Source of the DNA: Streptacidiphilus carbonis
Lineage (GTDB): Bacteria > Actinomycetota > Actinomycetes > Streptomycetales > Streptomycetaceae
Direction of reading: 5' to 3'
Assembly: GCF_000787775.1 (NCBI RefSeq)
Contig: NZ_BBPM01000019.1
Span: forward strand, 95,990 to 144,935
DNA: 48,946 bases
Positions within the stretch are counted from its first letter, which is position 1; every line of letters begins with the position of its first letter. A program made the position numbers and the translations under genes. The notes beneath the pieces were generated by a model. It did no database searches. It was not told the DNA's origin and was given only the letters and a program-made list of their open reading frames with translations. Shown here piece after piece: positions 1-48,946 of this stretch.

Positions 1-1574
1 GGGTCGTAGAGGGCGGGGTGGGTGAGGTAGCTCGGTGCGGGTGGGCGTCCGCCGCGGGGGTTGCGGGCGGGGGTGGCCAGGCGGCGTAGCCAGCCGTGGT
101 CTTCGAGCAGGTCGAGGGCGGGTTCGAGGTCGGGGATGGTGGGGAAGTCGGCGCGGTTGACCTTGCTGAAGAGTTCGGTGCGTTTGAAGCCGGGGGTGGG
201 GTTGGCGTGCAGCCATTCCAGGACGGTTCGGGCGCCCTTGTGGGCGGTGTTGACGCCCATGGCGTCGAAGACCACCAGGGCGTGGGTCTTGAAGTAGTCG
301 CCCAGGCGCATGGCGGCGTGCAGGGTGTCGGCGTGGATGGGGCGGGACCATCCGTCGTTGGGGTGGGTGGCCAGGTGCAGCAGTCCGGCGATGCGGGCGG
401 TGGTGCCGTCGTGCTTTCCGGCCCATTTGGAGATGTGGGCCAGGGCGCCGCCGCGGTCGAGGGCGTCCTCGGTGTGCTGCTGGTAGTCGGCCATCAGGGT
501 GTTGGCCTCGGGGGTCAGCGGCAGGACGGCGGGGTCGGTCCAGTCGGCGAGTGCCAGGGTCAGGGCGGCGATGGTGCGTTCGTAGGTCTCGGCGACGGGT
601 TCGGGGATGGGGGTGGTGAGGATCTTTCGGCGGCCGACCAGGGACTCGGGCAGGGAGTAGAGGAAGCGGGCGAGCAGGCCGCGGCCGTCGAAGCCCTTGT
701 TGCGGGCGATGTCTTCCAGGACGGCGGGTTGCAGGGCCAGGCCCATGGTCAGGGCGGGGTGTTCGATGTATTCGCGGCGGGTCTGCCGGTTGACCTTGAG
801 CAGGTCTCCGGCGTGGCCTTTGAGGAAGACCTCCATGTTGGGGGTGCCGCCGGAGTAGCGGCCGGCGATGGTGTCGAAGATGCCGCCCTCGGCGGAGAGC
901 ACCGACAGGCGTCCTCCTTGTTCGGCGAGCAGGGAGGCGACGGCTTCGGGGGTGGCGTCGTCGGCGACCAGTTGCGGGCGCGGGGGCACGGTGGCGGATT
1001 CGGCGGCTTGGGCTAGGGCGACGGCTTCGGCGGTGACGTTGGCGCGCTCTGCGGCGTCGGTGCATCCGGCGGCCTTGGCGGCGGCTTTCTCGGCGGCTGC
1101 GCGGGCGACGCGGGCGGTGGTCTCGGCTTCGGCGATGGTGTGGCCTGCGGCGTCGGCGAGGATGCGTTCGGCGGTGAGCAGAGGGTGGGTCATCAGGGAG
1201 AAGACGGCGGATTTGCGGTTGGCGGGGGGCAGGGCGACGGCGATGTAGAGGTTGAGGGGTTCGCGCCAGCGTCCGCGGATGTTGACCACCGCGCGTCCGC
1301 CGGCGGCGGTGGCCAGGACGGCCAGGGCGATGCAGCCGGCGAGGTCGGCGGGGGTCTGGGTCTCCTCGGCGACGGCGTCGACCATGGCGGCGAGCCAGTG
1401 GGGCAGGGCGTCGGTGGGGAAGGGCGGCAGGGTGCGGGTGCCGCCCAGGGGGATGGGGTCCTCCCAGGGTTCGGGTTGGGGTTCGTGGTCCAGGGCGGCG
1501 AGGCGTTCCTCGGCGCCGAGCCGGGCGAGGATCTCGGCGGCGCTGGTCTCCGGGCGGGGGTCGTGGTTGGTCAT
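1..1574 (-). CDS. DUF3987-family protein (partial, C-terminus outside window)
   Basis: The reading frame opens with ATG at 1574 and stays open to the window edge, giving 524 residues with no stop. Its ATG overlaps the stop of the upstream prim-pol gene (ATGA), so the two are translationally coupled. Residues 116-125 read PPANRKSAVF, the place where DUF3987 proteins carry a P-loop-like GERKS segment, followed by an Ala-rich helical stretch (about 135-195), LVADDATPEAV (about 200) and LSAEGGIFD (about 225). DUF3987 proteins are usually found next to primase-polymerases in plasmids and phages and are taken to be the helicase-like partner. I infer a role in replication initiation of the element; the reaction itself is not proven. 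The family match is made by eye. Confidence 0.8.
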   Translation of the reverse strand, partial: MTNHDPRPETSAAEILARLGAEERLAALDHEPQPEPWEDPIPLGGTRTLPPFPTDALPHWLAAMVDAVAEETQTPADLAGCIALAVLATAAGGRAVVNIRGRWREPLNLYIAVALPPANRKSAVFSLMTHPLLTAERILADAAGHTIAEAETTARVARAAAEKAAAKAAGCTDAAERANVTAEAVALAQAAESATVPPRPQLVADDATPEAVASLLAEQGGRLSVLSAEGGIFDTIAGRYSGGTPNMEVFLKGHAGDLLKVNRQTRREYIEHPALTMGLALQPAVLEDIARNKGFDGRGLLARFLYSLPESLVGRRKILTTPIPEPVAETYERTIAALTLALADWTDPAVLPLTPEANTLMADYQQHTEDALDRGGALAHISKWAGKHDGTTARIAGLLHLATHPNDGWSRPIHADTLHAAMRLGDYFKTHALVVFDAMGVNTAHKGARTVLEWLHANPTPGFKRTELFSKVNRADFPTIPDLEPALDLLEDHGWLRRLATPARNPRGGRPPAPSYLTHPALYD

Positions 1575-2509
1575 GCGGCGAGCCGCTTGGGGTCGCGGGC
1601 GCCGCGGTCAAGGCCCCCGCGGACGGTGGCGAAGATCTCGTACCCGGGCAGGCCGGTCTGCTCGCCCGCGCTGTGCAGGGCGTTGGCGGCCAGGTCGCGC
1701 GGCAGGCGTCCGTCGCCGACGTGGCGCCCCAGGGCGTAGGCGGCGTTGTACAGGGTGTGGTTGCGGGCACCGGGCAGGGCAGCGAGGACGTTCTCGATCT
1801 CGCGTTCCAGGGCGGCGCTGGTGTAGGCCGACGGACTGCCCCGCAGCACCCGAACCCCCGACGGGGGCACTGCGGCGAGGGGCTTGGGGGTGAGCAGGGC
1901 GGTGAGCCAGGCGGGCAGGTCGGCGAGGGGCCCGTCGTGCATGACGGTGTACCTGCCGGGGGCGACGGTGCTGCCGGCGGCGACCACGTAGCCGCCCGCG
2001 GCGCGGGTGTCGATGTGCCAGCCCAGGCCGCGGCCCTTGTCGCCACAGGTGTTCCGCAACTCCACCTGCGGCGGGGCGTTGTAGTACAGCTGCCAGCCGC
2101 CGTTGCGGGTGCGCACCCCGTAGGTCTCGGCGGGGAAGGGCTGCCCGTGCCGCTCGCACAGCGCGGCGAACACGTCCAGCCCGTCCACGATGCCCGCACC
2201 CGCGATCTCGGGCGGAGGGGTGTCGTCGGCGTCCTTGGGGGCGTCCAGGTCCAGCACGACCAGCCGCGAGGGTCCGCAGGCCACCGCGACGTTGAAGGGC
2301 CCGGCGGCCCAGCAGGCGCGGATGCGCCCGGGGTCGGTGGTGGCGCGCGGCTCCCAGCCGAGGTGCTGCTCGGCGCACAGGCCGGTGCGGGGGCAGTCGT
2401 GTTCCCCGTGCAGGGCGGGGCGCTTGTCGCGGGGGCGCAGCGGGAAGACGTGCCAGCCGCGTTCGGCGGCGGTGAGGGCGTGGGCGGTCAGGTCCGGGGA
2501 CGGGGTCAC
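1571..2509 (-). CDS. Bifunctional DNA primase/polymerase (prim-pol), replication protein of the element
   Basis: This is a 312-aa protein with the prim-pol N-terminal fold. AERGWHVFPLRPRDKRP (residues 15-31) is the usual opening; DLD at 87-89 supplies the two metal-binding acids; HIDTRAAGGYVVAAGS at 165-180 is the conserved histidine/glycine strand that precedes the nucleotide-binding region. The C-terminal 90 residues are helical, as in replication-linked members. In AICEs the RepPP class of replication proteins is of this type, so this is the likely initiator or primase of the element. It follows dnaN after 68 nt that hold a strong hairpin, and its stop overlaps the start of the DUF3987 gene. 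No helicase domain is fused to it; that role may fall to the neighbour. Confidence 0.88.
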   Translation of the reverse strand: MTPSPDLTAHALTAAERGWHVFPLRPRDKRPALHGEHDCPRTGLCAEQHLGWEPRATTDPGRIRACWAAGPFNVAVACGPSRLVVLDLDAPKDADDTPPPEIAGAGIVDGLDVFAALCERHGQPFPAETYGVRTRNGGWQLYYNAPPQVELRNTCGDKGRGLGWHIDTRAAGGYVVAAGSTVAPGRYTVMHDGPLADLPAWLTALLTPKPLAAVPPSGVRVLRGSPSAYTSAALEREIENVLAALPGARNHTLYNAAYALGRHVGDGRLPRDLAANALHSAGEQTGLPGYEIFATVRGGLDRGARDPKRLAA

Positions 2510-2537
2510 AGCGGGCTCCCTCGGGGTCGGCGGGGAC

Positions 2538-2570
2538 GGCTGCCCGCCCGACAGGGGCGGGCGGGCAGCC
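2538..2570 (-). terminator. Hairpin between dnaN and prim-pol genes (terminator or attenuator)
   Basis: Perfect 13-bp inverted repeat, GGCTGCCCGCCCG at 2538-2550 and its complement at 2558-2570, with a 7-nt loop. It sits in one of the few non-overlapping gaps of the polycistron. There is no T-run, so it could equally be an mRNA-processing or stabilising hairpin. Confidence 0.5.
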
Positions 2571-2577
2571 GGGCGGT

Positions 2578-3726
2578 TCAGGCGGCCTGGTCGGCGGGGG
2601 TGCTCGTCTTGGTGGGGAGGTCGCGGATGGGCATGACCAGGGCGCGGAACGGGGCGGGGTCGGGGGCGTCGGCGGCGGTGATGAGCACGGGCTTGGTCGG
2701 CGTGATCAGCGACAGGTCGGCGTGGACGGCGTCCAGGCCGGTCAGGGCGTCGATGAGGTAGCGGGGCTTGAGGCGGATGGTGATCGGGTCGCCGTGCAGC
2801 AGTTCGCCGTCCACCCCGTCCGTGCCGGTGCCCTGCTCCTGGTCGCCCGCGCGCAGGTCGATGCCGTCGGCGGTGACGTCCAGGACCACCGGGGCCTCGC
2901 GGGACAGTAGCGGGGCCAGGCGGGCCGCGGCGGCGGCCAGTTCGGCGGCGTCCACCCGCACCGTGGTGCCGAACTCAGCCGGGAACAGGGGGTCGGTCTT
3001 GACGCACTCGCAGTCCAGCAGCCGGGTGGTGGCGGTGCGGGTGCCGCCGTCCAGCCCGAGCACCGCCCCGTCGCAGGCCAGAGTCAGGGTGCCGGAGTCG
3101 GCGAGATCCTTGCCCAGCACGGTCAGGCTCTCCGCCGGTGCCAGGGCGGTGAACTCGCCGGCGGGCCCGTTGGGGGTGAACGGCACGGTGGCGGTGGCCA
3201 CGCGGTAGGCGTCGGTGGCGGCCAGCCGCAGCAGGCCGTCGCCGCGCGCGGTCAGGTGGACGCCGGTCAGGGCAGGGCGGGCCGCGTCGCGCCCGGCGCA
3301 GGGGGTGACCCTGGTCAGGGCGGCGGCCAGTTCGGCGCCGTCCACGGTGCCCACCACCGGGGGCAGGTAGGGGAGTTGGGGGTAGTCCCTGAGGACCATC
3401 AGGGGCAGGTCCAGGCGGGAGCGTCCGCAGGTCAGGTGCAGGTGGCTGTCCTGGGCAGCCAGGGTGACCGGGGTATGGGGCAGGCCGCGGACCAGGTCGG
3501 CCAGCAGGCGGCCGGAGACCACGGCGCGCCCGGGTTCGCCGACCTCGGCGCCGACCTCGCTGCGGCTGGAGACGTCCCAGTCGAACCCCGCCAGCGTTAG
3601 CGTGCCGGCGGTGTCGGCCTCGATCAGGACCCCGGCCAGCACCGGTGCGGTGGGGCGGGCGGGGATGGAGCGCGAGGCCCAGTGCAGGGCGCGGGCGAGG
3701 TCGGTACGGTCCACGGTCAGCTTCAT
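2578..3726 (-). CDS. dnaN: DNA polymerase III beta subunit (sliding clamp), element-borne copy
   Basis: The product is 382 aa, close to the usual actinobacterial clamp length (about 376). The three-domain clamp pattern is clear: MKLTVDRTDLARALHWASRSIPARPTAPVLAG at the start of domain I, the LRDYPQLP segment near 112, RPALTGVHL followed by the LRLAATDAYRVA segment in domain II, and a C-terminal LVMPIR matching the LLMPVR/VVMPMR end of cellular clamps. About 14 extra residues follow. Its ATG overlaps the stop of the 73-aa gene before it (ATGA). A clamp tethers polymerase to DNA and recruits repair and methylation factors. A second, mobile clamp next to prim-pol, SSB and a methyltransferase suggests the element replicates with its own clamp or hijacks host polymerase. 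The chromosomal dnaN is not in this window. Confidence 0.93.
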   Translation of the reverse strand: MKLTVDRTDLARALHWASRSIPARPTAPVLAGVLIEADTAGTLTLAGFDWDVSSRSEVGAEVGEPGRAVVSGRLLADLVRGLPHTPVTLAAQDSHLHLTCGRSRLDLPLMVLRDYPQLPYLPPVVGTVDGAELAAALTRVTPCAGRDAARPALTGVHLTARGDGLLRLAATDAYRVATATVPFTPNGPAGEFTALAPAESLTVLGKDLADSGTLTLACDGAVLGLDGGTRTATTRLLDCECVKTDPLFPAEFGTTVRVDAAELAAAAARLAPLLSREAPVVLDVTADGIDLRAGDQEQGTGTDGVDGELLHGDPITIRLKPRYLIDALTGLDAVHADLSLITPTKPVLITAADAPDPAPFRALVMPIRDLPTKTSTPADQAA

Positions 3727-3944
3727 GCGCTCACCTCGGGGTGCAGGACCAGCAGGCCGGGGGTGTGGACGGCGTAGAACGGGGCGGTGTCGTCGCTGTC
3801 GGGCAGGGCGAGGCGCACGTGCGCTTCGGGGGGCAGCTCGGCGAGTTCGGCGAGCAGGTCGGCGACGGTGGTGTCGTGCAGGCGGGCGGAGACGCGCAGC
3901 GGCGCGTAGTGGCCGGGGATGCTGGTCTGGGTCGGGGTGGTCAT
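3723..3944 (-). CDS. Small protein of unknown function (73 aa)
   Basis: The start is the ATG at 3944 that overlaps the methyltransferase stop (ATGA); its own stop overlaps the dnaN start in the same way. This double coupling is the main reason to call it real. The longer upstream extension of the frame is an Arg/Pro-rich shadow of the methyltransferase. The sequence (TVADLLAELAELPPEAHVRLALPD near the middle, then APFYAVHTPGLLVLHPE) looks like a small alpha/beta fold of the kind common in actinomycete mobile elements. No function recognised. Confidence 0.75.
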   Translation of the reverse strand: MTTPTQTSIPGHYAPLRVSARLHDTTVADLLAELAELPPEAHVRLALPDSDDTAPFYAVHTPGLLVLHPEVSA

Positions 3945-5371
3945 GCCGCAGTCCTCTCGGTGGCGGTGGCGGTGGCGGGCGGTTCGGCGATGCGGTCCAG
4001 GAGCAGGTGCAGGGCAGCGGTGGCCTGTTGCGGGACCACGCCGTTGCCCAGGGCCTTGAGCTGGGCGGAGCGGGGCAGGCCGGGGGTGTCGGTGACCCAC
4101 CCGGCCGGGAGGCCCATCAGCCATTCGACGAAGACGGGGGCGAGGCGTCCGGCTGTGTCGACGGGGACGGGGGCGGGGCGTCCGAGGGCGTGTTCCCAGC
4201 GGGCGATGGCGGCGGCGTAAGGTCCCCACGCCACACCAGGTCCGTCAGCGTCGGCGAGGTGGTGCGCGGGTGCTTGGCTGTCGCCCATCGGGAGCCCTTG
4301 GAGTCCCCAGCGATCGGCGTCGGCAGCAGCGGCAGGACTACCTGTGACAGCGGCGGCCGGAAGCCCTCGCTCGCCCGACGCCCTGGCGTTCCGGTGTCGC
4401 TGGCCCGCGGCGTCGGCAGCAGCGGGACCAGGGACTCCAGTGAGGGGCGTTCCGTCGCTCCCGGGCTGGCGGAGCGATTGCTTCCGTACGGTGTCGCCGT
4501 CGGGGTGGGCAGCAGGGTGCCGACCTCGGCCGCGAGGGACTTCCCGTGCGTCCCGGCCTCCTGCGATGGTGAGCGTTTGGTCTGCCGGTTCTCCCGCTCC
4601 GATGCCCTGGGGGTCGGCAGCAGGGCGACCTGTGCGCGCAGGGTGTCGTTGCGCGGGCTGTCGGCCGGGCCGGTGCCGTTGGCCTCCGAGACGGTCGGGG
4701 TCGGCAGCAGCGCCACCGTGTTCGGCAGGGCGTCCGGGTAGCCGGGGCCTTTGGAGTCGCGGGCGCGGGGAGTGGGCAGGCCAGGCCAGGACGATGACGC
4801 GGAAGCGTTCGTGGGCGCAGCCGACGGTGGCGGCGGGTAGGCCGTGCCATTCCGCATCGAGCCCGAGGGAGGCCAGGTCTCCAAGTACGGCTCCCAGTGC
4901 CCGCAGAGCAGGTTTGTCGTCGCCTTCTCCCAGGCACCACGGGCAGGGTTCCAGGTCGCTGTGGGCTGGCGCACTGAGCAGTCCCCTCACGTTCTCGATC
5001 ACGACGGCGGACGGTTGGAGTACCTCGATGGCGCGGGCCACGTGCAGCCACAGCCCGGAGCGGGTGCCCGGGGCGATGCCCGCGCGCTTGCCGGCAGATG
5101 ACACGTCCTGGCAGGGGAAGCCGGCGGTGAGCACGTCGACGGGTTCGACCTGGGTCCAGTCGACGGCGGTGATGTCGCCGTGGTTGGGCACCTCGGGCCA
5201 GTGGCGGGCCAGGATGCGGGCGGTGTACTGGTTCTTGTCGGGTCGGCCGTTGGCGTCGGGGGGTTCGTACTGGCAGTACCAGGCGGTTTCGGCGCCGAGT
5301 ACCTGTTCGGCGGCCAGGTCCAGCCCGCCGTAGCCGGAGCACAGCGACCCGAGCCGAAGCGGGGCGGCCAT
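3941..5371 (-). CDS. DNA (cytosine-5-)-methyltransferase
   Basis: This 476-aa C5-methyltransferase shows motif I (LGSLCSGYGGLDLA, 7-20), motif IV GFPCQD at 84-89 with catalytic Cys87, motif VI ENVRG at 126-130, motif VIII (HERFRVIVLAW, 187-197) and a C-terminal motif IX/X block with LKALGNGVVPQQA. A CPWC pair near 143-146 is a small insertion. Between about 200 and 375 the frame becomes a Pro/Arg/Ala-rich stretch with recurring AADP/AADA units where a target-recognition domain would be expected. In that same stretch an alternative frame has the better coding signature (see the nested ORF entry). No restriction endonuclease gene is adjacent, so self-protection or anti-restriction during conjugation is the likely role. 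The start ATG shares one base with the previous stop (TGATG), and the stop is coupled to the 73-aa gene. Confidence 0.9.
   Translation of the reverse strand: MAAPLRLGSLCSGYGGLDLAAEQVLGAETAWYCQYEPPDANGRPDKNQYTARILARHWPEVPNHGDITAVDWTQVEPVDVLTAGFPCQDVSSAGKRAGIAPGTRSGLWLHVARAIEVLQPSAVVIENVRGLLSAPAHSDLEPCPWCLGEGDDKPALRALGAVLGDLASLGLDAEWHGLPAATVGCAHERFRVIVLAWPAHSPRPRLQRPRLPGRPAEHGGAAADPDRLGGQRHRPGRQPAQRHPARTGRPAADPQGIGAGEPADQTLTIAGGRDAREVPRGRGRHPAAHPDGDTVRKQSLRQPGSDGTPLTGVPGPAAADAAGQRHRNARASGERGLPAAAVTGSPAAAADADRWGLQGLPMGDSQAPAHHLADADGPGVAWGPYAAAIARWEHALGRPAPVPVDTAGRLAPVFVEWLMGLPAGWVTDTPGLPRSAQLKALGNGVVPQQATAALHLLLDRIAEPPATATATERTAA
4117..4974 (-). CDS. Nested alternative-frame ORF with LPTP repeats (candidate overprinted gene)
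   Basis: A 285-aa frame lies entirely inside the methyltransferase gene, shifted +1. It begins with GTG at 4974, preceded by GAGGGG at a spacing of 8 nt. Its N-terminus (WEPYLETWPPSGSMRNGTAY, about 27-46) and its six (L)LPTP units, as in LLPTPRASD, resemble proteins I recall being annotated beside or within actinomycete and phage cytosine methyltransferases. From about 4720 to 4530 nearly all third positions in this frame are G/C (about 58 of 63 codons by hand), against roughly 60 percent for the methyltransferase frame. The tail after about 4220 looks like a shadow. It may be a separate protein, one half of a frameshifted product, or a by-product of conserved repeats; no function is assigned. 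Confidence 0.45.
   Translation of the reverse strand: MRQPTATWNPARGAWEKATTNLLCGHWEPYLETWPPSGSMRNGTAYPPPPSAAPTNASASSSWPGLPTPRARDSKGPGYPDALPNTVALLPTPTVSEANGTGPADSPRNDTLRAQVALLPTPRASERENRQTKRSPSQEAGTHGKSLAAEVGTLLPTPTATPYGSNRSASPGATERPSLESLVPLLPTPRASDTGTPGRRASEGFRPPLSQVVLPLLPTPIAGDSKGSRWATAKHPRTTSPTLTDLVWRGDLTPPPSPAGNTPSDAPPPSPSTQPDASPPSSSNG
4315..4782 (-). repeat. Six degenerate LPTP-encoding units inside the methyltransferase gene
   Basis: Six copies of a short motif (minus strand CTGCTGCCGACSCC and variants) lie near 4315, 4409, 4501, 4609, 4697 and 4768, spaced about 73 to 109 nt. In the nested frame they read (L)LPTP; in the methyltransferase frame they read AADP/AADA. All units keep the same phase, which a random GC-rich stretch would not do. 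Confidence 0.7.
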
Positions 5372-5577
5372 CAGGCGGCCACCTGCGCGGTGTCGAGACT
5401 GCGCAGGACCACGAACGCGTCGGCGCGCTGGTCGTAGTGGACGTGGATGTCGGCGTGGGAGTCCTGGTCGCGGGCGGCGCGGGCGCGGGCGGCGGCGCGC
5501 AGCGAGGCGGCGGGGTCGCCGGCGGCGAAGGACTTGAGGGGTTCGGTGGGGTGCTCGGTGCAGCGGCGGCAGCTCAC
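5371..5577 (-). CDS. Small Cys-containing protein of unknown function (68 aa)
   Basis: I choose the GTG at 5577 because GGGAAGG lies 7 nt upstream; the upstream part of the open frame is Arg/Pro-rich shadow. The product starts VSCRRCTEHP (a CxxC pair) and ends with HADIHVHYDQRADAFVVLRSLDTAQVAA, a strand-rich segment. It directly precedes the methyltransferase gene with a TGATG one-base overlap. Function unknown. Confidence 0.65.
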   Translation of the reverse strand: MSCRRCTEHPTEPLKSFAAGDPAASLRAAARARAARDQDSHADIHVHYDQRADAFVVLRSLDTAQVAA

Positions 5578-5635
5578 GGCATGGCCTTCCCGGTAGCGCT
5601 GGTGTGGGGTGCGGGGCGGCGGCGGCCGGACGTGC

Positions 5636-5654
5636 CCGGGTCGGGGAGACCCGG
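5636..5654 (-). terminator. Small hairpin downstream of ssb
   Basis: CCGGGTC at 5636-5642 pairs with GACCCGG at 5648-5654 around a 5-nt loop. It lies in the 101-nt gap between the ssb stop and the next start. Weak on its own; listed because similar hairpins occupy other gaps of this polycistron. Confidence 0.35.
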
Positions 5655-5678
5655 CCGTCGCGCGCTCAACTGCTCGTG

Positions 5679-6203
5679 CTAGAAGGGCGGTTCGTCGCTG
5701 AAGCCGCTGCCGGACGTGGCGGCCGTGCTGCCCCATCCGCGGCCTGCTCCGGCGGTTGCGGGGGGGCTGCTGGCCCACGGGTCGTCCTGCGCGGGCCTGC
5801 TCGCGCCGCCGTTGCGGCTGCCGTTGGTGGCGGCGCGGTCGGCCTTGCTGACCTTGGCGGTGGCGAAGCGCAGCGAGGGGCCGATCTCATCGACCTCGAC
5901 CTTGAGCATCGAACGGTTCTCGCCCTGGTCGTTCTTCCAGCTGTGCTGACGCAGGCGCCCGGTGACCAGCACGCGCATGCCGCGCGCCAGGGACTCGGTG
6001 GCGTGGTCGGCCAGCTCGCGCCAGGCGGTGCAGCGCAGGAACATCCCCGTGCCGTCCACCCACTGGCCGGTGGTCTTGTCGTAGCTGCGCGGGGTGGAGG
6101 CGACGGTGAAGCTGGCCATCGCCACCCCGGCGGGGGTGAACTTCAGGTCGGGGTCGTCGGTCAGGTTGCCGACGATCGTGATGGTGGTCTCTCCGACGGA
6201 CAC
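5679..6203 (-). CDS. ssb: Single-stranded DNA-binding protein
   Basis: The GTG at 6203 has GGGAGGA just upstream and gives the canonical beginning VSVGETTITIVGNLTDDPDLKFTPAG, so I prefer it to the ATG at 6272. The product is 174 aa. The OB fold covers about residues 1-110 (FTVASTPRSYDK, FLRCTAWRELADHATESLARGMRVLVTGRL, KVEVDEIGPSLRFATAKV), followed by a Gly/Ser/Pro-rich tail ending in FSDEPPF, the acidic tip that docks partner proteins. Mobile SSBs protect the single strands produced in replication. TraB-type actinomycete conjugation moves double-stranded DNA, so SSB here more likely serves replication or post-transfer repair. An 84-nt gap separates it from the previous gene. Confidence 0.93.
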   Translation of the reverse strand: MSVGETTITIVGNLTDDPDLKFTPAGVAMASFTVASTPRSYDKTTGQWVDGTGMFLRCTAWRELADHATESLARGMRVLVTGRLRQHSWKNDQGENRSMLKVEVDEIGPSLRFATAKVSKADRAATNGSRNGGASRPAQDDPWASSPPATAGAGRGWGSTAATSGSGFSDEPPF

Positions 6204-6287
6204 GGTGTCCTCCCAGGACAACAAGGGGTGGAGCAGGTCAAGTACCGTGGTGCGGAAGGAAGTTCGGGTCATACAGCCGAAGCGCAG

Positions 6288-6527
6288 TCAGGCGGCTCGG
6301 GTGCTGGGGCGCAGCGGCGGCACCAGGGCCAGGCGCGCGGGCACGTCCTCGGCGGGCTGGTCGATCAGGTCGCGGACGGCGGGGAGCAGTTCGCCGAGGG
6401 TGCGCCAGGTGTTCCAGGACGCGCGCCACAACCCGTCCTCGTCCGACTCGGTGCGGTAGGCGCGGCCCTGGGCGGCGAGGTCGGCCTCGGCCCGTTCCAG
6501 CAGTTCGGCCAGGTCGGCGGAGCTCAC
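6288..6527 (-). CDS. Small helical protein of unknown function (79 aa)
   Basis: GTG at 6527 overlaps the stop of the MazG-like gene (GTGA). The sequence is mostly helical: SSADLAELLERAEADLAAQG, then WRASWNTWRTLGELLPAVRDLIDQPAED. Three tryptophans sit in the middle. The much longer frame upstream is an Arg/Pro-rich shadow. No family recognised; coupling supports it being real. Confidence 0.65.
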   Translation of the reverse strand: MSSADLAELLERAEADLAAQGRAYRTESDEDGLWRASWNTWRTLGELLPAVRDLIDQPAEDVPARLALVPPLRPSTRAA

Positions 6528-7516
6528 CGCTCGCCGCCGGTTCCGGCGGGGCGGTAGGTGCCCGGGGTGGTCCATCGGTGGTGGCAGGACGCGCAACGGC
6601 GGTGGTCGATGCCGGTGGGCGTGCTGGAGGTGGACATCCGCCCGCAGGCCGGGCAGCGGACCGGGTTGCCGAGGAACTCCGGGGTCCCCATCTCGCCGTC
6701 CAGGACGGTGATCGGTACGGCGCCGTCGACTTGGTCGGGGTGCTCGATGCACTCCCAGTCCAGGAGTTCGCCCTCGGGGAGGTAGGTGAACGAGCCCCAG
6801 GTGTGGCGCAGGTGCGGCAGGTCGTCGCCGGGGGAGGGACGGATGCGGATGCCCTCGATGGTGCGGCGGGCGCGGGCTGCGGCGGCCAGGGCGCGGCGGG
6901 CCGGAACGTGGCCCAGGGCGAGCAGGTCGCCGTCCTCGCCGTAGCCGCAAAGGGTGACGCCGTAGTGCGTGCCGTAGTGGTCGACGTCCTCGGGCCGTGG
7001 CTCGAACACGATCCGCTTGGCCTGCTCGATGCGGGCGGTGACGAGGTCCACCTTGGCGGCGAGGTGGCGGGCGGGCTGGTCGGTGAAGGAGTGCAGGGCG
7101 ACCATCGCGGACACGATCACGTCGCACAGCTCGTCGGCGACGTCGTCCGCGGTGTGGGTGGTGCCCTTGCGGGGGTTCTGTCCGGTGGCACCGATGTAGG
7201 CGGCGGCCGCCTCCCCGGCCTCCTCGGTGACCTTGAGCAGCCGCAGCGCGGTCTCCTGCTCGCTGACGCCGTTGGTGTCGTTAAGCCAGTCGACAACGGT
7301 GGCGATGTCCGGCCAGGGCGCGCACTGCTCGGGGACGCTCAGGTGGCGGTGGCAGTCGAGCAGGTTCTCCAGTCCGGCGGCGGCCACGGTGCTGCCCGAC
7401 TCGCGCAGCAGGTTCGCGGCCTCGCGCACGTACTGGTCGGTGAGGTAGTCGGCCCACTGCTCGACGGTGCCGTGCACCGGGTCCGGTCGGTCGGGCGAGA
7501 TGGTGGTGTGGGTCAT
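6524..7516 (-). CDS. MazG-like pyrophosphohydrolase with C-terminal zinc ribbon
   Basis: The ATG at 7516 has AGGA 8 nt upstream; an alternative ATG at 7549 would overlap the preceding stop. The 330-aa product has a MazG-like helical region: TALRLLKVTEEAGEAAAAYIGATGQ with EEAGE at 98-102 and DVADELCDVIVSAMVAL with DELCD at 128-132, the paired acidic ExxE / ExxD pattern that binds magnesium and nucleotide triphosphate. A unique middle follows (about 175-280), then CPAC at 288-291 and CASC at 308-311, a four-cysteine zinc ribbon. Proteins of this class hydrolyse nucleotides such as dNTPs or ppGpp; MazG-like proteins are frequent in actinomycete mobile elements and phages. The ribbon suggests nucleic-acid or protein binding. 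Substrate unknown. Confidence 0.75.
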   Translation of the reverse strand: MTHTTISPDRPDPVHGTVEQWADYLTDQYVREAANLLRESGSTVAAAGLENLLDCHRHLSVPEQCAPWPDIATVVDWLNDTNGVSEQETALRLLKVTEEAGEAAAAYIGATGQNPRKGTTHTADDVADELCDVIVSAMVALHSFTDQPARHLAAKVDLVTARIEQAKRIVFEPRPEDVDHYGTHYGVTLCGYGEDGDLLALGHVPARRALAAAARARRTIEGIRIRPSPGDDLPHLRHTWGSFTYLPEGELLDWECIEHPDQVDGAVPITVLDGEMGTPEFLGNPVRCPACGRMSTSSTPTGIDHRRCASCHHRWTTPGTYRPAGTGGER

Positions 7517-7545
7517 GGTCGGTGTCCTGTCTGCGAGGGCCGGGG

Positions 7546-7758
7546 TCATGCGGCGCGGCGCGGGAAGGGGATGACGGTGGCCAGGTCGCCCCGGGTGGAA
7601 CGGCGCAGGCCGGAGACGGGCGGGGTGTCGTCGGGGTCCGGGTCGGGCCGGGAGGCGGGGAGGAGTCGGATCACGCGGACGGGTCGGCGTCGGGCCAGAG
7701 TGGCGAGGGTGGCACCGACGGCGAGGGCGACCAGGGCGGTGCGCGGGTCGGCGCTCAT
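7546..7758 (-). CDS. Small membrane-associated protein (70 aa)
   Basis: The ATG at 7758 overlaps the stop of the previous gene (ATGA). Residues 6-22 (RTALVALAVGATLATLA) form one short hydrophobic helix followed by a basic RRRPVRVIRLLP segment and a Pro/Asp/Arg-rich tail, so it is probably a single-pass protein with a cytoplasmic C-terminus. Small proteins of this kind accompany spd genes in Streptomyces plasmids. No specific family recognised. Confidence 0.65.
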   Translation of the reverse strand: MSADPRTALVALAVGATLATLARRRPVRVIRLLPASRPDPDPDDTPPVSGLRRSTRGDLATVIPFPRRAA

Positions 7759-8369
7759 GCCGCTTCGCCCGACTCGATCGCGGCCGGCTGGCTGGTGGGC
7801 AGGGCGGGCAGCCCGTTGGCGGTGATCGCGTTCGGGTTGTAGCCGGGCAGTGCGGCGCGGGAGGCCAGGGCCTGTTCCAGGGCGAGGGCGTAGCTGGTGG
7901 CGTGCTGGGCGACTTCGATCTGTGCCCGGGCACGGATGGACTCCACCGTTTCCACGTGCCTGTGGTCCTCGCGGTAGATCTCGGTGGTCCGCTGGTGGGC
8001 GACGGCTTCACGGCGCTCGGTGCGCCAGTGCTTGGCGGACAGCACGTAGGCCAGCACGGTGGCCACCGACCACAGCAGCAGCGGCAGCGCCAGCCCGGTG
8101 GCGTAGGCGGCCACGCCGGCCAGGGCCAGGGCGCCGGAGGCGGTGAACGCGATGGTGGAGGTGGTGGTGTCGCTGTGCCCGCTGGTCGCCCCGCCTGCGG
8201 CGCCTGCGGCGATGGCCAGGATGGTCATCAGGGCTGCGTCGCCGGTGGAGTGGTGGGCGCCGTTGGCGTTCCAGATGCGGGCCAGGGTCAGCACGGTGGT
8301 GGTGGCCAGGGCGGGTGCGGCCTTGGGGAGCAGGTCGGCGGCGGTCTTGGGGGTCAGGTCGCGTTCCAT
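7755..8369 (-). CDS. Membrane protein, possibly spread (Spd)-like
   Basis: I start at ATG 8369 (MERDLTPKTAADLLPKAAP), since the sequence upstream is low-complexity shadow. The 204-aa product has a hydrophobic half with three to four membrane segments (about 20-36, 45-62, 70-115, including ALPLLLWSVATVLAYVLSA) and a soluble helical half rich in Glu/Arg/His (KHWRTERREAVAHQRTTEIYREDHRHVETVESIRARAQIE) that could form a coiled coil. Position just after the DNA translocase and next to other small membrane proteins fits the spread genes that help move Streptomyces plasmids between hyphal compartments. That role is inferred from location and topology only. Confidence 0.65.
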   Translation of the reverse strand: MERDLTPKTAADLLPKAAPALATTTVLTLARIWNANGAHHSTGDAALMTILAIAAGAAGGATSGHSDTTTSTIAFTASGALALAGVAAYATGLALPLLLWSVATVLAYVLSAKHWRTERREAVAHQRTTEIYREDHRHVETVESIRARAQIEVAQHATSYALALEQALASRAALPGYNPNAITANGLPALPTSQPAAIESGEAA

Positions 8370-8392
8370 GACGGGGAGTTGTCCTTTCCGGG

Positions 8393-8578
8393 TCAGTGGT
8401 GGATGGCGCTGATCAGGGAGGCGAGGAAGTGGGCGCCCGGGGCGCCCCAGCTGGTGCCGGCCAGGGTGAAGCCGGACAGCCACACGAACAGGGCGGCGGG
8501 GGCGCTGATGCGCTTGGCGGCGATCAGGGCGCCGGTGATGACGGCGAAGATGAAGGCCAGCGACAGGGTGACGGCCAC
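8393..8578 (-). CDS. Small two-pass membrane protein (61 aa)
   Basis: MAVTLSLAFIFAVITGALIAAKR forms a first membrane helix and APAALFVWLSGFTLAGTSW a second. ATG at 8578 is preceded by GGAGACC, giving a purine-rich ribosome-binding site (AAGGAG, 8589-8594 region). It lies 23 nt before the next membrane gene. SpdA/SpdD-like proteins of Streptomyces plasmids have comparable size and topology; no sequence family is claimed. Confidence 0.65.
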   Translation of the reverse strand: MAVTLSLAFIFAVITGALIAAKRISAPAALFVWLSGFTLAGTSWGAPGAHFLASLISAIHH

Positions 8579-8613
8579 GGTCGGGGTCTCCTTGCAGGTC
8601 GGGGAGGGGTGCG

Positions 8614-8636
8614 GCAGGGGCGGTGCGGGCCCCTGC
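8614..8636 (-). terminator. Hairpin in the gap between two small membrane-protein genes
   Basis: GCAGGGGC at 8614-8621 pairs with GCCCCTGC at 8629-8636. It occupies the 90-nt gap after the 83-aa gene. No T-run follows. Confidence 0.35.
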
Positions 8637-8668
8637 TGCGGGCAGAGTGGTGGTGCTGTTCCAGTGGC

Positions 8669-8920
8669 TTAGCGGGTGCCGTTGTCGCGGGTGCGGGTCC
8701 ACAGGTTCCACAGGTGGCGTCCCTTGCGGATCCGCAGGCCGGTGTTCTTGCAGCGGCGGCAGTCCTTGCCGCGCTTGGGGTGTCCCTTGCGGTCGGTCTT
8801 GAGCTGGAAGCCCAGTCCGTGGCAGTGCCGGCAGGTGGCGAACGGTTGTCCCGCACACACAGCGGCGTAACTGAGAGTGATTAGCAGTAGGCAGGCGATA
8901 GCGAGGGCGGGCAGCACCAT
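8669..8920 (-). CDS. Small membrane protein with DnaJ-type zinc-binding cysteines (83 aa)
   Basis: An N-terminal helix (MVLPALAIACLLLITLSYAAVCAG) could be a membrane anchor or signal. It is followed by CRHCHGLGF (about 30-38) and CRRCKNTGL (about 54-62), the CxxCxGxG-like knuckles seen in the DnaJ zinc domain, separated by a basic stretch KTDRKGHPKRGKD. The tail is basic and aromatic. A membrane-tethered zinc knuckle next to a DNA translocase suggests binding of a protein or nucleic acid at the membrane, but that is inference. It is the first gene after the TraB-type gene and the palindrome cluster. Confidence 0.7.
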   Translation of the reverse strand: MVLPALAIACLLLITLSYAAVCAGQPFATCRHCHGLGFQLKTDRKGHPKRGKDCRRCKNTGLRIRKGRHLWNLWTRTRDNGTR

Positions 8921-8962
8921 CAGAGGCCTCCCAGGCCGGTTTTCGGGGTTTTCGCAGGTGGG

Positions 8963-9050
8963 GTGCTACTTACTAGCGTGCTGATCAGTGCGGGTTTCGA
9001 TTGCTAGCGAGGTTGCTACCGGTAGCGAGCGCTGGTGCTACCGGTAGCGA
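8963..9050. promoter_or_regulatory. Palindrome cluster after traB: candidate clt locus or operator
   Basis: The 139-nt gap after the traB-like stop holds two identical perfect palindromes, GCTACCGGTAGC, at 9015-9026 and 9037-9048 (22 nt apart, about two helical turns). The related 8-mer GCTAGCGA is at 9003-9010, GGTAGCGA recurs at 9021 and 9043, and ACTAGCGT is at 8972. GGTGCTAC occurs at 8963 and 9035. In Streptomyces plasmids the clt locus bound by TraB lies close to traB and consists of short repeats; an operator for the downstream operon is the alternative. Confidence 0.55.
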
Positions 9051-9059
9051 CCGTTTCGG

Positions 9060-11408
9060 TCAGCTCGCGGCCCGCTTCTTGTTGCGCTCCGTAATCACGG
9101 CGTGGAGGTCGGCGACCGTGATGCCGCGCTTGTTGTCCTGCTTGTTGGTCTCCGGGTTGCGCCGGCTGATCTGCACGGTGCCGATGCCGTAGGGCTTGAG
9201 CGCGGTGGACAGCTGGTCGGCCTTGGCGCGCCCTTCCAACTCGCCCCAGGCTCCGTACAGTTCGGGCTTGAAGGTCGCCAGGCGGTCCACGATGGTCTCG
9301 GACCACACCTTCTTCTCGCTGCGCTCCAGGACGGCGGCGATGTCCTCGGGCAGGGTGGCCGCGCCGTCGTTGGCGGGGGCCTGGCCGACGGCGTCGCCGG
9401 ACAGGGTCCCCTCTTCCTGGCGCAGGGCGTGGGCGCGGGTCAGGATCACCTCGGCGTCCTTGCCGTCGGCCAGGTAGGTGCGCACGATCCCGTCCGTGTC
9501 GGTCATGCCCTTGAGCAGGCCCACGCCCTTGTGGGTGCGCTCCAGCCGGGAGGCGTCCAGGCCCTCGCCGTAGGAGCCGGCGCCGAGGATGACCTCGGAC
9601 ACCTGGTAGGACCCCACGCGCAGGGAGAACCGGGCCTGGCACTGGTCGCGCAGCTTGGGCGGGCAGGCCTTGTCGTCGGGCTTCTGGGTGGCGATCAGCA
9701 GCGGGGCGCCGACCGCCGGAGCCACGCGTACGAGGTAGACCAGGAGTTCCAGGATCAGCTTGCCCAGCTCGGGGTGCTGAAGGTACTCCTGGACCTCGTC
9801 TATGACGGTGAGCGTCAGCGGCATGTTCAGGGTCTTGTCGCGTGACAGTTCGGGGGTGAGCTTGCCCTCGGGGCAGCGGTGCAGCGGCAGTTCCGAGAGC
9901 CGGTGGTAGCGGTCCTCCACATCGGCCTTGAGTTCCAGCAGGGTGGCGACCAGGTGATCGGCCGGGTCCGTGCCGGCGCGCGGCACGGTGCCGAAGCCGA
10001 TGCGGTGGGCGACCTTGGCGAAGGAGCGCCAGTCCGGGGAGGCCTTGCCGTCGAACACGTTCAGCCGCACATGCGGATCCAGCGCCGCGGCCAGGGCCAA
10101 GGTGCGCGCCGAGAACGTCTTGCCCTGCCTGGGTACGGCGCCGACCAGCATCGACAGCCACAGCAAGGTGGCGGCGACCTCGTTGCCGCGCTCATCGCGG
10201 CCCCACGGGAAGGGCTGCCAGAAGTCCACGCGCTCCATCTTCAGCAGCGGCGTACGCCCGACGGGGATCGCGAGCGGGTCCTCGTTGGCCACCCACATCT
10301 GCACCCGCCGCTCGCTGGACGGGTCCTTGTCCAGGAACACCTGGTTCGCGGCCACGTCGATGCCCGAGGCCAGGGCGCCGTGAGCGTTCTGCGCGTCGGC
10401 GAAGCGCTTGCCGTACGGCATGTCGACCACCACGCGCCAGCCCTGGCCGTCCTGGCGGATCGGCTGCGGGAAGCTGATGCCCTGATCCTTCTTGGTCAGC
10501 CCCGCCGCCATGAACGCCCGGGAGACGACATCCGAGGTCAGCTTGCGGTTGCGGAACTGGACCAGCGCCGATTCCACGATCGGCCGGTCGGACGGCGCGC
10601 CGACCACCCCGACACCCGAGGTGGCAATCGCCAGGGTCAGATCCGCCAGCCACACCGGCGCGATGGCCCACACCACCAGGCCAGAGACCAGGCCGCTGAA
10701 GCCGAAGCCCAGGCTGAGCACGCTGCGCAGGCGCACCCTCGCGTCGCGCTGACGCGACAGCCGCAGGTACTCCCCGGCGTCCTCCTCCCTGACCGCGTGG
10801 GCACGGACCGGGGCGCCCTCGGCGTCCCACAGCCACCGGGACCAGCGGCCGATCAGGCGGGCCAGGCCGCGCGGGGCGTAGCCAAGCAGTCGGGTGGCGT
10901 ACCAGGGGCAGCGCACCGCGTGGAACGCGGTGGTGGAGGCGTAGTGCTTGGCCGTCCACAGCAGCACGGCGTGCCGCTCCGCCTTGGACCGCAGCCACGG
11001 GGCCACGATCGGGCGGCGCGCCTGGTCCTTGGCGTGCATCACCAGGGCCAGCGAGGCGGGGTAGTGCTCGGGCGGCAGGTCGACCTTCTCGCCCTCGGTC
11101 GCGGTGGGGTCCTCCCGGTCCGGGTCCGGCAGCTCTACCACCCACTCACCAGGGCCAGCATCCTGCCGCTCCCCGCTGCGGTCCGCGAACGGAGACGCCC
11201 CGCTGTCGCCGTCGGTGTAGACCGAGGCGCCGGTGAACAGGGCCCAGTCCGGGGCGTTCTTGGAGTCGGTGACGAACCGGGCGCGGTCGGTGCGGGCCTG
11301 GTCCAGGTCCACCACCTCCCCGCCGTCCACCTCGCCGGCCGCGGGGGTGTGCTCGTTCGGGTGCAGGGGGTCGCGCTCGGCGCCCTCGTCATCCATGGCG
11401 TGATTCAC
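9060..11408 (-). CDS. traB: TraB-type FtsK/SpoIIIE DNA translocase for conjugation
   Basis: GTG at 11408 with AAGGA 7 nt upstream gives 782 aa; a longer in-frame start at 11507 would run through an intergenic hairpin. The N-terminal 200 residues are acidic and hydrophilic. Hydrophobic segments at about 228-270 (VLSLGFGFSGLVSGLVVWAI and WLADLTLAIATSGVGVVG) anchor it. The motor has a Walker A, GAVPRQGKT, at about 423-431 and a Walker B, LTVIDEVQEY, at about 533-542. The C-terminal 80 residues (WSETIVDRLATFKPELY ... NKRGITVADLHAVI) look like a winged helix for reading repeat sequences, as in TraB of pSVH1. TraB hexamers pump double-stranded plasmid DNA between mycelia without nicking, which is the hallmark of AICE transfer. 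Repeats lie just downstream. Confidence 0.92.
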   Translation of the reverse strand: MNHAMDDEGAERDPLHPNEHTPAAGEVDGGEVVDLDQARTDRARFVTDSKNAPDWALFTGASVYTDGDSGASPFADRSGERQDAGPGEWVVELPDPDREDPTATEGEKVDLPPEHYPASLALVMHAKDQARRPIVAPWLRSKAERHAVLLWTAKHYASTTAFHAVRCPWYATRLLGYAPRGLARLIGRWSRWLWDAEGAPVRAHAVREEDAGEYLRLSRQRDARVRLRSVLSLGFGFSGLVSGLVVWAIAPVWLADLTLAIATSGVGVVGAPSDRPIVESALVQFRNRKLTSDVVSRAFMAAGLTKKDQGISFPQPIRQDGQGWRVVVDMPYGKRFADAQNAHGALASGIDVAANQVFLDKDPSSERRVQMWVANEDPLAIPVGRTPLLKMERVDFWQPFPWGRDERGNEVAATLLWLSMLVGAVPRQGKTFSARTLALAAALDPHVRLNVFDGKASPDWRSFAKVAHRIGFGTVPRAGTDPADHLVATLLELKADVEDRYHRLSELPLHRCPEGKLTPELSRDKTLNMPLTLTVIDEVQEYLQHPELGKLILELLVYLVRVAPAVGAPLLIATQKPDDKACPPKLRDQCQARFSLRVGSYQVSEVILGAGSYGEGLDASRLERTHKGVGLLKGMTDTDGIVRTYLADGKDAEVILTRAHALRQEEGTLSGDAVGQAPANDGAATLPEDIAAVLERSEKKVWSETIVDRLATFKPELYGAWGELEGRAKADQLSTALKPYGIGTVQISRRNPETNKQDNKRGITVADLHAVITERNKKRAAS

Positions 11409-11459
11409 TTTCACTTCCTTGTCTCTTCGGGTCCGTGCGACTGGTGGAGCAGGGAGGAA

Positions 11460-11502
11460 GCCGGGGCGCGGCAGTTGCTGCCAGGCGGTGACGCGCCCCG
11501 GC
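11460..11502 (-). terminator. Hairpin upstream of traB (terminator or attenuator)
   Basis: GCCGGGGCGCG at 11460-11470 is complementary to CGCGCCCCGGC at 11492-11502, and the loop itself contains GGCAG-TTG-CTGCC. It lies between the 81-aa gene stop and the traB ribosome-binding site, where it could set how much transcription reaches the transfer gene. Confidence 0.5.
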
Positions 11503-11509
11503 GGCACAG

Positions 11510-11755
11510 CTAGAGCGCCATGACCTGCGTGGCGTGCTGCTCTTCGATGGCCAGGAACTGTGTCGCTGTCTGGACCAGGGAGCGGGCGAAGTCCAGCCGC
11601 GTCGCGGCGCTCTCCGTCGGCAGTGGGCCGAGCAGGGCCAGGTGCAGGTGCGGTCCGTGCAGGTGCATCACCGCGTAGCTGTAGCCCTCAGCGGTCTGGG
11701 TCTCGGCGGTGACGGTGCTGTCGGGGTCGGCGTGCAGGTAGATGGTGCTGTCCAT
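11510..11755 (-). CDS. Small protein of unknown function (81 aa)
   Basis: The ATG at 11755 follows GAGAGGA in the 20-nt gap after the previous gene. Sequence features: MDSTIYLHADPDSTVTAETQ, then YSYAVMHLHGPHLHLALLGPLP and a helical C-terminal half (ATRLDFARSLVQTATQFLAIEEQHA). The strand-rich, His-containing first half followed by one long helix suggests a compact alpha/beta fold. No family recognised. Confidence 0.7.
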   Translation of the reverse strand: MDSTIYLHADPDSTVTAETQTAEGYSYAVMHLHGPHLHLALLGPLPTESAATRLDFARSLVQTATQFLAIEEQHATQVMAL

Positions 11756-11775
11756 GGGTGGTGTGTCCTCTCGGG

Positions 11776-12096
11776 TTAGGCGGCGGGGTTCAGCAGGGGG
11801 AAGAATCCGAGCAGCTGTACCGGGATGCCGGCGAAGCAGCCGTGACCGCGCAGAACGTGACCGGAGCTGTTGAGGCTGACCAGGACCAGCCGATCGGGGT
11901 TCACAGCCAATGCCTCGCGCCACTGCTCGAAATGCACCGGGGTGTCGTAGGTGCTGATCCGCAGGCCCAGCCCCTGGACGTCCGGGTGAGCCAGTTCCAT
12001 GGCTTCCAGACCAGCAGTGGGCAGTGTGGGGAAGGCGGAGAGGATCGCAGCCAAGGCCTGAACGGCGCCGGCCTGCGAGTGGATGGTGTCGGTCAT
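11776..12096 (-). CDS. Hypothetical protein (106 aa)
   Basis: ATG at 12096 overlaps the stop of the DUF2637 gene (ATGA). The product is soluble, with a helical start (SQAGAVQALAAILSAFPTLPTAGLEAMELAHPD) and a strand-rich middle (LGLRISTYDTPVHFEQWREAL, DRLVLVSLN). It ends with FAGIPVQLLGFFPLLNPAA. Codon use matches its neighbours. No family recognised. Confidence 0.72.
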   Translation of the reverse strand: MTDTIHSQAGAVQALAAILSAFPTLPTAGLEAMELAHPDVQGLGLRISTYDTPVHFEQWREALAVNPDRLVLVSLNSSGHVLRGHGCFAGIPVQLLGFFPLLNPAA

Positions 12097-13103
12097 GACG
12101 CCATTTCCGGTGCCTGGTCCGCGGCCTCGCGTTCGGCCTTGAGGGCGTCGCGCAGGGTGCGGGCACTGGCAGAGGAGCAGTGCACGGCGGCGCGGAGGCT
12201 GTCCGCGGTCAGCCGCTTCAGCGGCCAGTCCGCAGTCAGGGTGCGGGCCTGGTCCAGGAGTTCGGCATCCGAGCGAGGCGGACGCGGGGAGCGGGCAGCC
12301 GGGGGCAGACTGCCGGTTGCCCGGCGCGGACGTTGCACGCTCGCCGCCGCCGTCTTGACCGCGGCCGGCAGCGCAGTGACCTCAGCCAGTGGCGCGGGGT
12401 CGGGGTCGCGGTATACCGAGGCCTCGGCGGGGGGCGCATCCGCGGGGATAGGGGGAGTGGGCGCGGGTGCGGTCTTGCCCAGGCGTAGCAGGACGCGGGT
12501 ACGGTGCGGGGCCTGCCGGCGCCACTTCTTCCCGTAGGTCTCGCGCAGGTCGGCGATGGCCAACTGCCGCTCCTGGTCTCGTTCCAGGGCGACGGCGTAA
12601 GAGGTGATCTCCCACAGCGTCATCCGGCGCCACAGCGCGAACGTGGACGGGAAGGCCAGTAGCCAGCGACTGCGGCGGATCTTCTCCATTCGGCGCCCCG
12701 TCACCGCGCCGATCCGCGAGGCATAGACGTGGGCTGCAACCTCGGACAGGACTACCCACAGCAGCGGCATGGTGCCGTGCGCCAGCTTCGCGGACAGGGT
12801 CGTGCCGGCGGCGATGTTGAGCCAGCAGGTCACAGCTGTCAGTGCCCAGGGCACGAACCGCACCCAGCTCAGCGGGGTGTCCACCCGGATCAGCAGCAGG
12901 TAGGCGGCAGTGAACACCGGAATGGCCGTGTCGATGCCGATCGGCAGCATCTGCGGAACCTGGAAACCCCACCGGGCCCCAGCAGCGGAAACCGCCTGAA
13001 ACGAGACCGCGAAGCCCACTCCGCCCACACCCACGGCAGCGACGGCCACGGTGCGCAGCAGCATCCTTTCCCCCTGACCCAGGGGCGGGACATTGGCGTT
13101 CAT
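12093..13103 (-). CDS. DUF2637 membrane protein (SpdB2-like, element copy)
   Basis: The start at 13103 is the ATG overlapping the previous stop (ATGA), giving 336 aa. Four membrane helices lie in the first 150 residues (LLRTVAVAAVGVGGVGFAVS, LPIGIDTAIPVFTAAYLLLI, WALTAVTCWLNIAAG, PLLWVVLSEVAAHVYA). They are followed by the family signature ALWRRMTLWEITSY ... LRETYGKKWRRQAP. The C-terminal half is a Pro/Ala-rich linker ending in a helical, DNA-binding-like segment (SDAELLDQARTLTADWPLKRLTADSLRAAVHCSSASARTLRDAL). In pSVH1 and related plasmids SpdB2 helps TraB-dependent spread. A relative lies at the right end of this window. Confidence 0.85.
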   Translation of the reverse strand: MNANVPPLGQGERMLLRTVAVAAVGVGGVGFAVSFQAVSAAGARWGFQVPQMLPIGIDTAIPVFTAAYLLLIRVDTPLSWVRFVPWALTAVTCWLNIAAGTTLSAKLAHGTMPLLWVVLSEVAAHVYASRIGAVTGRRMEKIRRSRWLLAFPSTFALWRRMTLWEITSYAVALERDQERQLAIADLRETYGKKWRRQAPHRTRVLLRLGKTAPAPTPPIPADAPPAEASVYRDPDPAPLAEVTALPAAVKTAAASVQRPRRATGSLPPAARSPRPPRSDAELLDQARTLTADWPLKRLTADSLRAAVHCSSASARTLRDALKAEREAADQAPEMAS

Positions 13104-13435
13104 GCCGCTTCCTCCCCAGACCACGAGAACTCTGCGGTGGAGCGAGCGGGACGACGCAGGCCCGACTTTCCACTGCGGGGGATGCTCCCCAGCAGGAAGG
13201 ACAGGCGCGCCATCGGAACCGCAGCAGTACGCATCAGCTCCGAAGCCATCTCGGCCGCCTCGGGGTCTTCCTCGCGCAGCTCAGCGACCACATCGCCCGC
13301 CACATCCAACCGCGCGGCCCGCTCTTCAGCGGACTCACCGGGCACCCCGGCGAACAACTCGGGGTCGAAGCCGGCAGCCAGTTCGAGGTACTCCGCCCTC
13401 GTGACAACCTCTTGACCTGCAACGATGTTTCTCAA
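13100..13435 (-). CDS. First gene of the element polycistron, unknown function (111 aa)
   Basis: The frame is open from ATG 13495, but that ATG lies inside the operator region and has no ribosome-binding site. TTG at 13435 has GAGGAG 9 nt upstream, so I prefer it. The product is acidic and helical (AEYLELAAGFDPELFAGVPGESAEERAARLDVAGDVVAELREEDPEAAEMASELMR) with a basic Arg/Lys/Ser-rich C-terminus. Its stop overlaps the DUF2637 start. It may be a small regulatory or adaptor protein; no family recognised. Confidence 0.6.
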   Translation of the reverse strand: MRNIVAGQEVVTRAEYLELAAGFDPELFAGVPGESAEERAARLDVAGDVVAELREEDPEAAEMASELMRTAAVPMARLSFLLGSIPRSGKSGLRRPARSTAEFSWSGEEAA

Positions 13436-13480
13436 CGGACCTATCTCCTCTGGATCGCTGGACCCCGACGGCGCGGCCGA

Positions 13481-13518
13481 ATACCTCGGCTGCATGCGAG
13501 GTATGTATTACCTACCTC
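13481..13518. promoter_or_regulatory. Operator-like inverted repeats upstream of the polycistron
   Basis: ATACCTCG at 13481-13488 and CGAGGTAT at 13497-13504 form a perfect 8-bp inverted repeat. Overlapping it, 13498-13518 is a 21-bp near-palindrome with arms GAGGTATGTA and TACCTACCTC (one mismatched pair). The start of that element, CGAGGTAYGTAYT, recurs on the minus strand near 16460-16448 at the beginning of the GntR gene. A KorSA-like repressor of element replication/transfer is a plausible ligand. Any promoter for the leftward polycistron must lie in or next to it. Confidence 0.6.
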
Positions 13519-13751
13519 TCAAGCTGGCAGACCGAAGCTCCGGCGTCAACCCCTCTGCTGGTGGCTATCGCCAGGGCCTCAGTGCCCCGTGCTGATGGCT
13601 CAACTGTCGCCAATGGAGAGCAAGTTCGGCAGGGTGTACTTGGGGGTGCACTCGTGCGATTGCGAGACTGAATCTGCTGAAGGTCGGGTCTGACCTGCGT
13701 AGAGTGACGGTGAATCAGCCGGGTTTTGAGCCCGCGCGAACGGGAGGGAGC
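13519..13751 (+). promoter_or_regulatory. Leader and promoter region of the plus-strand regulator
   Basis: No gene is seen here. A weak sigma70-type promoter is possible: CTGAAG at 13676-13681 and TAGAGT at about 13699-13704, 17 nt apart. GGGAGGGAGC directly precedes the ATG at 13752. Confidence 0.35.
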
Positions 13752-15125
13752 ATGGCTGACCGGAACGATCAGCTGTTGGCGCTCATGGCGGAAGCGGGCT
13801 TCTCGCACAAGTCGCTTGCCCGCGCAGTGGCAGATGTCGCTGCCCGCGCTGGCAGTGCCGTCCCGTGTGATCACACGTATGTCACCCGATGGCTGCGGGG
13901 AGCGATTCCCCGAGGTGACATGCCGCGCTTCATTGCGGATGCGGTAGGTCGCAAACTGCGGCGACCCGTCACGCTTGACGACATCGGCATGGGTGCCGCC
14001 GCTGTCGCCGCAGTGGATGCGAGTCTGGGCCTAGACTTCGCGGAGAGCGCGACGACTGCGACCACGACCATCACTGATCTGTGGCGGGCTGACCTGGCAG
14101 AGGTCGACGTCCTGATGCGTGGACAGCCCGACTCCGCAGCTTGGCATGAGGCCTCAGTACAGTGGCTCGTCTCCCCGCCCGACGGCGATGCTGCCGGCGC
14201 GGGTTACGGGCGTGTCGGCGGCGCCGAGGTAGAGATGGTTCGTTCAACCGCTGCGATGTTCAGCGCACTGGACGGTAGGTACGGCGGCGGTCATGCTCGT
14301 AGAGCATTGATCCAGTACCTGCACACTGATGTCCGCCCCCTGCTCGGTGGACGACATGGCGATGAAGTCGGCAGACAGCTTCGTTCGGCTGTCGCGGAAG
14401 CGCTCTTGCTCGCAGCGTGGATGTCCTACGACAGCGGTTTGCACGCCATCGCTCAGCGTTACTTCATTCAGGCGCTTCGGATGACACATGCCGCAGATGA
14501 CAGGCTGCTTGGGGGGAGCGTCCTTTCGGCGATGAGCCACCAGGCCACCTTCCTCGGGCGCTATCGCGAAGCCGCGACGCTGGCTCGTGCAGCGCTCACC
14601 GGAGTGGGCGTTGCGCTTACCCCGACACTGACGGCCCAATTCCGCGCGATGGAGGCACGGGCTCTGGCTCGCCTTGGTGATGCGCGCGGGGTGGATTTGG
14701 CGTTGATTGAGGCGGAGAGTTACCTCGCCCGCCGGACTCCGGACAGCGATCCGGCCTACATCGCATATTTCGATGAGGTCGAATTGGCAGCCGAATTCGG
14801 GCACTGTTTCAGAGATCTTGGGCGCTCGATTCAGGCGACGGAGCGCGGTGTCACCTCCATCGTCGGTGACGGTATGAATAACCGGAGCGACTTCTTTGCG
14901 ACGATGGTCCAGGCTGAGGCGTACCTCATTCAGGGCGAAATGGGCGAGGGGTGCGAGAGGGCATTGACAGCACTGGCGTTGGGGGAGGGGCTGAAGTCCG
15001 CGCGTTGCGCGTCGTACGTGACGGAATTTCAGGGGAGGATTACGGCTGGAATGAAGAGGACGACTGAATTCCGGGATTTTGCGGAACGAGCACGGGACTT
15101 CCGGTTGTGGGGGAAGGCGTCCTGA
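13752..15125 (+). CDS. Helix-turn-helix regulator with TPR-like helical repeats
   Basis: ATG at 13752 is preceded by GGGAGGGAG; an in-frame start at 13704 is less likely. The 457-aa product opens with a divergent HTH (LLALMAEAGFSHKSLARAVADVAARAG ... HTYVTRWLRGAIPRGDMPRFIADAVGRKL), the layout of Streptomyces XRE-like regulators that are followed by a large all-helical domain. From about residue 170 the protein is helical repeats (ARRALIQYLH, AVAEALLLAAWMSYDSGLHAIAQRYFIQALRMTHAADD, GRYREAATLARAAL), compatible with TPRs that sense a ligand or protein. It diverges from the transfer polycistron across the operator, so it may control the element. Third-position G/C is lower than in the chromosomal genes, consistent with accessory DNA. 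Confidence 0.75.
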   Translation: MADRNDQLLALMAEAGFSHKSLARAVADVAARAGSAVPCDHTYVTRWLRGAIPRGDMPRFIADAVGRKLRRPVTLDDIGMGAAAVAAVDASLGLDFAESATTATTTITDLWRADLAEVDVLMRGQPDSAAWHEASVQWLVSPPDGDAAGAGYGRVGGAEVEMVRSTAAMFSALDGRYGGGHARRALIQYLHTDVRPLLGGRHGDEVGRQLRSAVAEALLLAAWMSYDSGLHAIAQRYFIQALRMTHAADDRLLGGSVLSAMSHQATFLGRYREAATLARAALTGVGVALTPTLTAQFRAMEARALARLGDARGVDLALIEAESYLARRTPDSDPAYIAYFDEVELAAEFGHCFRDLGRSIQATERGVTSIVGDGMNNRSDFFATMVQAEAYLIQGEMGEGCERALTALALGEGLKSARCASYVTEFQGRITAGMKRTTEFRDFAERARDFRLWGKAS

Positions 15126-15129
15126 AAAA

Positions 15130-16032
15130 CTAGAACGGAGCCCAGTCCCGTCGAGATGTCCCGGAACGGAGTGACTCAACTCGCCGCTCAACTTCATTGG
15201 CTGCGCGCGGGTCAACTCCGGCATTCTGGATCAGCCAGAGCACCATCAGTAGCTCTCGAACGCTGCGAAGGACTGGATACCCTGACCACTGCCGCACGTC
15301 GAAGCCGTAGCCATTGGCAAAGTCGGCGTACTCCTCAGCGGTGTGCCATCCGAAGCTATCGAAGTACATGGCTGTCTGCATCAGATCCCACTCCCGGGGC
15401 CCTATCGCGAAGCCGTCCAGGTCGATGACTGTCGGGCATCCTGCACTGTCGAGCAGGACGTTTCCAATGTTGAAGTCGCCATGCAGGGTGCCGAGTGGGA
15501 GCGCGTAGTGAAGTTCGTCGTACTCCGAGGCAAGAACTGCGATCCGCTTTTCTAGAAACTCTCGGGTCTCTCCTGGAATTTGGGCCTGCGCTAGGCGCTT
15601 CGCTGCCTTGTCAAATGGGCGAAGTGGTGGAAGCGGAAAGCTAGGAGCAGGCAAGTCATGGAGGCGACGCAGCAGAATGCCCATTTCCCGGGTGCTGGCG
15701 TACGTATCGCCGTCTCCAGCTGACATCCAGAAGGTCACAGGGTAGCCGTCAACAACAACGGGCTGCATGCTGTGCGGGATGAGCCTGGCTGATGGGAACG
15801 CAGACTTAGCCAGCCAATTGGCGACTGCTACCTCAGTTTGCACCGAGGGAAGTCGGCTCGGACTACGTCCTACCCGGGCGATGACATCGCCACCTTCAAG
15901 ACGAAAGACAGCGTGGTCCCCCAATCGCACCAGCTCGATGCCGTTCGGGTCGACATCCACGGCTGAGCACGCTTCGCGAAGGATGCAGGCTGCCGTCTGA
16001 CAGTCGAACGCTGGGCTTTCGACCTCCGTCAC
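15130..16032 (-). CDS. Aminoglycoside phosphotransferase-fold protein
   Basis: GTG at 16032 overlaps the stop of the GntR gene (GTGA). The 300-aa product has the small-molecule kinase fold: glycine-poor N-lobe (GDHAVFRLEGGDVIARVGRS, 38-57), Brenner motif HGDFNIGNVLL at 184-194 with catalytic Asp186, and the metal-binding DLDG at 204-207 followed by GPREWDL. This family phosphorylates antibiotics, choline, homoserine and other hydroxyls. Coupling to a regulator rather than to a resistance or biosynthetic gene, within a conjugative element, leaves the substrate open; resistance cannot be inferred from the fold. It ends 4 nt from the converging regulator gene. Confidence 0.8.
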   Translation of the reverse strand: MTEVESPAFDCQTAACILREACSAVDVDPNGIELVRLGDHAVFRLEGGDVIARVGRSPSRLPSVQTEVAVANWLAKSAFPSARLIPHSMQPVVVDGYPVTFWMSAGDGDTYASTREMGILLRRLHDLPAPSFPLPPLRPFDKAAKRLAQAQIPGETREFLEKRIAVLASEYDELHYALPLGTLHGDFNIGNVLLDSAGCPTVIDLDGFAIGPREWDLMQTAMYFDSFGWHTAEEYADFANGYGFDVRQWSGYPVLRSVRELLMVLWLIQNAGVDPRAANEVERRVESLRSGTSRRDWAPF

Positions 16033-16487
16033 AGGGATTGCCCCTTCTCGCCGACAGGCAGGGCCAGGATGCGTCGGCGCTTCGCTGTGCGCGCGATAAG
16101 ACCTTGACCCTCCAGTTGGGCGACTGCGGTCCGCACGGCCGTGCGCGACGCTCCGAAGCGGATGCTCAACGCCTTCTCGGTTGGGAAGTCGTCGCCTACC
16201 TGCAGGCCCTCGGTGCGCATTAGCTCGCGGATCTTCTCCACCAAGGGCCTGCGATCTCCGGTCCCCGTTACGAACACGGCGGCGCCTTGTACGGACTCAA
16301 CCACGCCGTCCGATTTGAGCGCCTGGAGCGCGCGCTCGATCGTGCTGGCTCCGACGCCGAACATTTTCATCAGCTCTGCCTTGGACGGCAGACGTTCGGT
16401 GATGGCGCCTTGTTCGATTTTCAGGCGCAAAGTGTTCGAGATTTGCAAGTACGTACCTCGCGGACTGGCCTCTGGCACGCGCTCCAT
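16029..16487 (-). CDS. GntR-type regulator with two tandem winged helices (KorSA-like?)
   Basis: The ATG at 16487 gives 152 aa; GTG at 16478 is an alternative. The first winged helix (about 9-70) reads YLQISNTLRLKIEQGAITERLPSKAELMKMFGVGASTIERALQALKSDGVVES. A second one (about 79-145) follows directly: PLVEKIRELMRTEGLQVGDDFPTEKALSIRFGASRTAVRTAVAQLEGQGLIAR. No effector-binding domain remains. Both halves have GntR features, so one chain could contact two half-sites. In pSAM2 the GntR protein KorSA represses transfer and replication; a similar role is likely here. The element CGAGGTACGTAC lies in its first codons (about 16460-16447), suggesting autoregulation. Confidence 0.8.
   Translation of the reverse strand: MERVPEASPRGTYLQISNTLRLKIEQGAITERLPSKAELMKMFGVGASTIERALQALKSDGVVESVQGAAVFVTGTGDRRPLVEKIRELMRTEGLQVGDDFPTEKALSIRFGASRTAVRTAVAQLEGQGLIARTAKRRRILALPVGEKGQSL
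16447..16460 (-). promoter_or_regulatory. Copy of the polycistron operator motif at the GntR gene start
   Basis: The minus strand reads CGAGGTACGTACTT, containing the palindrome GTACGTAC. Twelve or so of the first 13 positions agree with CGAGGTATGTATT at 13497-13509. It lies inside the first dozen codons of the GntR gene. Confidence 0.45.
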
Positions 16488-16816
16488 CCCTTCCCCGGTT
16501 CTCGCGGCGACCCTCGCGCAGACCGCTTCGCCTCTAGCTTCCCATGACCGAACGCGGGCACGGTGGCGGCGGACTGCTGCGCAGCCCGGGCAACCCGTGG
16601 TGCCCTGGCGTCCCCTTTGGACGTCACTTCGTGGCATGGAGGTGGTGCCTGCGGCCAATCTGTGGCCAGATTCCCCGCCTTGGAGCTGTACCCGCACCTA
16701 CCGCTCGCTGTGGTGCTCTTGAAAGCTGCGATGGTCCACTCACACCCCGACCCAGTGATCAGCTACACCGAGGACGCGACCTGAAGATGGGGTGCCAACC
16801 GCCGCCTTGTCGCTGA
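16488..16816. other. Gene-free stretch between GntR and HNH genes
   Basis: No convincing gene is seen. The stretch must hold the promoter of the leftward GntR/phosphotransferase pair. The clearest structure is the inverted repeat AATCTG-TGGC-CAGATT at 16657-16672, which is operator-like. Frames crossing it have mixed composition and no ribosome-binding sites. Confidence 0.4.
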
Positions 16817-17626
16817 TCAGAGGATCAGGCCAGCGGCGCGAACTCCGTGGCTGTCCAGCACGACGGCATGCTCGAAGCCGCCGAGCATCGTGACGCTGCT
16901 GAGGTCGCGAGACCGCTCACCCGGACCGCGCACATGGATCCCCTTCGGGTCGACGTAAACGCGGACGTCGCCGTATCTGATGTCCAGGCGGCTGACGACG
17001 ACGCGCCCGGGCGTCTCGAACGTTGCTTGGAACTGGAAGTCACGCAGGCCATTGCGCAAGGTCAGCTCTCGGCCGACGAAGTCGATGTCCCAAGTACCCG
17101 AGGAGTAGGTGAGCTCGTTTTCCTCGATGGAGAGGATCTTCTGGCCGTTCCGGTCACGGATCATGGCACTCAGCAGCAAGTGTCCATCCCGGAAGTCGAA
17201 GACCAGGACCTCATCACCGTTGACCAGGATGGGAACCAAGCGGGCTTTCGAGGCGAGGAATCGATTGTTGCCGCCGAGAACGAACTCGCAGCGGCTCCCC
17301 GAGAAGTGGAAGCCGTACGGTTCGCTGACGTCGTGGGTCTTGTTGAACGGGGCCTTGTTCGCGGCGATGACGGTCTCGCGCGGTAGCAGCTTCTTGGTCT
17401 TCTCCGAGTGGTGTCGGTCGCATAGGAGTGTCAGTTCCTCCTCCTTGTGCGTGCCGGTCACTGCATAGTCGAACATGTGGTCGTACTCGTACAGGGGTAG
17501 GCCGCAGATGACGCACCCGAAGTGGCAGCGCTGCCGGACGTGCCGTCTCACCTCGGCGGAGATCTTCTTGCGTTCCACCTTCACGAAGATCCTCATCCTT
17601 GTTGGCGTGTCGGACTGCATGCTCAC
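16817..17626 (-). CDS. HNH endonuclease-like protein at the element's right end
   Basis: GTG at 17626 gives 269 aa, but GTG at the VKVERKK segment (about 17584) has the better ribosome-binding site. The HNH part covers about residues 20-80: RQRCHFGCVICGLPLYEYDHM with the DH pair at 49-50, then LTLLCDRHHSEKTKKLL with Cys69 and His72/73, giving the zinc and ββα-metal layout. From about 95 to 269 the protein is a strand-rich domain (SRCEFVLGGNNRF, DEVLVFDFRDGHLLLSAMIRDRNGQ, VVVSRLDIRYGDVRVYVDPKGIHV) I do not recognise. Location at the att boundary marks it as cargo: a homing, repair or defence nuclease are options. Third-position G/C is lower than in the flanking chromosome. Confidence 0.72.
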   Translation of the reverse strand: MSMQSDTPTRMRIFVKVERKKISAEVRRHVRQRCHFGCVICGLPLYEYDHMFDYAVTGTHKEEELTLLCDRHHSEKTKKLLPRETVIAANKAPFNKTHDVSEPYGFHFSGSRCEFVLGGNNRFLASKARLVPILVNGDEVLVFDFRDGHLLLSAMIRDRNGQKILSIEENELTYSSGTWDIDFVGRELTLRNGLRDFQFQATFETPGRVVVSRLDIRYGDVRVYVDPKGIHVRGPGERSRDLSSVTMLGGFEHAVVLDSHGVRAAGLIL

Positions 17627-17840
17627 ATGTGGGGATACGGGAACTCACCGTAGAGGGCAGCCGGAGGCTCCATGCGCGATTTGCGTGCAAGAGTGCTGCC
17701 GTCGGCGGAGGTTCGGACTCACCACCCTGGTCGCCCGATGGTCTTGATCTGGACGTCCAGTGGACGGGGTGACGAACCGATAGCCGAATGTAGTGCTCGC
17801 GAGCAGGTGAGAGGCATCCAAGGCGCTTCGGGGCGAACGG
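17627..17840. other. Gene-free stretch before attR
   Basis: No gene is supported here. The 214 nt separate the HNH gene from the duplicated tRNA half. The bases just before 17841 do not pair properly with the tRNA 3' half, so they are element rather than tRNA sequence. Confidence 0.4.
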
Positions 17841-17894
17841 ACTGTAAATCTGCCGGCTCTGCCTACATAGGTTCGAACCCTATACCCGCCACCA
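17841..17894 (+). other. attR: duplicated 3' half of a tRNA-Tyr gene (element boundary)
   Basis: From the anticodon loop CTGTAAA (anticodon GTA at 17844-17846) to CCA at 17892-17894 the sequence is a proper tRNA-Tyr 3' half: T-arm ATAGG-TTCGAAC-CCTAT at 17867-17883 and acceptor strand ACCCGCC at 17884-17890. The matching 5' acceptor strand GGCGGGT is absent upstream and the anticodon stem is mismatched on its 5' side. Actinomycete integrases recombine within the 3' half of tRNA genes, leaving the intact tRNA at one end and this copy at the other. The CCA points to the chromosome on the right, so the element lies to the left. The exact core limits need the left end. Confidence 0.8.
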
Positions 17895-17904
17895 GGGAAC
17901 GGGA

Positions 17905-17940
17905 GCGCCCCTCACCTGCGGAAACGCAGGCGAGGGGCGC
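17905..17940 (+). terminator. Terminator after the tRNA-Tyr 3' half
   Basis: GCGCCCCTC (17905-17913) pairs with GAGGGGCGC (17932-17940), and the inner CCTGCG/CGCAGG pair closes a GAAA tetraloop, followed by TTCGTCG. It sits 10 nt after the CCA and is probably the original terminator of the tRNA-Tyr unit. Confidence 0.75.
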
Positions 17941-17944
17941 TTCG

Positions 17945-18234
17945 TCGTGCTGCGGCGGAACCGCTGGTCCGCTGACGCGCGGTCCCGCCACGGGGCGCCG
18001 GTCCTGGGTCGGCGGCGGCCGTGCGGAGTGATTCTCCGACGGCCGACCCCGGCCTGAGCCGCGCCTGTTCCCGGCCTGCCTGCCCCGGAGGCTCTGTGCG
18101 CGGCGGATGGGCGCGAGTAGGGTCGCAGCAGCCCCATGGCCGATGGCCGAACCCGGTTGTCACAGGGGCGTGGTAGAAAACGGGTGATCCGGTGGGGGAG
18201 CGCCGGGCTCGACGGGTGGGGCAGGGGGTTCGGT
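17945..18234. other. Chromosomal intergenic region upstream of GNAT gene
   Basis: About 290 nt with no supported gene. It should hold the promoter for the GNAT gene; no clear -35/-10 pair was found. AGGGGG precedes the ATG at 18235. Confidence 0.35.
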
Positions 18235-18810
18235 ATGGGCGAGGTAGTGACCGTGCGTGAGGCCGCAACCGCGGATCTGGACGCCGCCGTGGCGCTGTGG
18301 ACGCTTTCGCATGTCGTGAGGCGCAACGGCAGGCCCCTGCCGGAGGCTCACATCACCTCGGTCCACGACCGGATGGCGTCGCCGGAGGCCTTAGTCCTGC
18401 TGGCCCATGACGGGGAGTCGGACCCGGAGTCGGACCGTGAGCCGGGCAAGGAGCCCGAGAAGGAACCCGACAAGGAGTCCGAGCACGGATTCGGCATCAT
18501 CGGCACCATCATGGGCATCCAGGGGCGCGAGAGCGACGGCGCGGGGCCGCCGATCGCCGGGCTGGTGCACATATCCCTGCTCAGCGTCGCCCCCGACCGC
18601 TGGGGCCAGCACATCGGACGGCTGCTGGTCGAGCAGACCATCAACCGCGCCGTGGCCCGCGGTTTCAACCAGGCCCAACTCTGGACCCACGCCGACAATC
18701 TGAGGGCCAACCGGCTGTACAAGGCGATGGGGTTCCGCCGCAGCGGCCGGGTCAAGGTGGACGACTGGGGCGAGCTACTGGTCCACTACCGCCGCGCGCT
18801 GGTCACCTGA
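18235..18810 (+). CDS. GNAT-family N-acetyltransferase
   Basis: ATG at 18235 with an upstream AGGGGG gives 191 aa starting MGEVVTVREATADLDAAVALW-like, the standard GNAT first strand. The acetyl-CoA site is seen as LLSVAPDRWGQHIGRLLVEQTINRAVARG, followed by AQLWTHADNLRANRLYKAMGFRRSGR, the last GNAT helix and strand. A charged linker (GESDPESDREPGKEPEKEPD and on, about 61-85) is inserted before the core strands and is unusual for the family. The enzyme transfers acetyl groups to an amine; the substrate cannot be told. It converges with the amidohydrolase gene, sharing 8 nt. Confidence 0.87.
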   Translation: MGEVVTVREAATADLDAAVALWTLSHVVRRNGRPLPEAHITSVHDRMASPEALVLLAHDGESDPESDREPGKEPEKEPDKESEHGFGIIGTIMGIQGRESDGAGPPIAGLVHISLLSVAPDRWGQHIGRLLVEQTINRAVARGFNQAQLWTHADNLRANRLYKAMGFRRSGRVKVDDWGELLVHYRRALVT

Positions 18811-20137
18811 CCTCCCGCCCCTGACGGGGCACGGCCGGCGCGGTGGCCTCGGCGAACTCCCGTACCGCGCTGGTCCGGCTGACCACGCGGCCGCCATGCA
18901 CCACCACTCTGCTGTGCCCGCCGGACAGCACCCCGCGCAGGGTTTCCCCGCGCACCGCGAGGATGTCCGCCGAGGAGCCCGCCGCCATCAGCACCGGAGC
19001 CAGCCCGACCGCCGACCGTGCCGCACCGCTGACCCGCTCGTACGCCTCCGCCTCGTCCAACTCGCCCGAGGCGGCCAGCAGGAACGCCGACTCCAGCGGA
19101 TCCACCCGGCCGACCGGATTCGCCAGGTCCCGCAGGGCGCCGCTGCCTGCGGCCACCGCGACCCCGGCCGCCAGCAGCCGCCGGACCGGCGCCCGCTGCG
19201 GGACCCTGGCCCGGCCCGGCCCGCGCTCCGGCGCGGCTCCCACGCAGTACCCGCTCTGCGGCAGCAGCACAACCGCCATCCCGGCCGAGGCGAGCCGTTC
19301 GATGCCCAGCGCCGCCTCCTCGGGGCGCAGCAGGTCGAGCGCCGCGCACGGGCCGACGGTCACCTGTTGCGGGAACTGGCCGAACACGGCCGCGAGCCGC
19401 GCCAGTCGGAGCGGATCCCCCAGGTCGGCGTGGAGGTCGACCGGCCTCCGGCGCTCCACGGCGAGGGCCGCCACCACATCCAGGTGGGCCTCCGGATCCG
19501 GGTCCTCCTCGGGGCAGCCGCCGACGGCGTGCGCCCCCATGGCCAGCGCTTCGCGCAGGGCCGCGCGCCCCTCCGCGCCGGCCCGCCCGGTCAGCGGGCC
19601 CGGCAGCGGGACCACCTGAAGCTCCATCAGTCCGTGCAGGGCACGGGCCGCCTGCAGCGCGGCGGTCACCGCGGTCAGCCCATGGACCCCGCCGATCCGC
19701 ACATGGGTGCGCTGCACGGTGGCGCCGTAGCCGAGCCCGCTCAGCGCGGCCTCGGTGATCCGACGCTGCAAGGCCTCGGTACCCTCGGCGGCGGAGTCCT
19801 CGGCTCCGCTGCCGGCGTCGCTGTCGGCTCCGCCGCCGGCGCGGCTGCCGACGCGGCCGCCCGCAGACGGTGCTCCGGAACCCGATTCGACCGGCGGCGT
19901 GGCGCTGAAGGCCTGGTCCAGATGTGCGTGCGGCTCGGTCGGGGCCGGCAGCAGCAGATACCCGGTGAGGTCCAGCCGGTCCGGTGCGCTGAGGCTGCCC
20001 GCCGGCCCGACCGACTCGATCCGGTCGCCGAGGATCCGTACGTCAACCGCCCGGCCGTCGGCCTGCCGGGCACCGGAGAGCAGCAGAGCAGGTCCAACAG
20101 GGGCGGTCGGTTCACCGGCGGGCGTCTCGGCGGGCAT
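18803..20137 (-). CDS. Amidohydrolase-family protein (cytosine-deaminase-like)
   Basis: I start at ATG 20137, which has AAGGAG 6-7 nt upstream, rather than 20164; the product is 444 aa. The N-terminal beta strip and first metal motif are visible (TGYLLLPAPTEPHAHLDQAF with HAH at about 70-72), then a second metal region LHADLGDP and a C-terminal strip with DILAVRGETLRGVLSGGHSRVVVHGGRVV. The HLDQ motif and overall order resemble cytosine deaminase and related deaminases. A Gly/Ser/Ala/Asp-rich insertion (about 84-120) interrupts the start of the barrel and is atypical. It probably hydrolyses a cyclic amide or deaminates a heterocycle. Its 3' end overlaps the GNAT gene. Confidence 0.78.
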   Translation of the reverse strand: MPAETPAGEPTAPVGPALLLSGARQADGRAVDVRILGDRIESVGPAGSLSAPDRLDLTGYLLLPAPTEPHAHLDQAFSATPPVESGSGAPSAGGRVGSRAGGGADSDAGSGAEDSAAEGTEALQRRITEAALSGLGYGATVQRTHVRIGGVHGLTAVTAALQAARALHGLMELQVVPLPGPLTGRAGAEGRAALREALAMGAHAVGGCPEEDPDPEAHLDVVAALAVERRRPVDLHADLGDPLRLARLAAVFGQFPQQVTVGPCAALDLLRPEEAALGIERLASAGMAVVLLPQSGYCVGAAPERGPGRARVPQRAPVRRLLAAGVAVAAGSGALRDLANPVGRVDPLESAFLLAASGELDEAEAYERVSGAARSAVGLAPVLMAAGSSADILAVRGETLRGVLSGGHSRVVVHGGRVVSRTSAVREFAEATAPAVPRQGREVR

Positions 20138-20422
20138 CCGCTGCTCCTTCCCGCCGGGGCTCATGATCGCTGCTTGCGAGCCTAGGCCGCGGGTGCGGAC
20201 CCGGCAGGGAGGCGCGCGGGCGCTCCGGGAGCGTTACCAGGGCGCGGCGGGAGGCAGCGGCGGGGTCGTTGCCGGGGTTCTCTCGGGCGAACGTCTGAGC
20301 TGCGATGCAACGTCAGCGTGGACTGCCCGGAAGGGCGGGATGCCGCTCCAGGCCTGGGATCGGCGGGGGCGGAAACGGATTTCACGGATCGGCCGGGGAG
20401 CGTGTAATGTCTTCCTCGGCCA

Positions 20423-20495
20423 GCCCCTATAGCTCAGTCGGTAGAGCGTCTCCATGGTAAGGAGAAGGTCTGCGGTTCGATTCCGCATGGGGGCT
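20423..20495 (+). tRNA. tRNA-Thr (anticodon GGT)
   Basis: A 73-nt cloverleaf: acceptor GCCCCTA pairs with TGGGGGC, D-arm AGCTCAGTCGGTAGAGC, anticodon loop with GGT, T-arm TGCGG-TTCGATT-CCGCA, discriminator T. CCA is not encoded. Confidence 0.93.
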
Positions 20496-20508
20496 CGGAT
20501 GAGAGGGT

Positions 20509-20526
20509 GCCCCGCTTCGGCGGGGC
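20509..20526 (+). terminator. Hairpin between tRNA-Thr and tRNA-Met
   Basis: GCCCCGC at 20509-20515, UUCG-type loop, GCGGGGC at 20520-20526. A very stable tetraloop hairpin; it may end the tRNA-Thr transcript or guide processing of a joint tRNA transcript. Confidence 0.55.
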
Positions 20527-20539
20527 GCTCAATCGTCGT

Positions 20540-20615
20540 GGCGGTGTAGCTCAGTTGGTAGAGCAAGCGGCTCATAATCGCTGTGTCACCGGTTCAAGTC
20601 CGGTCACCGCTACCA
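20540..20615 (+). tRNA. tRNA-Met (anticodon CAT, elongator type)
   Basis: The gene is 76 nt including an encoded CCA. Acceptor GGCGGTG pairs with CACCGCT (first pair G-U), D-arm AGCTCAGTTGGTAGAGC, anticodon loop CTCATAA with CAT, T-arm ACCGG-TTCAAGT-CCGGT, discriminator A. The paired first base argues for the elongator rather than the initiator. Confidence 0.93.
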
Positions 20616-20629
20616 CGCCGTGTAGCCGA

Positions 20630-20660
20630 TTGTAGGGTAACCCTCCCGGTCGGCTACTCT
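20630..20660 (+). promoter_or_regulatory. Possible promoter of rpmG
   Basis: TACTCT at 20655-20660 could be a -10 element; TTGTAG at 20630-20635 is a -35 candidate at a long 19-nt spacing. It lies between the tRNA-Met gene and rpmG. Confidence 0.35.
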
Positions 20661-20702
20661 TGTCTGTGTTCATAACGTTGTCTGTCCGAGGAAGGCACTC
20701 CT

Positions 20703-20867
20703 GTGGCCGCCACTGATGTCCGCCCGAAGATCACGCTGGCCTGCGTGGAGTGCAAGGAGCGGAACTACATCACCAAGAAGAACCGGCGTAACGACCCGGA
20801 CCGTCTTGAGATGAAGAAGCACTGCCCCCGTTGCAACTCGCACACCGCGCACCGCGAGACCCGCTGA
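20703..20867 (+). CDS. rpmG: 50S ribosomal protein L33 (zinc-binding form)
   Basis: GTG at 20703 follows GAGGAAGG. The 54-aa product reads [20 protein letters not shown] at the start and ends HTAHRETR. Two CxxC pairs (CVEC and CPRC) form the zinc site, so this is the C+ form expressed when zinc is available. The length is exactly that of the family. In Streptomyces this gene lies next to the MaoC dehydratase pair, as here. Confidence 0.96.
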
Positions 20868-20914
20868 CCACTGCGTTCCATCGCACGTCCGGCGATATCG
20901 CCAAGGCTGTAACG

Positions 20915-20950
20915 GCGAAGGCCGCCCCCACCCGTGGGGGCGGCCTTCGC
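20915..20950 (+). terminator. rpmG terminator
   Basis: A perfect 17-bp stem (GCGAAGGCCGCCCCCAC at 20915-20931 and its complement at 20934-20950) with a minimal loop, 47 nt after the rpmG stop. Confidence 0.85.
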
Positions 20951-21093
20951 TGCGTCGCGGCCGGTTACCTTTCTCCTTGAACGCCGTCTCCCTTGAACGC
21001 GTGTCCCCTGGACGCCGTGTCCTCAGGACGCCATGTCATCCGGACGGCGTGAACGACTTGCCTACTGACGTGTTGTACGACGAGGAGCTGCCC

Positions 21094-21546
21094 ATGCCGC
21101 TCGACCCTTCCTTCATCGGGCGGAGCTACCCGCCCACCGCGGCCTACGAGGTCGGCCGCGAGAAGATCCGCGAGTTCGCCGAGGCCGTCGGTGACGCCAA
21201 CCCCGCCTATCTGGACGCCGATGCGGCCAAGGCGCTGGGCCACCCCGATGTCATCGCCCCGCCGACCTTCCCCTTCCTGCTGACCTACCGGGCCGCGGCC
21301 CAGGTGGTGAACGACCCCGAGCTGGGCCTGGACTTCTCCCGGGTGGTCCACGGCGACCAGCGCTTCAGCTACACCCGTCCGGTGCGGGCGGGCGACCGGC
21401 TCTCGGTCACCTGCACCATTGATTCGATCAAGTCCCTGGCCGGGAACGACATCCTCACGGTCCGTGGCGACGTCCACGAGGAGAGCGGCGAGCACGTGGT
21501 GACCGCCCACATGATGCTGGTGGCCCGCGCCGCCGAGGGGGAGTGA
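21094..21546 (+). CDS. (3R)-hydroxyacyl dehydratase-like protein, HadA/HadC type (UPF0336)
   Basis: ATG at 21094 with GAGGAG 6 nt upstream gives the 150 aa usual for UPF0336 proteins; the longer open frame begins in the rpmG trailer. It starts MPLDPSFIGRSYPPTAAYEVGREKIREFAEAVGD, a MaoC-like hotdog fold without the full catalytic loop, and continues through PTFPFLLTYRAAAQVV and VVHGDQRFSYTRPVRAGD. In mycobacteria HadA or HadC pairs with HadB to dehydrate 3-hydroxyacyl-ACP in fatty acid elongation. The next gene supplies the HadB-like partner, and the stop and start nearly touch. In Streptomyces, which lacks mycolates, the substrate is probably a shorter acyl chain. Confidence 0.9.
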   Translation: MPLDPSFIGRSYPPTAAYEVGREKIREFAEAVGDANPAYLDADAAKALGHPDVIAPPTFPFLLTYRAAAQVVNDPELGLDFSRVVHGDQRFSYTRPVRAGDRLSVTCTIDSIKSLAGNDILTVRGDVHEESGEHVVTAHMMLVARAAEGE

Positions 21547-21548
21547 CG

Positions 21549-21977
21549 ATGACCGCACAGGTGAACTACGACGAGGTCGAGATCGGTGCGCAGTTGCCGG
21601 CCGGCTCTTTTCCTGTGACCCGCGCCACGCTGGTGCAGTACGCGGGCGCCTCCGGGGACTTCAACCCCATTCACTGGAACGAGGCGTTCGCCCGCTCGGT
21701 CGGCCTGCCGGACGTGATCGGACACGGCATGTTCACCATGGCCGAGGCGATCCGGGTGGTCACCGACTGGCTGGGGGACCCCGGCGCGGTGCTGGAGTAC
21801 GGCGTCCGCTTCACCAAGCCGGTCGTCGTTCCCAATGACGAGGCCGGTGCCGTGATCGAGGTAACCGGCAAGGTCGCGGCCAAGCTGGAGGACCGCCGGG
21901 TCCGGGTGGACCTGGTGGCCACCAGTGCCGGCGAGAAGGTGCTCGGCATGTCCCGCGCCGTGGTCCAGCTGGCCTGA
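21549..21977 (+). CDS. MaoC-family hydratase, HadB-like catalytic subunit
   Basis: ATG at 21549 has GGGGGAG a few bases upstream; a GTG at 21543 overlapping the previous stop is also possible. The 142-aa product carries the catalytic hotdog motif YAGASGDFNPIHWNEAFARSVGLPDVIGHGMFTM, in which Asp and His of DFNPIH act on the 3-hydroxyacyl thioester, then FTKPVVVPNDEAGAVIEVTGKV. It should form a heterodimer with the product just upstream, HadAB style, and supply the active site. Confidence 0.92.
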   Translation: MTAQVNYDEVEIGAQLPAGSFPVTRATLVQYAGASGDFNPIHWNEAFARSVGLPDVIGHGMFTMAEAIRVVTDWLGDPGAVLEYGVRFTKPVVVPNDEAGAVIEVTGKVAAKLEDRRVRVDLVATSAGEKVLGMSRAVVQLA

Positions 21978-21997
21978 CCTGTGGTGGCCTGATCCGT

Positions 21998-22045
21998 GGT
22001 GACGCAGGCGGTGATACAGGCGGTGACGCAGGCGGTGATACAGGC
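21998..22045. repeat. Four tandem 12-bp repeats
   Basis: GGTGACGCAGGC and GGTGATACAGGC alternate twice (a 24-bp unit in two perfect copies) directly after the HadB-like gene and just before its terminator. Only two bases differ between the subunits. Confidence 0.85.
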
Positions 22046-22082
22046 GCCCCCCGGACTTCACTCAAGACTTCCGGAGGGGCGC
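22044..22082 (+). terminator. Terminator of the dehydratase pair
   Basis: GCGCCCCCCGGA near 22044 pairs with TCCGGAGGGGCGC ending at about 22082 around a loop of about 15 nt; TTCTCGCTTTC follows. Confidence 0.7.
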
Positions 22083-22118
22083 TTCTCGCTTTCCCGACCT
22101 GCCGGTCAGCCCTTGCGG

Positions 22119-22140
22119 AGTTAGTAATCAGCCACTAACT
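22119..22140. promoter_or_regulatory. Operator-like palindrome upstream of the TetR gene
   Basis: AGTTAGT at 22119-22125 and ACTAACT at 22134-22140 are perfect inverted arms 8 nt apart. The site ends 8 nt before the tetR ATG, fitting autoregulation. Confidence 0.65.
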
Positions 22141-22148
22141 TTAAACCC

Positions 22149-22709
22149 ATGGCGAAGACGAGCGTGCGGATGTCGGCGGAGGAGCGGCGTGAGAGCGTCA
22201 TCCGCGCCTCCTTGGTCGAGTTTGCCGAGCGCGGCTACCACGGCACCTCCACCCAGGCGATCGCGACCCGGGTCGGCGTGTCCCAGCCCTATCTCTTCCG
22301 ACTCTTCCCCAGCAAGCGGGCGCTCTTCGAGGCCGTTGTCCGGCGCTGCATGGACGACGTCAGGGACACCTTCCTGAAGGCCGCCGAGGGGCTGGAGGGC
22401 CAGCAGGCACGCGAGGCCATGGGGCTCGCCTATGTCGAGTTGATCACCGACCGCACCCGGCTGCTGATGCAGATGCAGATGTACGTCTCCACCTTCGCCG
22501 CTGAGTCGGCCGGTGACGCCGAGGTGGGGGAGGCGGTCCGGGCGATGTGGGTCGAGCTCTGGGATGCCGTGTCGACGGCCGCCGGGATGACCCCGGAGGA
22601 GGCCACCGGCTTCTTCGCCCACGGCATGCTGATCAACGCACTGGTCGCGATGGGCTTCCCGCCGGAGCACCGGCTCTGGCAGGGCTTCGGCGACGCCCCG
22701 GGCTGTTAG
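22149..22709 (+). CDS. TetR-family transcriptional regulator
   Basis: A 186-aa protein. The N-terminal HTH is typical: RRESVIRASLVEFAERGYHGTSTQAIATRVGVSQPYLFRLFPSKRALFEAVV (about 14-65), in which the recognition helix is GVSQPYLFRLF. The remaining helices (LGLEGQQ onward, EEATGFFAHGMLINALVAMGF near the end) form the ligand-binding dimer domain. Palindromes lie before this gene and before the MFS transporter gene that follows, so it most likely represses itself and the transporter until a drug or metabolite binds. Same strand and 125-nt spacing suggest separate promoters. Confidence 0.93.
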   Translation: MAKTSVRMSAEERRESVIRASLVEFAERGYHGTSTQAIATRVGVSQPYLFRLFPSKRALFEAVVRRCMDDVRDTFLKAAEGLEGQQAREAMGLAYVELITDRTRLLMQMQMYVSTFAAESAGDAEVGEAVRAMWVELWDAVSTAAGMTPEEATGFFAHGMLINALVAMGFPPEHRLWQGFGDAPGC

Positions 22710-22769
22710 GGCCGGTCTGCCCCGACCGACGCGGACCGCCCCCTTCCCGAGCCCTCTCCCGCCCTCGAA

Positions 22770-22787
22770 AGTTATTGATCAATAACT
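22770..22787. promoter_or_regulatory. Perfect 18-bp palindrome upstream of the MFS gene
   Basis: AGTTATTGATCAATAACT is a perfect palindrome in an otherwise GC-rich region and shares the outer AGTTA/TAACT with the palindrome before tetR. Likely TetR operator. Confidence 0.75.
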
Positions 22788-22834
22788 CATCAGGTTCCCC
22801 CCGAGCCGGGGGGCATCAACCAAAGGGAACCGTC

Positions 22835-24268
22835 ATGCGCAAGGGAAACCCAGCAGTCTGGGCCTTCGTGATCACCAGCACGGCCGGTTTCATGGCCGCG
22901 CTGGACAACCTGGTCGTCACCACCGCCCTGCCCTCCATCAGGACCCACCTCGGAGGTGGGATCACCGACCTGGAGTGGACCGTCAACGCCTACACCCTCA
23001 CCTTCGCGGTGCTGCTCATGCTCGGCGCGGGGCTGGGCGACCGCTTCGGCCGCCGCCGCCTCTTCACCGTCGGCCTCGGCCTGTTCACCCTGTCCTCGCT
23101 GGCCGCGGCGCTGGCGCCGGGCATCGGCGAGCTCATCGCCGCCCGCGCCGCCCAGGGCGTCGGAGCCGCCCTGCTCACCCCGGTCAGCCTGACCCTGCTC
23201 ACCTCGGCCGTGCCGCCCGCCAAGCGCGGTCTGGCCTTCGGCGCCTGGGGCGCGGTGAACGGCATGGCTGTCGCCATGGGACCGCTGATCGGCGGCACCG
23301 TGGTCGAGCACCTCTCCTGGCAGTGGATCTTCGCCCTGAACGTCCCGATCGGGCTGGCCCTGCTGCCGCTGGCCCGACTGCGGCTGACCGAGAGCCGCGG
23401 TCCCAACAGCCGCCTCGACATCCCCGGCACCGCCCTGGCCAGTGCCGCTCTCTTCGGCATCGTCTTCGCCCTGATCCGCGGCAACGCCGACGGCTGGACC
23501 AGCTCAACCGTGCTGGCCGCCCTGGTCTCCGGCATCCTGCTGCTGGTCGGATTCGTCGTCTGGGAACTGCGCACCGACGCCCCGCTGCTGCCGATGCGGC
23601 TGTTCCGCAACCGTGCCTTCGCCGCCGTGAACAGCGCCTCACTGCTGATGTCGCTGGGCATGTTCGGTTCGATCTTCCTGCTGAGCCAGTGGCTGCAGAC
23701 CGCCCAGGGCTACAGCCCGATGGAGGCCGGCGTCCGGATGCTCCCGTGGACCGCCATGCCCATGCTCGTCGCCCCGCTGGCCGGGATGCTGGCCGACCGG
23801 ATCGGCGGAAGGATCATCATCGCCGCCGGGCTCGCCCTGCAGGCCGGCGGACTGGTCTGGTTCGCCCTGATCACCGCCGCCCATGTCTCCTACGGTTCGC
23901 AGATCCCGGCTCTGGTCCTCTCCGGCGTGGGGATGGCGCTCTTCTTCGCCCCGGTCACCACGGTGCTGATGGGATCGGTGCGGCCGGAGGAGCAGGGGGT
24001 CGCCTCCGGTGCGAACAACGCCTTCCGGGAGATCGGCGGAGCCCTCGGTGTGGCGGTGCTCACCTCGGTCTTCACCGCCAACGGGGACTTCAGCAGTGCC
24101 CAGCGCTACGCCGACGGCCTGGGCCCGGCGATCTGGGTCGGCGCGGCCGCGATCGCCGCCGCCACCGTGGCGGCGCTGATCGTCCCGCGGTGGCGCCGCG
24201 CCGCCGCCACGGTCCCGGACCCGACGGACGCCGGGGACGCTGCGCCGGCCCTCAGCCCCGCCGCCTGA
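22835..24268 (+). CDS. MFS drug:proton antiporter, DHA2 (14-TMS) type
   Basis: ATG at 22835, with AAAGGG upstream, gives 477 aa; the open frame further upstream overlaps tetR and is a shadow. Features of the 14-helix DHA2 class: FMAALDNLVVTTALPSI in helix 1 (the D-x-x-x-V-x-x-A-L-P motif C-like signature), LGDRFGRRRLF in loop 2-3, GVGAALLTPVSLTLL in helix 5, and GVGMALFFAPVTTVLMGSV near helix 11. The protein probably exports a lipophilic or cationic drug in exchange for protons. It is most likely repressed by the adjacent TetR protein. Confidence 0.92.
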   Translation: MRKGNPAVWAFVITSTAGFMAALDNLVVTTALPSIRTHLGGGITDLEWTVNAYTLTFAVLLMLGAGLGDRFGRRRLFTVGLGLFTLSSLAAALAPGIGELIAARAAQGVGAALLTPVSLTLLTSAVPPAKRGLAFGAWGAVNGMAVAMGPLIGGTVVEHLSWQWIFALNVPIGLALLPLARLRLTESRGPNSRLDIPGTALASAALFGIVFALIRGNADGWTSSTVLAALVSGILLLVGFVVWELRTDAPLLPMRLFRNRAFAAVNSASLLMSLGMFGSIFLLSQWLQTAQGYSPMEAGVRMLPWTAMPMLVAPLAGMLADRIGGRIIIAAGLALQAGGLVWFALITAAHVSYGSQIPALVLSGVGMALFFAPVTTVLMGSVRPEEQGVASGANNAFREIGGALGVAVLTSVFTANGDFSSAQRYADGLGPAIWVGAAAIAAATVAALIVPRWRRAAATVPDPTDAGDAAPALSPAA

Positions 24269-24329
24269 CGGCGCCGTCCGGACCGGCCCTGCCCGCCGGG
24301 CACTCCCGATCCGCCCGATCCGCCCGGTC

Positions 24330-24361
24330 GCCCCGTCCGCCCCAGATAGGGCGGGCGGGGC
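24330..24361 (+). terminator. MFS gene terminator
   Basis: GCCCCGTCCGCCC at 24330-24342 pairs with GGGCGGGCGGGGC at 24349-24361 (one G-U pair) around a 6-nt loop. Confidence 0.75.
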
Positions 24362-24378
24362 GGCTCCGGGTCCACCCT

Positions 24379-24384
24379 TAGGCT
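24379..24384 (+). promoter_or_regulatory. -10 element for a leaderless murB transcript
   Basis: TAGGCT fits the actinobacterial TANNNT -10 consensus and lies 6 nt before the GTG start; there is no ribosome-binding site. This is the layout of leaderless mRNAs. Confidence 0.6.
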
Positions 24385-24390
24385 GGTCCC

Positions 24391-25449
24391 GTGCAGGAAC
24401 TCCAGGACGCCCCCCTCGCCCCGCTGACCACCTTCCGCCTGGGCGGACCGGCCCGAAGGCTGGTGACCGCGACCACCGACGCCGAGGTCGTCGAGACCGT
24501 CCGGCAGGCGGACCGCTCCGGCGAACCGCTGCTGGTCCTCGGCGGCGGGAGCAATCTGGTGATCGGGGACAAGGGCTTCGAGGGCACGGTCCTGCACATC
24601 GCGACCCTCGGCCGCAGCCTCGACGGAACGGTGCTGGAGGCGGCGGCCGGCGAGGTCTGGGCCGATCTGGTCAGCGAGACGGTGCTCCGGCACGGCCTGG
24701 CCGGGATCGAGTTCCTGGCCGGCATCCCCGGCTCGGTCGGTGCCACGCCGGTCCAGAACGTCGGTGCCTACGGGCAGGAGGTCGCCGACACCGTCACCGA
24801 GGTCGTCGCCTTCGACCGCGCCACCGACCGCGTGGTCACCCTGGCCGCGGCCGACTGCGACTTCTCCTACCGGAACAGCCGGTTCAAGGCCGCGCCGGAA
24901 CGCTATGTGGTTCTCCGGGTCCGCTTCGCCCTGGAGGACGCCGGCGGCCGCTCCACTCCGGTCCGCTACGCCGAGGCGGCCCGTACCCTCGGCGTCGAGC
25001 CGGGGGAGCGGGCGGAGCTCACCGCGGCACGCGAAGCCGTCCTGAAACTGCGCGCCGGCAAGGGCATGGTCCTCGACCCGGACGACCACGACACCTGGTC
25101 GGCCGGCTCCTTCTTCACCAACCCGGTCCTGGCCCCCGAGCAGTTCGCCGCCTTCACCGCCCGGGTCCGCGACCGGCTCGGCCCGGAGGCCGCCTTCCCC
25201 GCCTATCCGGCGGCGGACGGCAGCACCAAGACCTCGGCCGCCTGGCTGATCGAGAAGTCCGGCTTCGCCAAGGGGTACGGCTCCGGCCGGGCCCGCCTCT
25301 CCGGCAAGCACACCCTGGCACTGACCAACCGCGGCCAGGCGACCACCGAGGACCTGCTGGCCCTCGCCCGGGAGATCCGCAGCGGCGTCCTGGCCGCCTT
25401 CGGCGTGACCCTGGTCATCGAACCCGTGCTGGTCGGCGTGGAGCTCTGA
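24391..25449 (+). CDS. murB: UDP-N-acetylenolpyruvoylglucosamine reductase
   Basis: The product is 352 aa, the usual actinobacterial length. FAD-binding segments: VLGGGSNLVIGDKGFEG (about 50-66), EFLAGIPGSVGATPVQNVGAYGQE (about 108-131). Substrate and catalytic segments: FSYRNSRFK, AGSFFTNPVL with the catalytic Ser, SAAWLIEKSGFAKGYG, LSGKHTLALTNRGQA, and a final VIEPVLVG with the catalytic Glu. MurB reduces enolpyruvyl-UDP-GlcNAc to UDP-MurNAc with NADPH in the cytoplasm, a committed step of peptidoglycan synthesis. It starts with GTG directly after a -10 box, suggesting leaderless translation. Confidence 0.96.
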   Translation: MQELQDAPLAPLTTFRLGGPARRLVTATTDAEVVETVRQADRSGEPLLVLGGGSNLVIGDKGFEGTVLHIATLGRSLDGTVLEAAAGEVWADLVSETVLRHGLAGIEFLAGIPGSVGATPVQNVGAYGQEVADTVTEVVAFDRATDRVVTLAAADCDFSYRNSRFKAAPERYVVLRVRFALEDAGGRSTPVRYAEAARTLGVEPGERAELTAAREAVLKLRAGKGMVLDPDDHDTWSAGSFFTNPVLAPEQFAAFTARVRDRLGPEAAFPAYPAADGSTKTSAAWLIEKSGFAKGYGSGRARLSGKHTLALTNRGQATTEDLLALAREIRSGVLAAFGVTLVIEPVLVGVEL

Positions 25450-25542
25450 CACCGGCGAAGGCCGCCCACGAACCGCACCCGCGAACCTCGTCCACGAACC
25501 TCGTCCGCGAACGCCGCCCGCCGGCTCAGCCCGTCAGTCGGC

Positions 25543-26580
25543 TCAGCCCACCAGCCAGCTGTCCACCCCGGCCAGCAGTTCCTTCTTCACGTCCTCCGGC
25601 GCCCGCGAACCGCGTACCGACTGCCGGGCCAGCTCGGCCAGTTCGGCGTCGCTGAAACCGTGCACGGTGCGCGCCGACTGGTACTGCTCGGCCAGCCGCG
25701 AGCCGAACAGCAGCGGGTCGTCGGCGCCCAGCGCCATCGGCACCCCGGCGTCGAACAGTGTGCGCAGCGGTACGTCCTCCGGCTTCTCGTACACGCCCAG
25801 CGCCACATTGGACGCGGGGCACACCTCACAGGTGATCTGACGGTCCGCCAGCCGCTGCATCAGCCGGGGGTCCTCGGCGGCGCGCACCCCGTGGCCGATC
25901 CGCCCGGCGCCCAGGTCGTCCAGGCAGTCCCGGACGCTGGACGGGCCCGCCAGCTCGCCGCCGTGCGGTGCGGCCAGCAGCCCGCCGTCCCTGGCGATGG
26001 CGAAGGCCCGGTCGAAGTCCCTCGCCATGCCCCGCCGTTCGTCATTGGACAGCCCGAAGCCGACCACGCCGCGGTCGGCGTAGCGGATCGCCAGCCGGGC
26101 CAGGGTGCGGGCGTCCAGCGGGTGCTTCATCCGGTTGGCGGCGATCAGGATCCTGATGCCGACCCCGGTACTCCGTGAGGCGTCCTGCACCGCCCCGAGG
26201 ATCAGCTCGATCGCCGGGATCAGGCCGCCCAGCCTGGGCGCGTAGGAGGTCGGATCGACCTGGATCTCCAACCAGCCGCTGCCGTCGGCCCGTTCGTCCT
26301 CCGCGGCTTCCTGCACCAGCCGCCGGATGTCGTTCTCGTCGCGCAGCACCGACCGCGCCATGTCGTAGAGCCGCTGGAACCGGAACCAGCCGCGTTCGTC
26401 GGTCGCCCTGAGCTTCGGCGGGGTGCCGGAGCTCAATGCCTCGGGCAGGTGCACTCCGTGCCTGTCGGCGAGCTCCAGCAGCGTGGCCGGACGCATGGAG
26501 CCGGTGAAGTGCAGATGCAGATGGGCCTTGGGCAGCAGACGAACATCGCGGACGGCCGGCGCGGTGGGTACCTGTTCCAT
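25543..26580 (-). CDS. add: Adenosine deaminase
   Basis: The 345-aa product has the complete metal site of the family: HLHLHFTGS (His20 and His22), APHGGE (third metal His and catalytic Glu in HxGE), GRIGHGV, and the late Asp pair in LGADDPLLFG. Cellular adenosine deaminases usually have STDDP there; GADDP is a small change. EVCPASNVALGVY is the usual purine-site strand. The enzyme converts adenosine to inosine and ammonia in purine salvage. It follows aspC on the same strand after a strong terminator, so it has its own promoter in 26581-26650. No ribosome-binding site is obvious before ATG 26580. Confidence 0.94.
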   Translation of the reverse strand: MEQVPTAPAVRDVRLLPKAHLHLHFTGSMRPATLLELADRHGVHLPEALSSGTPPKLRATDERGWFRFQRLYDMARSVLRDENDIRRLVQEAAEDERADGSGWLEIQVDPTSYAPRLGGLIPAIELILGAVQDASRSTGVGIRILIAANRMKHPLDARTLARLAIRYADRGVVGFGLSNDERRGMARDFDRAFAIARDGGLLAAPHGGELAGPSSVRDCLDDLGAGRIGHGVRAAEDPRLMQRLADRQITCEVCPASNVALGVYEKPEDVPLRTLFDAGVPMALGADDPLLFGSRLAEQYQSARTVHGFSDAELAELARQSVRGSRAPEDVKKELLAGVDSWLVG

Positions 26581-26651
26581 CCACAGATCTTTGCGTATTC
26601 AGCCTGATGGCGGAAAACAACCAGGTCAAGACGCTCGATCGGGTGAAAGTA

Positions 26652-26691
26652 GGGGCCCGTCGGCCCGGCCGCGGCCGGGCCGACGGGCCCC
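26652..26691 (-). terminator. aspC terminator
   Basis: A perfect 19-bp inverted repeat (GGGGCCCGTCGGCCCGGCC at 26652-26670, complement at 26673-26691) with only two unpaired bases, 35 nt after the aspC stop. It would isolate add from aspC. Confidence 0.85.
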
Positions 26692-26725
26692 GGGTGTCAG
26701 GCCCCGGGGGAGGCCCCGGAACCAC

Positions 26726-27973
26726 TCAGTCCTGGGCCTCGCCCAGCAGCTTCTGCAGTCGCGACACGCCCTCGACCAGGTCCTCGTCGCCCAGCGCGTA
26801 CGACAGCCGCAGGTATCCCGGCGTCCCGAAGGCCTCGCCGGGAACCACCGCGACCTCGGCCTCGTCCAGGACCAGCGCGGCCAGCTCCGCGGACGACTGC
26901 GGCCGCCGGCCCCGGATCTCCTTGCCCAGCAGCCCCTTCACCGACGGGTACGCGTAGAACGCGCCCTCGGGCTCGGGGCAGACCACGCCGGGGATCTCGT
27001 TGAGCATCCGCACGACGGTCTGCCGGCGGCGGTCGAAGGCCGTCTTCATCTCGTCCACGGCCGCCAGGTCGCCGGAGACCGCCGCCAGCGCCGCCACCTG
27101 CGCGACATTGCTCACGTTGGACGTCGCGTGCGACTGCAGGTTGGTCGCCGCCTTGATCACGTCCTTGGGGCCGACCATCCAGCCGACCCGCCAGCCGGTC
27201 ATCGCATAGGTCTTGGCGACCCCGTTCACCACGATGCACTTGTCCGCCAGCTCGGGCACGGCCACCGGCATCGAGACGAACTCCGCGTCCCCGTAGACCA
27301 GGTGCTCGTAGATCTCGTCGGTGAGCACCCACAGGCCGTGCTCCGCGGCCCAGCGGCCCACCGCCTCCACCTCGGCGCGGGTGTAGACGGCGCCGGTCGG
27401 GTTGGAGGGCGAGACGAACAGCAGCACCTTGGTGTTCTCGGTGCGCGCGGCCTCCAGCTGCTCCACCGTCACCTTGTAGCCGGTGGTCTCGTCGGCCACC
27501 ACCTCGACCGCGACACCGCCGGCCAGCTGGATCGACTCCGGGTAGGTGGTCCAGTACGGCGCCGGGACGACGACCTCGTCGCCCGGGTCGAGGATCGCGG
27601 CGAAGGCCTCGTAGATGGCCTGCTTGCCGCCGTTGGTCACCAGCACCTGCGAGGGCTCGACGGTCCAGCCGGAGTCCCGCAGGGTCTTCGCCGCGATGGC
27701 GGCCTTGAGCTCGGGCAGTCCGCCGGCCGGGGTGTACCGGTGGTTCTTGGGGTCGCGGCAGGCGGCCACGGCCGCGTCCACGATGTAGTCCGGCGTCGGG
27801 AAGTCGGGCTCGCCGGCGCCGAAGCCGATCACCGGGCGTCCGGCGGCCTTGAGGGCCTTGGCCTTGGCGTCGACGGCGAGGGTCGCGGACTCCGCGATGG
27901 CGCCGATACGGGCCGAGACCCGACGGTCGGCCGGACGGATGCTGGGGTCTGGGTGGGGAAACGCAGCGCTCAT
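26726..27973 (-). CDS. aspC: Pyridoxal phosphate-dependent aspartate aminotransferase (class Ib)
   Basis: A 415-aa fold-type I aminotransferase. Substrate-side [13 protein letters not shown] at about 49-61, PLP-binding TNGGKQAIY at 113-121, SPSNPTG at 188-194, [11 protein letters not shown] around 217-227, and PLP lysine Lys254 in [14 protein letters not shown]. The C-terminus is intact. It interconverts aspartate and 2-oxoglutarate with oxaloacetate and glutamate; class Ib members may also use prephenate or other substrates. Its place beside tRNA-Trp and secE is the standard Streptomyces order. Confidence 0.94.
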
Positions 27974-28201
27974 GTCTGCATGCTCCCAGAAGCCGCGCCG
28001 CCCGGGCGGCGACGTTCACGGATCGACGCGTCCGCAGATCACCACCGGTCCTGCCGGGACTACCCATTCGACCAATCGCCGCTCCACCCCCTACACTCAA
28101 GCCTCGATGGTCCCGCCCGAAGGCTCAGGGGGCAGCGTTCACCGCGCAGCCACCCCGATACGGTAGGTTGGGCCTCGCGAATCCGCTGGTCGCGGATTCA
28201 A

Positions 28202-28274
28202 AGGGTCGTAGCTCAATTGGTAGAGCACCGGTCTCCAAAACCGGCGGTTGGGGGTTCAAGTCCCTCCGGCCCTG
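28202..28274 (+). tRNA. tRNA-Trp (anticodon CCA)
   Basis: A 73-nt cloverleaf: acceptor AGGGTCG pairs with CGGCCCT (one G-U), D-arm AGCTCAATTGGTAGAGC, anticodon loop with CCA, T-loop TTCAAGT, discriminator G. CCA is not encoded. It lies 110 nt before secE, the usual actinobacterial arrangement. Confidence 0.95.
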
Positions 28275-28384
28275 CTGGCCGCCCTGTTGCAGAACGGCAA
28301 CAGGCGGTACCGTCAGCACTGCATTCCCGAGACCGCAAGCACTGCGGATCTCGCAACAGGTACCCGGATTCAGGTGAGGGACGA

Positions 28385-28717
28385 GTGACGGAGACCGTGG
28401 GCTCCACCGCGACACCTGACAGTGGTAACGCGGCGGACGAACAGAGCGAGACTCTGTCCCGCCGTGACCGCAAGCGTGCCAACAAGGCTGCGGGCAAGGA
28501 CGGCAAGAAGAAGCGTGGGGATCGCCCCAACATCTTCGCCCGAGTGGCACTCTTCTACCGGCAGATCATCGCCGAGCTGCGCAAGGTCGTCTGGCCGAGC
28601 CGCAATGACCTCACCACGTACACGACCGTCGTCGTGGTCTTCGTCGTGGTGATCATGGCTCTGGTGTACGGCCTGGACACCGGCTTCTCGTCGCTCGCCA
28701 AGCTCGTCTTCGCCTGA
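28385..28717 (+). CDS. secE: Preprotein translocase subunit SecE
   Basis: GTG at 28385 with GAGGG just upstream; the much longer open frame to the left is antisense to aspC. The 110-aa product has a charged N-terminal extension (SRRDRKRANKAAGKDGKKKRGD), the amphipathic FARVALFYRQIIAELRKVVWPSRNDLTTYT block, and one membrane helix (TVVVVFVVVIMALVYGLD). SecE clamps the SecY channel. The single membrane segment and Lys/Arg-rich extension are typical of actinobacteria. Confidence 0.95.
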   Translation: MTETVGSTATPDSGNAADEQSETLSRRDRKRANKAAGKDGKKKRGDRPNIFARVALFYRQIIAELRKVVWPSRNDLTTYTTVVVVFVVVIMALVYGLDTGFSSLAKLVFA

Positions 28718-28899
28718 CCGGCGCTCTCCGCCGATCGGGTCGGCCCGGTCCGAGCCCTGTGGGACAACCCGGTCCGGGCGCTCCGCTACCGTTGTGTCGG
28801 TATCGTTGAGTATCCGAGCCGCCCGCAGCCAAGCCCTGCTTCTCCCTGTGGACGGTCCGGTACCGTCCCACCCTTCATCTCCAGGAAGAAGCAGCCAAC

Positions 28900-29823
28900 G
28901 TGTCTGAGTCCCACCTGTACGACGCCGCGCAGGCCCCCGAGGCTGACGAAGCCGTCGAGTCGGCCGACGCTGCGGAGCAGGACGCGTCTGCGTGGGCCGA
29001 GGCCGACGACTCCGCCGAGCAGATCGTCGAGAACGCCGACGGTGACGAAGACGAGGTCGAGGCTGCCGACGCCGCCGCCGGCGGGTCCTCCGAGGAGGAG
29101 GCGCTGACCGTGGTCTCCGCAGACGAGTCCGAGGCCCTCGAAGCGGCGGAGGAAGCCGAAGCCGAGGTCACCGACATCGAGGTCACCGAGGTCACGGAGG
29201 CCGACGAGGTCGAGGTCGACCCGATCGTCGCGTTCCGCGAGGAACTGCGCACCGCCGCCGGCGAGTGGTACGTCATCCACACCTACGCCGGCTACGAGAA
29301 CCGGGTGAAGTCCAACCTGGAGCAGCGCGCCGTCTCGCTCAACGTCGAGGACTACATCTACCAGGCCGAGGTGCCCCAGGAAGAGGTCGTCCAGATCAAG
29401 AACGGCGAGCGCAAGACGACCCGCCAGAACAAGCTCCCCGGCTACGTGCTGGTCCGAATGGACCTCACCAACGAGTCCTGGGGCGTGGTCCGCAACACCC
29501 CCGGCGTCACCGGCTTCGTCGGCAACGCCTACGACCCGTACCCGCTGACCCTGGACGAGGTCGTCAAGATGCTCGCCCCCGAGGTCGAGCGCGCCGCCGC
29601 CCGCGAGGCGGGCCGCCCGGTGCAGGTCAGCTCCTCCGAGATCCAGGTCCTGGACTTCGAGGTCGGCGACTCGGTCACGGTCACCGACGGCCCCTTCGCC
29701 ACCCTCCAGGCGACCATCAACGAGATCAACCCGGACTCCAAGAAGGTCAAGGGCCTGGTCGAGATCTTCGGCCGGGAGACCCCGGTCGAGCTCTCCTTCG
29801 ACCAGATCGCCAAGAACGACTGA
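28900..29823 (+). CDS. nusG: Transcription termination/antitermination protein NusG
   Basis: GTG at 28900, with AGGAAG upstream, gives 307 aa. Residues 1-115 are an Asp/Glu/Ala-rich, probably disordered extension seen in Streptomyces NusG. The NGN domain starts at about 122 ([20 protein letters not shown]) and includes [13 protein letters not shown] and [10 protein letters not shown]; the KOW domain covers about 252-303 ([21 protein letters not shown] ... [15 protein letters not shown]). NusG binds RNA polymerase and couples it to Rho and to ribosomes. It is separated from secE by 182 nt, longer than in many bacteria. Confidence 0.95.
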
Positions 29824-29859
29824 CGCCGACCGTTCGCAGCACTGCCCGACCGAGCACCG

Positions 29860-29898
29860 CCCGGGGGCCCCGTACCGCCGAGGTACGGGGCCCTCGGG
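29860..29898 (+). terminator. nusG terminator
   Basis: A 17-nt arm starting CCCGGGGGCCCCGTACC at 29860 pairs with GGTACGGGGCCCTCGGG at 29882-29898 (one mismatch) around a 5-nt loop, 37 nt after the nusG stop. It isolates nusG from the next gene. Confidence 0.8.
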
Positions 29899-29952
29899 CA
29901 TGGGTAGACCCCTGCCACAGAGGGCCCCACCGGGCCTGCGGGGGGAGCCGGG

Positions 29953-31698
29953 ATGGATGTCGCAGCGCTGGTCGCACTGCTCTACCGGGGGGCCGGCGCC
30001 GAGCACCGCCTGAGTGCGGACCTGGTGATCCGGCGGGACCCGGAGGCCGAACGCCGGCTCACCGACCTGGGCAACCGGGCGGTCCGCGCCATGGTCTCCC
30101 GGTCCGGCAGCTACCTCCCGGAGGCCATGGCCGAGCCGGCCGAGACCGAGGCCGAGGAGGCCATCGAGCTGACCGCCGCCCCCGCCGGCCGCTACCGGTT
30201 CGAGCGTCCGGCCCGGGCGGAACTGCTCCTGGGCGACGGCGCCGTCCACTGGAGCCGCACCGGGGACCGGGGCGCCAGGTCCGGCTACGGGCCGCCCCAC
30301 GACGCGCCGGCGCTGCTGATGCTGGTCCCGACCTGGCTGCTCACCGGCCACCAAGTGAGCGGTGTCCAGCCGACCACGGAGTCCGGCCGGCCGGCGGTTC
30401 GCTTCCGGGCGACCCCGCGCCGGGGCGGCCCGACGCTGACCTCCCGGGCACGGCAGTACGGCATCGAGTACCTCGACGCGGTGGCCGACGCCGAGCACGG
30501 CGTCCTGCTGTCGCTCACCGAGGTCTTCGAGGGACGCCCGGTCCGGACCCTCCGGCTGATGGATCATCAGTTCGACGGTCCCGAGCCGGACGCCTGCCGC
30601 TTCACGCTCCCGGACGTGGCGACGGTCGGCGGTCCCGACGCCGGCGCATGGGCGCCTCCTCCGCAGGCCATGGCCGAAGGCGCCCGGTCCGGGCTGCTGC
30701 TCCTGGCCCGCGTCGCCCTGGACCGCGGGTACCGGCAGGGCTTTCGGGCCGCGATGGACCCGCAGGACGGCGGGCCCTGGCCGGACCGGTTGGACCCGAC
30801 GGTGGTCCCCAGCGAGGACGAGCCGCCCTCGGTCGCCGAACTGGCCCTGCTGCTCTACCGGGCCGGGCTGGAGGGCCGCGCGGTGGCGGCGGAACTGCAC
30901 CACTGGATCGACTACCGGGCTCTGGCCGGCGCCGCCGAACCGGACCTCCCCGGCCCGGACGGCTCGGTCGGCCCGGACGGCTCGGACAGTGAGGGCGGCC
31001 AGGACGGCCCAGGCGGCCCGCGCACCGGCTACCGGACCGTCCGGTTCCTGGTCCGCGACCCGGAGCACTACCGGGTCGAGCAGTTGCGCGGAGCGGACCC
31101 GACCACCGCGCCGCTGGTTGCCCGCGACGGCGCCCGGCAGTACCGCCGGTTCCCGGACCGCCTGGTGCTGGCCGAGGCGGACGCCCTGGAGTCCCAGGTC
31201 GACCGCATGGTCGACCCCTCCTGGCTGCTCGGCGCCGAGCTCACCCCGCTCGGCTTCGCCGACTGCGCAGGCCGCCGGGTGATCCGCGCCCGCGCGGTGC
31301 GCCGGCGCTGGAGCGTCCCCGGCCATGAGACGGTGTACTCGGAGCGGACCGAGCTGTTGATCGACGCCGGCACCGGGGTGCTGCTGAGCCTCACCGGTCT
31401 GGAGGGCGACCGCATAGGGCAGCGCCAACTGCTGTGCGACCTCAGCTTCCCGGACTCCGTCGACCCCGGGGAGTTCGTACTCACCGCCCCGCCCGGCACT
31501 CCCACGGTGGCGTTCTCCGGGGGGCCGCTCGGGGACGCCGTCCTGCCGAAGCCGGTCAAGTCCGCCGTCGAGACCGCGGCCCAGGTGCTGTCGGGCGTCG
31601 TGTCTTGCGTCGTGGCGGCCGGCATCCGGTTCGGCGAGCGCCGGGAGCGCGCCGCCGAGGCCGCCGAACGGCCCGCGGATCCACCCCGCGAGGCGTGA
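29953..31698 (+). CDS. Internally duplicated protein of unknown function between nusG and rplK
   Basis: ATG at 29953 with GGGGGAG upstream gives 581 aa. The two halves resemble each other: VAALVALLYRGAGAEHRLSA against VAELALLLYRAGLEGRAVAA at the start, and AEHGVLLSLTEVFEGRPVRTLR followed by FTLPD against GTGVLLSLTGLEGDRIGQRQ followed by FVLTAPPG near the end of each half. The halves look like LolA/LppX-type half-barrels that bind lipid or a regulator, as in RseB-like proteins, but there is no signal peptide or anchor. A Gly/Asp/Ser-rich linker near 335-360 lies in the second half. It has its own ribosome-binding site and follows a terminator. I know of no standard gene at this point in the cluster. 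Function unknown. Confidence 0.8.
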   Translation: MDVAALVALLYRGAGAEHRLSADLVIRRDPEAERRLTDLGNRAVRAMVSRSGSYLPEAMAEPAETEAEEAIELTAAPAGRYRFERPARAELLLGDGAVHWSRTGDRGARSGYGPPHDAPALLMLVPTWLLTGHQVSGVQPTTESGRPAVRFRATPRRGGPTLTSRARQYGIEYLDAVADAEHGVLLSLTEVFEGRPVRTLRLMDHQFDGPEPDACRFTLPDVATVGGPDAGAWAPPPQAMAEGARSGLLLLARVALDRGYRQGFRAAMDPQDGGPWPDRLDPTVVPSEDEPPSVAELALLLYRAGLEGRAVAAELHHWIDYRALAGAAEPDLPGPDGSVGPDGSDSEGGQDGPGGPRTGYRTVRFLVRDPEHYRVEQLRGADPTTAPLVARDGARQYRRFPDRLVLAEADALESQVDRMVDPSWLLGAELTPLGFADCAGRRVIRARAVRRRWSVPGHETVYSERTELLIDAGTGVLLSLTGLEGDRIGQRQLLCDLSFPDSVDPGEFVLTAPPGTPTVAFSGGPLGDAVLPKPVKSAVETAAQVLSGVVSCVVAAGIRFGERRERAAEAAERPADPPREA

Positions 31699-31700
31699 TT

Positions 31701-31729
31701 TCGGATCGCTGCACCTTTCGGGCTATCCT
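31701..31729 (+). promoter_or_regulatory. Possible rplK promoter
   Basis: TATCCT at 31724-31729 is a -10 candidate; the -35 (TCGGAT, 31701-31706) is weak. The rplK leader would be about 115 nt. Confidence 0.35.
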
Positions 31730-31849
31730 GGTTCGATGTGTGCGCGGAGCCGGACCGTTCGGTCGGCGAGCCGCACGGAAACCCAAGGCCCCGCCGCCGT
31801 GCTTCCGCACGCCGGTCGGGAACACCTCTCGTAAGGACCCGGAGAGAGC

Positions 31850-32284
31850 ATGCCTCCCAAGAAGAAGAAGGTCACGGGGCTTATCAAGCTCCAGATCAAC
31901 GCCGGTGCGGCCAACCCCGCGCCGCCCGTCGGCCCTGCCCTGGGTCAGCACGGCGTCAACATCATGGAGTTCTGCAAGGCCTACAACGCCGCGACCGAGT
32001 CGCAGCGTGGCATGGTCGTGCCGGTGGAGATCACGGTCTACGAAGACCGCTCCTTCACCTTCATCACCAAGACTCCGCCGGCCGCCAAGCTGATCCTCAA
32101 GGCCGCAGGCGTGGACAAGGGCTCCGGCGAGCCGCACAAGACCAAGGTTGCCAAGATCACGGCTGCCCAGGTCCGCGAGATCGCCACCACCAAGCTGCCC
32201 GACCTGAACGCCAACTCCCTGGAGCAGGCCGACAAGATCATCGCGGGCACCGCCCGTTCGATGGGCATCACCGTCGAGGGCTGA
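31850..32284 (+). CDS. rplK: 50S ribosomal protein L11
   Basis: A 144-aa product starting [20 protein letters not shown] and containing the family core [25 protein letters not shown] and [27 protein letters not shown]. Length is standard. L11 forms the GTPase-associated stalk base and the binding site of thiopeptides. GGAGAG precedes the ATG. It begins the L11-L1 pair, which ends at a strong terminator. Confidence 0.97.
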
Positions 32285-32374
32285 GCACTCCTCAGCGCTT
32301 GAACGGTCGTGGTAGGGCCGAGCGCGGCCCGCAGCCACCACAACTCCACGTCTTTAATCCACACAGGAGCAGCA

Positions 32375-33097
32375 GTGAAGCGCAGCAAGGCTCTGAACGC
32401 CGCGGCGGAGAAGATCGACCGCGAGCGTCTGTACGCCCCCCTCGAGGCGATCCGCCTCGCCAAGGAGACCTCCACCTCCAAGTTCGACGGCACCGTCGAG
32501 GTCGCCATGCGTCTGGGTGTCGACCCGCGCAAGGCCGACCAGATGGTCCGCAGCACCGTCAACCTCCCGCACGGCACCGGCAAGACCGCCCGGGTCCTGG
32601 TCTTCGCGACCGGTGACCGCGCCGAGGCCGCGCGTGCTGCGGGCGCCGACATCGTCGGCGCCGACGAGCTGATCGACGAGGTCGCCAAGGGCCGCCTGGA
32701 CTTCGACGCCGTCGTGTCCACCCCGGACCTCATGGGCAAGGTCGGTCGTCTGGGCCGCGTGCTCGGCCCCCGCGGCCTGATGCCGAACCCGAAGACCGGC
32801 ACCGTGACCCCGGACGTGGCCAAGGCCGTGACCGAGATCAAGGGCGGCAAGATCGAGTTCCGCGTCGACAAGCACTCGAACCTGCACCTGATCATCGGCA
32901 AGGTGTCCTTCGACACCGAGAAGCTGGTCGAGAACTACGCGGCCGCCCTGGACGAGGTGCTCCGCGCCAAGCCGTCCGCCTCCAAGGGCCGGTACATCAA
33001 GAAGGTCGCGATCAGCACCACGATCGGCCCCGGCATCCAGGTCGACCCGAGCCGTACGCGCAACCTCCTCGTCGAGGAGGACCCCGCTGCGGTCTGA
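32375..33097 (+). CDS. rplA: 50S ribosomal protein L1
   Basis: GTG at 32375 follows ACAGGAGCAGCA, giving 240 aa. Start: [20 protein letters not shown]; conserved RNA-binding core: [66 protein letters not shown]1 is the mobile stalk protein and, in many bacteria, the translational repressor of the rplKA mRNA. Confidence 0.97.
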
Positions 33098-33124
33098 TCC
33101 CTGATCAGTCGGTAACGGCAGTCC

Positions 33125-33169
33125 GACGGGCCGGTCCCCCTTCCGCAACGGAAGGGGGACCGGCCCGTC
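33125..33169 (+). terminator. rplKA terminator
   Basis: A perfect 20-bp stem (GACGGGCCGGTCCCCCTTCC at 33125-33144, complement 33150-33169) around a 5-nt loop, 27 nt after rplA. Confidence 0.9.
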
Positions 33170-33234
33170 CTCGTGTCACTGCCCCGGTGTAGCGTCTGCG
33201 CACAGATCTCGTACGAATCACTGGGGGGTTCCAC

Positions 33235-34068
33235 ATGCGCCGCACAGGTGCGATATGTCTCGCCGTCACCACCGCCGCGGCCCTGACCGCGCTGTCTGCC
33301 TGCTCGGCCTCGGCCACCAAGGCAGCCTCGACCGCAGCCGCCAACGGCGCCGGCGGGGCCAAGAGCGCCGTCCTGACCGTCGCCGACGCGCTGTCGCTGA
33401 CGACCAAGAAGACGTCGTCCTACACCTCGTCCAAGGTGAGGATGACGATGGTGGTGCCCAAGGTCGGCAGCACGGTGATGACCGGGTCGATGTCCCGCAA
33501 TCCGCTGGCGATGGACATGACGATGACCAATCCGCAGCTTCCGCAGGGGATGCGGGTGCTGATGTCCGGTACCACCGAGTACATGAACATGGGCGACGCC
33601 GGCGCCAAGGAGTTCAACGGCAAGCACTGGCTGAAGATGGACTTCTCCACCATGGGCGCCGAGGGCAAGGCCCTGGCCGATGCCCTGAACAAGAGCAACA
33701 CCCAGTCCCCCTCGACCTCGGTCAAGCTGCTGACCTCCTCCGGGGACGTGAAGCGGATGGGCACGGAGACCGTGGACGGCGTCTCCACCACGCACTACGC
33801 CGGCACCGTGGACCTGAAGAAGCTCTCGGCCTCCGACCCGGACCTCAAGTCGCTGCTGGACTCGGCCACGAAGCTGGGGATGACCACCGAGACCGTGGAC
33901 ATGTGGGTCAACGACCAGAACCTGCCGGTCAAGGTCCACGAGACCGCCACCAGCTCGCAGGGCCCGGTGGACACCACCATCGAGTACTCCGACTTCGGCA
34001 ACACTCCGGTGACGGTCACCCCGCCGCCGGCGAGCGACACCGAGGACCTGTCCTCACTCGGCAAGTAG
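33235..34068 (+). CDS. Secreted LppX/LprG-like lipoprotein
   Basis: A 277-aa lipoprotein. The N-terminus MRRTGAICLAVTTAAALTALSAC is a signal peptide with lipobox LSAC (Cys about 23), followed by an Ala/Thr/Ser-rich spacer. The mature domain (about 45-260) is strand-rich: SSKVRMTMVVPKVGSTVMTG, MRVLMSGTTEYMNMG, VSTTHYAGTVDL, VDMWVNDQNLPVKV, which is the half-barrel pattern of LppX_LprAFG proteins that carry lipids or lipoglycans. It sits alone between two terminators, between rplA and rplJ; a lipoprotein at this point is, as far as I recall, also found in other Streptomyces. Ligand unknown. GGGGGGTT precedes the ATG. Confidence 0.85.
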   Translation: MRRTGAICLAVTTAAALTALSACSASATKAASTAAANGAGGAKSAVLTVADALSLTTKKTSSYTSSKVRMTMVVPKVGSTVMTGSMSRNPLAMDMTMTNPQLPQGMRVLMSGTTEYMNMGDAGAKEFNGKHWLKMDFSTMGAEGKALADALNKSNTQSPSTSVKLLTSSGDVKRMGTETVDGVSTTHYAGTVDLKKLSASDPDLKSLLDSATKLGMTTETVDMWVNDQNLPVKVHETATSSQGPVDTTIEYSDFGNTPVTVTPPPASDTEDLSSLGK

Positions 34069-34098
34069 CGGACCGCCGGACGGCGGCGCAGGAGCCGT

Positions 34099-34121
34099 CC
34101 GGCGGGCGATTTGCCCGCCGG
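34099..34121 (+). terminator. Lipoprotein gene terminator
   Basis: CCGGCGGGC (34099-34107) and GCCCGCCGG (34113-34121) form a perfect 9-bp stem with a 5-nt loop just after the lipoprotein stop. The candidate rplJ -35 lies in its 3' arm. Confidence 0.7.
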
Positions 34122-34140
34122 GCGGCTCATCACGTACCTT
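34111..34140 (+). promoter_or_regulatory. Candidate rplJL promoter
   Basis: TTGCCC (34111-34116) and TACCTT (34135-34140) are 18 nt apart. A start near 34147 would leave a leader of about 275 nt before rplJ. Confidence 0.45.
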
Positions 34141-34146
34141 GGTCCT

Positions 34147-34421
34147 TGCCACAGACCGCTGGTTGTCGTCGCGTGCCCTGCAAGGGGCGGACGTGATGAC
34201 CGAAGGCTCCGCGAATGCGGACGACCCGCGCAGGATGGATGAGGACAATCGCGCTCCGGATGCATGCCGCCAGGCATGTCCCCCGTTGAGCATGTGAAGC
34301 CCCGTGCGCCTGCGCCGGGGCCGTTCTGTTTTTCTCGAACACTTTCTTCCGGCGGTACGGGCGTAGCAGGTCGACTCAACGGTCGGCCACGCATCGACAT
34401 CACGGAAGGAGGCGTAAGCCT
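34147..34421 (+). promoter_or_regulatory. Long rplJ leader (L10 leader-type RNA)
   Basis: The region is gene-free and full of short complementary segments, ending in an attenuator-like hairpin with a U-rich tail at 34299-34333. In many bacteria the rplJL leader folds into a kink-turn structure bound by the L10(L12)4 complex, which represses the operon. The fold was not computed here. Confidence 0.6.
34299..34333 (+). terminator. Attenuator-like hairpin in the rplJ leader
   Basis: GCCCCG (34299-34304) pairs with CGGGGC (34316-34321) and the transcript continues into TTCTGTTTTT (34324-34333), a rare U-rich run in this GC-rich window. It lies 89 nt before rplJ, so it would end transcription early when folded. 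Confidence 0.65.
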
Positions 34422-34985
34422 ATGGCAAGGCCCGACAAGGCTGCTGCTGTCGCAGAGCTGACGGACAAGTTCCGTGGCTCCAACGCGGCGGTGCTGACCG
34501 AGTACCGCGGTCTGACCGTGGCGCAGCTGAAGACGCTGCGTCGCTCGCTCGGCGACAACGCCAATTACGCCGTGGTGAAGAACACGCTGACCAAGATCGC
34601 GGCCAATGAGGCCGGGATCTCTGAGCTCGACGACCTGTTCTCGGGTCCGACGGCTGTCGCCTTCGTCGCCGGTGACCCGGTGGAGTCGGCGAAGGCTCTG
34701 CGTGACTTCGCCAAGGACAACCCTGCGCTGATCATCAAGGGCGGTGTCCTTGACGGTAAGGCGCTGTCCGCCGATGACATCAAGAAGCTCGCGGACCTCG
34801 AGTCCCGCGAGGTGCTGCTCGCCAAGCTGGCCGGTGGCCTGAAGGCGTCGATGGCCAAGGCCGCCGCCACCTTCCAGGCTCCCCTCACGGAGTTCGCCCG
34901 CACCGCGGAAGCTCTCCGGGCCAAGGTCGAGCAGGGCGGTGCCGGTACGCCGGCTCCCGCCGCCGAGGACGAGGTGGCGGAGTAA
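34422..34985 (+). CDS. rplJ: 50S ribosomal protein L10
   Basis: ATG at 34422, with GGAAGGAGG upstream, gives 187 aa. [45 protein letters not shown] is the rRNA-binding start; [11 protein letters not shown] and [12 protein letters not shown] are family core; the helical C-terminus binds L7/L12 dimers and ends in an Ala/Pro/acidic tail. L10 carries the ribosomal stalk. Confidence 0.97.
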
Positions 34986-35073
34986 CCACTCCGCCGTCCC
35001 TGCCTTGCAGCGGGCCCGTACGCCCGCCTATCCGTACATCCGGCACCTGCCGAAATAGTGGAAGGACGCCATC

Positions 35074-35457
35074 ATGGCGAAGCTGTCCCAGGACGAGCTG
35101 CTCGCGCAGTTCGAGACCCTGACCCTCATCGAGCTCTCCGAGTTCGTGAAGGCGTTCGAGGAGAAGTTCGACGTCAAGGCTGCCGCCCCCGTGGCCGTCG
35201 CCGCCGGTGGTGGCGCTGCCGCCGTCGCCGAGGTCGCTGAGGAGCAGGACGAGTTCGACGTCGTCCTCACCGCCGCCGGTGACAAGAAGATCCAGGTCAT
35301 CAAGGAGGTGCGCGCCCTCACCTCCCTCGGCCTGAAGGAGGCCAAGGACCTCGTTGACGGCGTGCCCGCCACCGTCCTGGAGAAGGTTGCCAAGGACGCG
35401 GCCGAGAAGGCCAAGGCTGCTCTCGAGGGCGCCGGCGCTTCCGTCACCGTCAAGTAA
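35074..35457 (+). CDS. rplL: 50S ribosomal protein L7/L12
   Basis: A 127-aa product. The N-terminal dimerisation domain ([31 protein letters not shown]) is followed by the Ala-rich hinge (about 34-52) and the C-terminal factor-binding domain [41 protein letters not shown]. It recruits elongation and other GTPase factors to the ribosome. GTGGAAGGAC precedes the ATG. Confidence 0.97.
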
Positions 35458-35522
35458 TTCCGGTCACTCGGGTTACTGACAGGCGGTTCGCCCGCCGGCC
35501 GTGAGGCCGGTACGAACCTCTG

Positions 35523-35565
35523 AACCGAGGCGTTCACCCTGACGGGTGAGCGCCTCGGTTTTTTG
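35523..35565 (+). terminator. rplJL terminator
   Basis: AACCGAGGCG and TCACCC pair across a TGAC loop with GGGTGA and CGCCTCGGTT; six T residues follow at about 35559-35564. This is the most classical intrinsic terminator in the window. Confidence 0.93.
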
Positions 35566-36368
35566 TTTGCCGGGTCTGACCGCCGCTCACCGTGCCCCTG
35601 CTGTCCGGTCTATGACGATTCGCCACTTCTGTCGCCGAGGTGCTCCCCAGCGCCTCCCGGGGCGAGTATGGTGATCGTCGTCGCTGCGGGTACGACCTGT
35701 CCGCAGCGGGCGCCGCAGGCGTCCGGGTCCCCTCCTGGAGCCGAACCAGCGGTCGCCGCGCGGCCACCCCACCAGGGCAGTCGCCCGGCCCGACCGCCGG
35801 CCCCGGAAGCCGGGCGGGAGCCCCCGCCGAGGGGCGTCCGGACGAGTCCTCCGAGGGGTTCCCCGGGGGCTCGCCCTTGACGAACCGCACGCGGCGCGCA
35901 ATTCTCAGGACGCGAGGTTGTGCCTCCACCGGGAGGTCGCGGCGGGCAGCGCAGCGAGCACGGCGGCGGCATGACAGCGGCACGGCAGCGAGCAAATCTC
36001 AGGTTCCAGGCATGGAACCGGGGTGTGGTGGGGAATACACACCCAGTAGGCAGTAACCGCCCCAGGGGCGCCCTCGACAGGGGTTGCACCGCGAGGTAGG
36101 GAGTTCGAAGATTCGGTCTCCGAATCCGGACTGGACAGCAGTGTGCCGTCTGGCTACACTGTCCCTTTGCGCTGCCTTTTAGCTGCTCCGTGACTCGACC
36201 CCCGGAGTCTGCACCTCCCCGACCAGGGGTGGCACCCCGTTTGCGCACTGGCTCCGACCTGGAGAAACGTCCAGGCCCCTGAGCTCGTGTGGAAGCGCGG
36301 ATGCTACCCGTGCGAGGGGTGGGCCCGGTACGCGCGTAGTGAGTCCGAGCCCTCGGAAGGACCCCCTC
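35566..36368 (+). promoter_or_regulatory. Gene-free rpoBC upstream region
   Basis: About 800 nt without a supported gene; frames crossing it are antisense or shadow-like. It carries the rpoB promoter (36132-36160), the inverted repeat GATTCGG-TCT-CCGAATC at 36110-36126 just upstream of it, and a leader of about 200 nt. Nothing recognisable was found in 35566-36060. Confidence 0.6.
36132..36160 (+). promoter_or_regulatory. rpoB promoter
   Basis: TGGACA (36132-36137), 17-nt spacing, TACACT (36155-36160). This is the best sigma70/HrdB-like match seen by eye in the window. Confidence 0.7.
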
Positions 36369-39300
36369 TTGGCCGCCTCGCGCAACGCCTCGAACAACTC
36401 CGCATCCACCGCACCGCTCCGTATTTCCTTCGCGAAGATTCGTGAGCCCCTCGAGGTTCCCAACCTCCTCGCCCTGCAGACCGAGAGCTTCGACTGGCTC
36501 CTCGGCAATCAGGCGTGGAAGGACAGGGTCGAGGCGTCGCTCGCAGAAGGACACGACGTCCCGCAGAAGTCCGGTCTGGAGGAGATCTTCGAGGAGATCT
36601 CCCCGATCGAGGACTTCTCCGGTTCGATGTCGCTGACCTTCCGCGACCACCGCTTCGAGCCCCCCAAGAACTCGATCGACGAGTGCAAGGACCGCGACTT
36701 CACGTTCGCGGCACCGCTCTTCGTCACCGCCGAGTTCACCAACAACGAGACCGGCGAGATCAAGTCGCAGACGGTCTTCATGGGCGACTTCCCGCTCATG
36801 ACCCACAAGGGCACCTTCGTGATCAACGGCACCGAGCGTGTCGTCGTATCGCAGCTGGTGCGCTCGCCGGGCGTCTACTTCGACACCACCCTGGACAAGA
36901 CGTCCGACAAGGACATCTACTCCGCCAAGGTCATCCCGTCCCGTGGTGCCTGGCTCGAGCTCGAGATCGACAAGCGCGACATGGTCGGTGTCCGCATCGA
37001 CCGCAAGCGCAAGCAGTCGGTCACGGTGCTGCTGAAGGCCCTCGGCTGGACCTCCGAGCAGATCCTGGAGGAGTTCGGCCAGTACGAGTCGATGCGCGCC
37101 ACCCTGGAGAAGGACCACACCCAGGGCCAGGACGACGCACTGCTCGACATCTACCGCAAACTGCGTCCGGGCGAGCCGCCGACCCGCGAGGCCGCGCAGA
37201 CGCTTCTGGAGAACCTCTACTTCAACCCGAAGCGCTACGACCTCGCCAAGGTCGGCCGGTACAAGATCAACAAGAAGCTCGGGGTGGAGCAGCCGCTCGA
37301 CGGCGGCGTCCTCACCACGGACGACATCCTTGCCACGATCAAGTACCTGGTCCAGCTGCACGCCGGTGAGACCGAGACGGTCGCCCCGAACGGCAGCACG
37401 ATCGTCGTCGAGGACGACGACATCGACCACTTCGGCAACCGCCGCCTCCGCAATGTCGGCGAGCTGATCCAGAACCAGGTCCGTACGGGTCTCGCCCGTA
37501 TGGAGCGGGTCGTGCGCGAGCGCATGACCACCCAGGACGTCGAGGCGATCACGCCGCAGACCCTGATCAACATCCGGCCGGTCGTCGCCTCCATCAAGGA
37601 GTTCTTCGGCACCAGCCAGCTGTCCCAGTTCATGGACCAGACGAACCCGCTGTCGGGGCTGACCCACAAGCGTCGTCTGTCCGCGCTGGGCCCCGGTGGT
37701 CTGTCCCGTGAGCGGGCCGGCTTCGAGGTCCGTGACGTGCACCCGTCCCACTACGGACGCATGTGCCCGATCGAGACCCCGGAAGGCCCGAACATCGGCC
37801 TGATCGGTTCGCTCGCCTCCTACGGCCGGGTCAACGCCTTCGGCTTCGTGGAGACCCCGTACCGCAAGGTCACCGATGGTGTCGTCACCGACAACATCGA
37901 CTACCTCACCGCGGACGAGGAGGACCGGTTCGTCATCGCCCAGGCCAACGCGCCGCTGACCGATGACAACCACTTCGCCGAGGGCCGTGTGCTGGTCCGC
38001 CGCCGTGGCGGCGAGATCGACTACATCCCCGGTGTCGAGATCGACTACATGGACGTCTCGCCGCGCCAGATGGTGTCCGTCGCCACCGCGATGATCCCCT
38101 TCCTGGAGCACGACGACGCCAACCGCGCCCTGATGGGCGCGAACATGATGCGTCAGGCGGTGCCGCTGCTGAAGAGCGAGGCCCCGCTGGTCGGCACCGG
38201 CATGGAGTACCGCGCCGCGGTCGACGCCGCCGACGTGATCGCGGCCGAGAAGTCGGGCGTGGTCCAGGAGGTCTCCGCCGACTACGTCACGGTGGCCAAC
38301 GACGACGGCACCTACACCACGTACCGCGTGGCCAAGTTCACCCGCTCCAACCAGGGCACCTCCTTCAACCAGAAGGTCGTCGTGGACGAGGGCGCGCGGA
38401 TCGAGGTCGGGCAGGTCCTGGCCGACGGTCCCTGCACCGACGAGGGCGAGATGGCCCTCGGCAAGAACCTGCTCGTGGCGTTCATGCCCTGGGAGGGTCA
38501 CAACTACGAGGACGCGATCATCCTGTCGCAGCGCCTCGTGCAGGACGACGTCCTCTCCTCGATCCACATCGAGGAGCACGAGGTCGACGCCCGTGACACC
38601 AAGCTCGGCCCGGAGGAGATCACCCGGGACATCCCGAACGTCTCTGAAGAGGTCCTGGCGGACCTGGACGAGCGCGGCATCATCCGGATCGGCGCCGATG
38701 TCACCACCGGCGACATCCTGGTCGGCAAGGTCACGCCCAAGGGCGAGACCGAGCTGACCCCGGAGGAGCGCCTGCTGCGCGCCATCTTCGGCGAGAAGGC
38801 CCGTGAGGTCCGCGACACCTCGCTGAAGGTGCCGCACGGTGAGCAGGGCAAGGTCATCGGCGTCCGCGTCTTCGACCGCGAGGAGGGCGACGAGCTGCCG
38901 CCCGGCGTCAACCAGCTGGTCCGGGTCTACGTGGCCCAGAAGCGCAAGATCACCAACGGTGACAAGCTGGCCGGCCGCCACGGCAACAAGGGTGTCATCT
39001 CCAAGATCCTTCCGGTCGAGGACATGCCCTTCCTCGAGGACGGCACCCCGGTCGACATCGTGCTCAACCCCCTCGGTGTGCCGTCCCGAATGAACCCGGG
39101 ACAGGTGCTGGAGACCCACCTCGGCTGGCTCGCCAAGACCGGCTGGGACGTCTCCGGACTCTCCGAGGAGTGGGCCCGCCGCCTGCAGAAGATCGGGGCC
39201 GACAAGGCCACCGGTGGCACCAACCTCGCCACCCCGGTCTTCGACGGTGCCCGCGAGGACGAGATCACCGGTCTGCTGGACCACACCACCCTCACCCGGG

Positions 39301-39842
39301 ACGGCGACCGCCTGGTCGGCTCCTCGGGCAAGGCGCGGATGTTCGACGGCCGCTCCGGCGAGCCGTTCCCGATGCCGATCTCGGTCGGCTACATGTACAT
39401 CCTCAAGCTGCACCACCTGGTCGACGACAAGCTGCACGCCCGTTCGACCGGTCCGTACTCCATGATCACGCAGCAGCCGCTGGGTGGTAAGGCGCAGTTC
39501 GGTGGTCAGCGCTTCGGTGAGATGGAGGTGTGGGCGCTGGAGGCGTACGGCGCCGCCTACGCCCTCCAGGAACTGCTCACCATCAAGTCCGACGACGTTC
39601 TCGGCCGGGTGAAGGTCTACGAGGCCATCGTCAAGGGCGAGAACATCCCCGAGCCCGGCATCCCCGAGTCCTTCAAGGTGCTCATCAAGGAGATGCAGTC
39701 GCTCTGCCTGAACGTGGAGGTGCTGTCCTCGGACGGCATGTCCATCGAGATGCGTGACTCCGACGAGGACGTGTTCCGCGCCGCCGAGGAGCTCGGTATC
39801 GACCTGTCCCGGCGCGAGCCGAGCAGCGTCGAAGAGGTCTGA
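36369..39842 (+). CDS. rpoB: DNA-directed RNA polymerase subunit beta
   Basis: The TTG at 36369 has GGAAGGA about 9 nt upstream and gives the expected Streptomyces N-terminus LAASRNAS; the GTG at 36339 would translate the ribosome-binding site. The product is 1157 aa. All core regions are present: [20 protein letters not shown], the rifampicin region [17 protein letters not shown] with [13 protein letters not shown] after it, [46 protein letters not shown], and a C-terminal [20 protein letters not shown] end. Residue 425 (E. coli position 518) is Thr where I would expect Asn in Streptomyces. Beta forms half of the active-site cleft and binds sigma, rifampicin and ppGpp-related effectors. Confidence 0.98.
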
Positions 39843-39854
39843 CGAGGGTCCGGG

Positions 39855-39875
39855 TCGGCGCTGTCCAAGCAGCGC
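39855..39875 (+). other. Hairpin in the rpoB-rpoC spacer
   Basis: GGCGCTG and CAGCGCC flank TCCAAG in the 104-nt spacer. It is probably an mRNA-processing or stability element, since rpoB and rpoC are normally co-transcribed. Confidence 0.4.
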
Positions 39876-39946
39876 CGGCCCGCCGCCCCCAGGACCCCCT
39901 CAGACCAGATGTAAGACTTCGACCCCGAAGGTGGGATTGACGACCC

Positions 39947-43846
<3,900 letters not shown>

Positions 43847-43870
43847 CCGTCGCAGGCAGTACGCACAACA

Positions 43871-43912
43871 CCGCAGGGCGGTCGCTCCCGAGAGGGGGCG
43901 GCCGCCCTGCGG
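43871..43912 (+). terminator. rpoBC terminator
   Basis: CCGCAGGGCGG (43871-43881) pairs with CCGCCCTGCGG (43902-43912), with an inner GC-rich stem-loop, 25 nt after rpoC. Confidence 0.85.
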
Positions 43913-43930
43913 CGTTGCCGGTGCTCCCGG

Positions 43931-44012
43931 CGTCGTCCGCGGCGGCGTCGTCCGCGGCGGCGTCGTCCGCGGCGGCGCCGGCGTCGGTGGTGTCAGCGTG
44001 GGTGGTGTCAGC
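43931..44012. repeat. Short tandem repeats after rpoC
   Basis: CGTCGTCCGCGGCGG occurs three times in perfect tandem (43931-43975), then GGTGGTGTCAGC twice (43986-43997 and 44001-44012). The last copy reaches into the 3' end of the converging gene. Confidence 0.9.
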
Positions 44013-46383
44013 CGTTCATGATCAGCTTCGCCAGCGTCCTCGGGTCGGGCTCCTGCGCGTCGGCGCCGACGCGGTTGCGGCGCAGCCGGTCGTAGCCGGG
44101 CATCCGCTGCTCGGCCCTGGTGCCGGGGGCGCGTTCGACCACCGTCACGCCGCTCTCCGCCTCCAGGACCGGCGCGTACCCCGCGGCGCGCAGGGCGTCC
44201 AGGGTGGCGCTGGGGGAGTGGGTGCTGATCAGAACCGTCGGCGCGATCCGGCGCAGCCCCAGCTTGGCCAGCACCCTGGTCTTCGACAGCTCCAGCACCA
44301 GCGCCTCGTCGTCGGAGCGGACGCAGCAGGCGGAGCGGACCACCCGGACCCGTCCGTGGGTCCTGCCGGTGTCCCTGACCAGGTACTCCAGCGGCTGGGG
44401 CAGCCCGCCCTCGGCCGCGTCGCGCAGTTCCGCGAGCAGGTCGTCCGCGCTCCTGCCGCCGTCCAGGGCCCGGCGGACCGAGGCCGCGCTGAACCGCCAG
44501 ACCACCGCATGGCCCTCGGACTCCCGGTCGGCGGCCGACCCCATCAGCTCCGCCAGCGCCGCCGAGGGCGCGCCGGCGGCGACCGCGGTCAGGTCGGCCT
44601 GGAACCTGGCTTTCTGCTGGGGGGCCGGCAGTAGCGCGGTGCAGGCCTCCATGAGCAGCCGCAGCGGCTCCTGGTAGGCGTCGCCGCCCTTGGCCGCGAT
44701 GCCCGGGACGCAGGGGAACCAGTCGGCCGCGTCGGTCTCCAGCAGGGCCAGCACAGCCTCGCCCAGCGGCGTCGGCCGGCCGTGGGCCAGCACGCCCAAC
44801 TGCTCCGCCTCCAGCAGCGTCGCCAGCACCCGGGTCAGTCCGTCGCTGTCCAGGGTGACCAGGCCCGGGCTGTGCCAGCCGACCAGCAGGACCAGCTCCT
44901 CCAGGATCTGCGCGTCGAAGCCGCCGACCGGCCCCAGGCCCTGGCCGGGCGGCAGCGAGGCCAGCGCCCGGAGCAGCTCGCGGCGCAGCGGCACCGCCTC
45001 CTGGTCCTGCGGCGCGACCAGGGCGACCGGGGTCTCCTCCCGGTACTCGGGCCACCAGGTCAGCACCTCGGGGATGACCGCCCAGGTGGCCACCAGCGGT
45101 ACCAGCCGCTCGGCGGGCGCGCTGGCCAGCCAGTCGTCGTAGCGCCCGGTCGGCAGCAGCCGCAGCGGCGCGGTCGGCACGGCCGGGCGCCGGCTGCGGC
45201 CACGGGGTGCGGGGACGTCCGGCAGTTCCTGGTGGTCAGCGAGCAGGTCGGCGTTGTAGGCGAGATCCAGCCACAGCCGGGTCTGCTCCTCGGGCGCCTC
45301 GATGGCCTTGGCCAGCCTTCTGGTGTCCCTGACGGCCAGACCGCCGGACTTGCGGATGCCCGGGGGAGCGGCGGCGCAGGCGGCCAGCAGCAGCTCCACC
45401 TTGCGGCTGGCCGAGGCGGCGGCGGCCTGGGCCTCCCTCAGCGCCTCCGGCACCGGGCGCACGCCGGCGGTCAGCACCGGCGGCTCGGGATCGAAGCGCA
45501 CCTGGAACCGCCCGTCGGCCGCTGCTTCCAGGACCTCGTAGGGCAGTTCCACCAGGTCGGGTCCGACCGGCACCAGCAGACCGTGCTCGGCCAGCCAGTC
45601 GGTGGCCGGGTCGCCCGAGCCGCCGGGCCGCAGCCGGTACTTGGTGCCCGGGCCGTAGTGGTACCCGCCGAGCGGGGCGAAGCAGTGGGTGCGCATCAGG
45701 TGCGGCCCCTCCACCAGCGGCTGCAGCATCTCGCCGACGGCCGGTGGGGCGGAGGCGAGCAGGGACTGCACCAGCTCCCGGTCGCCGAGCGCCGCGACCA
45801 CGGCGGCCTGCGCGGTGTCGCGGTTGCGGCTGGGCGGCAGGTCGAGCCCGGCTGCGATCCGGTGCACCTCCGGCGCGTTGAAGGCCTCGCTCATCAGCTG
45901 GGCGACCGGGCGGCTCAGGCCCATCGCCTCGGCCAGGTGCCGGTGCAGGAACGCGGGCAGCGCCAGCTCCCCGGCCCCGGCCGGCAGCACCAGCGCCAGG
46001 CGCTGAAGCTCCGTCAGAACCCGCTCTGCGGCGGCTCGCAGGCCCTTGTCGTCGCCGGCGAGGAAGTCCAGCAGGGCCTCGGTCGCCACCGGTCGGGTGG
46101 ACGGCTCCAGCGCGGTCCAGTAGGGCTGCGGCAGCAGCGCCCCGTGCCGCCGGGCGGCCAGCCACACCCCGGCGGACAGCAGTTGCAGCCCCGGCGCGGT
46201 GAGTCGGCTGACGGCCGCCCCGACCGAACGGTCCTCCAGGAGCTGCTGGGCCAGGGCGTCGAGGCTCTGCGGGATACGCCCGCCGCGGGTGTCGCTCTGG
46301 ACCCGCCGCGATTCCAGCAGGTCCGCGAGTTCGTCGGCGGAGCGGGTGGCGAGGTGCTCGGCGAGAGCTTGAACGGACTTCAC
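44008..46383 (-). CDS. Helicase C-terminal/XPB-Ssl2 N-terminal domain-like protein
   Basis: GTG at 46383 with TGGAG 7 nt upstream gives 791 aa starting VKSVQALAEHLATRSADELADLLESRR, the usual beginning of the XPB/Ssl2 N-terminal-like (helicase-associated) family of actinobacteria. The body is largely helical (ALAQQLLEDRSVGAAVSRLTAPGLQLLSAGVWLA) with a central Ala-rich region. The C-terminal 130 residues (RVRVVRSACCVRSDDEALVLELSKTRVLAKLGLRRIAPTVLISTHSPSATLDALRAAGY) form the damage-recognition-like domain. No Walker motifs are present, so it is not a helicase by itself. A DNA repair role with an XPB-type helicase is the usual guess. Confidence 0.82.
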   Translation of the reverse strand: MKSVQALAEHLATRSADELADLLESRRVQSDTRGGRIPQSLDALAQQLLEDRSVGAAVSRLTAPGLQLLSAGVWLAARRHGALLPQPYWTALEPSTRPVATEALLDFLAGDDKGLRAAAERVLTELQRLALVLPAGAGELALPAFLHRHLAEAMGLSRPVAQLMSEAFNAPEVHRIAAGLDLPPSRNRDTAQAAVVAALGDRELVQSLLASAPPAVGEMLQPLVEGPHLMRTHCFAPLGGYHYGPGTKYRLRPGGSGDPATDWLAEHGLLVPVGPDLVELPYEVLEAAADGRFQVRFDPEPPVLTAGVRPVPEALREAQAAAASASRKVELLLAACAAAPPGIRKSGGLAVRDTRRLAKAIEAPEEQTRLWLDLAYNADLLADHQELPDVPAPRGRSRRPAVPTAPLRLLPTGRYDDWLASAPAERLVPLVATWAVIPEVLTWWPEYREETPVALVAPQDQEAVPLRRELLRALASLPPGQGLGPVGGFDAQILEELVLLVGWHSPGLVTLDSDGLTRVLATLLEAEQLGVLAHGRPTPLGEAVLALLETDAADWFPCVPGIAAKGGDAYQEPLRLLMEACTALLPAPQQKARFQADLTAVAAGAPSAALAELMGSAADRESEGHAVVWRFSAASVRRALDGGRSADDLLAELRDAAEGGLPQPLEYLVRDTGRTHGRVRVVRSACCVRSDDEALVLELSKTRVLAKLGLRRIAPTVLISTHSPSATLDALRAAGYAPVLEAESGVTVVERAPGTRAEQRMPGYDRLRRNRVGADAQEPDPRTLAKLIMNG

Positions 46384-46482
46384 GGGCGAACTCCAGGTGC
46401 GACGGTCACTCGACGTTACCGCGTGCGGGGTCCGGGGCGGGCGGTTCTGTGGGAGCTCCGGTGCGGACCGTAGGGGGCTTGT

Positions 46483-46553
46483 CGCGCAGTTCCCCGCGCC
46501 CCTGGCTGCAACTGGCCCGGTTGCCATGGGTCAGGGGCGCGGGGAACTGCGCG
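46483..46553 (-). terminator. 22-bp inverted repeat (common Streptomyces hairpin family)
   Basis: Arms at 46483-46504 and 46532-46553 are perfect complements built around CAGTTCCCCGCGCCCC, separated by 27 nt. It lies just after the DUF2786 gene stop and probably terminates it. The arm sequence is one I recall as frequent between Streptomyces genes. Confidence 0.7.
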
Positions 46554-46577
46554 AACAACCATGCACAGGCTGCACCG

Positions 46578-47948
46578 CTACTGCGACAGCTCCCCGTGCC
46601 CCCGCAACTGCGCGCGGTCGGCGGCAGCGCGCCCCTGGGTCCAGCCCTCGTAGTCGCTGGCTCTTATCGCCCGGCCGGCGCGGGCGTTGGGGAACATCTG
46701 CTCGGTGGAGCGGCGTACCGCCTCCTCGCGGGCGGCCAGGACCGGCAGCAGCGAGGAGGAGTCCTCGCGGCCCTCCGCGCGCAGCCCGTTCAGGGCCTCC
46801 TCGGTCGCCTGCGCGGTCGCCCCGGAGAGCCGCTCCCTGATCCGGGCCGCATAGGACAGCAGGAAGGAGTGCCGGAACGCCTTGGTCCTCGAACTCCCGG
46901 CGCCGCCGTTCTGTATCCCGGCACTGTTCATCGCGCTGGTCGCCTGCACCAGCAGCGAGGTGTACAGCAGCTCGACCGCCTCCAGGTCGGCCGGGAAGCC
47001 CACCACCGTGCAGAAGCCCAGCTCCCTGGTCCACAGCGAGGTGGCCCGGTTGGCGCCGGCAACCGCGTCCAGCAGCAGTGCCTTGGGCGCCTCGTAGGGG
47101 TTGTCCACCCCGATCCGGCAGGCCCCGGGCTCGATCCGGCTGCCCGAGGAGGCCGCCAGCAGCGCCTCGTCGATGCTGTGCTGCGCCATCAGCTGCTGCG
47201 CCTTGGCGGTCAGCGCCTCCGCCTCGTCCGGGAACCCGGTGGACTCGGCCTTGGCCAGCAGCGCCCGGATCCGGCCGAGCATCCTCGGCTCGCTCCCGGT
47301 CTTCTGCGCGAACGGCAGGGCGGACCCCTGGGCCCGCGGCACGGCCCCCGGCGGCGGTCCGAGCGGGGCCAGCCGCGGCAGTCGCCCGATCAGCCGGTAC
47401 AGCTCCAGCAGCAGGGTCGCCACCGAGAAGCGGTCCAGCCGCTCGCGCTCCGCGACTCCGGGCAGGAAGGCGTCGTCCTGGCCCCACCAGTCGGCGGCCT
47501 CCAGCTCGCGGAGCTGGCCGGCCCAGCGCGGGTCGAGGCCGGCCGCCGCGTAGCCGCGCAGCTCGGCGGCGACCAGGTCGACCGCCAGCCGCAGGTGTCG
47601 CGGCGTCAACTCGCGCCGGACCGCCCGGGCCAGGTCGGCGGGCTGCCAGCCGGACTGCCACAGCCGGGCCAGCTGCGCCGCGCTGACCAGCAGCACCGCC
47701 CGCCCGGTCTCCGGCCAGCGCGCGGCGGGCTCCGAGAGCAGGCTCGCAGCCCGGTCCAGGGCGAGGTGGTAGTCGTCCTCGGCGGCGTGCAGCACCGCGC
47801 CGCAGGCCGCCTCCACCAGCTGCCCCAGTGGGGGCTCCCCGGGCTGCGCCCGGGCGTGCTGCTGCGGGGGCTGTGCGTGCCGGGCCTGCTGGTGGGCCGT
47901 CTGGTCCCGCTTCTTGACCCGGCGGTACTGCGGGTTGCGCTTGCCCAT
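46578..47948 (-). CDS. DUF2786 protein
   Basis: ATG at 47948 with AAGGAGGG upstream gives 456 aa; the upstream frame is antisense to the next gene. After a basic Gln/His-rich start, about 35-200 is a helical domain (LGQLVEAACGAVLHAAEDDYHLALDRAASLL, LARLWQSGWQPADLARAVRREL). From about 235 the DUF2786 pattern is clear: MLGRIRALLAKAESTGFPDEAEALTAKAQQLMAQHSIDEALLA. A conserved C-terminal part follows (RATSLWTRELGFCTVVGFPADLEAVELLYTSLLVQATSAM ... SFLLSYAARIRERL). DUF2786 proteins have no established function; some phage members sit with nucleic-acid genes. It is divergent from the DUF2637 gene. Confidence 0.85.
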   Translation of the reverse strand: MGKRNPQYRRVKKRDQTAHQQARHAQPPQQHARAQPGEPPLGQLVEAACGAVLHAAEDDYHLALDRAASLLSEPAARWPETGRAVLLVSAAQLARLWQSGWQPADLARAVRRELTPRHLRLAVDLVAAELRGYAAAGLDPRWAGQLRELEAADWWGQDDAFLPGVAERERLDRFSVATLLLELYRLIGRLPRLAPLGPPPGAVPRAQGSALPFAQKTGSEPRMLGRIRALLAKAESTGFPDEAEALTAKAQQLMAQHSIDEALLAASSGSRIEPGACRIGVDNPYEAPKALLLDAVAGANRATSLWTRELGFCTVVGFPADLEAVELLYTSLLVQATSAMNSAGIQNGGAGSSRTKAFRHSFLLSYAARIRERLSGATAQATEEALNGLRAEGREDSSSLLPVLAAREEAVRRSTEQMFPNARAGRAIRASDYEGWTQGRAAADRAQLRGHGELSQ

Positions 47949-48184
47949 GACGGCCCTCCTTCTGTGTGCGGCGCCGAAGATGCCGAAGACATTGCCGACC
48001 ACCATTGTCCCGGAAGGGCGGGACCGACCCCGACGAACACGCTCCGCGACAGTGTCCCAGCAGGGTGTGACATCCCCGATCGCCTGAAGAAGCAGGGACT
48101 CCGTTGTGGCAAGCTGTCCCCCGCCCGCAGCACAACGAGACCGCCAAACCCAATTGAACGAGCAGACCCAGGGGTTGAACGAGC
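47949..48184. promoter_or_regulatory. Divergent promoter region of the DUF2786 and DUF2637 genes
   Basis: The 236-nt gap must carry both promoters. No clear -35/-10 pair or palindrome was recognised. Confidence 0.35.
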
Positions 48185-48946
48185 GATGGCAGGCCCTGCG
48201 ATAACCCGTACGCACCGCGCACTCATCGGAGTGGTCGCCGCCGGCGCCTTCATCATCGCCGGCATCGGCTTCACCGGGTCCTACGCCGCGGTGCGTGAAC
48301 TGGCCCTGCACAAGGGCTTCGGGAACTTCTCCTATGTCTTCCCGATCGGCGTGGACGTCGGCATCGCCGTCCTGCTGGCGCTGGACCTGGTGCTGACCTG
48401 GCTGCGGATCCCGTTCCCGCTGCTGCGGCAGACCGCCTGGCTGCTCACCGCGGGGACCATCGTCTTCAACGCCGCCTCCTCCTGGGGGGACCCGCTGGCG
48501 ATGGCGATGCACGCGATCATCCCGGTGCTCTTCGTGGTGGTGGTGGAGGCCGCCCGGCACGCGATCGGGCGGATCGCCGACATCAGCGCGGACCGGCACA
48601 TGGAGTCGGTGCGGCTGATGCGCTGGATCCTCTCGCCGGTGCCCACCTTCCGGCTGTGGCGGCGGATGAAGCTGTGGGAGCTGCGCTCCTACGACGACGT
48701 GGTGCGGCTGGAGCAGAACCGGCTGGTCTACCGCACCCATCTGCGGGCCAGGTACGGCCGCGGCTGGCGCCGGCAGGCGCCGATCGAGACCCTGCTGCCG
48801 CTGAAGCTGGCCAAGTACGGTGTGCCGCTGGATCTGGAGGTGATCCGCAGCGCCCCGCTGCCCGCGGCGCGGCAGGCGGAGCAGCCCGCGCAGAGCCAGC
48901 CGGTGCCCGCGCCGCAGCTCGCGCCCGGCGCGGCGCAGGACGCGCC
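48185..48946 (+). CDS. DUF2637 membrane protein, chromosomal copy (partial)
   Basis: ATG at 48185; the frame is open to the window edge (254 residues). Four membrane helices cover the first 135 residues (LIGVVAAGAFIIAGIGFTGS, YVFPIGVDVGIAVLLALDLV, TAWLLTAGTIVFNAASSW, IIPVLFVVVVEAARHAIG), followed by RLWRRMKLWELRSYDDVVRL and LRARYGRGWRRQAP, the same signature as in the mobile-element SpdB2-like protein at 12093-13103. A Pro/Gln/Ala-rich segment begins at about 220. Chromosomal DUF2637 proteins are common in Streptomyces; their job is unknown. The C-terminus is outside the window. Confidence 0.85.

Follow-up and report, generated by a model that had tools for sequence, protein, structure and literature searches.

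Overlapping genes in Streptacidiphilus carbonis that probably encode the two subunits of a C5-cytosine methyltransferase

Two overlapping genes of Streptacidiphilus carbonis probably encode cooperating alpha and beta subunits of one C5-methyltransferase, with target-recognition modules carried by beta; we put the probability of this reading at about 0.6. Frame A, the methyltransferase gene, would give the catalytic alpha chain, which holds motifs I-VIII and, in this organism, also IX and X. Frame B, nested within it, would be entered by ribosomes independently and would give beta, composed of a small N-terminal domain, whose DNA is shared with motif VIII, and six LPTP modules. The two chains would assemble into a single enzyme in which beta provides the target-recognition part that alpha lacks between motifs VIII and IX. 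From sequence comparisons we infer translation of the second protein in the cell, its assembly with alpha and target recognition by its modules; it is probably a partner subunit of the enzyme.

Long, old and doubly selected overlaps have seldom been shown in prokaryotes. The one described here runs across motif VIII in a common family of enzymes, and it occurs from Actinobacteria phages to a methanogen plasmid. The window, i.e., the whole stretch of 48,946 nucleotides that was analysed, sits in a 144,935-base contig of an 8.46-Mb genome. On the same strand as the two frames it contains genes for a Prim-Pol protein, a DNA polymerase III beta clamp, an SSB and an FtsK/SpoIIIE-like protein, a context that would fit a mobile or integrated element. 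Two further proteins of the window match PHROG families of unknown function: phrog_5879 (26726-27973, minus strand, E 3.8e-67) and phrog_421 (46578-48740, minus strand, E 7.5e-30).

Table 1. Positions of the two overlapping frames and their parts in the window
Feature	Position	Strand	Evidence or remark
Frame A, C5-cytosine methyltransferase (alpha), 476 aa	3941..5371	minus	PF00145 E 1.7e-25, phrog_363 E 9.5e-61
Frame A motif I	5353-5318	minus	
Frame A motif IV (PCQ)	5125-5102	minus	
Frame A motif VI (ENV)	4996-4988	minus	
Frame A motif VIII	4813-4781	minus	
Frame A motif IX-like	4147-4097	minus	
Frame A motif X	4063-4025	minus	pattern match
C-terminal part of A, motifs IX and X	3941..4228	minus	GC3, motif positions
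Frame B, nested overlapping gene (putative beta), 285 aa, +1 relative to A	4117..4974	minus	phrog_1008 E 8.5e-25, recoding tests
GAGGGG, presumed ribosome-binding site of B	4983..4988	minus	within V-R-G codons of A; arginine is AGG
Doubly coding part: A up to and including motif VIII, B N-terminal domain	4785..4974	minus	recoding score, four-fold sites
B LPTP module array, types C-H-B-D-G-F	4229..4780	minus	pN/pS, module typing

PF00145 aligned to residues 6-196 of frame A, and motifs I, IV (PCQ), VI (ENV), VIII and X follow one another in the order of a C5-cytosine methyltransferase; we take I, IV, VI, VIII, IX and X to be the appropriate motif names. A target-recognition region between motifs VIII and IX does not appear to lie in window A's own chain, since in loci with IX in A the A-frame pN/pS over the modules (2.02, see below) gave no sign of purifying selection.

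Frame B begins with the GTG at 4974, 8 nt from GAGGGG, and has LPTP at residues 66, 90, 119, 155, 186 and 217. An earlier account made from the letters of the DNA (hereafter the sequence-only reading) had proposed this nested frame with its GTG start, GAGGGG and six LPTP units, and its coordinates, start and repeats were confirmed. It had also placed motif VIII and the nested N-terminal segment on the same DNA, and A motif VIII does lie inside the nested part. The N-terminal domain of B contains ATWNPARGAWE and ETWPPSGSMRNGTAY; in a structure model of B, pLDDT was 84-90 at residues 1-30 and 41-50 and 72 at residues 31-40. The protein search suggested by the sequence-only reading returned many relatives, with 1629 of 7985 scored candidates reaching E 1e-3 as B homologues. 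All 54 aligned B homologues matched phrog_1008, and by these matches B belongs to an already described protein family, PHROG 1008. Within that profile, positions 71-147 corresponded to B residues 3-78 and positions 153-323 to A residues 304-463. A profile search found no PF00145 match in window B, suggesting that B is the partner frame and not the catalytic one.

The two frames carry their coding signal in different parts of the gene. Third-position GC (GC3) over 4720-4530, estimated by hand at about 92 versus 60 percent, was 0.92 in B and 0.62 in A when recomputed, and both flanks favored the methyltransferase frame as had been claimed (0.91 in A versus 0.72 in B at the A-only start of the gene, 0.83 versus 0.78 at the IX-X end). 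Per-frame selection, another check called for at the outset, was assessed on the modules. A motif-IX-like segment was present in A in 47 loci, 29 of which had LPTP modules in B (75 modules). Module pairs from loci with IX in A, at a DNA identity of 60-97% and with LPTP itself excluded, yielded, over 59 pairs and 18 loci, a pN/pS of 0.40 in B versus 2.02 in A. The contrast was larger in closer pairs, and when pairs were picked by B-protein likeness instead, the values were 0.36 and 2.15. This difference implies that in the middle region B is the protein and A a tolerant linker that mirrors B. By the same kinds of signal, A appears to be the protein at both gene ends and both frames appear to be proteins across motif VIII, and selection is seen, at the sequence level, to act on both. 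The tail of B over the C-terminal part of A, up to 4117, looks like a by-product of A.

Frame B as a whole could in principle be a passive by-product as well, a long +1 frame left open by chance in a gene of high GC whose linker is repetitive. Long frames are frequent at high GC, and 100 ORFs of at least 150 aa were listed in the window. To judge this reading we used 148 loci. Alpha-first loci came from two confirmed sets, 590 in viruses and 569 in genomes, and from each set the best 80 were used. Searches with alpha N-termini covered 199 loci, of which 183 matched; left out were 30 without a recognised ENV, two with a frameshift and three by length limits. Most of the resulting 148 loci were retrieved through the non-overlapping part of A; the set includes the window itself, L167-L170 (fetched with B), L002, L004 and L005 (from B hits), L006 (from alpha hits), and L180 and L191, same-genus loci remote from the family. 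These loci are related to one another, and their counts are of non-independent events.

For each locus the A protein was held fixed and its codons were redrawn from the same gene 200 times, and frame B was scored with a profile of 34 columns built from 63 segments of the window's own B homologues. Real B exceeded all 200 recodings in 85 of the 148 loci (median z 2.90), and at least one recoding equalled the real score in the other 63; the third frame exceeded all recodings in none. Much of the likeness of B across loci does follow from A, as recoded genes scored well above the third frame, which is the second point in favor of a by-product. In the window, the B domain scored 98.5 versus 41.8 +/- 14.1 for the recodings, a value reached by 0 of 200. 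In addition, 2000 synonymous recodings of A from each of two codon pools yielded a mean of 0.26-0.38 LPTP units and a maximum of three, compared with six in the real sequence. The B domain was retained (score >20) in 118 of the 148 loci; in the remaining 30 it was lost, changed beyond the profile or misread (in L022, for example, it is absent and modules lie in frame A). Most loci thus did not show the pattern named at the outset as a refutation, a broken B beside an intact methyltransferase. In the 22 loci with GC <50%, in-frame stops in B occurred at 1.00 per 100 codons versus 4.53 expected.

Synonymous-site constraint, which had likewise been put forward as a check, was evident but uneven. 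In 2407 pairs from the 118 loci, the four-fold sites of A differed at 0.443 inside the overlap, taken as a region, and at 0.578 upstream, and this difference never fell below 0.116 in 20 half-samples of loci. Within the overlap, values for blocks of ten residues ran from 0.162 to 0.594. At 0.590, the block leading up to and into motif VIII was no lower than upstream, and the ENVRG block was at 0.630.

B relatives also led to 546 confirmed viral loci, the best 80 of which were compared as a B-first set; three of these 80 are on contigs of query sequences and a few are near-duplicates. In 79 of these best 80 the methyltransferase overlapped B in the same relative frame (+1), and in one it was in frame; among the 79, the domains overlapped by at least 302 bases at a GC of 47-67%. 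Frame B is not a by-product of a GC-rich gene. That reading, which is now extremely improbable, is contradicted by the recoding tests, the unequal pN/pS of the two frames, the presence of B at a GC of 34-50%, the 79 overlaps of these best 80 B-first loci and a codon bias in A at the start signal of B.

This bias was found in loci with ENVRG in A. Among 69 of them, possible B starts lay at ENV+22 (24 loci, the kind seen in the window), ENV+4 (17) or ENV+61 (26), with two possible starts in six loci and none in eight. In the ENV+22 kind, a Shine-Dalgarno sequence is formed by the arginine and glycine codons of ENVRG. That arginine was encoded by AGA or AGG in 16 of 16 high-GC3 loci of the ENV+22 kind and in 1 of 38 other loci; the background of AGA/AGG among upstream arginine codons of high-GC3 loci was 9%. 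At least five Shine-Dalgarno bases preceded the start in 18 of the 26 ENV+61 loci, 14 of these with AAGGAG. At least four were present in 16 of the 17 ENV+4 loci, mostly as GGTG, which could come from valine codons instead. The codon choices thus point to a start signal of beta accommodated by the codons of A. Of the options offered by the sequence-only reading, overprinting is strongly supported by B's own start and ribosome-binding site, by constraint beyond that due to A, by these codon choices and by its occurrence in loci with a GC of 34-74%.

Another of those options was a single polypeptide made by two programmed frameshifts, from A to B after motif VIII and from B back to A before WGPYAAAI, which would put the modules inside the enzyme. 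The coding signal along the gene (A, A plus B, B, A) would agree with such a product, modules are found in A as one chain in some relatives, and the part of PMC10274946 that bears on this lists methyltransferases among genes known to contain frameshifts. B nevertheless has its own presumed ribosome-binding site and start, it stays a separate C-terminal gene in many relatives, and an A-B-A frameshift is not needed to explain the locus. We regard it as unlikely, even with a candidate programmed frameshift elsewhere in this enzyme group. The latter was observed in a related Streptomyces group and in same-genus genomes, where the methyltransferase shifts +1 directly after the catalytic PCQ (L150, L151, L152, L155-L162, L164, L172, L176 and L182, plus overlapping loci). 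TTCCC-N-TGT-CAA-A-GAC was invariant at the shift in 15 distinct sequences (19 loci, some overlapping), and the codon pair TGT-CAA occurred at 15 of 191 unshifted sites. The shift after PCQ is a candidate for programmed +1 frameshifting.

How the conserved motifs are divided between the frames varies among relatives. With classes assigned by simple patterns, the 118 loci with a B domain comprised 32 built like the window (A holding IX and X, B the modules), 28 with IX, X and modules all in B, 15 with IX and X in A and no module found, 10 with IX unrecognised, X in A and modules in B, 10 with modules in both frames and IX and X in A, five with IX and modules in B and X in A, and 18 in other or incomplete classes. 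Among the 79 overlapping loci of the B-first set (best 80 of 546), a single motif-IX pattern applied to both frames was present in B in 74 and in A in none, and a motif-X pattern was present in A in 50; 46 had IX only in B and X in A. Genes are split in Abidatro, Miramae, Catdawg and Samy. In single-chain enzymes (Ramsey, L010, L013, L022 and L047), modules lie between VIII and IX; Ramsey has a B N-terminal segment that scored weakly above recodings (p 0.02). L014 is shorter and possibly decayed: the N-terminal half of A runs in one frame into the B N-terminal domain and modules, without motif VIII. Since relatives have IX and X together in either alpha or beta, or divided between the two, the easiest reading is that the two chains work together.

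Cooperation of the chains can be questioned for the window, where A alone holds all conserved motifs and could therefore act alone. B might then be an overprinted protein with a separate task, e.g., one that regulates or inhibits the methyltransferase or host restriction, and not a subunit. A group of relatives that keeps the B N-terminal domain without a recognised module would also suit a separate task. Against it, B of many relatives has motif IX, or IX and X, absent from A, and modules of single-chain forms sit in A between VIII and IX. A separate task is accordingly rather unlikely. The group in which no LPTP module was found in B comprises Microbacterium, Leucobacter, Tessaracoccus and other Actinobacteria (L090, L092-L095, L099-L101, L106, L107, L110, L111 and L113), with the start mostly at ENV+61. 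The 15 of 118 loci with IX and X in A and no module found in B suggest that modules are not always needed in B, and in this group B may have a role independent of modules.

B of the window could also be a relic, i.e., the decaying remainder of a beta subunit without its earlier motif IX. Its end lies among the codons that encode motif IX in A, and the tail of B mirrors A, as would be expected of such a remnant. Its start, ribosome-binding site and frame are all intact, though, and B is under purifying selection on the modules of loci with IX in A. We consider decay quite unlikely and prefer an active beta subunit.

The modules of beta were characterized in 120 B homologues, which contained 556 modules of which 16 types had at least four members. 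The window has the string C-H-B-D-G-F. When anything outside the 16 types was counted as one symbol, the 120 proteins gave 110 distinct strings, with types found at many positions, and the same types occur in A of single-chain relatives. The modules thus appear, from their sequences, as coding units recurring in different orders, a pattern that looks like cassette exchange. In four of these top 120 homologues (P0009, P0013, P0040 and P0043), a LAGLIDADG-like segment precedes the SG domain as a fusion in frame B, which gives the impression of a homing endonuclease housed in the beta frame. The modules were unfolded in both models (pLDDT about 45-60 in B and mostly 29-43 in the L022 single chain), and two comparisons of B with the PDB gave no match, so that "target recognition" is proposed from their position and variability.

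The region between motifs VIII and IX serves target recognition in C5-methyltransferases, and the place of the modules there suggests the same role. Shuffled modules carried by beta would then probably choose the target, and "a target-recognition region decoded in another frame", the remaining option of the sequence-only reading, seems a good description of the likely role of B. A more far-reaching proposal, which we offer tentatively and hold to be possible but doubtful, is that the LPTP array consists of recombining, multi-specific target-recognition cassettes acting in trans from a gene overprinted on the catalytic gene, through which elements change or combine methylation specificities by shuffling. 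If true, phages and integrated elements vary specificity in one frame while a tolerant linker is kept in the other.

By its distribution, the overlap appears old and widespread. The A/B pair was found in an archaeal (methanogen) plasmid, with a locus GC of 34%, in Bacteroides, Vibrio, Paenibacillus and Microcystis phages and in Methylorubrum, all picked from B-protein matches. Annotations often retain just one of the frames or shorten beta. The beta annotated in Abidatro begins 276 bases after the conserved start, and for the archaeal plasmid alpha alone is among the entries listed in the incomplete PLSDB table. Catdawg is an exception, with the overlapping genes annotated. In Vibrio phage 1.236.O (L203, 1345-2043), the annotated gene is beta only, as a hypothetical protein, and the overlapping methyltransferase was missed. 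Should beta prove necessary, testing such phage "orphan" C5-methyltransferases by expressing one gene would end in a failure with a trivial cause, and co-expression of the two frames could reveal their recognition sites.

Among known enzymes, the one nearest to the window pair is M.EcoHK31I, also made of two polypeptides, in which beta is nested in alpha in a different frame. Likewise, window B lies wholly inside A in the other frame and appears to be under selection. As far as the portions of the sources at hand describe them, M.AquI and M.EcoHK31I are two-polypeptide C5-methyltransferases divided in the VIII-IX region (PMC3404938; for M.EcoHK31I also PMC3439449), and the larger chain of M.EcoHK31I, which has motifs I-VIII and X and the predicted target-recognition domain, is complemented by a smaller chain with motif IX (PMC3404938). 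The same arrangement, IX only in B and X in A, is that of the 46 of 79 B-first relatives (best 80 of 546). In contrast, IX and X of the window are both in alpha, its beta consists of the N-terminal domain and six LPTP modules, and target recognition is proposed to lie in beta and not, as predicted in that partial account of M.EcoHK31I, in the larger subunit. Because its IX and X are in A, the window was not filed as M.EcoHK31I-type; by analogy, its enzyme probably works like M.EcoHK31I with beta reduced to an N-terminal domain and a module array. Compared with M.AquI, the window differs in having IX-X in alpha; its two chains share 858 bases, among them those of motif VIII. PHROG 1008 itself is labelled "DNA methyltransferase", yet window B, which matches this family, is the partner frame.

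Multispecific C5-methyltransferases of Bacillus phages, reportedly treated by Trautner in 1996, have a variable region of modular build between VIII and IX, where the enzyme chain carries several recognition units. The window resembles them in having a modular variable region at this position and differs in that its modules are in the other frame, outside alpha, with putative specificity. The ShiLan phage, too, has a methylase gene with a protein encoded in an alternate frame; this gene, gp65, has 2883 bases and is longer than frame A. The section of PMC11855218 that deals with it describes an out-of-frame HNH endonuclease as a mobile insertion for which no ribosome-binding site could be detected. 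Unlike the HNH endonuclease so described, beta is no insertion and has a presumed ribosome-binding site.
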